Origin: a virus
Length of the DNA: 51,631 nt
Reading direction: 5' to 3' (one strand)
IMG/VR virus record: IMGVR_UViG_3300032282_002376
Location: 1 to 51,631 of that record
The first letter of the stretch is position 1. The number at the start of each line of letters is the position of its first letter. The translations under genes and the position numbers were made by a program. A model generated the notes under the pieces. The model was not told the DNA's origin. It saw only the letters and a program-made list of their open reading frames with translations, and did not search any database. Positions 1 through 51,631 of the stretch are shown here, piece after piece.

Positions 1-252
1 TACATGGTGTACCACGTTCCACCTGAATTTAAGGATCTTTATAGCCGTGTAAACAAGATGATCGGACACATTGCCAACCAACAGCAACTGGCACGAAAAG
101 AGGAATCGGACAGAAAGAAGGCATTGGCATGGCAACGAAGACTGGTTATAAACCGAATCAAACACAGGGTGGTAATCGGGGGAATAACTACCCTAGTGAT
201 CCTGTGGACGTGGATGATGATACTGACGATGATTCCTTCTTCGTCATTGTGA
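1..252 (+). CDS. Small membrane protein candidate, 5' end may lie outside the window
   Basis: The reading frame is open from the first base, so the gene may begin upstream; the first ATG in view is at base 4. The product has a charged, Arg/Lys-rich amphipathic first half and one hydrophobic segment near the C terminus (about residues 57-78 from that ATG). Its last 124 bases overlap the next gene in a different frame, and both frames encode a membrane segment there. Overlapping membrane genes just before a holin and endolysin are typical of lysis cassettes, but I do not recognise the family. It could also be a chance open frame beside the better supported gene at 129. Confidence 0.45.
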   Translation, partial: YMVYHVPPEFKDLYSRVNKMIGHIANQQQLARKEESDRKKALAWQRRLVINRIKHRVVIGGITTLVILWTWMMILTMIPSSSL

Positions 253-371
253 TTGTAATACTATTGGCGGTCATTTTGTTTTTTATGCCTGTGCTAATGT
301 GGATGTACATGGATATTAGGCAGACTGAGATCAAGGTTCAGAAACTAGTAAAGAAGTTGGAGAATAAATAA
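129..371 (+). CDS. Single-pass membrane protein of the lysis region
   Basis: An 80-residue protein with a polar, Asp-rich N-terminal part (about residues 25-36), one strong transmembrane helix (about 37-60) and a charged, Lys-rich C-terminal tail likely to form a short helix. An AAGG Shine-Dalgarno lies about nine bases before the ATG, and its stop overlaps the start of the holin-like gene, which suggests translational coupling. Position and topology fit an accessory lysis protein (spanin-like or holin partner), but no family motif is seen, so this role is inferred. Confidence 0.7.
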   Translation: MATKTGYKPNQTQGGNRGNNYPSDPVDVDDDTDDDSFFVIVIVILLAVILFFMPVLMWMYMDIRQTEIKVQKLVKKLENK

Positions 372-877
372 TGTTGACACTACTTAGTACTTTGATATCT
401 TTCTTGATGGGGGGACTACCTAAGTTGCTAGATTTTTTTCAAGATAGAAGCGACAAAGCTCATGAGATAGACCTCGCTAACCTACAGATTCAACGTGAGT
501 TGGAGATGCGTAAAGCTGGGTTTGAAGCCCAAGAGCGTATAGAAGAAATACATACAGATCAAATGCAAATTCAAGCTCAAGCTGCTACACAGCAGTTTCA
601 ACTACAAGAGCGACAAGCTCTGTACGCCCACGACATCGCTATCGGGCAGGGTGCTTCTACATGGGTGATCAATGCAAGAGCTATGGTTAGACCTGCTTTA
701 ACCTACGGTATGTTTCTTCTTTTGGTGTTTGTAGATGTAGCAGGTTTTCTATATGCTTGGCATAGTAATGTCCCATTTAACGACTGCTTGGATCAGTTAT
801 GGGACAACGATACACAGCTGATTTGGGCAAGTATCGTTGCATTTTGGTTTGGCTCACAGGCGTTTGAGAAGAAATGA
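371..877 (+). CDS. Putative holin, three-TM gene-transfer-agent type
   Basis: A 168-residue protein with a hydrophobic N-terminal helix (1-23), a long Gln/Glu-rich helical stretch (24-90) and two C-terminal membrane helices (about 108-130 and 149-165). It ends in a conserved-looking FWFGSQAFEKK. This resembles the 3TM holin family named for gene-transfer-agent release, whose members sit beside endolysins and form the inner-membrane lesions that release lysozyme. It overlaps the endolysin start by four bases (ATGA), so the two are probably translated together. Placement and topology are good; family assignment is from memory of the pattern. Confidence 0.7.
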   Translation: MLTLLSTLISFLMGGLPKLLDFFQDRSDKAHEIDLANLQIQRELEMRKAGFEAQERIEEIHTDQMQIQAQAATQQFQLQERQALYAHDIAIGQGASTWVINARAMVRPALTYGMFLLLVFVDVAGFLYAWHSNVPFNDCLDQLWDNDTQLIWASIVAFWFGSQAFEKK

Positions 878-1350
878 ACGTATCTGAAAGAGCTGTTTCA
901 GTCATTAAACACCACGAGGGGGTGCGGTTTAGACCATATCGTTGCCCTGCTAAATTGTGGACAATAGGAGTCGGACATGTTTTATACCCTGATCAAGGCA
1001 AAATTCCTCTCGATCAAAGAGATGGCTATCAACTTAAAGAACAAGATAATAAGCAGTTTACCCCAGAAGAAGTAGATGGAATTCTCAAGTTTGATCTTGA
1101 CCGATTTGAGCGAGGCGTGGAGAAGTTTTGTCCAATACCCCTTACACAAGGTATGTTTGATAGCCTTACTTCTTTTAGTTTCAACGTCGGTCTTGGAACA
1201 TTACAGCGTTCAACGCTTCGTCAGAAGTTGCTTCGTGGCGATAAAGAGGGTGCTGCGAATGAGCTCCTGAAGTACTGCATGGCAGGAGGTAAAATCCTCA
1301 AAGGACTTCAAAATCGTCGAATAGACGAGCGTGCTATGTTCATGTCGTAA
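874..1350 (+). CDS. Endolysin, GH24 lysozyme (muramidase)
   Basis: A 158-residue protein of the T4/P22 lysozyme family that hydrolyses the N-acetylmuramic acid to N-acetylglucosamine bond of peptidoglycan. The catalytic Glu is E15 in HHEG. The following segment C24-P-A-K-L-W-T30-IGVGH matches the common phage variant where Cys replaces the T4 Asp20 and Thr corresponds to T4 Thr26. Further family features are the FNVGLGTLQRSTLR stretch and a C-terminal GLQNRRIDER. No signal peptide or SAR helix is visible, so export would need the preceding holin. It is the last gene of the small lysis group. Confidence 0.93.
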   Translation: MNVSERAVSVIKHHEGVRFRPYRCPAKLWTIGVGHVLYPDQGKIPLDQRDGYQLKEQDNKQFTPEEVDGILKFDLDRFERGVEKFCPIPLTQGMFDSLTSFSFNVGLGTLQRSTLRQKLLRGDKEGAANELLKYCMAGGKILKGLQNRRIDERAMFMS

Positions 1351-1356
1351 AAGAGC

Positions 1357-1362
1357 TATAAT
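1357..1362 (+). promoter_or_regulatory. Promoter-like TATAAT element
   Basis: GAGCTATAATTTAGCG lies between the endolysin stop and the adaptor gene. A perfect TATAAT is seen about 27 bases before the ATG, with no convincing -35 box. It matches a motif that recurs in other intergenic gaps of this window. Confidence 0.5.
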
Positions 1363-1388
1363 TTAGCGAAAATTTGAGGTTTTATCTC

Positions 1389-2027
1389 ATGTCAACACCG
1401 TCTTTTGTACTTACTTATGATAGCTTGAGCTCCCTGGTGCTGCAGTACCTTGAGAGGCAAGATACGGCGGTCGTCAACTTTATACCAACTGCGATCACTC
1501 TAGCTGAATTTGAGATAGCCCAAGTTATTAAAACACTAGGACAGATGGAGGTAGTTGACTCCACGATGCTTATATCAAACCCAATCATCGCTAAACCCTC
1601 TAGATGGCGTAAAACGGTCTCTATGACCTTATCCACATCGAGCGGTAAGCAACCCGTACTACTAAGAAAATTAGAGTATCTAAATAACTATTGGCCAAAT
1701 GCTTCTACAACAGGGACTCCTCTTTATTACGCCGATTATGATTATGATCATTGGTTTGTCGCGCCGACTCCAGATCAAGCCTACGCGTTTGAAACGCTGT
1801 GCTACACTCGTTTACAACCACTCGCTTCGGATAATCAAACAAACTGGTTGACGCAAAACGCTCCAAATGCGATGTTATTTGGAACTTTGAAACAGACCGC
1901 TCCTTTTTTAAAAGACGACGCTAGACTTCAAGTTTGGGAGCAGCTATTTCAAGAAGCGATGGCTGCGTTAAAAACTGAAGACCAACTACGGTTGGTTGAT
2001 CGTCAAACTGTTGCACAGGATTCTTAA
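1389..2027 (+). CDS. Head-tail adaptor protein, SU10 type
   Basis: The ATG at 1389 is preferred because a GAGG Shine-Dalgarno lies about nine bases upstream; the open frame extends to a TTG at 1374. The 212-residue product ends with WLTQNAPNAMLFGTL, then APFLKDDARLQVWEQ, the signature I associate with the SU10-like adaptor family. These proteins form a dodecameric ring under the portal that connects the head to a short tail. It is followed after two bases by a fibre-like gene. A second, T7-gp11-like candidate for a neck protein lies at 47614. Confidence 0.75.
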   Translation: MSTPSFVLTYDSLSSLVLQYLERQDTAVVNFIPTAITLAEFEIAQVIKTLGQMEVVDSTMLISNPIIAKPSRWRKTVSMTLSTSSGKQPVLLRKLEYLNNYWPNASTTGTPLYYADYDYDHWFVAPTPDQAYAFETLCYTRLQPLASDNQTNWLTQNAPNAMLFGTLKQTAPFLKDDARLQVWEQLFQEAMAALKTEDQLRLVDRQTVAQDS

Positions 2028-2029
2028 TT

Positions 2030-3256
2030 ATGCCGACGTATACAAACCCTTTTACTGGACAAACGATATACCCATCGTCAGTCAGTTATGAGTCTATAAC
2101 CCTCAGTTCAAATATTACATTGCAGTGGCCGATCAATGGTAATACAAACACTCCAGTAAGTAGTATTATTGACGTTACAGCTTCAGCTTCTAGTTTATCT
2201 ATCACTCTTCCTCCCGCTACTCAGGTATCCACAGGACAATCAGTACTAATACGAAACGTAGGATCTAATCCTTTTTCTGTATTAAACAACACAGGCGGTA
2301 GTATTGTCACAGTCAGCTCAGGTATTTCTGAGTTTTTGTGGTTGACTGATAATACAAGTCTTGGAGGTATTTGGGCGTCTGTCGTCTTTGGAGCAGGCAC
2401 TTCTTCAGCTAATGCTTCTGATTTAGCAGGATACGGGTTAGCTGCTTCTGGGCTAACTCTAAATGAAAATAACCCAATAAGTTATATAAACTCAAGCGCA
2501 ACGATCAGTGCTACTTCTCAAGCGCAGTTTTTAGTGTGGAACACAGGAGCAGGGGCGCTCACATTACCTTCTGCTGCTACAGTAGGCAATGGATGGTTTT
2601 GTATCATAGCAAATAGCGGTACGGGTATCGTGACTTTAACACGCGCAGGTACAGACACAATTAACGGCAATACAACTCAACAGCTTCAATTGACTGAGTC
2701 TTTAGTGATCGTTTCTAATGGCAGCTCTGGGTGGAATACATACGGTTATGGGCGCTCTAATACGTTTGCGTATACACAGCTTGCCCTTACTGTTACAGGA
2801 GGCTCTTTAACGCTCACATCTGCGCAAGCTTCTAATACTATTCAAACCTACACAGGCGTTTTAACCTCTAATCAAATCATAGTTTTACCTTCTACGGTTC
2901 AATTATATTCATTTACAAACGGTACAACAGGTACATTCACTTTAACGTTCAAAACAGCGGTATCAGGGGGAGCAACTTTAGCGGTGGCTCAAAATCAAGC
3001 AGTGATCGCCATTTGTGACGGTACAAATGTATACAACGCAAATACAGGCTCAGCAGGTTCATTTACTAGCACTAGTATTACTTTAGCTTCAGGTACTGTA
3101 ACAACTCCAACGTTCAATTACATCGGTGATACTACAACAGGTTTTTATCATCCTGCAAGCGGTCAAGTCGCCGTAACTGTAAGTGGAGCAAATGTAGCTA
3201 CATTTTCATCAACTGGTTTAGCTTTACCTCTAGGTATTAGCGGAGGAACATTTTGA
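2030..3256 (+). CDS. Beta-rich virion protein, probable tail fibre/appendage
   Basis: A 408-residue Ser/Thr/Gly/Asn-rich protein with repeated short beta-strand patterns and no charged catalytic core, the composition of phage fibres and appendages. N-terminal MPTYTNPFTGQTIYPSS is followed by modules such as TLPSAATVGNGWFCIIANSG. The C-terminal part resembles a fibre shaft (GDTTTGFYHPASGQVAVTVSG). It overlaps the next gene by four bases. Receptor-binding or appendage function is inferred from composition and context. Confidence 0.6.
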   Translation: MPTYTNPFTGQTIYPSSVSYESITLSSNITLQWPINGNTNTPVSSIIDVTASASSLSITLPPATQVSTGQSVLIRNVGSNPFSVLNNTGGSIVTVSSGISEFLWLTDNTSLGGIWASVVFGAGTSSANASDLAGYGLAASGLTLNENNPISYINSSATISATSQAQFLVWNTGAGALTLPSAATVGNGWFCIIANSGTGIVTLTRAGTDTINGNTTQQLQLTESLVIVSNGSSGWNTYGYGRSNTFAYTQLALTVTGGSLTLTSAQASNTIQTYTGVLTSNQIIVLPSTVQLYSFTNGTTGTFTLTFKTAVSGGATLAVAQNQAVIAICDGTNVYNANTGSAGSFTSTSITLASGTVTTPTFNYIGDTTTGFYHPASGQVAVTVSGANVATFSSTGLALPLGISGGTF

Positions 3257-5022
3257 CCTCAAAAGTCGTTGCACTCACTCCTATGCCTGGGATACAAAGG
3301 GACGGTACTCAGTTCGACTCTAGCCGTTACGTTGATGGAGTGTGGACTAGGTTTCAACGCGGTCGCCCACGTAAAATTGGAGGCTATAAAGGCATATTTT
3401 TAAACGCTTCAGGGATATCACGAGGTATGCAAATGACCTCCACTAACGGACTCAATTATGTTGTTTCTGGTTACTCCGCTGGGTTGGAACAATGGCAGAC
3501 TGATAATGATGACGGTACTGGATTAGGTCCTACAGCTTACACATTAAGCAACTTTACATCAAGTGCCAATAACTTATGGCAGTTTGATATCGGGTATGAT
3601 TCCACAGGTGGAGGTAGTAATAATTTAGTAGCCCATCCTGGTCAAAACTTATCTGCTATCGACTCTACTGTAAACACTCCAGTTTTGTACGGACCTTTCC
3701 CAGGAACTTTTGGCAACCCTACAATGTCTAAAGTCGGCGTGTTTACCGTGACAGGAGGTGTTGTGAGCGGTAGCCCTACGTTGACGCTGGCTACAGCTAA
3801 TATACGCGTCGCTTTTGGACAAACCATATCAGGAGCTAATATCCCATCTGGGACTACAGTAACTCAAGTAGTCGGCACAGCCGTTACAATGTCTGCAAAC
3901 GCGACCAATACAGCTGCTTCTCAATCAGTTACATTTGATAACAATATCGCTGTGTCAGGTGGTTGCGTAATGATACACCCGTACTTATTTGTGTATGGAA
4001 ATAATGGGTTAATACAAAACTGCTCAGCAGGTGATTTTACTAATTGGGTTTCTCCCGATGCTAACTCCAACAATGTATCAACTGGTAAGATTGTAAAAGG
4101 CTTGCCGATACGTGGAGGTACAACATCTCCAAGCGGACTGTTTTGGGCATTAGATGCGTTGATAAGGGTTAGTTTTTCTCCTACAACGGCAGGAGGGCAG
4201 ACGTATTACTGGTCTTATGACCTAATCAGTAGCCAAACTTCAATCATGTCTTCTAGTAGCGTAGTTGAGTACGATGGTATTTATTATTGGGCAGGAGTTG
4301 ACCGTTTTTTAATGTATAACGGCGTTGCTCAAGAGATACCAAATGATATCAATCAAAACTACTTTTTTGATAATTTAAACTACGCTTATCGACAAAAAGT
4401 TTGGTGTACAAAAATACCTCGCTACGGTGAAATTTGGTGGTTCTATCCAAAAGGAACGGCTACTGAGTGCACCGATGCGGTCATATACAATGTTAGAGAA
4501 AAACTCTGGTATGACGCAGGAGAAGCTATAGGAGCTCGCCGTTCAGCAGGTGTATTTTCTGAAGTCTTTTTTAAACCTATCTGGGCTGGGAATGAGGCAA
4601 ACACAGCAGGAAACTACACTCTTTGGCAACACGAGTCTGGAGTTGACCAAGTTTATTTGACCAATGTTGACGCTATATACTCAGCTATCGAGACTCCTGA
4701 CCTAGGCACGCTGAGCGGTTTAGTCGGCACTGTACAACAGCCAGGAGACAATCTGTGGACTCGTATAGAGCGTATTGAGCCTGATTTTATCCAAGAAGGT
4801 GAGATGAGTGTGATTGTAACTGGTAAGGGTTATGCTGATGACAATGATCAAGTCTCTAGCCCTTATAATTTCACACAAGGAACTTTAAAGATTGATATGC
4901 GTGAGCAACGTCGTGAGATGCGTTTACGCTTTGAATCTAACACTTTTAATGGAACCTACCAGATGGGTAAACTCATAATATCTATGACTACTGGCGATGT
5001 TCGCGGAACGGGTAACCCATGA
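3253..5022 (+). CDS. Tail hub/DNA-stabilisation-like protein with inserted Ig-like module
   Basis: Begins at a TTG overlapping the previous stop in TTGA. The 589-residue protein starts with PMPGIQRDGTQFDSSRYVDG followed by RFQRGRPRKIGGYKG, a conserved opening I associate with podovirus packaged-DNA-stabilisation or tail-hub proteins (P22 gp10-like role). Residues about 155-222 form a Thr/Val/Gly module ending ATNTAASQSVTF, which looks like an inserted Ig-like or adhesion domain. The rest (WAGVDRFLMYNG, FYPKG, RREMRLRFESN) reads as beta-propeller-type blades. A role in closing the portal and tail channel is inferred. Confidence 0.65.
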   Translation: MTSKVVALTPMPGIQRDGTQFDSSRYVDGVWTRFQRGRPRKIGGYKGIFLNASGISRGMQMTSTNGLNYVVSGYSAGLEQWQTDNDDGTGLGPTAYTLSNFTSSANNLWQFDIGYDSTGGGSNNLVAHPGQNLSAIDSTVNTPVLYGPFPGTFGNPTMSKVGVFTVTGGVVSGSPTLTLATANIRVAFGQTISGANIPSGTTVTQVVGTAVTMSANATNTAASQSVTFDNNIAVSGGCVMIHPYLFVYGNNGLIQNCSAGDFTNWVSPDANSNNVSTGKIVKGLPIRGGTTSPSGLFWALDALIRVSFSPTTAGGQTYYWSYDLISSQTSIMSSSSVVEYDGIYYWAGVDRFLMYNGVAQEIPNDINQNYFFDNLNYAYRQKVWCTKIPRYGEIWWFYPKGTATECTDAVIYNVREKLWYDAGEAIGARRSAGVFSEVFFKPIWAGNEANTAGNYTLWQHESGVDQVYLTNVDAIYSAIETPDLGTLSGLVGTVQQPGDNLWTRIERIEPDFIQEGEMSVIVTGKGYADDNDQVSSPYNFTQGTLKIDMREQRREMRLRFESNTFNGTYQMGKLIISMTTGDVRGTGNP

Positions 5023-5258
5023 TAGTATATGACCATAGAAATCTAACATGGGAGTACTGGTGTGCTAGGATGGCAGAACTTTTTGCCGCAAATCAATTAG
5101 GTACAGTTGAAGAAGACGACTGGCGTATTTGGGCGAGCGGTGTAGCGTCTATCGGGTATTTCACGCAATCAGGATGTCCAGATCCTAGAGGTTTTGATAA
5201 TTGGAGAGATTGGGCAGCTCAATTAACTGGTTCAATGAATATAGTAAAACCAACGTAA
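5019..5258 (+). CDS. Small conserved Trp-rich phage protein
   Basis: A 79-residue acidic protein with seven Trp residues (WEYWCARM, DDWRIWASG, NWRDWAAQL), probably a compact helical domain. It overlaps the preceding hub-like gene by four bases (ATGA), so the two are coupled. The position between hub and ejection proteins suggests a virion or assembly role. I do not recognise a named family. Confidence 0.7.
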   Translation: MIVYDHRNLTWEYWCARMAELFAANQLGTVEEDDWRIWASGVASIGYFTQSGCPDPRGFDNWRDWAAQLTGSMNIVKPT

Positions 5259-5266
5259 TTTAAATC

Positions 5267-6817
5267 ATGGCCATACAACCGATCCTCAGCCCACAAAGCA
5301 ATCCTTTAACAACGGCGGTTCCGTCAAAGTTTATCGGTACAACCAATCCAGGTTCTCCAGGTATGTTTATCGGTATGGCGGATTCAAATTTAATTGATCT
5401 AGCCAAAAAATCTTCTCCAGAAGTAATAGCTGGTTTACAAAATGGAACTTTGAAGTTTACAAATGATGGTGAACAACAATACTTAACAGATACAAAAACA
5501 GGTAACGTAGTACAAGGAGTTGATATTCGCCAAGACATGTATGGCAATCTTGCTGTTAATGTTCCGACGGGTAGTGGTGGAATAATTCAATTTTCTACAT
5601 CAGTAGGAGATGATGGAAAATTAAAACCTGCAGATGTTAATAATGCTTTTAATGTTGGCGTAAATAGTAGTGAGGGCGGTTTTGCTGGTGGATTAAGCAA
5701 TTTTACACCAGCAGCTAGAGCTGCCGCAATATTGTATGGCGGTAGTCAACTAATTGGTTCTTTGGCTGGCGCAGGGGCTGGGGCAGGAGCAGCTAGTTCA
5801 AGCGCTTTAGCCGACCAGATCGCTGCTGAACAATTAGCAGCCCAACAGACGGCAGCAGCCACGGCAGGGGGTGCCCTACCCGCAGCTGGGGCTGGCGCTG
5901 GGGCTGGCGCGCTAGATGTTTTGACTGCTCAAGATCTAGCAGCTGGCCATACCCTGACTGATAACGCTATCGCTTCTCAACTTGCCGCTGCTACTCCATT
6001 ATCTGAAACTGAAGCTCTAAATTTAGCTGCGCAAAGCTACACTGCTGGTATGACGCCAGAACAGATAGCTGCTATGGGTACAGGTACTGGAGCTGGTGTA
6101 GGAACTATAACAGCTGCAGGAGCAGCAGGTTTAACCGCAGCTCAACAAGCAGCTCAAGCAGCTGCTGCAGCAAAAGTTGTTAAAGATTTAGTTTCTCCAA
6201 GCTCAAGTCCAGGAGTCGCTTCAGTGCCTTCTGGAGGTACAATGGGAGGTTCTAGCTCAGGTCCTTGGAATCAATCTTTGAGCCCAGGAATAGCGACAAT
6301 CGGTAAATCAAACTTTTCTGGGTTTCAAGATCCTTTAAAAGATTTGATGGGTAATATCACTCCAAACTATGCTCCCAGTCAAACTGCTTTAAATAATATC
6401 ATGGCTCACCAGTATCAAGGTGAGTTTAGTCCTGCTTCAGGGTACGCAAAAGGCGGTAAAGTAGAAGATAAATTTGAGCCTGAATTTATAAAAATGATTA
6501 AAGAAAGATCAGGTGGAACGCCAGATCATGAGCACCCAAACTACAAGGGATCGCCTCTATTTAGGACAGGTGGTTCTGGCAAACACGTTCAAGGACCAGG
6601 AACTGGGCAAAGTGATGATATTCCTGCTATGTTAGCAGACGGAGAATACGTGTTTGATGCTGATACTGTATCGGCATTAGGCGATGGGTCTAATAAGGCT
6701 GGTGCTGCTGCTCTAGACGTTATGCGTAAAGCTATTCGTAAACATAAACGAAGCGCTCCTATAGACAAAATACCACCAAAAGCGAAAAATCCGCTATCCT
6801 ATTTAAAAGGTAAATAA
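5267..6817 (+). CDS. Internal virion/ejection-type protein, Ala/Gly-rich
   Basis: A 516-residue protein. Residues 1-150 are mixed, about 150-320 are Ala/Gly-rich low complexity with Gln, and the C terminus has a distinct conserved module: GKHVQGPGTGQSDDIPAML, then ADGEYVFDADTVSALGDGSN, then ALDVMRKAIRKHKRS. That module recurs in structural proteins of environmental podoviruses. Ala-rich, helix-prone proteins clustered with a lytic transglycosylase are typical of DNA-ejection proteins that leave the capsid during infection. The function is inferred from composition and neighbours. Confidence 0.65.
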   Translation: MAIQPILSPQSNPLTTAVPSKFIGTTNPGSPGMFIGMADSNLIDLAKKSSPEVIAGLQNGTLKFTNDGEQQYLTDTKTGNVVQGVDIRQDMYGNLAVNVPTGSGGIIQFSTSVGDDGKLKPADVNNAFNVGVNSSEGGFAGGLSNFTPAARAAAILYGGSQLIGSLAGAGAGAGAASSSALADQIAAEQLAAQQTAAATAGGALPAAGAGAGAGALDVLTAQDLAAGHTLTDNAIASQLAAATPLSETEALNLAAQSYTAGMTPEQIAAMGTGTGAGVGTITAAGAAGLTAAQQAAQAAAAAKVVKDLVSPSSSPGVASVPSGGTMGGSSSGPWNQSLSPGIATIGKSNFSGFQDPLKDLMGNITPNYAPSQTALNNIMAHQYQGEFSPASGYAKGGKVEDKFEPEFIKMIKERSGGTPDHEHPNYKGSPLFRTGGSGKHVQGPGTGQSDDIPAMLADGEYVFDADTVSALGDGSNKAGAAALDVMRKAIRKHKRSAPIDKIPPKAKNPLSYLKGK

Positions 6818-6819
6818 TC

Positions 6820-7929
6820 ATGTCGCTCACAACCGCAGCTACAATCCCGACTACAACTGGGGCTACAAGCTCAAGCCCAACAACGATCGGTACTACATCA
6901 CAGATGCTACCAACACCGATCACGTTGGCTACCCCTGCTTCAGATGCTGGCTCCGCTACTCAAGGTGGAGCGTTGCCTAATATTACAACAACGCAAGCCC
7001 AAGCAACCTCAATTCCTCAGTTTTATCAAGATTACTTAAATAATATAGCAACTCAAGGGGCTACAAATTTAGGTAATATGGCGTATTCTGGTCCTACAAC
7101 AAATCAAAACGCTGCGTTTAGTGGAGTGCAAGCAGCGGGACAAGGTTTTCAACCAGGACTCACCCAAGCAGGTCAAACAACGCAGGGGGCATTAAGTTTA
7201 AATGGAGCCAACGCTGCGCAGCCATACTTAGCTCAAGGCACGCAAGCTTCAACGCAAGATATCAATCAGTATATGAACCCGTATACTAAAAATGTTGTTG
7301 ATCAAATCGGGCTTTTAAATCAGCAAAACATCGCTAACACGTTATCACCTGCTATCACATCGGGAGCTGTAGGCTCTGGACAGTTTGGTTCTCAGCGTGG
7401 AGCCCAAGCGCTTGCAGGAGGAATCGCCACTGCAGATATAGCAGCTCTAGCTCAACAAGCAGCAGCTGAACAATCAGGATACGGACAAGCTCTAACGGCA
7501 GCTCAACAGCAGAGAGCAAACCAGTTAGCAGCAGGACAAACTCTTGGATCTTTGACAAACACTCAGCAGGCAAATCAGTTAGCAGGTGCACAACAACAAG
7601 CAGCGATGGCTCAACAGCAGCAGACTGATGCGCTTGCAGCGATCAATGCAAATGCGACTATAGGTGCTCAAGAGCAAGCCCTTAACCAAGCGAAAGTTAA
7701 TTATCCAATGACGGCTCTGCAACAGTACGGTTCGTTATTACAAGGTCAAACTATACCTACCGCAACTTCTGGAACTTACACAGGACCTATCCCTGGAGCT
7801 TACAGCGCTTCGCCTTTGGCTACAGCTACAGGCACGGCAGCTGCGCTTACAGGTATTTTAAATTCAGGTGCAGACGCTGCGTCTAAGATACAAAAAATTA
7901 CAGATTTCTTTAAAACTTCATCTCCCTAG
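6820..7929 (+). CDS. Internal virion/DNA-transfer-like protein, Gln/Ala-rich
   Basis: A 369-residue protein with a Thr/Ser-rich N terminus. A conserved core contains YMNPYTKNVVDQIGLLN and VGSGQFGSQRGAQAL, and Gln/Ala-rich predicted coiled helices (QQQRANQLAAGQ, AGAQQQAAMAQQQQ) follow. The core motifs match a common podovirus virion protein regarded as a DNA-transfer or injection protein. It starts two bases after the previous stop and belongs to a four-gene ejection set (5267-11040). Confidence 0.65.
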   Translation: MSLTTAATIPTTTGATSSSPTTIGTTSQMLPTPITLATPASDAGSATQGGALPNITTTQAQATSIPQFYQDYLNNIATQGATNLGNMAYSGPTTNQNAAFSGVQAAGQGFQPGLTQAGQTTQGALSLNGANAAQPYLAQGTQASTQDINQYMNPYTKNVVDQIGLLNQQNIANTLSPAITSGAVGSGQFGSQRGAQALAGGIATADIAALAQQAAAEQSGYGQALTAAQQQRANQLAAGQTLGSLTNTQQANQLAGAQQQAAMAQQQQTDALAAINANATIGAQEQALNQAKVNYPMTALQQYGSLLQGQTIPTATSGTYTGPIPGAYSASPLATATGTAAALTGILNSGADAASKIQKITDFFKTSSP

Positions 7930-7939
7930 AAAGTAACTA

Positions 7940-9670
7940 ATGGCTTTACCACTTTCTTCACCAGAAGCTGCTCCAGTAGATAAAGGCTGGGGCGGTTACG
8001 TCGCTGAGTACAACACTCTTAATCCAGACGCACCTATTACGGTAGCAAATGTAGCTCCTGCCGCTACTGCGCCAGCGCCGATGGCTGCTCCTGTCGCTGC
8101 GCCTATTCAGGCTCCTCAAGGCGCTTTACAGACGGCTGAGGTTAAACCTCCTGCGATGCCTGGTCCTATGCAAGAGTACATGAGTGCTTTAAATCAGTAC
8201 CAAGACGTTCTAGAAAAACAGGCTAATTACGGTAACAGAACGCCTTGGTTTTCATTAGCAGGGGCTTTATTAAATCCTGGTCGTACAGGTAGTTTTGGTG
8301 AAGCTGTAGGTAGCGCTGCTAATGTGATGGGTAAACATCAAGAAGAGCAACAAAGGATGCAGATTCCTTTGGCTCAAGCTAGACTTGGTTTGATAAAGTC
8401 TAAATATGAATTAGGTAAACAAGCTCAAGCTCAACAAGATTTTGCAGAGATTGCAAAAGGTCAAATTTCTCCAACGGCTACAATTGCAGGTTCTGTAGTA
8501 CCGACTAGCTCTGGTCTTCCAAACCCCTCAGCCCCTAATTCTCCTTCAGCTATCACGCTAGAAGGCGCTACAGCACACCCTAGAGATATTGCAACTGCTA
8601 AACCGATTACGATGAAAGACGTACTTGCGTTTGCTGCAACTCATCCTGAGGATAAAGAAAGAATCGCTGTATTAACTAAAGCAGCTGAGATGGCGCAACC
8701 TAGTTTCTCAACTTCAAATGGCGTTATTTTAAATAACAAAACAGGCTCAGTGTTTGGTTTTGTCCCTGGTCAAAAGCAAGAAAAGTTCACAACAGCTTTT
8801 GGCGATTTTATGCTACGTCCTCAAGATTACGAAACGATCAGTACATTACCTCCTGCAAAACAAATAGAAGCTTTAAAAGCTCTTGTAGGTACAAATGAGC
8901 ATGGAGCTCCTAGGTCTGTACATGATGTTGAGGCTGAGGCAGCAGGTCGTAAAGAGACGTCTACTGGACAAGCAAGAGCCGACGTTGCTGGAGCTCAAAC
9001 CCTATTGAACGATCGTCGAGCTGGTGAAGCTATGCTTCCTGTTTATGAACGTATTCAAACGATCTTAGGACAACCAGGAGTCAAAGAGCAGCTCGGTTTG
9101 TTCAAGAAAGGCGATGTGGCTGATGTTTTGACATCTTTCTTAACGAGTGACCATAGTGAAAAAGCAACTAGAAGTATGCAAGAGTCCATACGTAGAGTTG
9201 CTGCTAATAGTAAAGATGCAGACAATCTAATCAACGCTATTAACGATATTGACGGGCAACGCGGTATCGCTGAAGCTGAGTATATGAAAAGTATGCCTGG
9301 AAATGCTAGAGTTACAGACTTTAGATTGAAGTTTGCTCAAAGTTTACATCCCAGTTCTCAAGACGATATGTATGGCGCTTTTCAAGCTAAACTCAATGAG
9401 TTTAAAAATAGAGCTGCTTGGGATATTGAAAAGCATGACCTGTTTACTAATTTAAACAATAAACGAAATGTGACGTACACTCAGTTTTATACTCAACCTG
9501 AGTACGTAGAGTCTTATAATAAACACAGTAAAGCGTACGCTGCTGGTATGCCTACTAATGCTCCAACTCCTCAAGGTACAACTTCAACGGCACCTGCAGG
9601 ATCGGTAGCTCAGCGTTTAGCTGAAATAAGAGCAAAGCGTGATGCAGAAAAATTGCAAGCTCCTAAATAG
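7940..9670 (+). CDS. Internal virion protein, helical
   Basis: A 576-residue, mostly helical, Ala/Gln/Lys-rich protein with Pro/Ala-rich linkers near the N terminus (about 45-75). A recognisable block reads NRTPWFSLAGALLNPGRTGS then FGEAVGSAANVMGKHQEEQ. I take it as a large internal virion (core/ejection) protein because of size, composition and its place between the DNA-transfer-like protein and the transglycosylase. No enzymatic motif is visible. Confidence 0.6.
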   Translation: MALPLSSPEAAPVDKGWGGYVAEYNTLNPDAPITVANVAPAATAPAPMAAPVAAPIQAPQGALQTAEVKPPAMPGPMQEYMSALNQYQDVLEKQANYGNRTPWFSLAGALLNPGRTGSFGEAVGSAANVMGKHQEEQQRMQIPLAQARLGLIKSKYELGKQAQAQQDFAEIAKGQISPTATIAGSVVPTSSGLPNPSAPNSPSAITLEGATAHPRDIATAKPITMKDVLAFAATHPEDKERIAVLTKAAEMAQPSFSTSNGVILNNKTGSVFGFVPGQKQEKFTTAFGDFMLRPQDYETISTLPPAKQIEALKALVGTNEHGAPRSVHDVEAEAAGRKETSTGQARADVAGAQTLLNDRRAGEAMLPVYERIQTILGQPGVKEQLGLFKKGDVADVLTSFLTSDHSEKATRSMQESIRRVAANSKDADNLINAINDIDGQRGIAEAEYMKSMPGNARVTDFRLKFAQSLHPSSQDDMYGAFQAKLNEFKNRAAWDIEKHDLFTNLNNKRNVTYTQFYTQPEYVESYNKHSKAYAAGMPTNAPTPQGTTSTAPAGSVAQRLAEIRAKRDAEKLQAPK

Positions 9671-9678
9671 AGAATAAT

Positions 9679-11040
9679 ATGGCTGACGCAAAACAACCAC
9701 AAGTTTTTGATCCTGCTAAATTAGATGATACTCAGCTATACGTAGCTGAAGTGCTGACTAAAAAGCTTCTCTCTGAAGGGTTGAATCCTGATTTATTTGT
9801 ACCTCTCGCTTTTCATGAAAGCGGTTTACGTCCTAACGCCATAGGTCCAGAAATTGAAAGAGGACCCTTTAAAGGACAAAGAGCTCAAGGTTTGTTTCAA
9901 TACATGCCTGCAGTTGCTAAAGAAAGAGGTATAGATGATCCTTTAAACTTTGAGCAAAATATGAATGGAGCTATAAAAGATTTTAAAGCTCACATGCAAA
10001 ACCCAAAGATAGGTCTTGATGCTTCAAAACTTTTATCAGCTTGGAACGCAGGTCCAAACAATGACTACATAAAAACAGGAGATTTAGAAAAACTACCTGA
10101 CGAAACAGTCAATTATTTGATCAAAATGCATAGTAGTACTGGAGGAAATTTACCTACTCCTGTTGTAGAATCTACGGGTAAGAGCCCTGAAGCACCTCCT
10201 AGTCCATCTATACCTTCTACAACTTTAACTCCTACGGAAGCGATAACTGCAGGAACTGCTGGAGCTACAGCAGGTGCCAAGGTAGGTGCTGGCGTCCAGG
10301 CAGGTCTTGGGACAAAATACGCTTTAGATTATTATTTAAATCAAAACTCTCCAGCAAGTCTTCAACGATACTCTAATAGTCAGCTTGGCGATAAATATTT
10401 AAATGTTCCTCTTAAAGAACTTGAAAACTTAACAAACAGAACTATCGTTGCTCCACATGATGTTCAAGAAGCGATAAAAGATGTCCATGGACGACCGATC
10501 TATCCTAAGACAGTTAGAGTTGAGTCTGGCGCAGGTTATAAACAAATGCCTGTTGTAGATCCAATAGCTCAAAAAGTAATTCCTACGGGAATGTCTACCC
10601 CGATAGATATCAGTAAATATGAAGTAAAACCAGGAATGCTTGGAGCTGCGCAAAAAACAACTCAAGCAGCTTTACCAGTTTTAAAGAGCGCTACTAGAGT
10701 CGCAGGTTCTGCTTTAGGTGGAGCTGGGGCAGCTTTAGATGTAGCTGACGCTTTAAAACGCGCAAGAAGTGGTGACGTTACAGGTTCTGTTATATCAGGC
10801 ACTGGAGCAGGTTTAGGAACTTTAGGTACTCTAGGAGCGATGGGTTTATTGGCTCCTGAAATCGCTGTACCAGCAGCTGTTGGAGCTTTGGGTATGTCTG
10901 GGATAAACGCTGCTAGAGATATCTATAAGATGTCGCCTGATGAAAGACAACAGCTTATAGACAGAACTAAGAAAAACCTGATGCCCTCTACGGGTTCTGG
11001 AGGAAATGAGGCTCTATTTAACGCGATAGCAAACCAGTAA
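9679..11040 (+). CDS. Virion lytic transglycosylase (SLT/GH23 domain) ejection protein
   Basis: A 453-residue protein. Residues 18-130 form a soluble-lytic-transglycosylase domain: catalytic E47 in AFHESGL, then AQGLFQYMP, then LSAWNAGPNN. Such domains cleave peptidoglycan locally so the ejected proteins can build a channel for DNA. The rest is helical and ends in Ala/Gly-rich hydrophobic stretches (about 330-410) that could enter or cross a membrane. It is the last gene of the rightward block; its final 27 bases overlap a small gene on the opposite strand. Confidence 0.85.
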   Translation: MADAKQPQVFDPAKLDDTQLYVAEVLTKKLLSEGLNPDLFVPLAFHESGLRPNAIGPEIERGPFKGQRAQGLFQYMPAVAKERGIDDPLNFEQNMNGAIKDFKAHMQNPKIGLDASKLLSAWNAGPNNDYIKTGDLEKLPDETVNYLIKMHSSTGGNLPTPVVESTGKSPEAPPSPSIPSTTLTPTEAITAGTAGATAGAKVGAGVQAGLGTKYALDYYLNQNSPASLQRYSNSQLGDKYLNVPLKELENLTNRTIVAPHDVQEAIKDVHGRPIYPKTVRVESGAGYKQMPVVDPIAQKVIPTGMSTPIDISKYEVKPGMLGAAQKTTQAALPVLKSATRVAGSALGGAGAALDVADALKRARSGDVTGSVISGTGAGLGTLGTLGAMGLLAPEIAVPAAVGALGMSGINAARDIYKMSPDERQQLIDRTKKNLMPSTGSGGNEALFNAIANQ

Positions 11041-11172
11041 CACAGCTACCAAGATAGCAAAGTATAACCCCAACCATAGCAGTGTTATAGGACTAGTTAC
11101 TGATAGATACACGATTACATAGAATAGAATATGGAATGGTAGTAGTATCGCGTTTTTAATTAGAGAAAGCAT
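11014..11172 (-). CDS. Small two-helix membrane protein, last gene of the leftward block
   Basis: A 52-residue ORF read from the ATG at 11172 to the TAG at 11014. Nearly all of it is hydrophobic: two putative membrane helices (about 8-25 and 28-48) joined by a short turn with Ser, Thr and Pro, ending CYRVK. An AGGAG Shine-Dalgarno lies nine bases before the ATG, inside the end of the upstream gene (17-base overlap). Its 3' end is antisense to the end of the transglycosylase gene. No function is recognised. The unbroken hydrophobic pattern and good ribosome site argue it is real. Confidence 0.6.
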   Translation of the reverse strand: MLSLIKNAILLPFHILFYVIVYLSVTSPITLLWLGLYFAILVAVLLVCYRVK

Positions 11173-11374
11173 AATTCCAATCTCCTACTCTAACGTAATA
11201 AAAAATCTCACTAGGATCGCTGTTAGGCATATCAGTCCAGATCTGTATGGGCGCTCCCCAACCATGCTCTTTCATAGCAGTCGCTATTTCATCGTGAATG
11301 CGCTCAGCTTCTGCCTCATTTTGGCAGCTTATTTCAAATTTGATCGGCTTACCGATCTTGGTTAACGTACCCAT
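11156..11374 (-). CDS. Small conserved hypothetical protein
   Basis: A 72-residue protein using the ATG at 11374, which has a GGTGAGG ribosome site; an upstream TTG at 11398 is less likely. It reads as an alpha/beta fold: IKFEISCQNEAEAERIHDEI, then a Trp-containing strand pair and IFYYVRVGDWNYAFSN. It overlaps both neighbours in the leftward operon. No function is recognised. Confidence 0.6.
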   Translation of the reverse strand: MGTLTKIGKPIKFEISCQNEAEAERIHDEIATAMKEHGWGAPIQIWTDMPNSDPSEIFYYVRVGDWNYAFSN

Positions 11375-11693
11375 CAGTCGCCTCACCTTCTTTATCAAGT
11401 TGCTGTATAAACTTACCCCCTACATGATCCTCAACTAAGAGCAGGTATCGACGTAAGTCACGAATATCATCGATAATACCCTCAGGGCGTAAGTCGTTAT
11501 TGACCGCCTCAAAGATATCATAATTATACTTTTTGACGTGATTCTCAAGCCTATCCCACTTACGGGCAAGCATCATGAAAGCGCCGACGCCCCCACGCTT
11601 TTTCCAAGAATCACCGTAAGACTTTTCAGCCTTAACCAAACCATCAATATCAGCAGCACTGATACCGTTCAAACCATTTATAAGATCAGACAT
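11349..11693 (-). CDS. YGDSW-motif helical protein, possibly DUF1599/Nmad1-like
   Basis: A 114-residue mostly helical protein. The stretch EKSYGDSWKKRG followed by FMMLARKWDRLEN resembles the YG.SW...K..R signature of the DUF1599 family, also called nucleotide-modification-associated domain 1. Members often lie in phage nucleotide or base-modification neighbourhoods. It overlaps the HD nucleotidase by eight bases, so both are probably made together. A nucleotide-pool role is only an inference. Confidence 0.6.
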   Translation of the reverse strand: MSDLINGLNGISAADIDGLVKAEKSYGDSWKKRGGVGAFMMLARKWDRLENHVKKYNYDIFEAVNNDLRPEGIIDDIRDLRRYLLLVEDHVGGKFIQQLDKEGEATDGYVNQDR

Positions 11694-12192
11694 CGTTGCG
11701 TTCCTTAATTAAATCTTCCAAAAGAGCTAACCCCACAGCATGGTCGCCTAAACCCGTGAGATATGTAACACCGCGATCGAAAACCTCACGCATTGTCGTG
11801 TTACCAAGCTCAAGCTCATCTATGCAACGATACAAAAGATCTAGCATATCAGCCCATTTTAATGCTAGCTGCTCATGCTCAGTTAAGTGAGGCAAGGCTA
11901 GATAATTATCATCAAGCATTTTACGTTCTAAATTATCACAAGCAAACTTCAACTCAGGCGAGCTCCACTTAGCAGTTGCAGGTATATCACCTGTCCACTG
12001 CTCAGCCGTATCGTGTAAAAGCGCAGCATAGATTAGAGATTTACTAGGCGAAGTTTCTAGCATAAGTAAAATAATTATTACATTTGCTGTATGCTCACCT
12101 ACGGTGTCAGTCGTTAGCATACGCCTTGTATGCCATCTTTTTACAGCGTTACCGTTTCTAACAGTTTTGATTACACTTGTTTTTACAGTCAT
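11686..12192 (-). CDS. HD-domain 5'-deoxynucleotidase, YfbR-like
   Basis: A 168-residue HD phosphohydrolase. Metal ligands are visible in order: H34 in VGEHTANV, H60-D61 in ALLHDTAEQWTGDIP, and D115 in LKWADMLDLL. R19-W20 near the N terminus and TGDIPATAKW are typical of YfbR-like enzymes, which remove phosphate from deoxynucleoside monophosphates. Small phage HD enzymes of this type can instead act on a triphosphate (DatZ). In a phage with putative modified thymidine it could deplete the competing canonical nucleotide, but the substrate cannot be read from sequence. A promoter-like element lies just upstream. Confidence 0.85.
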   Translation of the reverse strand: MTVKTSVIKTVRNGNAVKRWHTRRMLTTDTVGEHTANVIIILLMLETSPSKSLIYAALLHDTAEQWTGDIPATAKWSSPELKFACDNLERKMLDDNYLALPHLTEHEQLALKWADMLDLLYRCIDELELGNTTMREVFDRGVTYLTGLGDHAVGLALLEDLIKERNDV

Positions 12193-12221
12193 CTTTAGTT
12201 CCTAGTTATTGGTGTGATTAA

Positions 12222-12227
12222 ATTATA
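12222..12227 (-). promoter_or_regulatory. Promoter-like element, leftward
   Basis: On the minus strand the sequence is GTAGGTTATAATTTAAT, sharing AGGTTATAATT with the elements at 15497 and 32911. It lies about 30 bases before the HD nucleotidase start. Confidence 0.55.
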
Positions 12228-12234
12228 ACCTACT

Positions 12235-12266
12235 TTTTTAGCGCTTCGTTAATTTAACGCTAAAAA
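12235..12266. repeat. Inverted repeat, operator-like
   Basis: TTTTTAGCG (12235-12243) and CGCTAAAAA (12258-12266) form a perfect nine-base inverted repeat around 14 bases that include the smaller palindrome GTTAATTTAAC (12248-12258). It covers the region where the -35 contact of the leftward promoter would lie. No T-run follows the stem on either strand beyond the arms, so I prefer an operator to a terminator. Confidence 0.45.
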
Positions 12267-12283
12267 CCCCTGAATCGACTAAA

Positions 12284-12733
12284 CTATTCAGTCTTTAGAG
12301 GTGCTCTACGCGCCTTAGCAACCCCACGTGGGTACTTAGGTGTTTTTGGCTCAGCTTTACCGCGCCGTAAACCCCGATATGATGCAGCAGCTTCGCACGC
12401 TTCGACAGAACGACGGCGCTCATCCCAGAGTTCCAGAATCAAACCTGCTAGAGGTCGCATGCTGAACTTAGGATTAAGAGTTTCAAAATCAGCAGTTGTT
12501 TCCCACCCGTAAGCTTCAATGTAATGTATCCAACTGATCTTTAGTTTACGAAGCAAACCCTTGACAGCAGCGTCAGAAGGTCTAACATAAAACATCGGCA
12601 AGTTTACGCTCGCGTCACGCGCTAGATCAACCCAATGATCATCGTCAGCGTGTTTACGCGTATAGTGCTCTCTTTGTAAATCGACTTGAACTTTCGCTTT
12701 TGCGATCAAGCCAGCGTCAAATGGTTTGGGCAT
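12284..12733 (-). CDS. Hypothetical protein with basic C-terminal tail
   Basis: A 149-residue protein with an acidic/aromatic middle (KISWIHYIEAYGWETTADFE, ILELWDERRRS) and a Lys/Arg/Pro-rich C terminus (about 115-149) that could bind nucleic acid. The start overlaps the end of the RuvC-like gene by 17 bases and has an AAGGAA ribosome site, tying it to the recombination genes. I do not recognise the family. Confidence 0.65.
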   Translation of the reverse strand: MPKPFDAGLIAKAKVQVDLQREHYTRKHADDDHWVDLARDASVNLPMFYVRPSDAAVKGLLRKLKISWIHYIEAYGWETTADFETLNPKFSMRPLAGLILELWDERRRSVEACEAAASYRGLRRGKAEPKTPKYPRGVAKARRAPLKTE

Positions 12734-13214
12734 TATCAGTTTCCTTTAAGTATGTTGCGATCAATAACGCTTCAGCGCGGTCGATGTGTTTTTTCAAATA
12801 TAATTCAACACCAGGGTATAGTTTTATAGCCAGCGCTCTGGCTTCCTCTTTTTCCTTAGTCAGCTTAAAATGCTTCTTCCAAGACATAGGGGTAACATAG
12901 ATCAAGGGAAGCTTAGAGAGCGTCAGTACTGAACGGCAAACTCCAAAAGAGTCACCTAAACTGAACGTTGATGAAGCTGATTGACCAGGCATAGAGTTGA
13001 CGCGTTCTAGAGCAGCTCTTGGATAAATTTTATTTCTTAAAGCTATACTTAGTATCATGTGCATACCACCAGGATCTATCTCATACTTTACAACTCCATC
13101 GCCCTTCTTCATTGTCGGTATATCGTGAACCTCAACCTTATCCCCACATATAATAGCAATCGCTCCGCTGAGTCCTGGGTCAACACCGACGTACGTTTTT
13201 AAAATGCCGTCCAT
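12717..13214 (-). CDS. ruvC-like: RuvC-like Holliday junction resolvase
   Basis: A 165-residue RNase H-fold nuclease that resolves four-way junctions and branched DNA before packaging. Acidic residues at family positions are visible: D12 in GVDPGLSGAIA, E70 in AALERVNSMPGQ, and D145 with E148 in HIDRAEALLIATY. The GQSASSTFSLGDSFG stretch is also typical of phage RuvC proteins. It sits between the Cas4-like nuclease and the hypothetical gene at 12284, with overlaps on both sides. Confidence 0.88.
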   Translation of the reverse strand: MDGILKTYVGVDPGLSGAIAIICGDKVEVHDIPTMKKGDGVVKYEIDPGGMHMILSIALRNKIYPRAALERVNSMPGQSASSTFSLGDSFGVCRSVLTLSKLPLIYVTPMSWKKHFKLTKEKEEARALAIKLYPGVELYLKKHIDRAEALLIATYLKETDNAQTI

Positions 13215-14035
13215 AGATCACATCCTTTTAGTTGTTTACCGTATTCTAAAGTTTCATTGAATTTCTCACAAAACCATGACCCCTCTTTGGAAGGAACAGA
13301 ATATTGACAAGAACGGCAATTTTGAAGTGGAGCCTCTTTACCCCAACATACGCCATGAGCATCACAGAACTTACAACGCCAATCAGTCTCTTTTTCCGCG
13401 ATACGGATAGGAGGCATGGTTGAAGTGATCAGTTTGTTTAGTTTGGCTTCTATTTCCGCTATCGTTGATTCGTCTTTATGTACACGCTCAATGTAAAACT
13501 TTTCGTCGTCTTTACAAATAGCGATGTATAACGCGCGAGTCAAGCCCGATAACCACATACCTGATTGCATCTGCCAATAGTGTTGAGGTTTAGCTTCTTT
13601 AACTCCCCTAGACTGAAGCTCCTTGAAGCCTTTTACATTAGATGATTTGATTTCGATGACATGGGGTGTTTTTTCTGCTGTAGGTACTCCACGAACCGCT
13701 CCGTCAGTTTTACAGACAAAATGCCCGTCAGCTGCCGTATAAGTCCACTGTTTACCAGTTTCAGGATTAACTTCCCATACCTCTAGACCTGCATCTTTTA
13801 AGTCTTGTACAACCCTATCTTCTTGAATGTAACCTGTCTTAAACAGTCTAAGCATCCTACCTTCGGGTTGTTCATTATGAAACCCACGCCAGTCGTACCA
13901 AATAGACCTGAGACACTCTTCACCTATACCAGACGCGCCGATACGTGTGAGCATAAGCTCTTTGCTATTCTTTTTCTCGTACGCTTGGTATATCAGGTTT
14001 TCCAGTGCTTCGGTTTCTTTTGGTATCGCTGCCAT
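13199..14035 (-). CDS. PD-(D/E)XK nuclease with Cas4-like cysteines
   Basis: A 278-residue nuclease. The catalytic core is seen as D111 in CKTDGAVRG, E128 and K130 in VIEIKSSN, and Q151/Q155 in KPQHYWQMQSG, as in RecB/Cas4 exonucleases. One early cysteine (C41 in GEECLRS) plus C221-X2-C224-X5-C230 matches the spacing of a Cas4/AddB iron-sulphur cluster. Four more cysteines near the end (C240, C243, C256, C272) could hold zinc or a second cluster. Beside the Sak4-like ATPase it probably makes single-stranded tails for annealing. Confidence 0.85.
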   Translation of the reverse strand: MAAIPKETEALENLIYQAYEKKNSKELMLTRIGASGIGEECLRSIWYDWRGFHNEQPEGRMLRLFKTGYIQEDRVVQDLKDAGLEVWEVNPETGKQWTYTAADGHFVCKTDGAVRGVPTAEKTPHVIEIKSSNVKGFKELQSRGVKEAKPQHYWQMQSGMWLSGLTRALYIAICKDDEKFYIERVHKDESTIAEIEAKLNKLITSTMPPIRIAEKETDWRCKFCDAHGVCWGKEAPLQNCRSCQYSVPSKEGSWFCEKFNETLEYGKQLKGCDLWTAF

Positions 14036-14180
14036 TAGGTTCTTTCTTAATGATGACCGTTTCTTTAGTGGAAAAGAGGTGCCCGTTCGCGCATAACCTA
14101 CGTCTGTACAATGAGTTACTAGTAGTGCGCTTGCGGGTTTCTTTTACATCACTCCAAGAGTCACAAATAGGACAATTCAA
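13965..14180 (-). CDS. NrdR-like zinc-ribbon mini-protein
   Basis: A 71-residue ORF starting at a TTG directly after the DUF669 stop, with GGGA about nine bases upstream. It contains CPICDSWSDVKETR then RRRLCANGHLFSTKE, the zinc-ribbon pattern of the ribonucleotide-reductase repressor NrdR (CPxC...RRR.C..GH.F.T.E). The ATP-cone of full NrdR is absent. The last 71 bases overlap the nuclease gene, and the C-terminal tail is low-complexity and charged. It may bind nucleic acid; no ribonucleotide reductase is in the window. Confidence 0.65.
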   Translation of the reverse strand: MNCPICDSWSDVKETRKRTTSNSLYRRRLCANGHLFSTKETVIIKKEPNGSDTKRNRSTGKPDIPSVREKE

Positions 14181-14702
14181 TCAATCGTCCCAAGGAGCCT
14201 TCTTACCAGCAGGTTTAGAGGAACTCACAGGGGCTGAGGCAGCCACAGGAGGGGTAGGCTTCGCAGCTGCTGGAGCTGAGGGAGCTCTCGAATCGCCGTT
14301 TGGGGCTTTGAAAGCTGTAATGATATTTTGAGGACCGTAGTCACCAGAACCCTTTTCAGTTCCAACATCAGCACTGAAAGCGCGATTGATTAACTGATCA
14401 GAGTCAGCAGCGTTAGGAGTACCGCATGCTCGAGCCCAACCAGCCAACTGACGACGACCTATTTCCTCAGCTTTGGCGCTAGGATTGTGCGTATTAAAGT
14501 TCATGAAAATAATACGGTTCGCACTCGAAGGACCCAAGACACGAAATTTTGCACGGATATAATAACCCGTACCTGCTTTCGTTTGACGTTGCTCAGCTTC
14601 CTCACACATCAACTGATACTCACCATCAGGAATAGGTTCATAGTTACCAGAACCGCCAGCGTCAGCATCGACGCCCCCTAAATCAAATCCGAAGTTAGCC
14701 AT
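14181..14702 (-). CDS. DUF669-family protein, candidate ssDNA-binding protein
   Basis: The ATG at 14702 is chosen because GGAG lies about ten bases upstream; an in-frame TTG at 14720 is weaker. The 173-residue protein begins MANFGFDLGG and has PIPDGEYQLMCEEAEQRQT, then IIFMNFNTHNPSAKAEEIGR and QLAGWARACG, the DUF669 pattern. An Ala/Pro/Ser-rich linker ends in KKAPWDD, recalling the acidic tip of single-stranded-DNA-binding proteins. It directly follows the Sak4-like gene, a common partnership in phage recombination modules. The ssDNA-binding role is inferred. Confidence 0.8.
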   Translation of the reverse strand: MANFGFDLGGVDADAGGSGNYEPIPDGEYQLMCEEAEQRQTKAGTGYYIRAKFRVLGPSSANRIIFMNFNTHNPSAKAEEIGRRQLAGWARACGTPNAADSDQLINRAFSADVGTEKGSGDYGPQNIITAFKAPNGDSRAPSAPAAAKPTPPVAASAPVSSSKPAGKKAPWDD

Positions 14703-14716
14703 TATAAATTCTCCAA

Positions 14717-15457
14717 TCAAAGTTTAACAGGAATGCTCTCGAGGAGCTTTTCGTACACCATTGGTATAGTGTCGGGACAAGCGTAGCGGTTTTTCGCTAC
14801 ATACGCAGGGTTTTCCACCAAGTGTAGCAGTCGCTCACCAGTGGTCACACCACGCGTAGTTTTATTGCCGAAGCCCGAGTCTGATTGCTTGATAATCACT
14901 CGGAACCCAGCAAACGCTAACACGTCGACCCACTCTTGAAGAATGGCATTACAACGATTAGGCAGTTTTGGTTGATAACGATCGTAAGGCTCTGAGCGTG
15001 GATCCTCATAACGAGTCACAGAAGCGTGAGCCAATAACACGACGTTCATATCACGTCTTTTACGTAAAGCGTCAAAGCCACTTAGTATTTCCCTAAAAGA
15101 CTCAGCGACCATAATTTGACCCTTGCCGTAGGCTAGAGACTTTTCATCATGACGGCTTTCAATATCAGATGTAATCAAAGGCTCAACTAACCAATCAGCT
15201 GTATCTAGTACAACAGTCTTGAAGTCATGTTCCTCTTTGATAAGAGTCTTGATATTACTAGCAACGTCTGCAATAGTTTCAGCACGAGGGAAAGACGTTA
15301 CGTCTAAAGACGCCAAGCCATCCTCAGTTGAAATAAAGATAGGACGAGGGAAAAGACTTGCTAAAGTGCTTTTACCTATACCGTGCCCTCCAAAAATACA
15401 GATGCGGGGAGGAAGCTCTTGCTTACCCTTTATCAATTGTTCTTGCCAATCACTCAT
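14717..15457 (-). CDS. Sak4-like RecA-family ATPase (single-strand annealing)
   Basis: A 246-residue P-loop ATPase. The Walker A is GGHGIGKST (23-31), Walker B is KTVVLDTADWL, and a third motif DMNVVLLAHASV follows, all matching the phage nucleotide-binding (AAA_24/Sak4) family. These proteins pair homologous strands together with a phage SSB. It has an AGGAG ribosome site and its own promoter-like element 40 bases upstream, and is followed by the DUF669, nuclease and resolvase genes. I infer an annealing-based recombination system serving replication and repair. Confidence 0.85.
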   Translation of the reverse strand: MSDWQEQLIKGKQELPPRICIFGGHGIGKSTLASLFPRPIFISTEDGLASLDVTSFPRAETIADVASNIKTLIKEEHDFKTVVLDTADWLVEPLITSDIESRHDEKSLAYGKGQIMVAESFREILSGFDALRKRRDMNVVLLAHASVTRYEDPRSEPYDRYQPKLPNRCNAILQEWVDVLAFAGFRVIIKQSDSGFGNKTTRGVTTGERLLHLVENPAYVAKNRYACPDTIPMVYEKLLESIPVKL

Positions 15458-15496
15458 TTAAAGTTCTCCTAGTTAAAAAAGTTATCCTGTCCGCTA

Positions 15497-15502
15497 ATTA
15501 TA
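15497..15502 (-). promoter_or_regulatory. Promoter-like element, leftward
   Basis: Minus-strand TTTTTTAGGTTATAATTAGC lies 40 bases before the Sak4-like start. It is nearly identical to the element at 32911. CGCTA (15492-15496) and TAGCG (15518-15522) flank the core. Confidence 0.55.
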
Positions 15503-15523
15503 ACCTAAAAAATAACGTAGCGG

Positions 15524-15838
15524 TTAAAAACTTAAAAATAAACTGCTATAAGACAATTTATTTTTATCCCACCTAAGTATCATGCATCCTCCTAACAACT
15601 CAGCAGCTACGGTCACACAAATCGCGCATAGAGCGGGATCGCCAGCCATAACCAAGTAGTCATCAGGATGCATGTCACGTAGAGCCATTCTAGCATGTTC
15701 GATAGCTGCTTTGCCGTCAAAGTCTCGACCTATCGATGAAAATACATGCTTTACCTCGCCGTAAGCGTCTGCAGCTGAATAGTCGCGTCGCCTATCATAA
15801 CTGACGAGCCATACCGTAGGTATCCTAGTATCATTCAT
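15524..15838 (-). CDS. Small conserved phage hypothetical protein
   Basis: A 104-residue protein with an alpha/beta look: TVWLVSYDRRRDYSAADAYG, then DYLVMAGDPALCAICVTVAA and GGCMILRWDKN. The last two blocks match a protein often found next to DNA polymerase genes in podoviruses, function unknown. It overlaps the polymerase stop by four bases (ATGA), so the two are coupled. Confidence 0.7.
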   Translation of the reverse strand: MNDTRIPTVWLVSYDRRRDYSAADAYGEVKHVFSSIGRDFDGKAAIEHARMALRDMHPDDYLVMAGDPALCAICVTVAAELLGGCMILRWDKNKLSYSSLFLSF

Positions 15839-17634
15839 TTAAGTTCTCCATATACTTTTCCAAATTTAACCTCTGCCTTAACTGGTAACTCACTCCACCA
15901 ATTAGGAGGGGTAGACATCACGTGCTCTACATAATCACGTGCTTTTTCAGCATCAGCTTCGTCCACTACAGCGACTAATTCATCATGAACTGTTAAAGCA
16001 ACTGGAAACTCTTGATGTACGATCAGTAGCTGCTCCATAACGATATGTCTAGCAGCTGATTGAACAATGTTCTCAGTGATAAGACCGCCATAGATACCTG
16101 AGCGCCCCTCGCCTCTGGCAGCGTAACTGTAGCGCCTCTCGCTTGAGTTGTAGCTTAAATCAGGATACAATAGGGGCAAACCAGTGGGTAAATCTATACG
16201 GTACTTACCCGTCTTAACAGGTATGTACTTACTAAGTAAGACCTCTGTACCCTCAGCCATAGCAGGTAGGGCTTTATCACAAGTATCCCAGAAGTCAACG
16301 ATTTTAGAATTTTTAAGTCTATATGCTTTGATAGCCTTCTCACACATCTCCATTGAAAGAGGTTTACCTTGCGTGCGTAAGAATTCAAAGAATGTTCTAG
16401 CCGACATACCGTAACCAGCGCCTAGCACCGTAACTTTTCCAAGCCAACGCTCATCCTCATCAGCTTTAGTGATATTCCTACCGTAGATGAAAGACGCCAT
16501 ATCGCAGTACGGGTCTAGCCCTTTGCGGAAAACTTCCATCAAATCTTGCTGACCAGCAACGCAAGCTAGAGCGCGAGCTTCAATCTGTGAGCTATCGCCG
16601 ACTACAAGCAACTTACCAGGAGGAGCTACAATACCTTTACGTAGCTTAGAACCTCGAGTCAAGTTCTGTAAGTTGATGCCCCCTCCACCGCTCATCCGTC
16701 CAGTGTGCGCTCCATAATAGACAAGAGGAACTGGAAGCAAGCCTGTCTTACCGATAGAGCTGAGCCTTGTAGCTCTAGTCTGTTCAATAGTAGATTTCAG
16801 CTTGAGTCTAGCACTGACTAGTTCTTGCACGCGAACGTCAGGATGGTCTAACAGGTCGGTTATACCCTTGTCCTGCTTAGAAAACGCGAATGTCGGCTTA
16901 CCAGTTCTAGGGCTGGTTTTCATAGGAGGGTTGACTCCCATTCTTTCCAGAGCTTCAGCAAACTTAGGATTTGACATGATAATATCAATCGTTATGCCGA
17001 CGTCCTTTAGCGTTTCTTCCCTACGCTTATCTAGCTCCTCTACATAGCGATCTAGCATCTTGTAATCTACAGCAAGCCTAGGAGTAGTGACCGCTTTTAT
17101 TGTCCATTGTAATAAAAGAAACTCAAACTTAGGAAATGTGTCTATCAGTTTTTTATAAACACTGTAGGTTAGATCGACGTCTCGAACGCAATACTCAGCT
17201 AAGATGTCACGCTCATAGTCTTGCAAATCCTCAAGTCTTTTACCCTTGGATACAGACAAGCCATCTAGCTTCTCACCAAATCCTAGACTTTTAGCGACTG
17301 AGTTTAGACTGTAAGAGTTCAATCTTAATTGAGAGCGAGCCAACCCCACTGTGTCAGTTATCTGTTCAGGAAACCAGTTGTAACGCCTAGCAGCGATAGC
17401 GCCGTCAAACTGAGCGTTATGACAGATAGCCCGAACCTGAGTACCGTAGTGCTTGAACGCTTTACCGATATCATCACCCCAAGCTAACGTAGTCGTTTCA
17501 TCATTTAGTTTGAACGCGCAACATATAGGCTGAAACCTAGAGTCTCGAATATACTCAGTTGAAGTCATCTTTGATAACGAGTACGTAGCAGGTTCGTAGT
17601 ACGTCTCGAAATCAATCGTTAAAGTGTCAATCAT
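15835..17634 (-). CDS. polA-like: Family A DNA polymerase with 3'-5' exonuclease
   Basis: A 599-residue replicative polymerase. The exonuclease motifs are D8/E10 in TIDFETYYE, HNAQFD (72-77) and YCVRD (148-152). Polymerase motifs are HTGRMSG (309-315), motif A D346 in VVGDSSQIEARAL, motif B RWLGKVTVLGAGYG (395-408) and motif C VHDELVAVV (548-556). There is no 5'-nuclease domain, which is usual for phage enzymes. Aligning K399 and Y407 with E. coli K758 and Y766 puts Leu403 at the Phe762 position. It is coupled to the thymidylate-synthase homologue upstream by a four-base overlap. Confidence 0.95.
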   Translation of the reverse strand: MIDTLTIDFETYYEPATYSLSKMTSTEYIRDSRFQPICCAFKLNDETTTLAWGDDIGKAFKHYGTQVRAICHNAQFDGAIAARRYNWFPEQITDTVGLARSQLRLNSYSLNSVAKSLGFGEKLDGLSVSKGKRLEDLQDYERDILAEYCVRDVDLTYSVYKKLIDTFPKFEFLLLQWTIKAVTTPRLAVDYKMLDRYVEELDKRREETLKDVGITIDIIMSNPKFAEALERMGVNPPMKTSPRTGKPTFAFSKQDKGITDLLDHPDVRVQELVSARLKLKSTIEQTRATRLSSIGKTGLLPVPLVYYGAHTGRMSGGGGINLQNLTRGSKLRKGIVAPPGKLLVVGDSSQIEARALACVAGQQDLMEVFRKGLDPYCDMASFIYGRNITKADEDERWLGKVTVLGAGYGMSARTFFEFLRTQGKPLSMEMCEKAIKAYRLKNSKIVDFWDTCDKALPAMAEGTEVLLSKYIPVKTGKYRIDLPTGLPLLYPDLSYNSSERRYSYAARGEGRSGIYGGLITENIVQSAARHIVMEQLLIVHQEFPVALTVHDELVAVVDEADAEKARDYVEHVMSTPPNWWSELPVKAEVKFGKVYGELK

Positions 17635-18617
17635 TTATCATTCTCTTTTGGGATGAGCCATGCCTTGCAAGCAGCACGCCAGTCTGTAGCGCGTATACTA
17701 TCAACATAGATCAACCCATTTCTAGCTCTTTTATGTTGCCACCAAACCATAGCCATCGGTTGAGCGACGTCTTGGAAGAACGCAGTCTTATAGATATGCT
17801 CATCTTGCGGGTCTAGCATGAAGCTTTCCAAATCTTTCTTCCAATCATTATGGTCGCAGTTTTCCATCAAAGGATATGGTGTAACTGCTAACTCAGCGTA
17901 GTCAGACTCATAGTAATCCAAAGGAACGTACGACGTGTCTTTCACTTTACCCCACACTTCTAAATTAGTATAGACATGCAAAGAGTCAGAAACTTGCGTG
18001 TAAGGACCGACTTTGTAACCGCATCTAGCAGCGACGTATTCTTGCAGCATACTGAAATGGACTACGTTGGCGCCCAGCTTTCCGTACAGCAAGTCATTAG
18101 AACGGCAGCATACTGTCATATAGAGCTCACCGTCACGAACCTTCCAATAGATATGAGTATTGCAGGGGTGATCAAGCATTGTTTTACCTAAGTCTAGGAC
18201 AGAGTCCCACATAGTGGTGACTACACGACGGTCGTCAGGATTTTTCTTTAGAAGTTCTATCGCTTTTTCTAGCTGATCGAAAGGTTGAGAATGCCTCAAC
18301 CGATGTCCGTACGCGCCGTAGAACGTATCGCCGTCATCGCTGTATTGCTTCATCTGTGAGTTAAAGTAGTCCAAGAACTCCACATCACGATAGCCTCCTA
18401 TGATCCAAAGACCCTCCATGCAATGGAAGAATGGATTACAGTTACGCTTCTCATTAAAGAGAACGCGCTCAGTTGGCTTCGCGTAGGTTGTAGCTACGGG
18501 TTCACAGAACTCTAGCACAGGACCGTTCCTGGAGCTACGCGGTTTACCTGAAGCTTTGATGCCGTTGATTTCAAGAGGGAAGGCGTGGTTAACATTTCTT
18601 ACGTTATAAGCTATCAC
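17631..18617 (-). CDS. Thymidylate-synthase homologue, possible dUMP hydroxymethylase
   Basis: The open frame extends to 18725, but that would overlap the upstream gene by 98 bases. A GTG at 18617 with an AAGGAT site seven bases away is preferred (328 residues). The nucleophile is Cys152 in LDHPCNTHIYW. RSNDLLYGKLGAN supplies the phosphate-binding Arg-Ser and an Asn at the position that favours dUMP over dCMP, and DSLHVY closes the site. It could make dTMP or, as in hmU phages, 5-hydroxymethyl-dUMP. The modification genes beside it favour the second, which sequence alone cannot prove. Confidence 0.85.
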   Translation of the reverse strand: MIAYNVRNVNHAFPLEINGIKASGKPRSSRNGPVLEFCEPVATTYAKPTERVLFNEKRNCNPFFHCMEGLWIIGGYRDVEFLDYFNSQMKQYSDDGDTFYGAYGHRLRHSQPFDQLEKAIELLKKNPDDRRVVTTMWDSVLDLGKTMLDHPCNTHIYWKVRDGELYMTVCCRSNDLLYGKLGANVVHFSMLQEYVAARCGYKVGPYTQVSDSLHVYTNLEVWGKVKDTSYVPLDYYESDYAELAVTPYPLMENCDHNDWKKDLESFMLDPQDEHIYKTAFFQDVAQPMAMVWWQHKRARNGLIYVDSIRATDWRAACKAWLIPKENDK

Positions 18618-18627
18618 TGTTATATCC

Positions 18628-19524
18628 TTAGAATAAAGTTTCGGGAGAATAATTCGCACGCGGACGACCGCCGTTTGATGCGCGCATGTATTTATCAAAC
18701 TCACACATACAGTTCTGCCAATCATGCAGAGTTAAAGTGCTTAGATCAATTGTCGCCCAACTCTTGGATATTTCAAGAGTTTCCATCAGCTCCTCATTGA
18801 AACTGTCTTGGTGAGCGACTTGTTCTAGTGAGCGCCCATAGATACGGTTCAAACCTCTTGTAGACCCAGGACCTATTGGAGCAAACGAATACAAGTCTTT
18901 TGCGTCCTTTAATAGGGGGCAATACGTCATATCAGCTACAGCTTGCCCTGCCATGAAGGTACCCCAACCATAAATACCCTTAAAAAGCGCCAAAAGTTCC
19001 TCTATGGAGCGATCCTCAGGCTTCGTGTGGGTTAGGTAATGAGGTATCTCTTTATTGGAAAATAGAGGTTCTAGCATGTTTTTAGCAATAAAATACCCTT
19101 TACTCATACCTTTTGGTATATTTCTGCCCGTGATAAGGTAAGCGCCAGTCCAAGTTTTCAATCCTCGCTTCATACGGGCATCTATAACACTGCTAAATGC
19201 TGTAGCACTGAAAGACTCAACTGGCCACTCACCCTTGTCCATCAAGGCTTGTATAGTTGGAGGCCAGTTGATGTATCTAGCAATGCAAAGCATAATCCAT
19301 AACCATTCGTGGTCAAGATACTGGTCGATAACATTATTAACAATCCAAGCGGATACACGATCATCTTTGCGATGGATATTACAGAAACGGTACTTCCTCA
19401 ATATCTCATCCTCAGTCCAAGGTCTTTTCTGCTCAGGGTCTATGATCTTATTGTAAAAGATATTCTCACGCTCACTGACAAAATAAGCAAGCTTCCTGAT
19501 CATTATGTCTTTAGTTTCAAACAT
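18628..19524 (-). CDS. Alpha-glutamyl/putrescinyl-thymine pyrophosphorylase-like protein
   Basis: A 298-residue helical, DNA-glycosylase-like protein. Visible family blocks are PWTEDEILRKYRFCNIHRKD (35-54) followed by DRVSAW, LCIARYINWP (79-88), TGAYLI (126-131), GWGTFMAGQ (186-194) and GPGSTRGLNRI (218-228). These match the aGPT-PPlase clade of phage DNA hypermodification, proposed to act on the activated 5-hydroxymethyl-uracil base in DNA and install an amino acid or amine. It overlaps the kinase gene upstream by eight bases and precedes the thymidylate-synthase homologue. The attached group cannot be predicted. Confidence 0.8.
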   Translation of the reverse strand: MFETKDIMIRKLAYFVSERENIFYNKIIDPEQKRPWTEDEILRKYRFCNIHRKDDRVSAWIVNNVIDQYLDHEWLWIMLCIARYINWPPTIQALMDKGEWPVESFSATAFSSVIDARMKRGLKTWTGAYLITGRNIPKGMSKGYFIAKNMLEPLFSNKEIPHYLTHTKPEDRSIEELLALFKGIYGWGTFMAGQAVADMTYCPLLKDAKDLYSFAPIGPGSTRGLNRIYGRSLEQVAHQDSFNEELMETLEISKSWATIDLSTLTLHDWQNCMCEFDKYMRASNGGRPRANYSPETLF

Positions 19525-20083
19525 CGTAGCCGAGCCCTCTTAAAGCAATAGGAACTGCCTCATTGGAACTAACCCAGTGAGGGTTAAGACCTGCAGCATG
19601 AAGTTTTCTAGCTGATGATATGTTCTTCTTATCATTCGTTAGAATGTTATCCGTCTTTTCTATTGGACCTTTACCTTCAACTGCTCGACGAGCGTTCACA
19701 TTAGCGACGCATTGTTCGAAAGGGGTACTGAGGCAGATAGGTATCAGTGTAGCCCCCATCGCTTTTAGACGCGCGTTCAAGATCATTGTAGGCTCAAAGA
19801 CGTTTCCAACAATAACCCCCTCGTACAATACGTTCGTATAGTTAGAGGCTTCCACCACGGCGTCCCAAACCATTTGGGGCGTCTTTATAGTGTCACATCC
19901 ACCAGTTGGACGATCGTACTTTCCTAGAGCGACAAATGTTTTAAAGATATTTAACAGCACGCCGTTACTAGCTTCGCCTATCTTTATGAAGTCCTGAGCA
20001 GCATGCTCCATTATTCTCTTAGCAACCCAAGTCTTACCCGCGCCGTTGCTACCACGTATCGAAATTACATTGTATGTATTCAT
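19517..20083 (-). CDS. P-loop kinase A, 5-hmdU DNA kinase-like
   Basis: A 188-residue P-loop protein. Walker A is RGSNGAGKT (10-18), and GKYDRPTGGCDTIKT (54-68) is a signature I associate with phage 5-hydroxymethyl-deoxyuridine DNA kinases. These phosphorylate hmU already in DNA, making the leaving group for hypermodification. LYEGVIVGNV and the Arg pair in VNARRAVEGKG would be the catalytic/lid part. It is paralogous to the adjacent kinase at 20102. A promoter-like element lies 23 bases upstream. Small-molecule nucleotide kinase activity is an alternative. Confidence 0.78.
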   Translation of the reverse strand: MNTYNVISIRGSNGAGKTWVAKRIMEHAAQDFIKIGEASNGVLLNIFKTFVALGKYDRPTGGCDTIKTPQMVWDAVVEASNYTNVLYEGVIVGNVFEPTMILNARLKAMGATLIPICLSTPFEQCVANVNARRAVEGKGPIEKTDNILTNDKKNISSARKLHAAGLNPHWVSSNEAVPIALRGLGYDV

Positions 20084-20101
20084 AGCTTCGTTATCTAAAA
20101 G

Positions 20102-20695
20102 TTAAATTATAACGTTCTCAGCAGCGGTTTTCATATTAAATAGCTCAAGAGCTATAACTACTGCCTCACGTTGGCTTACTACTTTGGCGTCTAGTCCGTA
20201 GCTCTTTAGCTTCGCGTGCGCTAGCTCAACTGCTCTGTATTTAGGGATCAAAGACTTCTTAGGATCGAAAGGTTTTTCATTACCAACAATCGCCCTACGC
20301 TTCATTGTCTGTTCAATACATTTTTCTTTTGGAGTATCTAAAGTAAGCGCATGAAAGATCGCATACTCGGAGCAACCAGCAGCGATATCTACCGTCAGCT
20401 GTTGAAGTCCAGAAAGAAGTAAGCCCTCCATGACCACGCTTCCATACATTGATACCTCAGCTACAGCCTCTACTAGATCACGTACATTCTTTACACGATC
20501 AACCCCACCCGAAGCAGCGGAGTCGTACTTACCTATAAAAATTACAGGAGAAGCGTCTGTAGTTTTGTAAACATGAGTGAAGACGCCGTTTTGAGTCGTA
20601 TAGTCACGAACATGAGCCAGTCTAGACATGATAGCGCGAGCTGCTGTAGTTTTACCGCTACCATTCGTACCTCTAATATTTATGATGTGATTCAT
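20102..20695 (-). CDS. P-loop kinase B, 5-hmdU DNA kinase-like
   Basis: A 197-residue paralogue of kinase A. Walker A is RGTNGSGKTT (8-17). GKYDSAASGGVD (55-66) repeats the GKYD...GG.D signature, VVMEGLLLSG matches the VLYEGVIVG strand of kinase A, and KRRAIVGNEKPF is the lid-like Arg segment. Two such kinases side by side could add phosphate stepwise, act on different bases, or work as a heterodimer. It overlaps the helical gene by four bases (ATGA). Confidence 0.78.
   Translation of the reverse strand: MNHIINIRGTNGSGKTTAARAIMSRLAHVRDYTTQNGVFTHVYKTTDASPVIFIGKYDSAASGGVDRVKNVRDLVEAVAEVSMYGSVVMEGLLLSGLQQLTVDIAAGCSEYAIFHALTLDTPKEKCIEQTMKRRAIVGNEKPFDPKKSLIPKYRAVELAHAKLKSYGLDAKVVSQREAVVIALELFNMKTAAENVII
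20106..20111 (-). promoter_or_regulatory. Promoter-like element, leftward
   Basis: Minus-strand AACGTTATAATTTAAC overlaps the end of the kinase B gene and lies 23 bases before kinase A. It could give the kinase A, pyrophosphorylase and synthase genes their own transcript. Confidence 0.45.
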
Positions 20696-21465
20696 GATAT
20701 GATTTCCGTATCAAAAGGTTCTTCGGGCATATGCTTCAGTATCTCATCAGCGACGAAACCGTATCCCGTCAAGGCAAGACGTTTATCAACGATGTCTGCA
20801 CCTATCGCTTTACCGTTCTTATAGTAGCCCTTGATCATACAAGCTATGGTTTCAGCTTCTGCAACACCGCAGTCGCGAGTATAACGAGGTGGGGCTTTCA
20901 TCCATTTGATCTCGTTGACGACTTGTAATAAAGCGATATCTGAAGGCACGCCAGGAAATATGATGTTGAGCCCCTGTTTAGGAAGCTCAACCATATGTTT
21001 TTCAGAGTTTTTCCAGTCTACCGCATAGCCAAACACCGCCTCACGCAAGTCCATACACTTCCAAGTAAAGTACGTACCGATTTGTGGTATGTTTTTCTTA
21101 AGAAGCCCCATGAAAGAAGGTTGCATGCAGGCAGTAAAAAACTTTTCAGGAGTTTTGTACTCATTTACCCAGCGTTTCATCGCTTTTAACCCTGCTTGCC
21201 CCCTGAAATGACGCCTTTCAGCTGCTCTAGGTGCGGTATCATAGCAGTTAAAGAGCCCCTCCCAGAACTTATCACCTGTTAGCTCACACAGCTGAGAAGC
21301 TATACCCATGTGATAGTACGTCACGAAAGCCGTACACCATCGCATAAGCATATCCTCAGGAATATCTGATTTAGATAACGCTACATAAACAGGGTCTAAG
21401 TCGTCTGTACGAACGGTCTGCTTAGCAAACTCAGCCCAAGGTAAGTCAGGGTCATAGGTAATCAT
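20692..21465 (-). CDS. Helical protein resembling the 5-hmdU kinase helical domain
   Basis: A 257-residue all-helical-looking protein. CTAFVTYYHMGIASQLCEL (44-62), PRAAERRHFRGQAGLKAM (79-96), IPQIGTYFTWKCMDLREAVF and YTRDCGVAEAETIACM are its characteristic blocks. I associate this pattern, especially ERRHFRG and the F(T/A)WK.D segment, with the HMUDK helical domain of phage thymidine hypermodification. Here it is a separate gene coupled by ATGA overlaps to kinase B downstream and the conserved gene upstream. It may present DNA to the kinases. The family call is from memory and is moderately firm. Confidence 0.65.
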   Translation of the reverse strand: MITYDPDLPWAEFAKQTVRTDDLDPVYVALSKSDIPEDMLMRWCTAFVTYYHMGIASQLCELTGDKFWEGLFNCYDTAPRAAERRHFRGQAGLKAMKRWVNEYKTPEKFFTACMQPSFMGLLKKNIPQIGTYFTWKCMDLREAVFGYAVDWKNSEKHMVELPKQGLNIIFPGVPSDIALLQVVNEIKWMKAPPRYTRDCGVAEAETIACMIKGYYKNGKAIGADIVDKRLALTGYGFVADEILKHMPEEPFDTEIIS

Positions 21466-21992
21466 GAGAATTGAACTGCCTTTAAGTAGTCAGAAGCGTG
21501 ATCATTGTAACCACCGAGCATGAACACGGGAACGCCACCATTACGCCATTTGGCAAAACTGGATTTATGCTTACGGTAATAGTTACGGTAAGCTGTAACT
21601 GCGTCACCCTCAACCTTGCAATCATCAGGCATAGCCTGAGGAGGCTCACGCCATAGATAGCCTTTAGCCATCAAAGCAGAAGGAGGTGAGCTTAACACGC
21701 CATTGATATATTTTTCGCAAGCGTGGCGTTTGTTGTAACGATTAGCATACTCACGGCAAAGGTAAGTACCTAAATCTTGAAGCCAGGAGTACTGAACTTT
21801 AGACTCAGCAGCCCATTTGACTGAAGGATGATTTTGATGAGTAGGTTTGTATGGAACGGCGTCGCCGTTACCATGAATATGATGCACAGTGCAAAGCATT
21901 TGAGCTGTTTCTAAAATCATTTTGACGACGTGGATATCACAATGCATAACAGCAGCGAGGGGGGCAGCGTGGTGTAGATAAAAGATATTCAT
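21462..21992 (-). CDS. Conserved phage protein of unknown function in the modification cluster
   Basis: The ATG at 21992 is preferred: it has a GTGAG ribosome site and lies seven bases after the previous stop, whereas the longer frame to 22151 would overlap that gene. The 176-residue protein has HVVKMILETAQMLCTVH (21-37), THQNHPSVKWAAES (51-64), YSWLQDLGTYLCREY (68-82) and QAMPDDCK. I have seen this His/Lys/Glu-rich pattern in many phages, but know of no established activity. Its location and overlaps suggest a step or partner in base modification. Confidence 0.75.
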   Translation of the reverse strand: MNIFYLHHAAPLAAVMHCDIHVVKMILETAQMLCTVHHIHGNGDAVPYKPTHQNHPSVKWAAESKVQYSWLQDLGTYLCREYANRYNKRHACEKYINGVLSSPPSALMAKGYLWREPPQAMPDDCKVEGDAVTAYRNYYRKHKSSFAKWRNGGVPVFMLGGYNDHASDYLKAVQFS

Positions 21993-21999
21993 TGTGATC

Positions 22000-22290
22000 T
22001 CACTTACGTGCAGTAATGCGTACAGTTGTAGACTCGCTGACTTTAGAGTTAGCACGAATGAACTGAGGTGATAGGTGAGCACGCACGGCATCCATATCAA
22101 GCGTTTCGCGTGTGCTGACACTAACCGAGCAGCGGAATGTTTTACCGTCATGAGCGCCGATGCCGATATCTGTGATCAGCGCATTTTTGAGGTCTTTTTC
22201 GTACAGCTCGAGATCAGCAATTTTAGCTTTGAGCTTACCAAGTGCATCAATCTTTTCTTCGATTGAAAGGGTAGAGATATCGTATGACAT
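22000..22290 (-). CDS. Small conserved phage protein, helical hairpin plus strand domain
   Basis: A 96-residue protein with an N-terminal helical hairpin (IEEKIDALGKLKAKIADLEL), then a beta part (GKTFRCSVSVSTRETLDMDA) and a C terminus SESTTVRITARK. The same architecture is common near phage replication genes; its role is unknown. An AAGGAT ribosome site precedes the ATG. It is the first gene after a 122-base gap that holds a promoter-like stretch. Confidence 0.7.
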   Translation of the reverse strand: MSYDISTLSIEEKIDALGKLKAKIADLELYEKDLKNALITDIGIGAHDGKTFRCSVSVSTRETLDMDAVRAHLSPQFIRANSKVSESTTVRITARK

Positions 22291-22322
22291 ATAAAATCCT
22301 TAGTTAAGAGTTAGAAGTTAAA

Positions 22323-22381
22323 CAGCGTTTTTTAAGCGCTGAGCTAATATTAAATCATTTTGCCGTCGCTGGCTAATTGTA
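22323..22381. promoter_or_regulatory. Regulatory gap with hairpin and shared 11-base box
   Basis: The gap 22291-22412 between two leftward genes holds CAGCG (22323-22327) and CGCTG (22337-22341), a five-base stem ahead of a T-rich stretch on the minus strand. It also holds GGCTAATTGTA (22371-22381), an exact match to 29160-29170. On the minus strand TACAATTAGCC is followed 18 bases later by TAATAT, resembling a weak promoter for the gene at 22290. Confidence 0.35.
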
Positions 22382-22412
22382 TTTTTATTATAGTTTTCTC
22401 CCGTTGATAGTT

Positions 22413-24776
22413 TTAACCTATTGGAACGAAACGCATCTTTAAAGACGGGTTCGTAGACATAATTTCTAAGCGATATTCAGTATCCCTGAATTCAAGTTCC
22501 GCTCCCCTGAGCGAGCCCAATGCTCTTCCTACAACGACGACTGAGCAGGCATATCCGTTACCTAGGCTTTTGACCATATCTTGCAGCTCAAGGTTCATAC
22601 CGATTTTATCGGATACTTCTTTTGAACTGAAGGCAACGGACGGACCAAACAAACCAATAAGCCAACTCAAGAATTCGTTTCTTTGAGTGGAGCTTTCATC
22701 TAAAGAGCCGTACTGCAAACGAAGGTTTGGATCCATAGGATCTTTCAAACCCAGCGCGATCACAGTTGTCCTGATAAGCTGATCCCACTCATAAAAACGT
22801 GAGGCTTCAAACCTAATTCTTTCTCGCTCTTCTGCAGGCATTTTTATACCAAACTCGAGTAACTTAAGAGCAGCTAGGATCAAAATCCTACGGTTCTTTT
22901 TGACGTGACTTAGTAATTGAGGATACTTGAACTCGGTAGTGTGCCTTTTGTTAAATACTAGAGTCAGCGACCTTGTAGCGATTTCATCATTAGGCGTGAT
23001 ATTGATACCGTTCAAAGTGATGAGCGCCTTTGGCATCAACCTGACTAGCTCATTACCTCCAAGCTTCCGTACGCTAAACGCTCCAGTAGTAACGATTTCA
23101 TTTAGAGCGCTAGACTTGAATCGCCCATTCTGATTGTCAAACACCATCACGTCAGGGTCATTCATGAAGTAAGTAGCGAGCTGTTTTGATTGTTCCTCAT
23201 CTTGTCTAGCCAGCGCATGCGTGTTAGCGTCGTTGGTCAATATCATTTGCGGTATCTGGCACCAAACAGTCTTACCGTCTGCAGGATATGGTGACGTGGC
23301 GATAAACATAGGAGCTAGAGGTAATATCTTTCTAGCTATAGCCGTTAGCATCGCCGTAATAGAGATAGACTTCCCCCATTCTGCGTTACTGAACGGAAAA
23401 TCGGAGTAAACATCAATGATCGTTTCTAGCGCCTTCTCAATAGTCATCAGCTTGAGGTCGTTAGATGTGATATCAACTGAGTCAGTTAAATAGAAGCCTG
23501 ATTCTGTATGGAAGCCTTGCTTGCTAAGTAGCTTACCATCATCCATTATGATAGGATACCTGAGCACGCCTTCTAGATTCGGTAGAAGTGTGTTGATACT
23601 AGGATCTTTAAGACGTCGTACGATAGACATATCCGTCCTAGCTACAATCTCCACCTTCTCTTTCTTATCAAACTGAATGAACTGGACGTAGCCTTCTAGA
23701 TGGTGAGCGAACGCGTCGTCATTAGGAGCGACAGGAGCTGCTATCATACCGCTCTTTGTAGACCTAGACTCTACGATCACGGCAGTGCCGTTGAAGTTGA
23801 ATAGCTTCTTTTCATCGTCAGGTACAGCAGCTAGAATCTTTACAACCTCATCAACTACTTCTCTAGGTTGTAGCTTGGAGATGTTGACTTTGGGCTTCGT
23901 GTCATCAGCTGCCTTGGCATGCTCGAGGTGTTTACTAGGAAGCCACGTGCGTATCCTATCAGTCTCCCAACCGAAAGCGTCCAATGATGCGAAACCAGAT
24001 ATGGTCTTGCCGTCTGCCAGTTTCTTGTAAGTATCATCGACCGCTCCGTCACGGTCAGCGTCTTCCTCATCACCAGTCAAGTATGATATAGCACGCATTG
24101 CTTTACGCGCCATTTCTATGGGTACTCCTGCTTTGGCGAAGCCACCAGCTACGCGTAAGAGGGCATCATGACGAATTCCAGGAGCGATGTTGTGCTTAAC
24201 CCATATGACGGTCATGAGAACGCCTAGAGCCATCTTTAGATCTTTTTCAGCTATCAGCGCTGGCTCGCCTGTGCAGTCAACCCAAGATACCGTCGATTCA
24301 TGTCTTGAAGGAGGGAAAGCCGTCTGCGCGTCATCACCTCGGTACTCAATACACTTGACTATCTTACCACCTGTTTCTTTCTTAGATAGCCTCCATTCAG
24401 CTGAGCTTTTTGTAGACCCCTCAACATAATAGATGTGATGTGATGCAATGATATCATCACTTTCGCCAGCGTACATACGTCCGAAGCGCCATGTTGTAGG
24501 AGGTAGAAACCAGTGAGCGATCTTTCTAGCGAGAGGGTGATCTAGGTCAACGTCAATCAAGTTTTTGGATACAGATCCAAGCTGTACGCCGATGTTAGCA
24601 AGTCCTTTGAAATTCTCAGCTTTAAATTCTTTGTCAGTCCAGTTTGTTACAGTCAAACTCTTTTTTCTTGCGTCTAACGGTAGGCATTTCCATCCTTTAG
24701 AAGTATAGGCAGCAAACGCTTTCTGGATCGAGTCCGCATGCGCGCGTGCTTCATCAAACGAGGCAGTTGTGTTCAT
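22413..24776 (-). CDS. Primase-helicase (prim-pol plus D5-like ATPase)
   Basis: A 787-residue two-part protein. The N-terminal part looks like a primase-polymerase: NLIDVDLDHPLAR with acidic D75/D77, SHH (112-114) and CIEYRGDD. The C-terminal half has a P-loop-like TSPYPADGKTVW (494-505) and a Walker B-like DVMVFDNQNG (542-551), followed by FKSSALNEIVTTG and ARQDEEQ, as in superfamily 3/D5 helicases. It would unwind DNA and prime synthesis for the family A polymerase. It overlaps the SF2 helicase stop by one base (TAATG). Confidence 0.82.
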   Translation of the reverse strand: MNTTASFDEARAHADSIQKAFAAYTSKGWKCLPLDARKKSLTVTNWTDKEFKAENFKGLANIGVQLGSVSKNLIDVDLDHPLARKIAHWFLPPTTWRFGRMYAGESDDIIASHHIYYVEGSTKSSAEWRLSKKETGGKIVKCIEYRGDDAQTAFPPSRHESTVSWVDCTGEPALIAEKDLKMALGVLMTVIWVKHNIAPGIRHDALLRVAGGFAKAGVPIEMARKAMRAISYLTGDEEDADRDGAVDDTYKKLADGKTISGFASLDAFGWETDRIRTWLPSKHLEHAKAADDTKPKVNISKLQPREVVDEVVKILAAVPDDEKKLFNFNGTAVIVESRSTKSGMIAAPVAPNDDAFAHHLEGYVQFIQFDKKEKVEIVARTDMSIVRRLKDPSINTLLPNLEGVLRYPIIMDDGKLLSKQGFHTESGFYLTDSVDITSNDLKLMTIEKALETIIDVYSDFPFSNAEWGKSISITAMLTAIARKILPLAPMFIATSPYPADGKTVWCQIPQMILTNDANTHALARQDEEQSKQLATYFMNDPDVMVFDNQNGRFKSSALNEIVTTGAFSVRKLGGNELVRLMPKALITLNGINITPNDEIATRSLTLVFNKRHTTEFKYPQLLSHVKKNRRILILAALKLLEFGIKMPAEERERIRFEASRFYEWDQLIRTTVIALGLKDPMDPNLRLQYGSLDESSTQRNEFLSWLIGLFGPSVAFSSKEVSDKIGMNLELQDMVKSLGNGYACSVVVVGRALGSLRGAELEFRDTEYRLEIMSTNPSLKMRFVPIG

Positions 24777-26302
24777 TAAAATTTCTCAGACAATACGTCA
24801 TAGTAGGAACCCCGACGTCTCACCCTGATAGAGCGAGGTGCGGGTAGGGAATAGATCAAGGCTCTAGCCGTGCTAGCTGATCGCGGTACATTATAGGGGT
24901 ACCCCCTGCTCTTAAACCAATCTTCTGCCTTCTTTCTAGCGTATCCATCGTGCTCTACTAGTATAAAGTCGATGATGTCTACAAGTGTGTTGCTTGGAGT
25001 GATACACGAATAAAGAGCCATGAGCATGTTTTTATCAGATTTGGTGCTGCGTTTAGTTATATACTTCGTACTCATTACCGCAACGTCCATACCCCATACC
25101 GAAGTTGAACCAGCCATGGGGTCAACATCAGATACGGCGGTAGCTGTTTTTATAGTGCGGGGTGTAATTATAGTCTTTTTCGGTGCAGGTTTTGCAGGAC
25201 GCAACGACCCGTCAGGTCTTTCTTCTACAATTTCAGCCTTGGAAGCTATACCTCCATGCCGAGCTAGATTACCAGCAACGTCAAGTATCAAACAATCTTT
25301 CTTGCCCTCAGCCGTTCTAGCACCCCTTCCAAGTTTCTGCCTGTGCAAGCCGATTGATTGTGTAGGTGCGACATCAACGATGCAGTCTAGGTCAGGGCGA
25401 TCGAAGCCTGTAGTCAGAACTTTGCAGTTCGCCATTAGTACGAACTCGCCAGCCTTCCATCTCTCTAGTCTAGAAGCCCTATCATTATCACCACCATGTA
25501 CATACTCAGCGCTGATACCGATCTCAGTTGCTAGCTTCGCAGCCAGTTTTGCAGTTCGTACAGTTGGAGAAAATAACAAGATGGATTTACGATCTGGAGC
25601 GAGGCGTTTGACGGTTTGAAGAACCGCCTTCATCCACTCGTCAGTCATCCGCTCATCAACCTCAGCTGTATCGTAGTCGCCATTTGAGCGATGTATACCC
25701 TTCAGGTTGAGTTGTACTCGGGCTTGCAGACCTTTCAAAGGAGCTAGGAAGCCTTGATCAACCAAGTCTTGAACAGAGATGTCGACCGCTAGATCGTTGA
25801 ACCAAGGGTCATCACCGCTGTAGATCAGCCCTCCGCTTAGACGATACGGTGTGGCTGATAAGCCGATACGCCTTGCGTTTGGAAAACGCTTTAGCAACGT
25901 GTTATACATCTTGCCGTCTGACTCTTTTGGACTCACCCAGTGCGCTTCATCAATAATGATAGCATCAGGCTCTGGTAGCTTATTCAGGTTACGGTACATA
26001 GACTGAATGGAAGCGTAAGTTGCATGTGACCCTATCTTGTATGAGTCCAATCCCGCGCAATAAATACCAAGTCCCTCCGCGCCGAAAAAGCGCTCAAGCG
26101 CTGAGGCGTTCTGCTGAACAAGCTCCCTGTTGTGAGTCACCATTAACGTATATCCACCACGTTCACGAAAACGATCAACCAGCGAGGCGATGATTGCGCT
26201 CTTACCTGAACCCGTGGGTGCAGATATGACAGGGTTATTTCCCTTACGTAAACTCTCTAATGTGAGCGCCAGCGCATCCAGTTGATAATGCCTCAGCTTC
26301 AT
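24776..26302 (-). CDS. SF2 DEAH helicase
   Basis: The ATG at 26302 is chosen (AAGGAC nine bases upstream); a TTG at 26320 also exists. The 508-residue protein has motif I SAPTGSGKSA, motif II IIIDEAHWVS, motif III GLSATPYRL, motif IV-like ILLFSPTVRTA and motif VI HRQKLGRGAR, the RecG/RadD/UvsW-like pattern. It probably remodels replication forks or recombination intermediates. The C-terminal 130 residues (after about 375) carry a Lys/Thr-rich linker and a small extra domain. Confidence 0.92.
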   Translation of the reverse strand: MKLRHYQLDALALTLESLRKGNNPVISAPTGSGKSAIIASLVDRFRERGGYTLMVTHNRELVQQNASALERFFGAEGLGIYCAGLDSYKIGSHATYASIQSMYRNLNKLPEPDAIIIDEAHWVSPKESDGKMYNTLLKRFPNARRIGLSATPYRLSGGLIYSGDDPWFNDLAVDISVQDLVDQGFLAPLKGLQARVQLNLKGIHRSNGDYDTAEVDERMTDEWMKAVLQTVKRLAPDRKSILLFSPTVRTAKLAAKLATEIGISAEYVHGGDNDRASRLERWKAGEFVLMANCKVLTTGFDRPDLDCIVDVAPTQSIGLHRQKLGRGARTAEGKKDCLILDVAGNLARHGGIASKAEIVEERPDGSLRPAKPAPKKTIITPRTIKTATAVSDVDPMAGSTSVWGMDVAVMSTKYITKRSTKSDKNMLMALYSCITPSNTLVDIIDFILVEHDGYARKKAEDWFKSRGYPYNVPRSASTARALIYSLPAPRSIRVRRRGSYYDVLSEKF

Positions 26303-26489
26303 CGGGTTTGTCCTTTTCAAAAATAGTTAATGAGTTATGCCTTATCACCGCACGCCTACCGTCTTTGTGCTTGAACCATAGCCCAAATCTAGGGTCCTCC
26401 TCATTCCTGCACATATAGGCGTGATCATTCTTGAAACCTTGACTGAGGATCTGTCTTTTCAGATTACGCCATGGTCCTTCCTTAATCAT
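26244..26489 (-). CDS. Small hypothetical protein overlapping the helicase start
   Basis: An 81-residue basic protein with SQGFKNDHAYMCRNEEDPRF then GLWFKHKDGRRAVIRH, probably a small beta domain. Its start overlaps the upstream gene by four bases (ATGA), which supports it. Its last 59 bases run into the helicase gene in another frame, where the protein turns low-complexity. No function is recognised. Confidence 0.6.
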   Translation of the reverse strand: MIKEGPWRNLKRQILSQGFKNDHAYMCRNEEDPRFGLWFKHKDGRRAVIRHNSLTIFEKDKPDEAEALSTGCAGAHIREFT

Positions 26490-26743
26490 ACCTTTGCCTT
26501 TACCTTTCTTTTAGGCTTGGTTTCTATTTCAGGCTCAGGCTCAGGCTCTGCCTTAGTCGTGAAATCAAACTCAAATTGCACGGCGTCTGGGTCAGGGTCA
26601 GGTGGAAGAATTTCGTTGAGGTGCGTCAGAAGCTCTATACCTTGAGCGACGATAACCCTGTTAGGGTCACGTAAGCCTGAGCATGTAGATTCTAATGCGT
26701 TGATCAAGTTTTCCAAATTATCAATCGCGGTTGTTTTAAGCAT
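26486..26743 (-). CDS. Small acidic/Pro-rich hypothetical protein
   Basis: An 85-residue protein. The N-terminal half is helical (AIDNLENLINALESTCSGLR, GIELLTHLNEIL), then comes PPDPDPDAV, an EPEPEPEIE run and a basic end KPKRKVKAKV. The acidic-then-basic tail suggests a disordered interaction segment. It overlaps neighbours by eight and four bases in the leftward chain. Confidence 0.6.
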   Translation of the reverse strand: MLKTTAIDNLENLINALESTCSGLRDPNRVIVAQGIELLTHLNEILPPDPDPDAVQFEFDFTTKAEPEPEPEIETKPKRKVKAKV

Positions 26744-26993
26744 ATTTCAAGTCCTCTAATTTTAACATGTATCCTTGCTTGGTAAGCCCACGCCATGGTA
26801 AGTGCTGGTCTTCGCTGACGTGCTGTTCTTTGTAACTGATTACTGCCTCATCAGGTAAGTGCCCTACAAAATACCAAAGACTTCCGTCCCAGTAAGCGTA
26901 GCCCAAGCCTGACCTGTACTGACGTTCAAATACGCCGTGGGTTTCAGGCTTCTGATAAGACCAGTCAGAATGCGTTCTTTGCTCAAACATCAT
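26736..26993 (-). CDS. Small aromatic-rich hypothetical protein
   Basis: An 85-residue protein rich in Trp and Tyr (SDWSYQKPETHGVFERQYRS, YAYWDGSLWYFVGHL, PWRGLTKQGYML), likely a small beta fold. It overlaps the upstream gene by four bases (ATGA). No family is recognised. Confidence 0.65.
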   Translation of the reverse strand: MMFEQRTHSDWSYQKPETHGVFERQYRSGLGYAYWDGSLWYFVGHLPDEAVISYKEQHVSEDQHLPWRGLTKQGYMLKLEDLKYA

Positions 26994-27340
26994 GTGTTCT
27001 TCTCCTTGAGTTTGGCTTCAGTTATAGACACAGCATCTATTGGAACTTCCAGTGCGATCTCCTCCCGTTCCTCATCCGTCAGCCCTACCCATGTGCGCTG
27101 TGGTGATGTGTAGAGTTTTGTACCAATAGGCAATGCAGGCTCATGCCACCAAGAATGTGTTACGTTTGCCCCTGATTCAGATATTACTGTTGCCACAGGC
27201 TCATCTTTTGTTTCTAGTGTTTCTTTGATGGCGGTAATACAGGCGTACATTTCAGGCTCAAAGTCTGCCAATACCCATCCACCTCTGTTGATTCGTATTA
27301 TCAACTGCAGAGCCATTTCTAATGCTTTATCTTTGGTCAT
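26990..27340 (-). CDS. Conserved phage hypothetical protein with GTKLYT segment
   Basis: A 116-residue protein. After an N-terminal helix comes EPVATVISESGANVTHSWW, then LPIGTKLYTSPQRTWVGLTD, a segment I recognise from many phage small proteins (often ending TDEE). Its role is unknown; it may be a small binding module. The first bases overlap the tiny membrane gene at 27327. Confidence 0.7.
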   Translation of the reverse strand: MTKDKALEMALQLIIRINRGGWVLADFEPEMYACITAIKETLETKDEPVATVISESGANVTHSWWHEPALPIGTKLYTSPQRTWVGLTDEEREEIALEVPIDAVSITEAKLKEKNT

Positions 27341-27446
27341 TCATCTTCTCCACAATCACGAATAAACATAAGCCGAATATACCGACAAGAACCAAGAAGC
27401 CAGCAGTGATGAGCGCCCAAGTTATGATATTCAAGATGTAATCCAT
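27327..27446 (-). CDS. Tiny single-pass membrane protein
   Basis: A 39-residue ORF with ATG at 27446 sharing one base with the previous stop (TGATG) and a TAA at 27327 inside the start of the next gene. Residues about 5-33 are a continuous hydrophobic helix, and the tail is EKMNDQR. It fills what would otherwise be a 105-base gap in a tightly packed operon, which supports it. Function unknown. Confidence 0.6.
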   Translation of the reverse strand: MDYILNIITWALITAGFLVLVGIFGLCLFVIVEKMNDQR

Positions 27447-27691
27447 CACCGTTTCATCTCCCGAACGATAACAGCGAAGGATGCGGCAGTGTCAGTCATC
27501 GGTCTCATCGCTTCAAACTTCTGCGCTACTTCCTCAAGCAACTCATTTCTAACGTGACGCTCAAACTCGTCAATCATCAGCTTGTTGCCTTGTATTTCAG
27601 TGACCTCACGCTTACGCCAGCCTACAGTTCGTTGCACGGTCTGCTTTTTCATTAAGTCATCAAACGCTTCGTCTTCAGGTTCTTTCATCAT
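27446..27691 (-). CDS. Small charged helical hypothetical protein
   Basis: An 81-residue, Glu/Lys/Arg-rich protein predicted to be mostly helical (EFERHVRNELLEEVAQKFEA, SFAVIVREMKR). It overlaps both neighbours (four bases upstream, one base downstream), as expected of coupled early phage genes. Function unknown. Confidence 0.65.
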   Translation of the reverse strand: MMKEPEDEAFDDLMKKQTVQRTVGWRKREVTEIQGNKLMIDEFERHVRNELLEEVAQKFEAMRPMTDTAASFAVIVREMKR

Positions 27692-27864
27692 TGTCTAGCC
27701 CTCACTCTTAACATCGCGTCAGCGACGCGGTAAGCGTCCTCAGCGTCTTCCTCATATTCAGTTTCAGGGTTATTGACAAAAACAGGTAAGACCTGAATAG
27801 CGATGTAGTCGCGTATGTTTAAGTCTTCAAGTTCTGGCGACATCGCAATAGGTATATCATTCAT
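27688..27864 (-). CDS. Small protein of the RDY...ADAML family
   Basis: The ATG at 27864 (58 residues) has a GAGGA site eight bases upstream and overlaps the previous stop; the open frame extends to 27942. LNIRDYIAIQVLPVF and AEDAYRVADAMLRVR match a small phage protein usually written LRDYFA...AY.MADAML. The gene just upstream shares the same two blocks, so this is probably a tandem duplication. Confidence 0.65.
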   Translation of the reverse strand: MNDIPIAMSPELEDLNIRDYIAIQVLPVFVNNPETEYEEDAEDAYRVADAMLRVRARQ

Positions 27865-28129
27865 TGGGTTTGTCCTCAGTTGATTCAGTTGTTTCTTCAA
27901 CGACCCCTTCGTCCTCTTCAACGGCTTCTTCCTCAGGTTCAACTAGCGTGCCGTTGCTCGCCTCGATCATGGCGTCAGCCATTTGGTAAGCCCAAAGCGC
28001 AGTGCCTTCGGTGCGTAGCGTTTCTCCTGGTTGCAATGAGCTAACCATGCCGTGCATAGCGATCATTGCTGCCATGTCGCGGTAGTGCAACGTGCTTATG
28101 TTTTCTACAATTTCTTTAGGGATCGTCAT
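27857..28129 (-). CDS. Small protein of the RDY...ADAML family with acidic tail
   Basis: A 90-residue protein. LHYRDMAAMIAMHGMVS and TALWAYQMADAMIEAS parallel the neighbour at 27688, followed by a very acidic tail (LVEPEEEAVEEDEG, ESTEDKPNE). A CTGAGGAG ribosome site lies upstream. Function unknown; the acidic tail could mimic DNA or bind a host protein, which is speculative. Confidence 0.68.
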   Translation of the reverse strand: MTIPKEIVENISTLHYRDMAAMIAMHGMVSSLQPGETLRTEGTALWAYQMADAMIEASNGTLVEPEEEAVEEDEGVVEETTESTEDKPNE

Positions 28130-28142
28130 TTAAAGGTACTCC

Positions 28143-28259
28143 TCAGGGTTTAAGAAAGAACAACACATAGATTAGTAATGGACCGCCAAACAAGGCAGCG
28201 CATATCAAAGATAGTACGAAGTGGTAAACAGCGCGTTTCAGTTTAGCAAATATCATCAT
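28143..28259 (-). CDS. Tiny membrane protein with basic N terminus
   Basis: A 38-residue ORF beginning at one of three successive ATGs (28262, 28259 or 28256) after AGGAG. Basic N-terminal MIFAKLKRAVYH leads into a hydrophobic helix with GGP near its middle and ends FFLKP, TGA at 28143. It overlaps the previous gene by 17 bases and fills a gap in the operon. A host-membrane effector is possible; no family is recognised. Confidence 0.55.
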   Translation of the reverse strand: MMIFAKLKRAVYHFVLSLICAALFGGPLLIYVLFFLKP

Positions 28260-28488
28260 CATTCTCCTGCAAAGACAAGATATAAACATAGGCAGATTCT
28301 TCCAAGTCCCTAAAGACCCTGTCGTTTAGCATGTCAGTCATATCGACTGTGAGATAACGCACCGTGTTGATATAGATGCCAGCAGGTTCAAGAGGCTCAT
28401 TGAAGCCGTCGCCTGTTTCAGGCTCATACTCAAAGTCAATATCAAGGTACTGGTCAGTTTTTGGTATCTGGTATTTGAAATTAAACAC
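28243..28488 (-). CDS. Small acidic hypothetical protein
   Basis: An 81-residue acidic protein: TDQYLDIDFEYEPETGDGFN, then GIYINTVRYLTVDMTDMLND and a helix ending LQENDDDIC. The pattern of strands then helices suggests a compact domain. It overlaps the upstream gene by eight bases. Function unknown. Confidence 0.65.
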   Translation of the reverse strand: MFNFKYQIPKTDQYLDIDFEYEPETGDGFNEPLEPAGIYINTVRYLTVDMTDMLNDRVFRDLEESAYVYILSLQENDDDIC

Positions 28489-28801
28489 GTGAGCCCCTTT
28501 TTAAAAGATCATAAACATGGTAGAGCGCCTTGCTAGACTTCCCGCCCACGTGCCATTGGGCTATGGTGTCGACGTCTTTTCCGGAAGCACCTAAGTAGTT
28601 CTTACCATCTTTCCAGTTGTAAACCACGGCAATGGTGCCGTCATCAAAGACGATATGCCATTCAGCGTCGGTCTTGTACCCGTCACCCTTGGTAGGCTCG
28701 CCAAACAGTTTGAAAAGGTCTTGAAAGTCGGCATCAATCGCGCCTACAAGACCGCATCCGTTGACCATGATGTCGGTGTCGTTGTGTGTTTTGTAAGCCA
28801 T
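28481..28801 (-). CDS. Conserved phage hypothetical protein
   Basis: A 106-residue protein with DLFKLFGEPTKGDGYKTDAE, WHIVFDDGTIAVVYNWKDGK and AQWHVGGKSSKALYHVYDLL, a beta-rich domain I have seen in many phage early regions without assigned function. It shares one base with the end of the gene upstream. Confidence 0.72.
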   Translation of the reverse strand: MAYKTHNDTDIMVNGCGLVGAIDADFQDLFKLFGEPTKGDGYKTDAEWHIVFDDGTIAVVYNWKDGKNYLGASGKDVDTIAQWHVGGKSSKALYHVYDLLKRGSRV

Positions 28802-29070
28802 TACACCACCTCGTCGATTTGACCCATGATATCCTCAAGGGATGATATGGCGTCGTCAAGGTTGCTAGACGCGTCGTCAAGAGTGCTAAGACCTTCTTCC
28901 ATGGCTTGGCCACGGTCAGCCTGCTGAAGCCCCTCAGGCATGTTGTCGAAAGCTTCCTGCTCTTCGTTAATAACGCCCTCAAGTTCGTCTTTGGCGTTAG
29001 CTAAATCGCTCAAGGCGGATTCGATTCTAGAGCGGATGTTTTCTAATTCTTTACGGCGTGTGTCATTCAT
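28801..29070 (-). CDS. Small coiled-coil phage protein
   Basis: An 89-residue, acidic, fully helical protein with EEQEAFDNMPEGLQQADRGQ in the middle and heptad-like Leu/Ile repeats on both sides. The DNMPE.LQ...RG block is common in phage early proteins of unknown role. A CTCCGAGGAG box sits just before the ATG, and a promoter-like element lies 65 bases upstream, so this may head a transcript. Confidence 0.75.
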   Translation of the reverse strand: MNDTRRKELENIRSRIESALSDLANAKDELEGVINEEQEAFDNMPEGLQQADRGQAMEEGLSTLDDASSNLDDAISSLEDIMGQIDEVV

Positions 29071-29134
29071 GATTTTCTCCTCGGAGTGAAGTTGTTAAGT
29101 TACTAGTTCAAGTCGGCTTTGTTGGCCTGTTTAA

Positions 29135-29140
29135 ATTATA
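29135..29140 (-). promoter_or_regulatory. Promoter-like element, leftward
   Basis: Minus-strand CAGCCTTATAATTTAAAC lies in the 131-base gap upstream of the coiled-coil gene. TTAGCC lies 18 bases further upstream, inside the box TACAATTAGCC that is shared with 22371-22381 and could serve as a -35-like contact. Confidence 0.5.
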
Positions 29141-29201
29141 AGGCTGTTTAGGTCAGCGTGGCTAATTGTAATTATTAAACACGCGACCTGAGTTGATAGG
29201 C

Positions 29202-29402
29202 TTACGCTATCACCTCGTGTTCCTTGCCAAGGTCTTTCGACAGCTGGGCGTATACCGTTTTGCGGTTGCCCTTGTAGCCCATCTTTTTCAAGACGGCAAG
29301 AGCTGAAGAGCGAAACTTCAGTCCTTGGATCTCGAGCTTCAGCATTTTGTGCAAGGTGAGCATTCTAAAAAGCTCAATGTTGTCTGGTCCTGTGATCATC
29401 AT
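29202..29402 (-). CDS. Small helical hypothetical protein
   Basis: A 66-residue basic helical protein (LFRMLTLHKMLKLEIQGLK, VLKKMGYKGNRKTVYAQL). The second half could be a helix-turn-helix-like unit, but no clear match is seen. The ribosome site is weak (no GGAG). Confidence 0.6.
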   Translation of the reverse strand: MMITGPDNIELFRMLTLHKMLKLEIQGLKFRSSALAVLKKMGYKGNRKTVYAQLSKDLGKEHEVIA

Positions 29403-29404
29403 GT

Positions 29405-29638
29405 TTATACCCCTAGTGCGTAGTTACGAAGTGCGCGAACGTAAGGCTTGTACTGCCCTCTGCCGTGGTTCTTTGCGTTGTTATGCCAAGCCACCACGAT
29501 GGTGCCTGAGGGCTTGATGCCTAAGAAGCGACCCTTGGAAGAGGGCTCTCCTGCATAGACCCATTGTCCTGGTTGGAGGCTTTTGAGCAGGTACTGCCCG
29601 TGGGCGCTCCATATGTCGATTGCTTTACGAAATTTCAT
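29405..29638 (-). CDS. Small basic hypothetical protein
   Basis: A 77-residue protein with LQPGQWVYAGEPSSKGRFLG, TIVVAWHNNAKNHGRGQYK and YVRALRNYALGV, a likely SH3-like beta barrel with a basic loop. A good AGGAG site precedes the ATG. Function unknown; nucleic-acid binding would fit the charge. Confidence 0.62.
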   Translation of the reverse strand: MKFRKAIDIWSAHGQYLLKSLQPGQWVYAGEPSSKGRFLGIKPSGTIVVAWHNNAKNHGRGQYKPYVRALRNYALGV

Positions 29639-29649
29639 GTTAGTACTCC

Positions 29650-29883
29650 TTATGCAACTTGGGGTTCTTCTTCTTCGATCAGCTCAACCAGCGCTTTCAT
29701 TGCTTCAACGATCGTGTTAAAATAGCATTTCTTTTTGTCTGAGTCCTTCAAGAAGTAGCCTGAAATGGGACCTGTTGAAATCCAGACGCTGTAGACGGTC
29801 ATCCCGTCCTCGTCTAGCTCGTCACCGATCTGGTATGAGTTGAAAAGGTCTTCTGATTCTAGATTAACGATAACTGAATTCAT
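29650..29883 (-). CDS. Small acidic hypothetical protein
   Basis: A 77-residue acidic protein: strands around GMTVYSVWISTGPISGYFLK followed by a helix EAMKALVELIEEEEPQVA. GGAG lies upstream. It overlaps the neighbouring gene by four bases. Function unknown. Confidence 0.62.
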   Translation of the reverse strand: MNSVIVNLESEDLFNSYQIGDELDEDGMTVYSVWISTGPISGYFLKDSDKKKCYFNTIVEAMKALVELIEEEEPQVA

Positions 29884-30122
29884 GATTTTTCTCCATTACA
29901 ATATTGGCAAGGGCATACTTCCACGTACTTGAGCGCGACGCGTATTTCACGCATATTGTCGAAGCCTCTGCAATGAGAAGCGTGTTTTTCATTTTCGTGA
30001 GCTTCAAAGGCGTAGGGCTTGTTCAGCCAAACGAAGTAATCAGTGGGACTGTCGATGATGATTTCATTTACTTTCTTCCGCATGTACTTTGGGATTTGAT
30101 CGCCTGTGACGTAATCAGTCAT
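29880..30122 (-). CDS. Small hypothetical protein with C-terminal cysteines
   Basis: The ATG at 30122 is chosen because AGGAGCACACC sits immediately before it; the open frame extends to 30176. The 80-residue product has IDSPTDYFVWLNKPYAFEAH and ends VCPCQYCNGEKS, a Cys cluster with an HCRG nearby that might bind zinc. Function unknown. Confidence 0.62.
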   Translation of the reverse strand: MTDYVTGDQIPKYMRKKVNEIIIDSPTDYFVWLNKPYAFEAHENEKHASHCRGFDNMREIRVALKYVEVCPCQYCNGEKS

Positions 30123-30141
30123 GGTGTGCTCCTGTTGGTAA

Positions 30142-30405
30142 TTAAATTTGTGGATCACCGTAAGGGTGATAGTCACCTAGGTCTTGGTCTTCAATCTCGG
30201 AACTAAAGTCGTACCCGAAAGCGATCAGGTTTTCAAGAAGGCTATCAGCTAACAGCTGCGCGTTCCTGTCTCCTGCAGGGAGGTCTTGTACTATGTTTTC
30301 ATAGTTGGCTTCGATGTGCGTGCGGAGGATGCTTTTGAATCCTTGCTCCTCCCAGTCACCGTGTGCGTTTTTGATGATGGAAAGGGTGAGTTCTTTGAAT
30401 TTCAT
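30142..30405 (-). CDS. Small acidic helical hypothetical protein
   Basis: An 87-residue helical protein (AQLLADSLLENLIAFGYDF) with an acidic end DQDLGDYHPYGDP. The bases before its ATG, AGGAGCACACC, are identical to those before the gene at 30122. Function unknown. Confidence 0.62.
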   Translation of the reverse strand: MKFKELTLSIIKNAHGDWEEQGFKSILRTHIEANYENIVQDLPAGDRNAQLLADSLLENLIAFGYDFSSEIEDQDLGDYHPYGDPQI

Positions 30406-30415
30406 GGTGTGCTCC

Positions 30416-31012
30416 TTACTTTGCTTTTGTTGGTCTTTGAATAACAGTTTGCTTTACGCCGTCACGCACGCCGTGCTCTTTCACGGTGGCGGATATGGTG
30501 AAGGTGTCGCCTTTGCCACGAACGGTGCCTTCGGGTGTCCAAGCCATCACGTCAGAGTTGCCTTTGTAGATCACGATGTTTTGGTCGGCATCTTCCATGA
30601 TGTAAATGTAACTAGTGCCGTAAATGCCTTCCAAAGAAACAATGTGGCGGATTGTGAGGTTGAGTGTTATCTTTTGACCAACGGTTCCCAAGTGCTGACG
30701 GGTTGCGTCTAGAGCTGCTTTTTGATTAGCCCACTCTGCCTTGCGTGCGGCATGGGCGTCTATACCCTTGAGGACGGCTTGAGATTGCTTCTCTGACAGC
30801 TTGCCGTACTTGTCGTAGGCTTCAGCCACAGAGCCGATGAAGCTGTCTGTGTAGCCGTTGTTTGTGCGTCCTGCGTTCAAGGCTTCATCAATCTCTGATG
30901 CGCGAGGTGTGTTGGCGTACCAAGTTTTGTTAGCATTGGCGATGATGTTGCGTTTGATAGCGTTTTCATACGCCACTGGGTTTTCGATGATGGGGGAAAA
31001 GTTTCTAGCCAT
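30416..31012 (-). CDS. Conserved phage early protein
   Basis: A 198-residue protein. The N-terminal half is helical (SEKQSQAVLKGIDAHAARK), and the C-terminal half is beta-rich and resembles an OB or small barrel (GQKITLNLTIRHIVSLEGIY, NIVIYKGNSDVMAW, TFTISATVKEH). The combination appears in other phage early regions without a known function; the barrel suggests ligand or nucleic-acid binding. CTCCGAGGAG precedes the start. Confidence 0.7.
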   Translation of the reverse strand: MARNFSPIIENPVAYENAIKRNIIANANKTWYANTPRASEIDEALNAGRTNNGYTDSFIGSVAEAYDKYGKLSEKQSQAVLKGIDAHAARKAEWANQKAALDATRQHLGTVGQKITLNLTIRHIVSLEGIYGTSYIYIMEDADQNIVIYKGNSDVMAWTPEGTVRGKGDTFTISATVKEHGVRDGVKQTVIQRPTKAK

Positions 31013-31033
31013 GAAGGTCTCCTCGGAGGTTGA

Positions 31034-31225
31034 TTAAAGTGCTAGCTCGGCTTGCTTGATGGCGATAGCGTAACCAAGAGCCTTGATGCCCTTGATTGCG
31101 TTGGCGGTGAGGGTCGTTGTAGAAGCGATAGCTGCGAATGCCTTGGCTGCGTCACACACAGGGTAGACTACCTGTTTGCCGTAGACTTCTTTGATTTCTA
31201 CTGTGATTTGAAGTGATGTTGTCAT
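31034..31225 (-). CDS. Small hypothetical protein
   Basis: A 63-residue protein with an N-terminal strand pair (LQITVEIKEVYGKQVVYPVC) and Ala/Thr-rich helices (AAKAFAAIASTTTLTANAIK). It overlaps the upstream gene by four bases. Function unknown. Confidence 0.6.
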   Translation of the reverse strand: MTTSLQITVEIKEVYGKQVVYPVCDAAKAFAAIASTTTLTANAIKGIKALGYAIAIKQAELAL

Positions 31226-31416
31226 GCTGTCACCTCTTTTGACAAGATGGCTTGTAAACCAGCCAACAACTGCTGGGCTTCGTCGCGGGTCAGGAATGCG
31301 TAAGTGTCGCTTCTGTTTACGCTAATTTCTAGCCGAGCACCCCCGTCGTACCAATCAGAGATATTAACACGGGGAGTGTCTTGTGTGCGGATGGTGATGT
31401 CAATTTTATGTATCAT
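31222..31416 (-). CDS. Small hypothetical protein
   Basis: A 64-residue protein: strands (HKIDITIRTQDTPRVNISDW, GGARLEISVN) then a helix (TRDEAQQLLAGLQAILSK). CTGAGGAAA is upstream of the ATG and a promoter-like site lies 59 bases away. Function unknown. Confidence 0.62.
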   Translation of the reverse strand: MIHKIDITIRTQDTPRVNISDWYDGGARLEISVNRSDTYAFLTRDEAQQLLAGLQAILSKEVTA

Positions 31417-31474
31417 TTTGATTTCCTCAGAAAAGTTAAGAAGTTATGTATGGTGTTTTAAGCACCATGAGTTA

Positions 31475-31480
31475 ATTATA
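31475..31480 (-). promoter_or_regulatory. Promoter-like element, leftward
   Basis: Minus-strand GAATTGACTTATAATTAAC. A TTGACT is directly next to TATAAT, too close to be a normal -35/-10 pair. It heads the group starting with the gene at 31416. Confidence 0.45.
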
Positions 31481-31551
31481 AGTCAATTCGTTAACGAAAG
31501 GGGCGAAAATAAGCATTGTATTATTTAATCGCCCTTTGCGTCGTCATAGCG

Positions 31552-31701
31552 TCAAGCTAATGACCAATGTATATCGCGCACGTTGCGGTCCTTGGACAGA
31601 CGAGTGAGCGTGGCTTGCAGTTGCTTGGCGGTGCAATCAATTGCTCTGTGCTCGTGGTGATCGCCGTGTGTGCGTACGATAAATGTGATGGTGTAGTGCA
31701 T
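31552..31701 (-). CDS. Tiny hypothetical protein, His-rich
   Basis: A 49-residue ORF from the ATG at 31701 to the TGA at 31552. The ATG overlaps the previous stop as TAATG, with GGAGC upstream. It reads MHYTITFIVRTHGDHHEH, then CTAKQLQATLTRLSKDR and ends DIHWSLA: a strand, a His-rich turn and a helix. Its tight coupling and sensible composition argue that it is real. Function unknown. Confidence 0.6.
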   Translation of the reverse strand: MHYTITFIVRTHGDHHEHRAIDCTAKQLQATLTRLSKDRNVRDIHWSLA

Positions 31702-32084
31702 TAGTTTGCTCCTTCAGTTGTTAAGGCTACCGCAAGTGCTGCGTTCAGCTCTTTTTCTGCTATGAACTTTTCGGCGTTCTCAATGTCCCATTGAAGACCT
31801 CGTATCACGACATAGATGTCGGCGTGCTTAACACGCTTCTTACCGATCAGGGCGGAGAGGTGGTTGGTGTAGAAGTAGTTCAAAGCACCGTAGGCGATGA
31901 TAGCTCCTGACATTGCCTTGCCTTCGTCAACGAGTGTGTCTATGCGTGCGTCAACGGCTTTCTTCTTTGCGTACAAGCCGTTCGGGTTGAAATAATGGAA
32001 CAGTGCCATTTCTCTATGCGTCCATGAGCGCTGAGTCTCAGTGGCCTTCTCTGTGATGAAGCGGTAGAATTTGTAGTCTGACAT
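31701..32084 (-). CDS. Conserved phage early protein
   Basis: The ATG at 32084 is chosen (AAGGAG nine bases upstream); the open frame extends to 32198 and would overlap the upstream gene. The 127-residue protein begins MSDYKFYRFITEK and has WTHREMALFHYFNPNG, KKKAVDARIDTLVDEGKAMS and YVVIRGLQWDIENAEKFI. It is mostly helical. Function unknown. Confidence 0.65.
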   Translation of the reverse strand: MSDYKFYRFITEKATETQRSWTHREMALFHYFNPNGLYAKKKAVDARIDTLVDEGKAMSGAIIAYGALNYFYTNHLSALIGKKRVKHADIYVVIRGLQWDIENAEKFIAEKELNAALAVALTTEGAN

Positions 32085-32097
32085 GATGAAGGGCTCC

Positions 32098-32331
32098 TTA
32101 GATGAAAGTACAAGTAAGTTTCCAGCAGTCGCTAGCGAGTTCTTCGGTTTTTGTATTTCCACCGATGTATCCACCATGGAAGCCGTAAGCGTTTTCAAGG
32201 ATCAAAGTCGGGTTTTTGTATCCGCTGAGTTTGATTCCAATCACGATGCCTGATTGCTCGATGTCGCACTTGAAGCCTACGCTATCGCCTACTTTGATTT
32301 CATTACCGTCGATGTCTTTTGCTATGATCAT
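32098..32331 (-). CDS. Small beta-barrel-like hypothetical protein
   Basis: A 77-residue protein: IDGNEIKVGDSVGFKCDIEQ, SGIVIGIKLSGYKNPTLIL and GFHGGYIGG. The KVGDSV...GIV.G pattern is an SH3-like barrel often seen in small phage proteins. CTCCGAGGAG precedes the ATG. Function unknown. Confidence 0.66.
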   Translation of the reverse strand: MIIAKDIDGNEIKVGDSVGFKCDIEQSGIVIGIKLSGYKNPTLILENAYGFHGGYIGGNTKTEELASDCWKLTCTFI

Positions 32332-32351
32332 TTGATTCTCCTCGGAGTGGG

Positions 32352-32558
32352 TTAATTAGATTGGTCTTTTTTGTGGTTGCGTGCAAAGGTGCAAAGGGTT
32401 TCGTGGAGCTTTGAATCGGCACGAACCTTGCGTGGTGTATGTTGGTGGTGAACCTCGTCTGCGTCATACCTAGAAAGAAACACGCAATATTGAGTGCCTT
32501 CATGCTCAATGACGTAGTTAGTTCCACCTACGCTAGAGCTGATTTCTATGATGTTCAT
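32352..32558 (-). CDS. Small hypothetical protein
   Basis: The ATG at 32558 (68 residues) follows a CTGAGGAGAACCAT ribosome site; the longer frame to 32615 is less likely. It has strands (GGTNYVIEHEGTQYCVFLSR) and a basic His-rich part (HHQHTPRKVRAD). Function unknown. Confidence 0.62.
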   Translation of the reverse strand: MNIIEISSSVGGTNYVIEHEGTQYCVFLSRYDADEVHHQHTPRKVRADSKLHETLCTFARNHKKDQSN

Positions 32559-32629
32559 ATGGTTCTCCTCAGAGTTTGTTTGCTTAATACTAGCATCGCT
32601 GCTAGTTTCGCCCATTCAGGGCTCGTCAG

Positions 32630-32860
32630 TTAAGCTTCTACTTTTTGAATTGTCACGACGCAACCGTAAGTGCTTACACCGCGAACACAGCTCAAATTGT
32701 CAAAAGTGGGTGGGTTGTCCAAGTGATAAAATTGCTCAGAGATGGCGCACTCAACGCTGTAGCCTAGCATATCTTGGAAGCGTTTTAGAGCGGCACTCTT
32801 GGTCTTGTAAACACGCTTGTCAGATCCGTCGACGTCTCTTGTAGTTACGATGTATTGCAT
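32630..32860 (-). CDS. First gene of the leftward early block, hypothetical
   Basis: A 76-residue protein with a strand-helix start (MQYIVTTRDVDGSDKRVYKT, SAALKRFQDMLGY) and strands at the end (YGCVVTIQKVEA). Its leader reads CTCCGAGGAGAACCAT before the ATG, nearly the same as at 32558. The promoter-like element 51 bases upstream makes it the likely first product after infection. Function unknown. Confidence 0.64.
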   Translation of the reverse strand: MQYIVTTRDVDGSDKRVYKTKSAALKRFQDMLGYSVECAISEQFYHLDNPPTFDNLSCVRGVSTYGCVVTIQKVEA

Positions 32861-32910
32861 ATGGTTCTCCTCGGAGGTTGGTTAGTTATAAGTTGACTGC
32901 CTAAGAGTTA

Positions 32911-32916
32911 ATTATA
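32911..32916 (-). promoter_or_regulatory. Main leftward early promoter candidate
   Basis: Minus-strand CTTTTTAGGTTATAATTAAC. A CTAGCG lies about 17 bases before TATAAT. It faces away from the repeat region and precedes about 22 kb of leftward genes. Confidence 0.55.
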
Positions 32917-33110
32917 ACCTAAAAAGGGCTTGCGCGCTAGTTTTTTAGCTGTTTATTAACGTGATTAATAAATACAATGATGACTTGGCGTCTGTGGGCT
33001 ACATAGGGGTAGGCTTTGGTGGTTTTGATAGGCTCTGCCTATGGCGTCGGTGGCTGGTTACGGATAAGCAATTTAAATTTTGTCTTAACACTATCGGAAG
33101 TGTGCCTGGA
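32917..33110. other. Noncoding part of the control region
   Basis: This is the first part of a gap of about 940 bases without a confident long gene. It contains a perfect six-base hairpin ATAGGC-TCT-GCCTAT (33028-33042). A GTG-started frame (32961-33122, 53 codons) is open but has no ribosome site, so I do not call it. Confidence 0.4.
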
Positions 33111-33213
33111 GCGGAACGATAGAGGAAGTTTTAGAAAGCAAGGTACGAGGTGCTTCGATCGTTAGTGCTCTAAGGGGTTAGCCAAGGGTCAAAGTGCGGA
33201 ACGATAGAGGAAG
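33111..33213. repeat. 18-base direct repeat, two copies
   Basis: GCGGAACGATAGAGGAAG occurs exactly at 33111-33128 and 33196-33213. The second copy ends 28 bases before a rightward TATAAT element. The pair could be binding sites for a phage or host regulator. Confidence 0.7.
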
Positions 33214-33241
33214 CGCACGTGTGGACGGGTGAATAGTAGGC

Positions 33242-33247
33242 TATAAT
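33242..33247 (+). promoter_or_regulatory. Promoter-like element, rightward
   Basis: GTAGGCTATAATAAGG matches the element at 33763 (TTAGGCTATAATAGC). It points into a short stretch that ends in a terminator-like hairpin. Confidence 0.5.
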
Positions 33248-33253
33248 AAGGGG

Positions 33254-33329
33254 TCTTTTGCAAAGTACAGGTAGCAGTTGCCTGCTTTTTAGGGCTGGTC
33301 TTCATGATGGGGGTCAGCCCTTCTTTTTG
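33254..33329 (+). ncRNA. Candidate short phage RNA of about 75 bases
   Basis: Transcription from the element at 33242 would start near 33254 and meet a terminator-like hairpin at 33291-33328. Between them is a second small hairpin, AGCAG-TTGC-CTGCT followed by five T. No convincing ORF is present. It could be a small regulatory RNA or an attenuated leader. This is inference from the arrangement of signals. Confidence 0.35.
33291..33328 (+). terminator. Intrinsic terminator-like hairpin
   Basis: AGGGCTG (33291-33297) pairs with CAGCCCT (33315-33321) across a 17-base loop, followed by TCTTTTT. The loop is large, so strength is uncertain. Confidence 0.5.
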
Positions 33330-33380
33330 GGTAAAAGTGTGGGTGGTGTTAGGGATATAGGGATGTGTGGAGGAGCCCTC

Positions 33381-33386
33381 TATAAT
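33381..33386 (+). promoter_or_regulatory. Promoter-like TATAAT element
   Basis: CCCTCTATAATATTT lies nine bases before the ATG of a tiny ORF. A start about seven bases downstream would give an almost leaderless message. Confidence 0.35.
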
Positions 33387-33394
33387 ATTTAAAA

Positions 33395-33520
33395 ATGGCA
33401 GGAGAGGCTAAACCTTTAGTTTTAATTTCTTATTTTCTACTACTTTTTCTCATAATCTTAATTAGATATATCCCTAGTTTCCTAAATAAAAGAAGCCCCT
33501 CCCCGAGAACTGATGGTTAG
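33395..33520 (+). CDS. Tiny possible membrane protein in the AT-rich part of the control region
   Basis: A 41-residue frame from the ATG at 33395 to the TAG at 33520. MAGEAKPLV leads to a strong hydrophobic helix (about residues 8-27), then RYIPSFLNKRSPSPRTDG. There is no ribosome site, but the TATAAT element just upstream would allow leaderless translation. The alternative is that the AT-richness has a DNA role (strand opening) and the frame is chance. Confidence 0.3.
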   Translation: MAGEAKPLVLISYFLLLFLIILIRYIPSFLNKRSPSPRTDG

Positions 33521-33612
33521 CAATGGTGTTAGCAATGGTCTAGCAATGTTAGCAATGGTGCTTAGGGTTTACACCTAGTGTGTTAGGGTTTCCCCGCCCC
33601 ACCATTGCTAAC
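33516..33612. repeat. Iteron-like repeats GTTAGCAATGGT
   Basis: GTTAGCAATGGT occurs at 33516-33527, 33528-33539 (abutting) and 33548-33559. A partial copy (CTAGCAATG) lies at 33540-33548, and an exact inverted copy ACCATTGCTAAC at 33601-33612. The last direct copy and the inverted copy could form a 12-base stem. The repeats lie between an AT-rich stretch and the terminase genes. Confidence 0.8.
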
Positions 33613-33644
33613 ATCCCTAACACATCCCTAACACATCCCTAACA
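33612..33644. repeat. 11-base tandem repeat CATCCCTAACA, three copies
   Basis: Three exact head-to-tail copies at 33612-33622, 33623-33633 and 33634-33644. TGTTAGGG (33581-33588) is the reverse complement of part of the unit. With the neighbouring GTTAGCAATGGT array this is the densest repeat cluster in the window. Confidence 0.85.
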
Positions 33645-33762
33645 GGACTTGCTTATGTAGGCGCCGATATAAGACGAGGTAATATCATAGCTTTTAGTTA
33701 TATAGAAAATCCTGCGGAGCACGCCCCTGATCGTGCACTGACGGCAAGGAGCGGTCTTAGGC

Positions 33763-33768
33763 TATAAT
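33763..33768 (+). promoter_or_regulatory. Promoter-like element before the terminase genes
   Basis: TTAGGCTATAATAGCAG lies 34 bases before the small-terminase start, with GAAGGAG as ribosome site further on. It is the probable start of the rightward packaging/head transcript. Confidence 0.55.
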
Positions 33769-33801
33769 AGCAGTATTTGGACTCTCGAAGGAGACTCGGC
33801 T

Positions 33802-34290
33802 TTGTACGACGAAAACCCCAACACAATGACAATCGAACAAGTGGAGGCTTGGCTTGCTGCTAAGCATCCCGCTCCCATCATGGAAGAGAAGGAGGAGTAC
33901 ACGGACTTCATGCAGCGCCAAGCTCACTATGCGCAGTACTACAACGCAGTACAGTCGCGCAAGGCAGAGCTAGAGCTCCAGCAGAAGCAGCTGCTCATCC
34001 CTCTCCCTCCAGTTGGCGAGGACATCGCTGCCGTCATTGACTGGGTGCAGGCCACGGGCACGACGCCAGTCGAGACGCTGACGCAGATCTACCGCAGCAA
34101 GAGCGAGCGGACGGCAGACAGGATCAATGCTGCGAAGGCAGTCATGGACCTCGTCCACCGCAGGATGCCGTCAGTGAGCGAGGTCATCACGCACGACGCT
34201 GGCGACGACGAGGAGCACCTCAACATGCTGCGCAAGATCGAGGCACTGCTCATCTCGGAGAAGACGTCCGCTCTACGGCGAGTAGCATGA
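33802..34290 (+). CDS. terS-like: Putative terminase small subunit
   Basis: A 162-residue protein started at a TTG eight bases after AAGGAG. It is mostly helical: a Glu/Gln-rich coiled part (YTDFMQRQAHYAQYYNAVQS, ELELQQKQ) then LTQIYRSKSERTADRINAAK, AVMDLVHRRMP and a C-terminal helix. The call rests on its position directly before the large subunit and its helical, DNA-contact-like pattern; no signature motif is certain. Its GC content is far above its neighbours (40 of 60 bases in 34021-34080, 36 of 60 in 34081-34140), hinting at a different origin. Confidence 0.6.
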   Translation: MYDENPNTMTIEQVEAWLAAKHPAPIMEEKEEYTDFMQRQAHYAQYYNAVQSRKAELELQQKQLLIPLPPVGEDIAAVIDWVQATGTTPVETLTQIYRSKSERTADRINAAKAVMDLVHRRMPSVSEVITHDAGDDEEHLNMLRKIEALLISEKTSALRRVA

Positions 34291-34431
34291 CTCGCTGGTC
34301 CACCATTAGACACGCTGTCGTCGGCGCACTGAGGACTGCTGCTCTCGTAGCAGCTTCCTAGGTCGCGTCATGAGCTCGTCTGGCTGGTCCCCCATTGAGA
34401 GGCTCGCGATCCTCCCTGAGAGGACTTTCGC
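34291..34431 (+). other. GC-rich spacer between terminase genes
   Basis: No confident gene. GCTGGTCC(A/C)CCATT near the left end is repeated at the right half, and both are followed by GAGGACT after about 30 bases, a diverged duplication. A six-base hairpin GCTGCT-CTCGT-AGCAGC lies at 34338-34354. Two tiny frames (24 and 21 codons) chain the terminase genes through ATGA overlaps but look like chance. Confidence 0.4.
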
Positions 34432-35871
34432 ATGACCCACCAAGCCCGATTCGAAACGATAGGGGGGGATGCTGGTGACGCCCGAAAATTTTTGAGTAAA
34501 CTCAACGAACTTCCCACCATCTACAGAAAAGCCCAACACCACAGAAATATTTGGATTGACCAGGCGCATAAGTACCAGCTGCCTGAGATGGAAAGCGAGT
34601 TTGACTGGGCGATCTACTTGCTACTAGCAGGACGAGGGGCGGGAAAAACGAGAGCTGCCGCAGAATGGATATGGTGGCAAGCGTTCACCAACCCAGGCAC
34701 ACGCTGGCTGGTTGCAGCGCCCACAGCAGCTGACCTGCGCGATGTTTGCTTCAAGGGCGACTCAGGAATACTCAGCGTATGCCCTAAGGAGCTCATAGAG
34801 AACTATGCGGTATCAACATCGGAGATCACGCTAGTCGGGGGTAGCATCATCAAGGGCATACCTGCTTCCGAACCAGAGCGCTATCGCGGACCACAGTTCC
34901 ATGGTGGATGGTGTGATGAGTTGGCAGCGTGGGAGCAACTAGACGAGGCATGGAATCAGATACAGTTCGGCATGCGTCTTGGACAGAACCCTAGAATATT
35001 ATGTACAACAACGCCACGACCCAAACCTCTGATCTTTGACTTGGTAGAACGCGACGGGCAGGACGTGTGTTATGTATCAGCGACCACGTATGATAATTTG
35101 GCCAACCTAGCGCCCACCTTTAAAAATCAGATTCTCCAGTACGAAGGTACCTCTTTGGGTGACCAGGAGATTAATGCGGTGTTGTTAGACCCTGAAGACT
35201 CAGGACTTATCAAACGCTCCTGGTTTCGCCTCTGGCCATCAGATAGAGCGTTTCCTAAGTTTACTTACATCATCCAGTCATACGATTGTGCAACTTCCGA
35301 GAAGACGGTCAACGACCCCACTGCCTGTATCGTGTTAGGGGTTTTTAAACCCGAAGACGGACCTACGTCAGTGATGGTGCTGGATTGTTGGTCTGAGCGG
35401 ATACAGTACCCAGAGCTAAGAAATAAAGTCGCGGATAATTATACTGAGGTCTATGGCGACCCTGATGAGTTTGGTTCAGGGAAAAAGACAGACCTTGTCT
35501 TGATAGAGGATAAGTCTGCGGGAATTTCTTTGATACAAGACCTGCAACGCACAGGGATGCCCGTTCGGGCGTATAACCCAGGAAGAGCTGATAAAGTAAT
35601 GAGAGCAAATATAGTGTCACCTATTATCGCTAGAGGCAGAGTTTATTTGCCTGAGTCAACGGCGAACCCAGGGACACCACGGACGTGGTTAACAGAAGCG
35701 CTCAATCAATGGTGTGCGTTTCCTGAGGTTCGTAATGATGATTACGTTGACGCGCTGACTCAAGCTCTGCGTTATTTACGCGATGCGGGTATGATTAATA
35801 TTGATCCTTTGGAGCAGCAAGAGTATCACGATAATGAGTTTAAACGCAAGGGCAATCCATACGCTCAATAA
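34432..35871 (+). CDS. terL: Terminase large subunit
   Basis: A 479-residue packaging motor. Walker A is LLAGRGAGKTRAAAEW (64-79), Walker B lies in HGGWCDELAAWEQLDEAW, and the coupling motif CTTTPRPKPL follows. The C-terminal RNase H-type nuclease shows YDCATSEK, LVLIEDKSAG and a late DDYVDALTQAL. This is the ATPase/endonuclease that cuts concatemers and drives DNA into the head. It is followed by the ART-like protein and the portal. Confidence 0.95.
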   Translation: MTHQARFETIGGDAGDARKFLSKLNELPTIYRKAQHHRNIWIDQAHKYQLPEMESEFDWAIYLLLAGRGAGKTRAAAEWIWWQAFTNPGTRWLVAAPTAADLRDVCFKGDSGILSVCPKELIENYAVSTSEITLVGGSIIKGIPASEPERYRGPQFHGGWCDELAAWEQLDEAWNQIQFGMRLGQNPRILCTTTPRPKPLIFDLVERDGQDVCYVSATTYDNLANLAPTFKNQILQYEGTSLGDQEINAVLLDPEDSGLIKRSWFRLWPSDRAFPKFTYIIQSYDCATSEKTVNDPTACIVLGVFKPEDGPTSVMVLDCWSERIQYPELRNKVADNYTEVYGDPDEFGSGKKTDLVLIEDKSAGISLIQDLQRTGMPVRAYNPGRADKVMRANIVSPIIARGRVYLPESTANPGTPRTWLTEALNQWCAFPEVRNDDYVDALTQALRYLRDAGMINIDPLEQQEYHDNEFKRKGNPYAQ

Positions 35872-35875
35872 GCGC

Positions 35876-35881
35876 TATAAT
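35876..35881 (+). promoter_or_regulatory. Promoter-like element, possible leaderless start
   Basis: AGCGCTATAATATCACAC ends about 11 bases before the ATG at 35892, and no Shine-Dalgarno is visible in between. A transcript from here would carry almost no leader. Confidence 0.4.
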
Positions 35882-35891
35882 ATCACACATC

Positions 35892-37637
35892 ATGCCAAAA
35901 GTAGACGTCCAAGACCCTGTAGAATTAGAGCGCTTCGCTCAGCTTGAGCGAGAGTCTGGACCCTACATCGGTTATCCTAACGTAAAAAAGCACACGGCTC
36001 CGCAAGGGGACGTTAACGCGCTGCCAGATCCAAGAACCTACGCAGCTGTATCGGGTTTTCTAGGAACGCCTACAGAAGAACAAGGTTTTAGCGTATTTCA
36101 CCCTGATCTTAAAAATATCAGAACTGCGGGTGACTTAGGGTATGGAGCAGGCATTGCAGCTAACTTACTACCTGCGTTGGGTCCTGCAGTCAAAGGAACA
36201 GCACGGCTTGTTGGACAGGCGCTGAGTGACGCGTCGATGGGTCAAGGTTATAAAGCACTACAAAACGTAGTACCTCAACCGATGTTTGCTGTACCACCTT
36301 CGTCGTCAAAACTTACTCATGACAAATTAGACCAGCTGCTCAGCAAAGTCAAACCTATTGATGAGCTTGGACCAAATGACTTCCCTGAGTATATCGCCGA
36401 ACCGCTGTCGCATAACACAACAGGTTATCATATTACACAGGATATCACTGCGCCAATCAAGGAAGGGTTGTTGACCAACCGAAGTGTTGGTAATAACAAC
36501 GTACAAGGCTATGTACCTGAACATGTTGGTGGTGCTTATTTCTGGTCACATCCTCAGGTGGCTAGAGTTCAACGCGAGCGTTTTTATGAGATGGACCCGA
36601 ACTTTGATGACTACCCGCATGAATTTCCTGTCATGAAATTCAAACTGAACAATAAAGAGCACAGCTTTTTGCCTGATGAAGACTCAGGTGTTAATAATTG
36701 GCGTGAAAGTTACAAGGGTGGGGCTTTTGCTACAAAAAATCCAATCAGCATAGATAATCTTGAGGCTATTTACACAGGTGATGTTGAAGGTACAAAAGCT
36801 CAAATACGCTCAGCTTTCCCCTCTAAAGTTGAAACTAGTAATAAACCTACTACGCCTATAACTCCAAAACAATATAATGAAAACTTAGCAAACTTCAATA
36901 AAAATAGCAAAGAAAAAGGAGCTTGGTATCACGGCACCGCAAGTGACGTAACAGAATTTAAACCAGAACTCGGTTTAGAAAAACCCAATCAAGCAGGAGC
37001 AGCTTTTTTAACTCAAGCTCCTGAATACGCTGAGAAGTATGCTTTAGACGCCCCGATCTATATGGCAAAAGAAGCTCATAAATATTTAACGCCTGAGCAG
37101 ATGGCGTCTGCGCAAGAAAAAGCAAAACAGTATTTTAAAAAAACATATAAAGATATGCCTGAGCATAGAGACTCCATGATCAAGTCTATTGAAGAAGGCA
37201 AAGCAGTAGGAGAAGCTGAAGATCAATTGATTGCAGAATATCAAAAACATCTTCCATCAGGTCCTAATATCATGAAGGTGCATCTTAATGTGGAAAACCC
37301 TTTTGATCCTGCCATTCCTGAGCATGTTGAAGCTCTTAAGGTTTTTAATCCTAAACTAGATCCTAAACTAACAGACCGTATCGGTGTTACCGCAGTGCTA
37401 GAGCATCCTGATATACAAGCAGCAATTAAAGGCTCAGGCTTTGACTCTTTCTATACCAATGAAGACGGTTACAGAAATATTGGTGTATTTGACCCTACTA
37501 GAATAAAATCAGCTATCGGAAACGAGGGGACTTTTGATCCCACCAATCCGGTAATTACTAAGAAAGACGGAGGCTCAGTTACAGTTGAAGATCCCGTCTT
37601 AATAGAACAAAAGCTAAAGCTCATGGGGCTTATTTAA
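35892..37637 (+). CDS. ART-like (ADP-ribosyltransferase fold) virion-associated protein
   Basis: A 581-residue protein. The C-terminal half has KGAWYHGTASDVTEFKP (342-358), AAFLTQAPEYAEKYA (370-384) and a closing GFDSFYTNEDGYRNIGVFDP, IKSAIGNEGTFD. This is the layout of ART-PolyVal-type ADP-ribosyltransferase-like domains. A second block, TGYHITQDITAPIKEGLL (177-194) with GGAYFWSHPQVARV, looks like another, more diverged ART-like unit. A hydrophobic stretch lies at 91-111. Such proteins next to portal genes are thought to be packaged and injected to modify host proteins; activity is inferred. Confidence 0.65.
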   Translation: MPKVDVQDPVELERFAQLERESGPYIGYPNVKKHTAPQGDVNALPDPRTYAAVSGFLGTPTEEQGFSVFHPDLKNIRTAGDLGYGAGIAANLLPALGPAVKGTARLVGQALSDASMGQGYKALQNVVPQPMFAVPPSSSKLTHDKLDQLLSKVKPIDELGPNDFPEYIAEPLSHNTTGYHITQDITAPIKEGLLTNRSVGNNNVQGYVPEHVGGAYFWSHPQVARVQRERFYEMDPNFDDYPHEFPVMKFKLNNKEHSFLPDEDSGVNNWRESYKGGAFATKNPISIDNLEAIYTGDVEGTKAQIRSAFPSKVETSNKPTTPITPKQYNENLANFNKNSKEKGAWYHGTASDVTEFKPELGLEKPNQAGAAFLTQAPEYAEKYALDAPIYMAKEAHKYLTPEQMASAQEKAKQYFKKTYKDMPEHRDSMIKSIEEGKAVGEAEDQLIAEYQKHLPSGPNIMKVHLNVENPFDPAIPEHVEALKVFNPKLDPKLTDRIGVTAVLEHPDIQAAIKGSGFDSFYTNEDGYRNIGVFDPTRIKSAIGNEGTFDPTNPVITKKDGGSVTVEDPVLIEQKLKLMGLI

Positions 37638-37646
37638 GGAAAACAC

Positions 37647-40232
37647 ATGGCATTACCATTCCCTCAGGATCAGAACGCTGATCGTTATATAGACCCCGTA
37701 AGCTTCGTAGGCGAGATTGATGACCTTGAAGAGGCTGAAGAAGTCAGTTTAAATGATTTATTTACTGAAGACGGGCAGGAGGAGATTGAGGAGTTAGAGG
37801 ACGGCTCTGCGTTAGTCCATATATCTAATCTAAAAGGACCTGACGAAAATCCAGACTTCTATGCTAACTTAGCTGAGTCTATAGCTGACTATGAGCTATC
37901 AAGTATTTCTCAAAAGTTCTTAGAGTTGATTGAAAAAGACAAAGAAGCGCGTAAGAAACGTGACGAGCAGTACGAAGAAGGTATTCGTCGCTCAGGACTA
38001 GGTAATGACGCCCCAGGAGGCGCTCAGTTCCAAGGAGCAAGTAAGACAGTTCACCCAGTAATGGCTGAGTCTGGAGTTGACTTTGCCGCACGGGCGATGA
38101 AAGAGCTTTTCCCGCCTGACGGACCCGTCAAGTCTAAGATGATAGGTAGCTCCAATGATGATAAACAGCGTAAGGCTGACGCCAAACGCGACTTTATGAA
38201 TTGGCAGTGTACTGAACAGATTGTAGAGTTCCGTGACGAAGAAGAGCAAATGACAACTCAGCTGCCCTTCGGAGGTTCTCAATATCTAAAGATGTGGTTT
38301 GACCCTGAGTTACGTCGACCAAGGATTGAGTTTGTACCGATAGATAATATCTACCTGCCGTACGCTTCAGTTAATTTTTATACAGCATCTAGGGTTACAG
38401 AAGTTGACGATATCATTCAAGATACGTTTGATCAGCGTGTAGCTTCGGGTTTGTACCGTGATATTAACACGTACCAATCTTCAATGGAGCCTGAGTTGTC
38501 AAAAGCAGCAAAGGCTAATTTGAAGGTAGAAGGTAAGACGGACACAGGTGAAAACCCTGATGGTATCCGCCGTACGTTTAACATCTACACGTGGTTAAAG
38601 TTAGATGACGACTCTATTTCTAAAGGCGAACGCGCCCCTTACATCTTGATGATTGATGAGGACTCGCGTCAGGTTGTAGGTTTGTATAGAAATTGGGAAG
38701 ACGGAGATGACCGTAGAGCAAAGTTAGATTGGATTATTGAGTTTAAATTTATCCCTTGGAGGGGAGCATACGCAATCGGTTTACCTCATCTTATTGGAGG
38801 TTTATCTGCAGCTCTAACTGGTGCTCTTCGCGCACTCCTGGACTCAGCTCATATAAACACTGCGGCAACGATGCTGAAGTTGAAAGGAGCTAAAATTTCT
38901 GGACAGTCACAGAACATTGAGGTTACGCAAGTTACAGAGATAGAGGGTGCTCCTGGAGTTGATGACATCCGCAAGATTGCAATGCCTATGCCATTCAATC
39001 CTCCTTCTCCAGTCTTGTTCTCTTTGCTCGGCTGGTTGACTGACGCAGCCAAAGGAGTTGTAACTACAGCTGAAGAAAAGATCGCTGACATTTCTAGCAC
39101 GGCTCCAGTAGGAACTACGCAAGCGATGATCGAGCAGGGCGCGGTAGTGTTTAGCGCTATCCACGCTCGTTTGCACGCCTCACAAGCACGTTTGCTCAAA
39201 GTACTTGCTCGTTTAAATCGCTGGCACTTTGATGAGATGGATATTGATGAGATCATAGAGGAAATCCCAGTTAATAGGGACGACTTCTCTAAGATGAGCG
39301 ATGTAGTTCCCGTCTCAGATCCTAATATATTTAGTGACACACAACGCTACGCTCAAGCTCAGGCTATCGCTCAGCGTGCGCAGGTTAACCCTCATTTGTA
39401 TAATCAGCTTGCAGTTGAAAAACGCATTCTGCAAACAATGAAGGTTCCTAATATACAAGACATTCTACCTGATCCTAGTAAAGTGGAGGACATGAACCCT
39501 GCGCTTGAAAACGTGAGTATGACGATGGGTAAACCTGTTGGAGCATTTCCAGGACAAGACCATATGGCGCATATTCAAACCCATCTGGACTTTGCCACAA
39601 ACCCCATGCTCGGCGGTGGTTCTATCATGTCTAGCACATTTTTACCTGCAGTTATCAATCACGTTAAAGAACACCTGTCTTTCTGGTATTTGGATCAGAT
39701 GAAACGCGGTTCGCAGCTTGATATTTTGAAAGTTGAGCGTATACCTATTCCTATGCAAGCAACTCTAGCAGCGACTAGCGTTAATGTTAAGCAGTTGTCT
39801 CAACAAGATCTGGCAGACATAATGAAAGCGATGGCTCCAATCCAAGAGCAGGTACAAAAAATTGTACAACAACAGCAGCAATCTATACCTATTGATCCTA
39901 ACGCTCAAGGCTTGATTAACGCTCAAATGGCAGAGACGCAACGTAAAGCGCAACAGGATCAAGCAAACTCAGCTATAGCTCAAGAAAAATTAAAAATAGA
40001 AACGGCTGAAAAACAGCAAGAGTTGATATCTGAGAGACAACTTGAAGCAGCACGTTTACAAACACAAGTCGCTATCAGTGACGCAAGCAACGTAGCTCAA
40101 GAACGTATGAAAGGTATGCAATTATCAGTAGAGACTGAGAAGATTGATGCGGAGCAACAACGCATTATTCTAGAAGAGAAGCAAATGTTGCAAGACTTGT
40201 CTGAACCAAAACCTAAAGGAGAACCTATATGA
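37647..40232 (+). CDS. Portal protein
   Basis: An 861-residue protein with an acidic N terminus, then AMKELFPPDGPVKSKMIG, FGGSQYLKMWFDPELRRPRI and NIYLPYASVNFYTASRVTEV. LPHLIGGLSAALTGALRALL and SSTAPVGTTQAMIEQGAVVF follow, as in podovirus portals of P22-like size. The last 150 residues are a long Gln/Lys/Glu-rich helix, comparable to the P22 portal barrel. It forms the dodecameric DNA gate of the head. The next small gene overlaps its stop by four bases. Confidence 0.92.
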   Translation: MALPFPQDQNADRYIDPVSFVGEIDDLEEAEEVSLNDLFTEDGQEEIEELEDGSALVHISNLKGPDENPDFYANLAESIADYELSSISQKFLELIEKDKEARKKRDEQYEEGIRRSGLGNDAPGGAQFQGASKTVHPVMAESGVDFAARAMKELFPPDGPVKSKMIGSSNDDKQRKADAKRDFMNWQCTEQIVEFRDEEEQMTTQLPFGGSQYLKMWFDPELRRPRIEFVPIDNIYLPYASVNFYTASRVTEVDDIIQDTFDQRVASGLYRDINTYQSSMEPELSKAAKANLKVEGKTDTGENPDGIRRTFNIYTWLKLDDDSISKGERAPYILMIDEDSRQVVGLYRNWEDGDDRRAKLDWIIEFKFIPWRGAYAIGLPHLIGGLSAALTGALRALLDSAHINTAATMLKLKGAKISGQSQNIEVTQVTEIEGAPGVDDIRKIAMPMPFNPPSPVLFSLLGWLTDAAKGVVTTAEEKIADISSTAPVGTTQAMIEQGAVVFSAIHARLHASQARLLKVLARLNRWHFDEMDIDEIIEEIPVNRDDFSKMSDVVPVSDPNIFSDTQRYAQAQAIAQRAQVNPHLYNQLAVEKRILQTMKVPNIQDILPDPSKVEDMNPALENVSMTMGKPVGAFPGQDHMAHIQTHLDFATNPMLGGGSIMSSTFLPAVINHVKEHLSFWYLDQMKRGSQLDILKVERIPIPMQATLAATSVNVKQLSQQDLADIMKAMAPIQEQVQKIVQQQQQSIPIDPNAQGLINAQMAETQRKAQQDQANSAIAQEKLKIETAEKQQELISERQLEAARLQTQVAISDASNVAQERMKGMQLSVETEKIDAEQQRIILEEKQMLQDLSEPKPKGEPI

Positions 40233-40399
40233 TTAAAGAAGCACCAAACGAACCACAACGCCAACACCATCGCCTAGCTACTGGAGCTCCTTTACAGGGG
40301 ATGAAGCAAGGTGGTAAGCCTGAGCATCATAAAGGGGCAAGCTACAAAGCAGCCCCAAAAGCAGCTCCTATGCGTAAATCAGCAGGGCGCGGACGTTGA
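40229..40399 (+). CDS. Small basic protein after portal
   Basis: A 56-residue ORF starting in an ATGA overlap with the portal stop and ending in a TTGA overlap with the next gene. It is rich in Lys, Arg, His, Gly and Ala (GAPLQGMKQGGKPEHHKG, APMRKSAGRGR), probably disordered and nucleic-acid or scaffold binding. Both overlaps argue strongly for a real gene. Function unknown. Confidence 0.72.
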   Translation: MIKEAPNEPQRQHHRLATGAPLQGMKQGGKPEHHKGASYKAAPKAAPMRKSAGRGR

Positions 40400-40578
40400 T
40401 TGAATCGTTAATCAACGAATTAAGGATAGCTCAGATGGAAATCGCGAGCTCCTTAGCAGAGGGTAACGCTTCGTCTTTTGAAGCGTATAAAGAGCTCACA
40501 GGTCGGTTCGCTGGCCTTGAGCAAGCCCTCACTATAATTGATAATTTATTACATCATCAAGAGGATGACGACAGATAA
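40396..40578 (+). CDS. Small helical conserved phage protein
   Basis: A 60-residue acidic helical hairpin (INELRIAQMEIASSLAEGNA, EAYKELTGRFAGLEQALTII) beginning at a TTG overlapping the previous stop. Short proteins of this pattern follow portals in many phages; they may help head assembly, but no function is established. Confidence 0.72.
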   Translation: MIESLINELRIAQMEIASSLAEGNASSFEAYKELTGRFAGLEQALTIIDNLLHHQEDDDR

Positions 40579-40606
40579 GCTACTCGATGGTCGGGTAGCG
40601 ATAACC

Positions 40607-40624
40607 AAGCGCTGAAAAGTGCTT
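40607..40624 (+). promoter_or_regulatory. Hairpin with GAAA tetraloop before the co-chaperonin ribosome site
   Basis: AAGCGCT-GAAA-AGTGCTT (seven pairs, one G-U, GNRA loop) ends just before AGAAGGAG. A weaker hairpin GCTAC...GTAGC lies just upstream. It could protect the message or tune translation. Confidence 0.4.
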
Positions 40625-40639
40625 AGAAGGAGAAGCCTA

Positions 40640-41053
40640 ATGGCTGAAGCAAAGTGGACTGATGAGGATTTTTTCCCCTCGATAGAAGCTGGTGTCAAAC
40701 CAGTTGGTAATAGAATCTTAATACAGATTCGACAAACCCCTAAAAAGATGACCAGTAGCGGAATTCTCTTAGTTGAGGAAACCCGTGAGACTGAAAAAGC
40801 CCAAACGATGATCGCCAAATTGATTGCAGTAGGTCCTATTGCTTTCAAGAAACGTGACTCTGGAGAGCCTTGGCCAGAGGGGGTATGGGCATCACCAGGA
40901 GACGTCGTTAGAGTTCCGAAGTGGAACGCTGATCGTTTCTTTGTAGACAACCCAGCTGATCCAGACAATCCTGTCACTTTCGGTCTTTGTAATGACACAG
41001 AGTTAATCGCTGTTGTTACAGGAGATCACACCAAACAGAGGGCTTACTTATGA
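40640..41053 (+). CDS. GroES-like co-chaperonin
   Basis: The ATG at 40640 is chosen because GAAGGAG lies ten bases upstream. The 137-residue protein has GVKPVGNRILIQIRQ, then a mobile-loop-like KKMTSSGILLVEE, AKLIAVGPIAF and SPGDVVRVPKWN, the order of the Cpn10/GroES barrel. Phages such as T4 (gp31) encode their own GroES replacement to fold a capsid protein with host GroEL. Its place between portal and scaffold fits that role. Confidence 0.85.
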   Translation: MAEAKWTDEDFFPSIEAGVKPVGNRILIQIRQTPKKMTSSGILLVEETRETEKAQTMIAKLIAVGPIAFKKRDSGEPWPEGVWASPGDVVRVPKWNADRFFVDNPADPDNPVTFGLCNDTELIAVVTGDHTKQRAYL

Positions 41054-42048
41054 CGCCGAGTGATAAACTTGAAATGCAAGAAGCTGAGGACGGCTCAGCT
41101 ACAGTCACATTGCCTAAATCTACTGAAGAAGTAAAGGTTGAGGAAGAGTCTCCTGCTGAAGAGGTAGTTGCAGTTGAAGAAGAAGCTGACGAACGACCTG
41201 AGCCAGCAGAGCACCGTGAGACGCGTAACTTATCAGACGCTGATCGTGAAAAGTTACGTGAATCTAGACGCCTAGAGCGCCAGAACAAGAAGCACGCTCA
41301 ACGTAAAAAATTAGAAGACAGCGCCCATATCATTTCAGCTCTTAAAAGGCAGAATGATGAGTTGTCAACTCGTTTATTAAATGTTGAAAACAGAACTTCT
41401 GGTGCTGAACTAGCAAGGGTTGATAAAAGCATTGAAGACTCTCAACTTAGAGTTCAATACGCTCAGGGGAAAATATCTGAAGCGTTAAAAGCTCAAGACG
41501 GCGACGCTATGGTTAAAGCGCAAGAGATGTTGTATGAGTCTAAGAAAGCGCTTGAACAATTAGACGCTGTTAAGCACAACATGCTTAATGCTGCTAAAAA
41601 TCCTCAGCAAAATAACTTACAAGTCCCAGACGCTAGAGTTCAACAAAACGCAGCAGCTTGGATGAGTAAACATACATGGTATAGAGCTGATTTAAACAAC
41701 ACTGATAGTAAGATAGCTCATGCTATTGATGTTGAATTAACCAACGAAGGGTGGGATCCTGCTACTCCAGATTACTGGGATGAACTTGATGATAGATTGA
41801 GAGACCGTATGCCTAATCGTTTTGACTCTGATTACAATGAAACTCCTGCTCAAGCTCCAAGACGTAAGTCTGTAGTTACAGGTTCAGGTAGAGAAACTGC
41901 CTCAACTGAAAAAGCTGGTGTTTTTAAGCTAGATAAAGACAGAGTAGCAGCGATGAAGGAAACTGGAGCGTGGTTTGACCCAAAGCGTAAAGCTAAAATG
42001 GTTCAGTACTACATGGCGTATGACAAAGAAAACCCTAAAAGGAATTAA
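41050..42048 (+). CDS. Head scaffolding protein
   Basis: A 332-residue protein with a very acidic N terminus (VKVEEESPAEEVVAVEEEAD), a central coiled coil (ALKRQNDELSTRLLNVENRT, ALKAQDGDAMVKAQEMLYES) and a C-terminal helical part (TWYRADLNNTDSKIAHAIDV, EGWDPATPDYWDELDDRL). The composition and the position after portal and before the major capsid protein are those of scaffolding proteins. It overlaps the co-chaperonin stop by four bases. Confidence 0.8.
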   Translation: MTPSDKLEMQEAEDGSATVTLPKSTEEVKVEEESPAEEVVAVEEEADERPEPAEHRETRNLSDADREKLRESRRLERQNKKHAQRKKLEDSAHIISALKRQNDELSTRLLNVENRTSGAELARVDKSIEDSQLRVQYAQGKISEALKAQDGDAMVKAQEMLYESKKALEQLDAVKHNMLNAAKNPQQNNLQVPDARVQQNAAAWMSKHTWYRADLNNTDSKIAHAIDVELTNEGWDPATPDYWDELDDRLRDRMPNRFDSDYNETPAQAPRRKSVVTGSGRETASTEKAGVFKLDKDRVAAMKETGAWFDPKRKAKMVQYYMAYDKENPKRN

Positions 42049-42050
42049 AA

Positions 42051-42578
42051 ATGACTGACGACAGATTAATTAAGAGCAACGCAGGTCGTGAAAGCCGTGT
42101 TAAAGAGGACACAGTTCGTAAATCAGATGGTTTAGTTTCAACTACTCCTGAAAATATGCGCGCTATGATGGAAAAATTCATTCAGGAGGCTTTACCAGAA
42201 GCTCCAGAGGTTCCTGGCTTCCATACGTGCTGGTTATCCACCACTAGCCAGTACGATCCTATCCATAAAAGGGTAAGACTTGGATATTCTCCTGTTATAG
42301 CGGACGAGATTGTAGGATTTGACCATTTAAAGGTAAAATCAGGTGAAAACGTCGGCCATATTTCAGTAAATGAAATGGTTTTATACAAAATCCCTGAAGA
42401 TATGTATCAAGCTATCATGGCTCACTTCCATCATTATGCACCTAAAGAAGAAGCTGAAAAGCTCACAGTGCAACAGGACCAATTAGTCGGCGGTATGAGA
42501 GATAGTAAAGGTAGACCGCTGGTTCATCGTGAAGGCGATGGCCAGATAGATACCGCTGCCCCTGTACCGACGTTTTGA
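42051..42578 (+). CDS. Conserved head-region protein
   Basis: A 175-residue protein with EAPEVPGFHTCWLSTTSQYD, VGFDHLKVKSGENVGHISVN and MVLYKIPEDMYQAIMAHFHH, probably an alpha/beta domain. It lies two bases after the scaffold gene and before the capsid group, so a role in head assembly or as an accessory capsid protein is likely but not shown. Confidence 0.7.
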   Translation: MTDDRLIKSNAGRESRVKEDTVRKSDGLVSTTPENMRAMMEKFIQEALPEAPEVPGFHTCWLSTTSQYDPIHKRVRLGYSPVIADEIVGFDHLKVKSGENVGHISVNEMVLYKIPEDMYQAIMAHFHHYAPKEEAEKLTVQQDQLVGGMRDSKGRPLVHREGDGQIDTAAPVPTF

Positions 42579-42581
42579 GGT

Positions 42582-42587
42582 TATAAT
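42582..42587 (+). promoter_or_regulatory. Promoter-like element before the capsid genes
   Basis: GAGGTTATAATTTCACC overlaps the end of the previous gene region and would start a transcript with a leader of about 150 bases. It is one of the closest matches to the recurring element. Confidence 0.55.
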
Positions 42588-42740
42588 TTCACCTAAAGCA
42601 GCGCCGTTAAAAAGGTGCTGCGAAAAAACCCAATTTGACACAGGGGCAAAACAGTGTCTTTAAAAAATCACGGTATGTGATTTGTACGCTTTGAATAAAG
42701 CACAAGCAAACAAAACCTCAACTTTTTTAAGGAAACCAAA
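42588..42740 (+). promoter_or_regulatory. Structured leader before the capsid genes
   Basis: Four consecutive stem-loops are visible: GCAGCGCC/GGTGCTGC (42598-42605, 42614-42621, one G-U), GACAC/GTGTC (42637-42641, 42654-42658), AAATCAC/GTGATTT (42665-42671, 42677-42683) and GCTTT/AAAGC (42688-42692, 42697-42701). Then comes AAGGAAACC before the ATG. The untranslated stretch is unusually long for this genome. Confidence 0.5.
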
Positions 42741-43337
42741 ATGAGTGCATTATTGCAACCGTTCGGTTTGCGCCCTGCGTTTCATCCTTCTGGATTGGAT
42801 CGTGCTCAGGCGTTGGCTGGCGGAATTCCCTCAGGATATGCAAGCAATATCTTGAAAGGTCAACCCGTAGTGTACGGAACGACCGCTAACAGTGGCACGC
42901 TTGGAACTGTTCAACCTGCTCTAGTGACAGGTACCGTAACTGGTGCTTTCGCTGGCGTGGAGTGGACTGATACAACAGGTCGTCGCCGTGTCTCTAACTA
43001 CTGGCCAGCTTCTACTGCTTATCAAGCAGGTAGTTGCGTAGCTTACTTTTATAACGATAATAATATCGTTTATGAAATTCAAGCTGACGGCTCTATGGCT
43101 CAAACGACTATTGGTAACGAGTACATGTTTACTAATATCACGTCTGGCTCCACTACTACTGGATTGTCACAAGCCACTCTTGGTTCTGCGACAGCTGTTG
43201 GTAATGGTGTACAAGGCCAAATGAGAGTGGTTGATATCGGCCAAGGTGTTGATAACAACTGGGGTGACGCTTACACTATTGTCCGCGTCGTATTAAGCAA
43301 TTCGCAATTCTTCGGTGCATTCACCGCGATTGCATAA
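42741..43337 (+). CDS. Capsid-associated (decoration-like) protein
   Basis: A 198-residue beta-rich protein beginning MSALLQPFGLRPAFHPSG, then RVSNYWPASTAYQAGSCVAY and GQMRVVDIGQGVDNNWGDAY. This type of protein regularly sits just before the major capsid gene of podoviruses and is probably on the capsid surface. It has an AAGGAAACC ribosome site at the end of the structured leader. Function inferred from position. Confidence 0.7.
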   Translation: MSALLQPFGLRPAFHPSGLDRAQALAGGIPSGYASNILKGQPVVYGTTANSGTLGTVQPALVTGTVTGAFAGVEWTDTTGRRRVSNYWPASTAYQAGSCVAYFYNDNNIVYEIQADGSMAQTTIGNEYMFTNITSGSTTTGLSQATLGSATAVGNGVQGQMRVVDIGQGVDNNWGDAYTIVRVVLSNSQFFGAFTAIA

Positions 43338-43356
43338 TTAAAGAAAGGACAAAGCT

Positions 43357-44271
43357 ATGGCAGCCCCAATGCGAAGTACGGACTTTAGATCGATTGTTGA
43401 ACCAATCCTTAATGAGTCTTTTGATGGTGTGTACGACCAACGTGCAGATGAGTGGAGTCAAGTTTTCCGCGAGGAAAATGGTATTCCCCGTAACTACCAC
43501 GAAGAACCTGTTCTTTATGGTTTTGGCGCAGCTCCACAACTCCCTGATGGTACTCCTGTATCATATCAACAGGGTGGCGTGTTGTTCCTCAAGCGTTACG
43601 TGTACCAAGTCTACGGTCTTGCTTTCGCTCTAACGAAAGTTTTGGTTGAAGACGGCGATCACGTTCGTTTAGGTCAAATCTATGCCAAACATTTGGCACA
43701 GTCTTTGGTCGAAACAAAGGAACTGTTATGCGCTAACGTGTTGAATTATGCCTTCAACAGCTCTTATGCTGGCGGTGACGGTGTTGCATTGAATAGTGCA
43801 TCACACCCAATCGTGAATGGTACGTTCTCCAATATTCTGGCCACGCCAGCTGCCTTGTCACAGACTTCTGTTGAGCAAATGCTTATTCAGATCCGTCAAG
43901 CAGTTGACAATAACCAGAAAAAGATCCGCTTACAGCCATTGAAACTCGTTGTCGCTCCTGGCAATGTTTTCCAAGCTGAGGTAATCTTGAAGTCAGTATT
44001 GAGAACAGGTACAGCGAATAACGACATCAACCCAGTTAAATCAATTGGTTTGATGCCCGAAGGCGCTGCTGTTATCAGCCGTTTGACTTCAGCTACCAAC
44101 TGGTGGATTCAAACTGACGCACCAGAAGGCATGAAGCTCATGATGCGCCGTGGTTTGGAGAAAACTATGGAAGGCGACTTTGAAACTGATTCAATGCGCT
44201 ACAAAGCAACTGAGCGTTATATTCCTGGGTTTACCGACCCACGCGGAATGTACGGCACTCAAGGCGCTTAA
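43357..44271 (+). CDS. Major capsid protein
   Basis: A 304-residue protein with MRSTDFRSIVEPILNESFDG, YVYQVYGLAFALTKVLVEDG, an Asn-rich middle, LKLVVAPGNVFQAEVILKSV and PEGMKLMMRRGLEKTMEGDF. This fits an HK97-fold capsid protein: N-terminal arm, spine helix and a late P-domain beta part. It has an AAAGGA site, follows the decoration-like gene and is followed at once by a strong terminator, consistent with high expression. Confidence 0.85.
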   Translation: MAAPMRSTDFRSIVEPILNESFDGVYDQRADEWSQVFREENGIPRNYHEEPVLYGFGAAPQLPDGTPVSYQQGGVLFLKRYVYQVYGLAFALTKVLVEDGDHVRLGQIYAKHLAQSLVETKELLCANVLNYAFNSSYAGGDGVALNSASHPIVNGTFSNILATPAALSQTSVEQMLIQIRQAVDNNQKKIRLQPLKLVVAPGNVFQAEVILKSVLRTGTANNDINPVKSIGLMPEGAAVISRLTSATNWWIQTDAPEGMKLMMRRGLEKTMEGDFETDSMRYKATERYIPGFTDPRGMYGTQGA

Positions 44272-44278
44272 ACCTTTA

Positions 44279-44310
44279 GGGGGAGGGTAAAACCTCTCCC
44301 TTCTTCTTTT
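44279..44310 (+). terminator. Intrinsic terminator after the capsid gene
   Basis: GGGGGAGG (44279-44286) pairs with CCTCTCCC (44293-44300, one G-U) around a six-base loop, followed by TTCTTCTTTT. It probably limits readthrough from the capsid message. Confidence 0.8.
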
Positions 44311-44343
44311 AACATAGATCAAACTTTTCATGGAGTAACGATC

Positions 44344-45591
44344 ATGCCCCAATTTTCAGACGACTTGTTTTTAGGTCCCGCCCAAACAGCCATGGGTACA
44401 GGGATTCGCCCTTACACTACAACCGCAACAGGCGGTACAGGTAGCGTTTCTTCAACAACTTTAACGATTACAGCGATTAATCAAGGTGCTCCAATTGTAG
44501 TTGGTATGTACGTTGATGGTACGAGCGTTACTGACGGTACTTATATCACAGCATTTGTGAGCGGTACGGGTACAACTGGCACTTATACGCTTAATCAAGC
44601 TATTAACATCGCTAATACAACCGCATTGACGTTGCATGGAAACATCGCTTTTGATGACCCTGCTCCAATGGACTTAGGTGTTGGACCTGTCGGTCGCATC
44701 TATGTATGGGATATAATCCCCCAGGCATTAATAGCAAATAACATTGCTGCTTCTCAAACTCCAACATCAGCCTCTGGTTTAACTCTAACTGCAGGAACTT
44801 CTACTAAGTCAGTTGTTCGTAACGACGGTACTACTGTAATTCAGTTGGATTGCCCACGTGCTGTTAAAGTAACTACTGGCACTGCAACAGGTTCTACACT
44901 TGCGAGTGTTATTATCGCTGGAACTGGTGGACAAATCACTTTTACCTCTAATTCAAGCGTGTTTACTGGTCAACGTATGACTATCTCTGGCACTTTAGGT
45001 GGTACAGGTACGATTACAGGTTACACTAGTCCAACGACGTATATCTTGACTGCAGTAACTGCAACAAGCGCAACTTTGACAACTACCGCAGGTGCCGCAG
45101 TTGTAACTACAGCAGGAACACCAACAGGTTTGACTTACACTTTGGGCGCTGCTCCTCAAGTCATTACCGTATCTGGTTATGACTACTATGGTCAAGCTAT
45201 GAGTGAAGCGATTACCTCTTCAGCTGCTGTATCAACAGCTGTTAATGGTAAAAAAGCGTTTTTTCAAATTAGCTCTATCACAACAGCTGGTGCAACAGGT
45301 ACAGCATTAACAGTTGGTACAACTGATATTCTCGGTATACCAGTGCGCGTGTTTAATGTAGCCTATATCGCTAGTGTTAAAACAAACAGCACCTTGGCTC
45401 AAGATACTGGAACGTTTGTCGCTGCTGATACTGCAACAGCTACTACAACCACTGGTGACGTTAGAGGAACTTACGTTCCTGGTACAGCATCAGATGGTAT
45501 TAACCGCACAGTGATGGGTATTTTGTTACCTGGCATCGCGGTAGGACCCAATGCAACTCGCACTGGCGCTATCGGTGTAACACAAGCATAA
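44344..45591 (+). CDS. Virion protein with Ig-like/adhesion modules
   Basis: A 415-residue protein. After MPQFSDDLFLGPAQTAMGTG comes a Thr/Gly-rich module ending in TTGTYTLNQAINI (about 30-95). Then follow a core (FDDPAPMDLGVGPVGRIYVW), a second module (about 190-260, ITFTSNSSVFTGQRMTISGT) and a C-terminal VNGKKAFFQISSI plus ATRTGAIGVTQA. The modules look like those in the hub-like protein at 3253. It is likely a capsid- or tail-surface protein. Confidence 0.6.
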   Translation: MPQFSDDLFLGPAQTAMGTGIRPYTTTATGGTGSVSSTTLTITAINQGAPIVVGMYVDGTSVTDGTYITAFVSGTGTTGTYTLNQAINIANTTALTLHGNIAFDDPAPMDLGVGPVGRIYVWDIIPQALIANNIAASQTPTSASGLTLTAGTSTKSVVRNDGTTVIQLDCPRAVKVTTGTATGSTLASVIIAGTGGQITFTSNSSVFTGQRMTISGTLGGTGTITGYTSPTTYILTAVTATSATLTTTAGAAVVTTAGTPTGLTYTLGAAPQVITVSGYDYYGQAMSEAITSSAAVSTAVNGKKAFFQISSITTAGATGTALTVGTTDILGIPVRVFNVAYIASVKTNSTLAQDTGTFVAADTATATTTTGDVRGTYVPGTASDGINRTVMGILLPGIAVGPNATRTGAIGVTQA

Positions 45592-45605
45592 CCTAGGAGT
45601 TAATC

Positions 45606-46235
45606 ATGGGACAATTTAAACCAATGGTAAAGATGGAGACCACAGAGCCTTCAGTTGAACTGAAACTCAAAAAAGGTGGGCATGTTAATCGTTTCGCTAT
45701 GGGCGGTAACGTAGAAAAAGAAGTTAAGATGGTTGAAAAAGAGTTGAAGCACCACGAAAGTGAAAAAGCTTCTAAAGCTCACCACGGTCTTAAAAAGGGT
45801 GGAGCAGTTAAACCGATGACTGCAGGTATTGAGGGACCAGGTTATAAGCACGGCGGTAAAATCATGCACAAAGCAGATGGAGGCGCTATTAAAGGCGTCC
45901 GCGGAAGCGAACCAAAAGCTACTAAGATGGTTGTTGAGCGCATGGTGCAGAATAAAGCCAAGGGTGGCAGTATCGCTCCTTTTGAAAACAAGCCCCATGA
46001 AGCTAAGCAAGTCAAATCTTTACACACTAAGACTGGCGGTTTAGAAGGACCAGGATATAAAGGTGGTGGTAAAATTATGAAGAAGAAAGACGGCGGTTCT
46101 ATCAAGAAGTTTGAATCTGATATAAACGGCTTCACTTCACATAAAGGCGGTAAGAAAACTGGAGAGATCAAACAAGCTCCCGCAGGTTATAAAACAGGCG
46201 GTATGGTTCGAACTTCTAAGAACTGCAATTACTAA
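45606..46235 (+). CDS. Lys/Gly-rich repeat protein
   Basis: A 209-residue, very basic, probably disordered protein. A repeated unit reads GIEGPGYKHGGKIMHKADGG then GLEGPGYKGGGKIMKKKDGG, with many KGG motifs (LKKGGAVK, KGGSIAPF, YKTGGMVR). The charge and repeats suggest binding to DNA or acidic virion parts inside the head. It precedes a strong terminator. Confidence 0.7.
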   Translation: MGQFKPMVKMETTEPSVELKLKKGGHVNRFAMGGNVEKEVKMVEKELKHHESEKASKAHHGLKKGGAVKPMTAGIEGPGYKHGGKIMHKADGGAIKGVRGSEPKATKMVVERMVQNKAKGGSIAPFENKPHEAKQVKSLHTKTGGLEGPGYKGGGKIMKKKDGGSIKKFESDINGFTSHKGGKKTGEIKQAPAGYKTGGMVRTSKNCNY

Positions 46236-46241
46236 TAAGAT

Positions 46242-46264
46242 GGGAGCTGCGGCTCCCTCTTTTT
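46242..46264 (+). terminator. Intrinsic terminator
   Basis: GGGAGC-TGCG-GCTCCC (46242-46257) is a perfect six-base stem with a four-base loop, followed by TCTTTTT. It ends the Lys/Gly-rich gene. Confidence 0.9.
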
Positions 46265-46275
46265 AAGGAAAAAAT

Positions 46276-47055
46276 ATGAGTAATAATGTAGTTTCGTCTA
46301 TAACTAGTAAAGGTGCGTATGAACCCTTTGAGCTTCAAGTTGCTCGAGGTCAGATCATGGGGCACTCCGCTGTAAATATTTTTGGATATAGCACTGCAGT
46401 AGGCTCTACAGCGCTCGGTCCGTTGTGGGAAGGTTTAACACTATCTGGCGGTGCGTACACGTACCCCAGTTCTGCGTCAACACTTACAATAGTTAGTGAT
46501 TCTGCATCAGATACTTCTGCTTTGAGCGTTCAGATTCAAGGTTTAGATTCTGGATATAATGCGATCACAGAAACGATTGCAATGAACGGTACGACTAACG
46601 TAACTACTACAAAATCATTTTTGCGTATCAACTTGATGACTACGACTAATGGTTTAAATGTAGGAAACATCACTGCAAAAATCAGCTCAACTACATACGC
46701 TAAAATTGCCGCAGGTATCGGTCAAACTCAAATGTCTTTGTATACTGTGCCTGCTGGGTATACATTCTACCTATCGTATGTTCAAGCTGATGCTAGTATC
46801 GGATTTACTTCAAGTAATTATATGAAGTACGCTGAGTACAACAAAGATAATGTAAGCGGAGAAGTTAACCTTTTGAATCAAACAACATATGTTCAAAGTT
46901 TAAATATTCCTTACTCTTATCCAATTCCTCACACAGAAAAAACAGATATTCAGTTTCAAGTTCTTACAAACACTGGAAGCCCTTTTGTAGCTAATATCTA
47001 TGCAGGCGGTATTTTAATTCAGAACAATAACAACGTAACTGGTTCAGGTACTTAA
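46276..47055 (+). CDS. Conserved virion structural protein
   Basis: A 259-residue beta-rich protein. GQIMGHSAVNIFGYSTAVGS, PLWEGLTLSGGAYTYPSSAS, SVQIQGLDSGYNAITETIAM and NGTTNVTTTKSFLRINLM are its blocks, a pattern common in podovirus structural genes of unknown exact place. AAGGAAAAA precedes the ATG. Head-fibre or tail-component roles are both possible. Confidence 0.65.
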   Translation: MSNNVVSSITSKGAYEPFELQVARGQIMGHSAVNIFGYSTAVGSTALGPLWEGLTLSGGAYTYPSSASTLTIVSDSASDTSALSVQIQGLDSGYNAITETIAMNGTTNVTTTKSFLRINLMTTTNGLNVGNITAKISSTTYAKIAAGIGQTQMSLYTVPAGYTFYLSYVQADASIGFTSSNYMKYAEYNKDNVSGEVNLLNQTTYVQSLNIPYSYPIPHTEKTDIQFQVLTNTGSPFVANIYAGGILIQNNNNVTGSGT

Positions 47056-47056
47056 A

Positions 47057-47605
47057 ATGCCAGCAAAAAGCCAAGCTCAGTTTCGTTTTATGCAAGCTGT
47101 AGCTCATGATCCTACTGTTGCTAAAAAGGTAGGAATGAGTGCTAGACAAGCTTCTGAATACACAGAAAGCAATGTAGGTAAAAAAGCCTATAAAAACCTG
47201 CCAAAGCACAAAGCTTCTGGAGGCGGTCTTTACGCTAATATTCATGCAAAACAAGAAAGAATCAAACACGGCTCTGGTGAAAAAATGCGTAAACCAGGTA
47301 GCCCAGGAGCTCCAACAGCTAAAGACTTTAAAGACTCGTCTAAAACTGAAAAGATGAAAGACGGCGGTCCCTCTTTATCTATCAAACGCGGTGAAATCTT
47401 ACCAGCATCTAAAGGGGCAGGGTTAACCGAAAAAGGTAGAAATAAGTACAACGCAGCTACAGGTTCACATTTAAAAGCTCCTCAACCAGAAGGAGGACCA
47501 CGTAAAAATTCTTTTTGCGCCAGGATGGAGCCAGTAGCTAAAAAAAGCGAACCAGGTAGTAGAGCTAGAGCTTCCATGCAAAGATGGAAATGCCCAAATT
47601 GGTAA
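47057..47605 (+). CDS. DUF3008/DUF6321-like basic phage protein
   Basis: A 182-residue Lys/Gly-rich protein. The N terminus MPAKSQAQFRFMQAVAHDPT resembles DUF3008. The C terminus SIKRGEILPASKGAGLTEKG, RNKYNAATGSHLKAPQPEGG, PRKNSFCARM and RASMQRWKCPNW resembles DUF6321. Both are short phage families of unknown function; here they form one basic protein that may interact with DNA or the capsid. The family names are from memory. Confidence 0.7.
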   Translation: MPAKSQAQFRFMQAVAHDPTVAKKVGMSARQASEYTESNVGKKAYKNLPKHKASGGGLYANIHAKQERIKHGSGEKMRKPGSPGAPTAKDFKDSSKTEKMKDGGPSLSIKRGEILPASKGAGLTEKGRNKYNAATGSHLKAPQPEGGPRKNSFCARMEPVAKKSEPGSRARASMQRWKCPNW

Positions 47606-47613
47606 TATAACAA

Positions 47614-48684
47614 ATGGCAGTAACTTATTCAGGCACTGTAGGAACAACGACTATCACGGTACAATCTATGATAGATCACGCTGCTCGCGTATCTGGAAAA
47701 GTAGCTGAAGAATTAACCATAGAGCAAGTTCAAGCAGCAAAAGAAAACCTCTTTATGCTATTGAACAATATCGCCAACATGGGTATCAACTACTGGTGTA
47801 TACAGAAAGCCGTTATAGGACTTATACCAGAAACTTTTGAGTATGTACTACCTCTAGGAACTATTGACGTATTAAACACAAACTTCAGAACAGTAACTCA
47901 GGTCACAGGCGGTGGGTACGCTTCATCTGGTAACGTATCTATCGCGTATAGCGGTAACCCTAGTCCTCAATCTGTATTTACGCAGAGCGCTCCAAATGGA
48001 TACGTAGCTATAAACACAGGTACTAACAACCCAACGTATATAGCTACAGTAGGTATTTTACCTTCTATTAATTTAACTACAAACATTTTAATTCAAAGCA
48101 GTCCAGACGGAACTACTTGGACAACTGTTTACGCTCCAGGATCAGTTTCTTGGGTCGCTAATACTTGGGTTTATTATGACCTAGACCCTAGCAGTTCCCA
48201 GTCGTATTGGCGCATTATTGAGACAGGTGGGGCAACTCTTCAGATGTTGCAGTTACAATGGGGTACAGCTCCTTCAGAAGTACCTCTAGCGCGTATGAAT
48301 AGGGATGATTATACAAACCTACCAAATAAACAGTTTCTAGGTAATCGCCCCCTACAATTTTGGTTTAACCGAACGATACCTCAACCTAAGATGACCGTTT
48401 GGCCAACTCCAAACACTTATATGCCTCAGTTTACTGCATGGTATCATAGACAAATTATGGATGTAGGATCGTTAAGCGGTAATTTAGAGATGCCTGATCG
48501 TTGGTTGATGGCTGCTAAATGGATGCTATCTCATCAAACCGCTATAGAACTCCCTGGAGTTGACCTTGCTCGTATACAGTACATTGAAGGTCAAGCTGAC
48601 AAGTACTTTATGCTAGCCGAACAAGAAGAACGTGATAAGTCACCTATCATGCTTGCACCTAATATATCACCCTACACGAGGTGA
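47614..48684 (+). CDS. Tail tubular/adaptor-like protein with inserted beta-sandwich
   Basis: A 356-residue protein. The N-terminal part (TVQSMIDHAARVSGKVAEEL, AAKENLFMLLNNIANMGINY) and the C-terminal part (LPNKQFLGNRPLQFWFNRTI, MPDRWLMAAKWMLSHQTAIE) resemble a T7-gp11-like neck protein. Residues about 100-218 break the pattern with IQSSPDGTTWTTVYAPGS and SQSYWRIIETGG, a discoidin/carbohydrate-binding-like beta-sandwich. The insertion could give extra surface adhesion. Which of this and the gene at 1389 contacts the portal is open. Confidence 0.65.
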   Translation: MAVTYSGTVGTTTITVQSMIDHAARVSGKVAEELTIEQVQAAKENLFMLLNNIANMGINYWCIQKAVIGLIPETFEYVLPLGTIDVLNTNFRTVTQVTGGGYASSGNVSIAYSGNPSPQSVFTQSAPNGYVAINTGTNNPTYIATVGILPSINLTTNILIQSSPDGTTWTTVYAPGSVSWVANTWVYYDLDPSSSQSYWRIIETGGATLQMLQLQWGTAPSEVPLARMNRDDYTNLPNKQFLGNRPLQFWFNRTIPQPKMTVWPTPNTYMPQFTAWYHRQIMDVGSLSGNLEMPDRWLMAAKWMLSHQTAIELPGVDLARIQYIEGQADKYFMLAEQEERDKSPIMLAPNISPYTR

Positions 48685-48685
48685 T

Positions 48686-49036
48686 ATGCCCATATTTCTT
48701 GATACTCGCGGTAACTCCTCATTAAGCATCTTTATCTGTGATCGCTGTAAAATGAAGCGAGCGTATGATGAGTTGCAACCTGATGGTAATTTACCTGGCA
48801 TCAAAGTATGCCAACAGGGTTGTAGTGATCAGTTTGACCCGTATCGTTTAGCTCCAAGACAACCAGAAAAAATATCTATACGTTTTCCGCGTCCAGATGA
48901 TAGTATTGCGGTCAATCCAGACGCTATAATAACTAGTAATCCAGATAGCCAATGGGCTCTTTCACCTGAACAAAATGTGCAGACTCCAGAGAACAATGGT
49001 AATCTGGATACACTTAGCCCCTCAGCAGGACAGTAA
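48686..49036 (+). CDS. Small conserved virion-region protein with Cys motifs
   Basis: The ATG at 48686 is preferred (CGAGGTGAT site); the open frame extends to 48632 inside the previous gene. The 116-residue protein has FICDRCKMKRAYDELQPDGN, PGIKVCQQGCSDQFDPYRL and ISIRFPRPDDS. The CxxC...CxxxC cysteines could bind zinc. This pattern is common between tail genes in podoviruses; its role is unknown. The C terminus is Pro/Asn/Ser-rich. Confidence 0.72.
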   Translation: MPIFLDTRGNSSLSIFICDRCKMKRAYDELQPDGNLPGIKVCQQGCSDQFDPYRLAPRQPEKISIRFPRPDDSIAVNPDAIITSNPDSQWALSPEQNVQTPENNGNLDTLSPSAGQ

Positions 49037-50659
49037 ATGGCAAATGTACAAATATCGCAGCTACCTTCAGCCACTGGTTCGTTAACTGGAGCTGAACTTG
49101 TACCTATCGTACAGAATGGGCAGACCGTTCAAACCACGGTGGGAACTATCGCCAGTTCACCAACTCAAACGCAGACTTTTCTAACAGTTGGAAATCAATC
49201 TACACTAGCAAATAGTCGTTATCTAGCTACTAGCGCTGGCCTTTCTTTAACTGATGGAGGAGCGCAAGGAACATACACAGTCGGTTTAACTGGCGCTGCT
49301 TCTTCGTTACTTTCGTCACCTGTTGGGATACAGGTTAAAACAAGTACAAACACGTTAACCAGTGTATCTTTAGCAGTCAGTAATGGGCTATCTATCGCCA
49401 ATGCTAACGGTACGACGGGTAATCCGACGATATCGTTATCAGGTTTGATGTCTAATATAGCCTCTCAAACTGGCACAGGGTTGCTAGCCATCGCTGGAAC
49501 TTCAGCTACACCAGTTACTATAACAGGGACATCAGGTCAAATTTCTGTAGCAACTGGAAACGGCTCAGGGGGTAACCCAACCATTAGCCTAGCTACAACA
49601 GCTGTCACTCCCCAGTCTTACACCTATGCTAATATTACAGTAGACGCATACGGAAGAATAACTGCTGCGTCTAGTAATGTAGCAGCAACTGGAACCGTAA
49701 CTTCTATCACCGCTGGGTCAGGTTTAACAGGCGGTACAATAACGACCTCGGGCACTATCGCGTTAGCAACGGTAGGTACGTCAGGTACTTACGGTACAGC
49801 AAGCCAAGTACCTGTTATTACAACAAACGCGTACGGGCAAGTTTCCTCTGTAACAAATACAACAATCGCAATATCTGCATCACAAGTTACAAGTGGTACT
49901 CTGGCTATCGCTCAAGGTGGTACAAACTCATCATCAACTCCAACGGCAGGAGCTGTAGCTTACGGCACTGGAACATCTTTTGCTTTTAACCTTGCAGGTT
50001 CTCCAGGACAAGTTTTAACAAGCCAAGGTGCAGGAACTCCAACGTGGGCTACAGTTACAGGTACGGGTACTGTGACCACAGCCTCTGTTGTAACTGCAAA
50101 TGGCTTTGCTGGAACTGTAGCAAATGCAAGTACGACTCCAGCGATAACGCTGACAACAACGATAACAGGACTGCTAAAAGGTAATGGAACCGCAATCAGC
50201 GCTGCTACTTCTGGTACAGATTACGCTCCTGCAACCTCAGGCACATCGCTTTTGTACGGAAACGGCTCAGGCGGTTTCAGTAATGTAACTATCGGGACTG
50301 GTGTAACTTTTGCGGGTGGTACGTTATCAGCTACAGGTACAGGCTCTGTAACTTCCGTAGCAATGACGGTCCCCTCATTTTTGAGCGTTACAGGTTCACC
50401 TATCACAAGCTCAGGTACATTGGCGGTGTCGCTATCTGGCGTTGCGTTACCAGTAGCTAATGGAGGTACAGGCGTTACAACAACGCCAGCGAACGGCTCT
50501 CTATTGATCGGTGACGGTACTGGGTATACAAACGCAACATTAACAGCAGGTACGAATATAACCATCACAAACTCAAGTGGCGGTATTTCAATCGCGTCTA
50601 CAGGTGGCGGTTCATCAGCTGTATCACAAGCGTATGCTTGGTTCATATCAGGAAGGTAA
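49037..50659 (+). CDS. Tail fibre protein
   Basis: A 540-residue protein beginning ANVQISQLPSATGSLTGAEL followed by VPIVQNGQTVQTTVG, a typical fibre attachment segment. It continues with many Thr/Ser/Gly beta repeats (TVTSITAGSGLTGGTITTSG, ALPVANGGTGVTTTPANGSL) and ends AYAWFISGR. Such repeats form long trimeric shafts; the end may bind the receptor. It is followed after three bases by a second fibre-like gene. Confidence 0.82.
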   Translation: MANVQISQLPSATGSLTGAELVPIVQNGQTVQTTVGTIASSPTQTQTFLTVGNQSTLANSRYLATSAGLSLTDGGAQGTYTVGLTGAASSLLSSPVGIQVKTSTNTLTSVSLAVSNGLSIANANGTTGNPTISLSGLMSNIASQTGTGLLAIAGTSATPVTITGTSGQISVATGNGSGGNPTISLATTAVTPQSYTYANITVDAYGRITAASSNVAATGTVTSITAGSGLTGGTITTSGTIALATVGTSGTYGTASQVPVITTNAYGQVSSVTNTTIAISASQVTSGTLAIAQGGTNSSSTPTAGAVAYGTGTSFAFNLAGSPGQVLTSQGAGTPTWATVTGTGTVTTASVVTANGFAGTVANASTTPAITLTTTITGLLKGNGTAISAATSGTDYAPATSGTSLLYGNGSGGFSNVTIGTGVTFAGGTLSATGTGSVTSVAMTVPSFLSVTGSPITSSGTLAVSLSGVALPVANGGTGVTTTPANGSLLIGDGTGYTNATLTAGTNITITNSSGGISIASTGGGSSAVSQAYAWFISGR

Positions 50660-50662
50660 ATA

Positions 50663-51568
50663 ATGTTAGTCTTAGACACAGTAAATAAATCTATAACAGT
50701 CGCTATGTCTGGAGCAGCTGCTACAACAAATCCCGATTTTGTAACAGCATACTCAGATGATAACGGCACTACTTTTGTTGAGGGCTCTAGTGATGGAGCT
50801 CTAAATGGTACGAGCCAAGTTACTCTTGTATCAGCTCCAGCAGCTTCAACGCGTAGGCTCATTAAATCAATTTACATTGAAAATAAAGACACTGCGGCAG
50901 TCACTATTACAGTCACTTTGAATAGCTCAAGCACTTTACGTACTATTGCTAAAGTAACACTTCAAGTTGGTGATACTTGGTCAACTGATGGCACAACAGA
51001 TACAAACGGTAATATAAAAACAGTGCAAGGCGCTGTAAGTTTAACTACAGGTGTAACTGGGATTCTTCCAGTTTTAAACGGCGGTACTGGAGTCACGACT
51101 TCAACAGGGTCTGGCAATACTGTATTAAGTACAACACCCACCTTGATAACCCCAATCTTGGGGACACCTACAAGTGTTACGTTAACAAATGGAACAGGTT
51201 TACCTATTTCAACAGGTGTCAGCGGTTTAGGAACAGGCGTAGCAACTGCCCTTGCAATTAACACTGGCTCATCTGGTGCGGTTGTAGTGAATGGGGGTGC
51301 TTTGGGTACACCATCTAGTGGAACATTAACAAACGCCACAGGCTATACAACTGTTAATTTATCAGGCACTATAACAAACGCACAATTGGCTAATTCTACA
51401 ATTTCAGGCATATCTCTTGGAAGCAGCTTGGCTAATTTGACAGCAGGTTCAGGAATAACTTTTAGTTCTGGAACTACTTACAACGGCTCTACTGCGATCA
51501 CTATGACTGCAAGTGGCGGTGTTTCAACAGGTAAAGCCATTGCAATGGCGATGATCTTCGGATTCTAA
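50663..51568 (+). CDS. Second tail fibre protein
   Basis: A 301-residue protein. Residues 1-110 form a compact domain (TRRLIKSIYIENKDTAAVTI, LQVGDTWSTDGT). The rest has shaft repeats shared with its neighbour (ILPVLNGGTGVTTSTGSGN, LGTPTSVTLTNGTGLP, LGTPSSGTLTNATGY) and ends STGKAIAMAMIFGF. The GG.GVTT and LGTP...LTN.TG units are the usual fibre-shaft pieces. It may be part of the same or an alternative fibre. Confidence 0.78.
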   Translation: MLVLDTVNKSITVAMSGAAATTNPDFVTAYSDDNGTTFVEGSSDGALNGTSQVTLVSAPAASTRRLIKSIYIENKDTAAVTITVTLNSSSTLRTIAKVTLQVGDTWSTDGTTDTNGNIKTVQGAVSLTTGVTGILPVLNGGTGVTTSTGSGNTVLSTTPTLITPILGTPTSVTLTNGTGLPISTGVSGLGTGVATALAINTGSSGAVVVNGGALGTPSSGTLTNATGYTTVNLSGTITNAQLANSTISGISLGSSLANLTAGSGITFSSGTTYNGSTAITMTASGGVSTGKAIAMAMIFGF

Positions 51569-51578
51569 GGAGTTTTAA

Positions 51579-51631
51579 ATGGCAAATCCTAATATAGTAA
51601 GCGTAACCAAGATATATGGCAACTCAAGCTA
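51579..51631 (+). CDS. Start of a structural gene cut by the window edge
   Basis: Only 17 codons are present: MANPNIVSVTKIYGNSS, after an AAGGAG site. This opening is common in phage structural genes that follow fibres. The rest lies outside the window. Confidence 0.7.
   Translation, partial: MANPNIVSVTKIYGNSS

Follow-up and report, generated by a model that had tools for sequence, protein, structure and literature searches.

Thymine hypermodification is a known means by which phages counter DNA-cutting defences, and the locus described here raises the question of why a single gene unit should encode two kinases of one family within such a pathway. The window, that is, the whole stretch of DNA analysed, spans 51,631 bases and makes up the entire IMG/VR record of an uncultured phage; no tRNA genes were found along it. 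A sequence-only reading had placed in it a thymidine-hypermodification cluster of a podovirus-like phage, made up of six leftward ORFs in one overlapping unit. Both proposals were borne out, as all six ORFs lie where they had been placed, with gaps of -8 to +18 nt, profile matches were obtained for every step of the pathway, and the portal and terminase are of the HTVC023P type. We put the probability at roughly 0.7 that the window encodes the full pathway, with the two kinases most likely covering different neighbouring-base contexts.

The unit belongs to a leftward arm that comprises, in its upstream part, helicase, primase, phrog_434-like and phrog_624 genes, followed by the genes for an amino acid:DNA transferase (ADDT), kinase B (KINB) and kinase A (KINA). 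The arm continues with HMUDK_hel, a thymidylate-synthase (TS) homologue, DNA polymerase A, and Pam3_gp32-like, Sak4-like, DUF669 and YqaJ-like genes, and ends with two genes without an assigned family and a YfbR-like gene; all features given with coordinates below lie on the minus strand. From the phrog_434-like to the Pam3_gp32-like gene, the genes overlap or almost touch, and the gaps from phrog_624 to the DNA polymerase are -4, -4, +18, -8, +10 and -4 nt. The HMM search that the earlier reading had suggested matched the HMUDK and HMUDK_hel families. Both P-loop proteins that it had taken for kinases fall in the HMUDK_HMUD1 family, namely KINA (19517 to 20083; PF18748, 3.6e-9), which adjoins HMUDK_hel, and KINB (20102 to 20695; PF18748, 1.7e-6), which adjoins ADDT. 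Both kinases and ADDT score above Pfam's curated cut-off, KINB by a small margin, and the profile matches of the cluster are far beyond chance. Judged by its gene families, the cluster is a full basic thymidine-hypermodification pathway, and a hypermodified thymine in the virion DNA is a well-supported prediction. Family membership, intact motifs, gene order and the conservation of both kinases were established in this analysis, and each reaction of the pathway is predicted from characterised homologues.

In this pathway, the TS homologue would produce 5-hydroxymethyl-dUMP, and the phage polymerase would put 5-hydroxymethyl-dU (5-hmdU) into DNA in place of T. The 5-hydroxymethyl group would be phosphorylated within the DNA by KINA, probably with HMUDK_hel as its partner, and by KINB; ADDT would then let the amino group of an amino acid displace the phosphate, giving an N-alpha-aminoacyl-thymidine that would block restriction enzymes. 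If KINA and KINB acted beside different neighbouring bases, more positions would be marked than the TG/TC set of an M6-type kinase. As the 5-hmdU DNA kinase phosphorylates only about 20% of the 5-hmdU in SP8 DNA, with TG/TC sites affected (PMC7653180, PMC6449724), a second kinase with another context would be the simplest use of two. Both this division of labour and the amino acid used are what we infer, no context partition being visible in the sequence itself.

The second kinase is real: it is intact, under purifying selection and paired with the first in all related contigs. Relatives of KINB (56-86% identity) were found in 16 IMG/VR contigs, with KINA adjoining in 16/16, and none were found in bacterial and archaeal genomes. 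The two kinases share 32% identity. The motifs of KINA (Walker A GSNGAGKT, GGCD, YEG and TPFEQC) are constant across its clade, and dN/dS against relatives is 0.04-0.05 for KINA and 0.04-0.08 for KINB, with synonymous sites near saturation for both; strong purifying selection extends over the whole hypermodification unit. PF18748 alone proved unreliable for counting kinases, giving one match in two-kinase relatives and none in PhiW-14, and a profile built from KINB was used instead. This profile recovered, as positive controls, two kinases in the window and two in the related contig G003, and it gave exactly one match in the whole genome of each of 11 reference phages (P26218, MW202557, PaMx11, RHph_TM26, M6, Simon, Pam3, PhiW-14, SH-Ab 15599, YX22 and Ab18). 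The double kinase thus distinguishes the module of the window from these 11 phages, with one kinase each. The view that the arrangement departs from known pathways therefore stands for the kinase pair, but not for the split helical domain and the extra gene on which it had also been based.

Whether the two kinases act in parallel or in succession bears on the transferase. ADDT (20692 to 21465; PF18724, 5.6e-8) is the protein with the ERRHFRG motif, and it keeps the residues conserved in its family, including most of ERRHFRG and the G.YF.WK..D and EAET..C stretches. Among proteins of solved structure, the one most closely related to it is PaMx11 gp46, a 5-phosphomethyl-dU (5-PmdU) glycinyltransferase (PDB 8z2m/8z2n, E 1.6e-19). 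In a tree with long branches, the ADDT of the window groups with those of P26218 and PhiW-14, apart from the M6 and PaMx11 enzymes, so glycine should not be assumed to be the amino acid. If the kinases acted in sequence, one would form 5-phosphomethyl-dU and the other would add a second phosphate, with 5-(pyrophosphoryloxymethyl)-dU providing the leaving group for ADDT. Pyrophosphate does accumulate in PhiW-14 (PMC5977210), but as that phage has one kinase-family match, its pyrophosphoryl intermediate does not require a pair. According to the title of its PDB entries, the PaMx11 homologue of ADDT uses the monophosphate, and the long branches of the ADDT tree also count against sequential action, which we consider unlikely.

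HMUDK_hel (18628 to 19524; PF18723, 2.3e-43), a helical partner protein of 5-hmdU DNA kinase, is the protein with PWTEDEIL and GPGSTRGLN. It had been called aGPT-PPlase-like; the protein is real and the label is still used in some phage records, but HMUDK_hel is Pfam's present name for the family. Its structure model is all-helical (pLDDT 81.6), and the top matches of a fold search were PaMx11 PUGT and OGG1-type/HhH glycosylases at non-significant E-values of 0.08-0.4. HMUDK_hel is probably a base-flipping or DNA-binding partner of KINA. The split-domain reading was mistaken, since the second helical protein is ADDT and since M6, PaMx11, RHph_TM26 and Pam3 likewise encode the kinase and HMUDK_hel in two neighbouring genes, so that their separation is no novelty of the window.

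The proximity of these genes also allows KINA, KINB and HMUDK_hel to be seen as one heteromeric kinase with one chiefly structural subunit. Consistent with such a complex, KINA and KINB adjoin and are co-conserved, a Trp directly follows GKT in the KINA of every clade member examined, and a distant KINB (L057) carries Ser at the first Walker A glycine. However, both kinases retain the Walker A P-loop, GGxD, EG and TPxxxC throughout the close clade, and P26218-type phages make do with a single kinase and lack HMUDK_hel, indicating that one subunit can suffice; a heteromer is accordingly an improbable arrangement.

It is more doubtful still that the second kinase has a different target, such as free 5-hm-dUMP that is to become 5-hm-dUTP. 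Replication with 5-hmdU requires a 5-hm-dUMP kinase activity, and KINA and KINB are both small P-loop kinases, as such an enzyme might be. However, the match of KINB to PF18748 (1.7e-6) contrasts with 0.09 for Thymidylate_kin, and the extra kinases of unrelated clusters match the PF18748 family model as well. Multi-kinase clusters were found in 11 further, less related contigs (L082/L083, L086, L135, L137, L146, L148, L152/L153, L162 and L170), with three kinases in that of L086. In a quick tree with moderate support, L148 and L162 each combine one RHph_TM26-like kinase with one other, which suggests repeated recruitment of second kinases. In addition, the Ackermannviridae phages YX22 and 207E48.1 combine the kinase with a member of a different second kinase family, PF18747, which provides a precedent there for two kinase families within one phage. 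KINA and KINB each form one clade in our trees, that of KINB being separate and well supported. A joint clade of the two, as a lineage-specific kinase duplication would give, was neither supported nor rejected (p-AU 0.466).

The TS homologue (17631 to 18617; PF00303, 4.5e-23; phrog_5131, 8e-104), rightly recognised as such from the sequence, is the predicted dUMP 5-hydroxymethylase. Its gene most likely starts with GTG at 18617, preceded by AAGGA, rather than with the ATG at 18725 of the listed ORF, which falls inside the upstream gene. Compared with E. coli ThyA, the protein keeps E58, Y94, R126, R127, C146, R166, S167, D169, N177, H207 and Y209. W80 is replaced by Met, in common with M6 and PaMx11, and W83 by Tyr, the residue also present in M6; conservation does not extend to the C-terminal end, which M6 and PaMx11 have lost too. 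In the PDB it matches best to MilA, a CMP hydroxymethylase (3.7e-19), but at the pyrimidine-recognition position (E. coli N177) the TS homologue has Asn where MilA carries Asp, which argues for dUMP as the substrate and against cytosine modification by a deoxycytidylate or CMP hydroxymethylase, a reading that we reject. This pattern fits dUMP hydroxymethylation as the putative activity. An ordinary thymidylate synthase in a decayed or unused cluster, which the thymidylate-synthase fold (PF00303) would permit, is scarcely credible, given that the protein misses the curated threshold for each NCBIfam TS equivalog matched, that it shares with M6 and PaMx11 the loss of W80 and of the C-terminal end, and that strong purifying selection acts over the whole unit.

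The adjacent genes probably play supporting roles or none. The family A DNA polymerase (15835 to 17634; PF00476, 1.6e-26) overlaps the TS homologue by 4 nt and is expected to incorporate 5-hmdUTP. A YfbR-like 5'-deoxynucleotidase (11686 to 12192; PF12917, 1.3e-16) sits downstream of the cluster and is a probable accessory of the nucleotide pool; YfbR homologues lie directly downstream of TS in PaMx11, P26218, M6, Pam3 and Simon. The phrog_624 gene (21462 to 21992; 1.8e-55), which starts at 21992 and encodes 176 aa, a start at 22151 having been dropped, is the extra gene once thought to set the cluster apart. The family occurs in 610 phage records, for the most part cyanophages and vibriophages, so this neighbour is probably not pathway-specific and is unlikely to be a new pathway enzyme.

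The gene set and order of the window resemble those of M6, PaMx11, Pam3 and RHph_TM26. PaMx11, Ab18 and Epa5 share with it ADDT, a P-loop kinase, a separate HMUDK_hel, the TS homologue and the YfbR-like gene in the same order; PaMx11, however, has one kinase, with genes annotated as FAD oxidoreductase and acetyltransferase between ADDT and the kinase, whereas both tailoring genes are missing from the window, in which there are two kinases. M6, which makes 5-(2-aminoethyl)dU, likewise has HMUDK, HMUDK_hel, ADDT and the TS homologue, but only one kinase of the HMUDK family, and its ADDT lies on another branch of the ADDT tree. Further tailoring enzymes of M6 have reportedly been described by Lee et al. 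in 2018 and 2022, the latter work being said to include a metagenome survey. The Rhodoferax phage P26218 and the Manatee Spring podophage ctfPj964 are small podophages like that of the window; by coverage and score, their ADDT is the closest to that of the window among annotated phages (34-35%), and the best match of their kinase is KINB (31-33%), but they have one kinase and HMUDK_hel nowhere in the genome. The Delftia phage PhiW-14, with alpha-putrescinylthymine, has HMUDK_hel and an ADDT of 30% identity on the same side of the tree, but one weak kinase-family match and genes scattered in a 157-kb myovirus.

From their portal and terminase sequences, the virion genes are assigned to an HTVC023P-type podovirus. 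The portal is 55% identical to that of MW202545, 46% to that of Caulobacter phage RW and 28-32% to those of the Pelagibacter phages HTVC023P and HTVC027P, its relatives also including Roseobacter CRP-901/902, and the terminase large subunit is 56% identical to that of MW202545 and 42% to that of Caulobacter phage RW. TS and aG/PT-PPlase1 have been reported for HTVC023P-type Pelagiphages of clades V, VIII and IX (PMC9599517), so that hypermodification in this virion lineage is not new in itself; the passages concerned do not name a kinase pair or an amino-acid transferase for these phages. PF18723 was lacking in 7/7 HTVC023P-type relatives tested, and PF18724 was without match in the same seven in a search run without a positive control.

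As to the final base, no PLP, radical-SAM, FAD (lyase) or acetyltransferase Pfam match, as would be expected for glycyl-derived, tailored bases such as 5-NedU and 5-NmdU, was found among the scanned ORFs of the window, and the simpler prediction is a plain amino-acid adduct, Nα-aminoacyl-thymidine. With most small ORFs at 26-34 kb and some structural genes outside this Pfam scan, the window may yet encode a tailoring protein that is small or of an unrecognised kind, and a base new to science is possible. In nine related contigs, phrog_624 and ADDT are separated by an additional gene, which encodes some 250 aa. A Foldseek search with the structure model of its product (pLDDT 79.8) pointed to SAM-dependent methyltransferases (1.5e-7; 873 matches under 0.001), and homologues that share a D[SG][AS]...LH motif are encoded within the hypermodification regions of Pam3, L139, L140 and L141. 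A profile scan for the family gave 12 loci, namely the nine in contigs of the clade of the window, one in the contig of L139 and two at contig ends; the gene is absent from four close relatives, and none was detected in the window in a search without a positive control. This family may be a lead to methylated aminoacyl-thymidine in the sister phages, though not in the window. In a wider and tentative proposal, two non-equivalent 5-hmdU DNA kinases would split the work by sequence context or phosphorylation state, making the modification denser or changing its pattern and perhaps yielding an undescribed thymine derivative. In the sister phages, the methyltransferase-fold enzyme encoded beside the amino-acid transferase would add a methyl group to the amino acid once attached, which would be tailoring of a novel type.

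Which thymines a phage hypermodifies is proposed to depend on its kinase. A divergent kinase pair in one gene unit, in the window and 16 related contigs, together with multi-kinase clusters elsewhere, makes this question of thymine choice directly testable, and KINA and KINB could also be the source of another 5-hmdU DNA kinase reagent, one that prefers different sequences. The unnamed methyltransferase-fold family of the sister phages may be a concrete pointer to a new DNA base. For the HTVC023P-type podoviruses, for which a partial set had been reported in the source cited above, a relative is now seen to carry what is predicted to be the full gene set.

The two HMUDK-family kinase genes of the window (19517-20083 and 20102-20695) match phrog_800 (1e-14 and 2e-15, respectively), which is labelled "terminase small subunit" despite matching both kinases. 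The kinase gene is annotated in the same way in several phage records (PaMx11, Ab18 and Klebsiella phages), and this label on kinase genes is likely a propagated misannotation. Three kinases of this family occur together on the IMG/VR contig L086 (4455-10430), in a cluster that also encodes the helical partner HMUDK_hel, an amino acid:DNA transferase (ADDT) and a thymidylate-synthase (TS) homologue. In one phage group (L002, L003 and L058-L076), ADDT-kinase-TS genes are present and HMUDK_hel is not beside them. Because HMUDK_hel is absent across the whole genomes of two ADDT-kinase-TS phages, Rhodoferax phage P26218 and MW202557, the helical partner seems to be dispensable in some hypermodification systems.

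Elsewhere in the window, a GroES-like Cpn10 gene (40619-41053; PF00166, 4e-7) is placed between the portal and capsid protease genes, and a gene with the ADP-ribosyltransferase domain of polyvalent proteins (35892-37637; PF18760, 5e-13), possibly encoding an injected protein, between those for terminase and portal. A Pam3_gp32-like gene (15524-15838; PF23992, 2.8e-15) adjoins the DNA polymerase gene and is kept in the relatives.

In addition, an unnamed methyltransferase-fold family, for which searches of Pfam and PHROG gave no family match above threshold, adjoins or sits near thymidine-hypermodification genes in both sister and unrelated phages. Its members were observed at L027:6279-7049, L014:9250-10014, L016:363-1121 and L057:369-1097, and also at L009:62-688 (Pam3_39), L139:6199-6789 and L141:373-1077. 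This family is a candidate tailoring enzyme.
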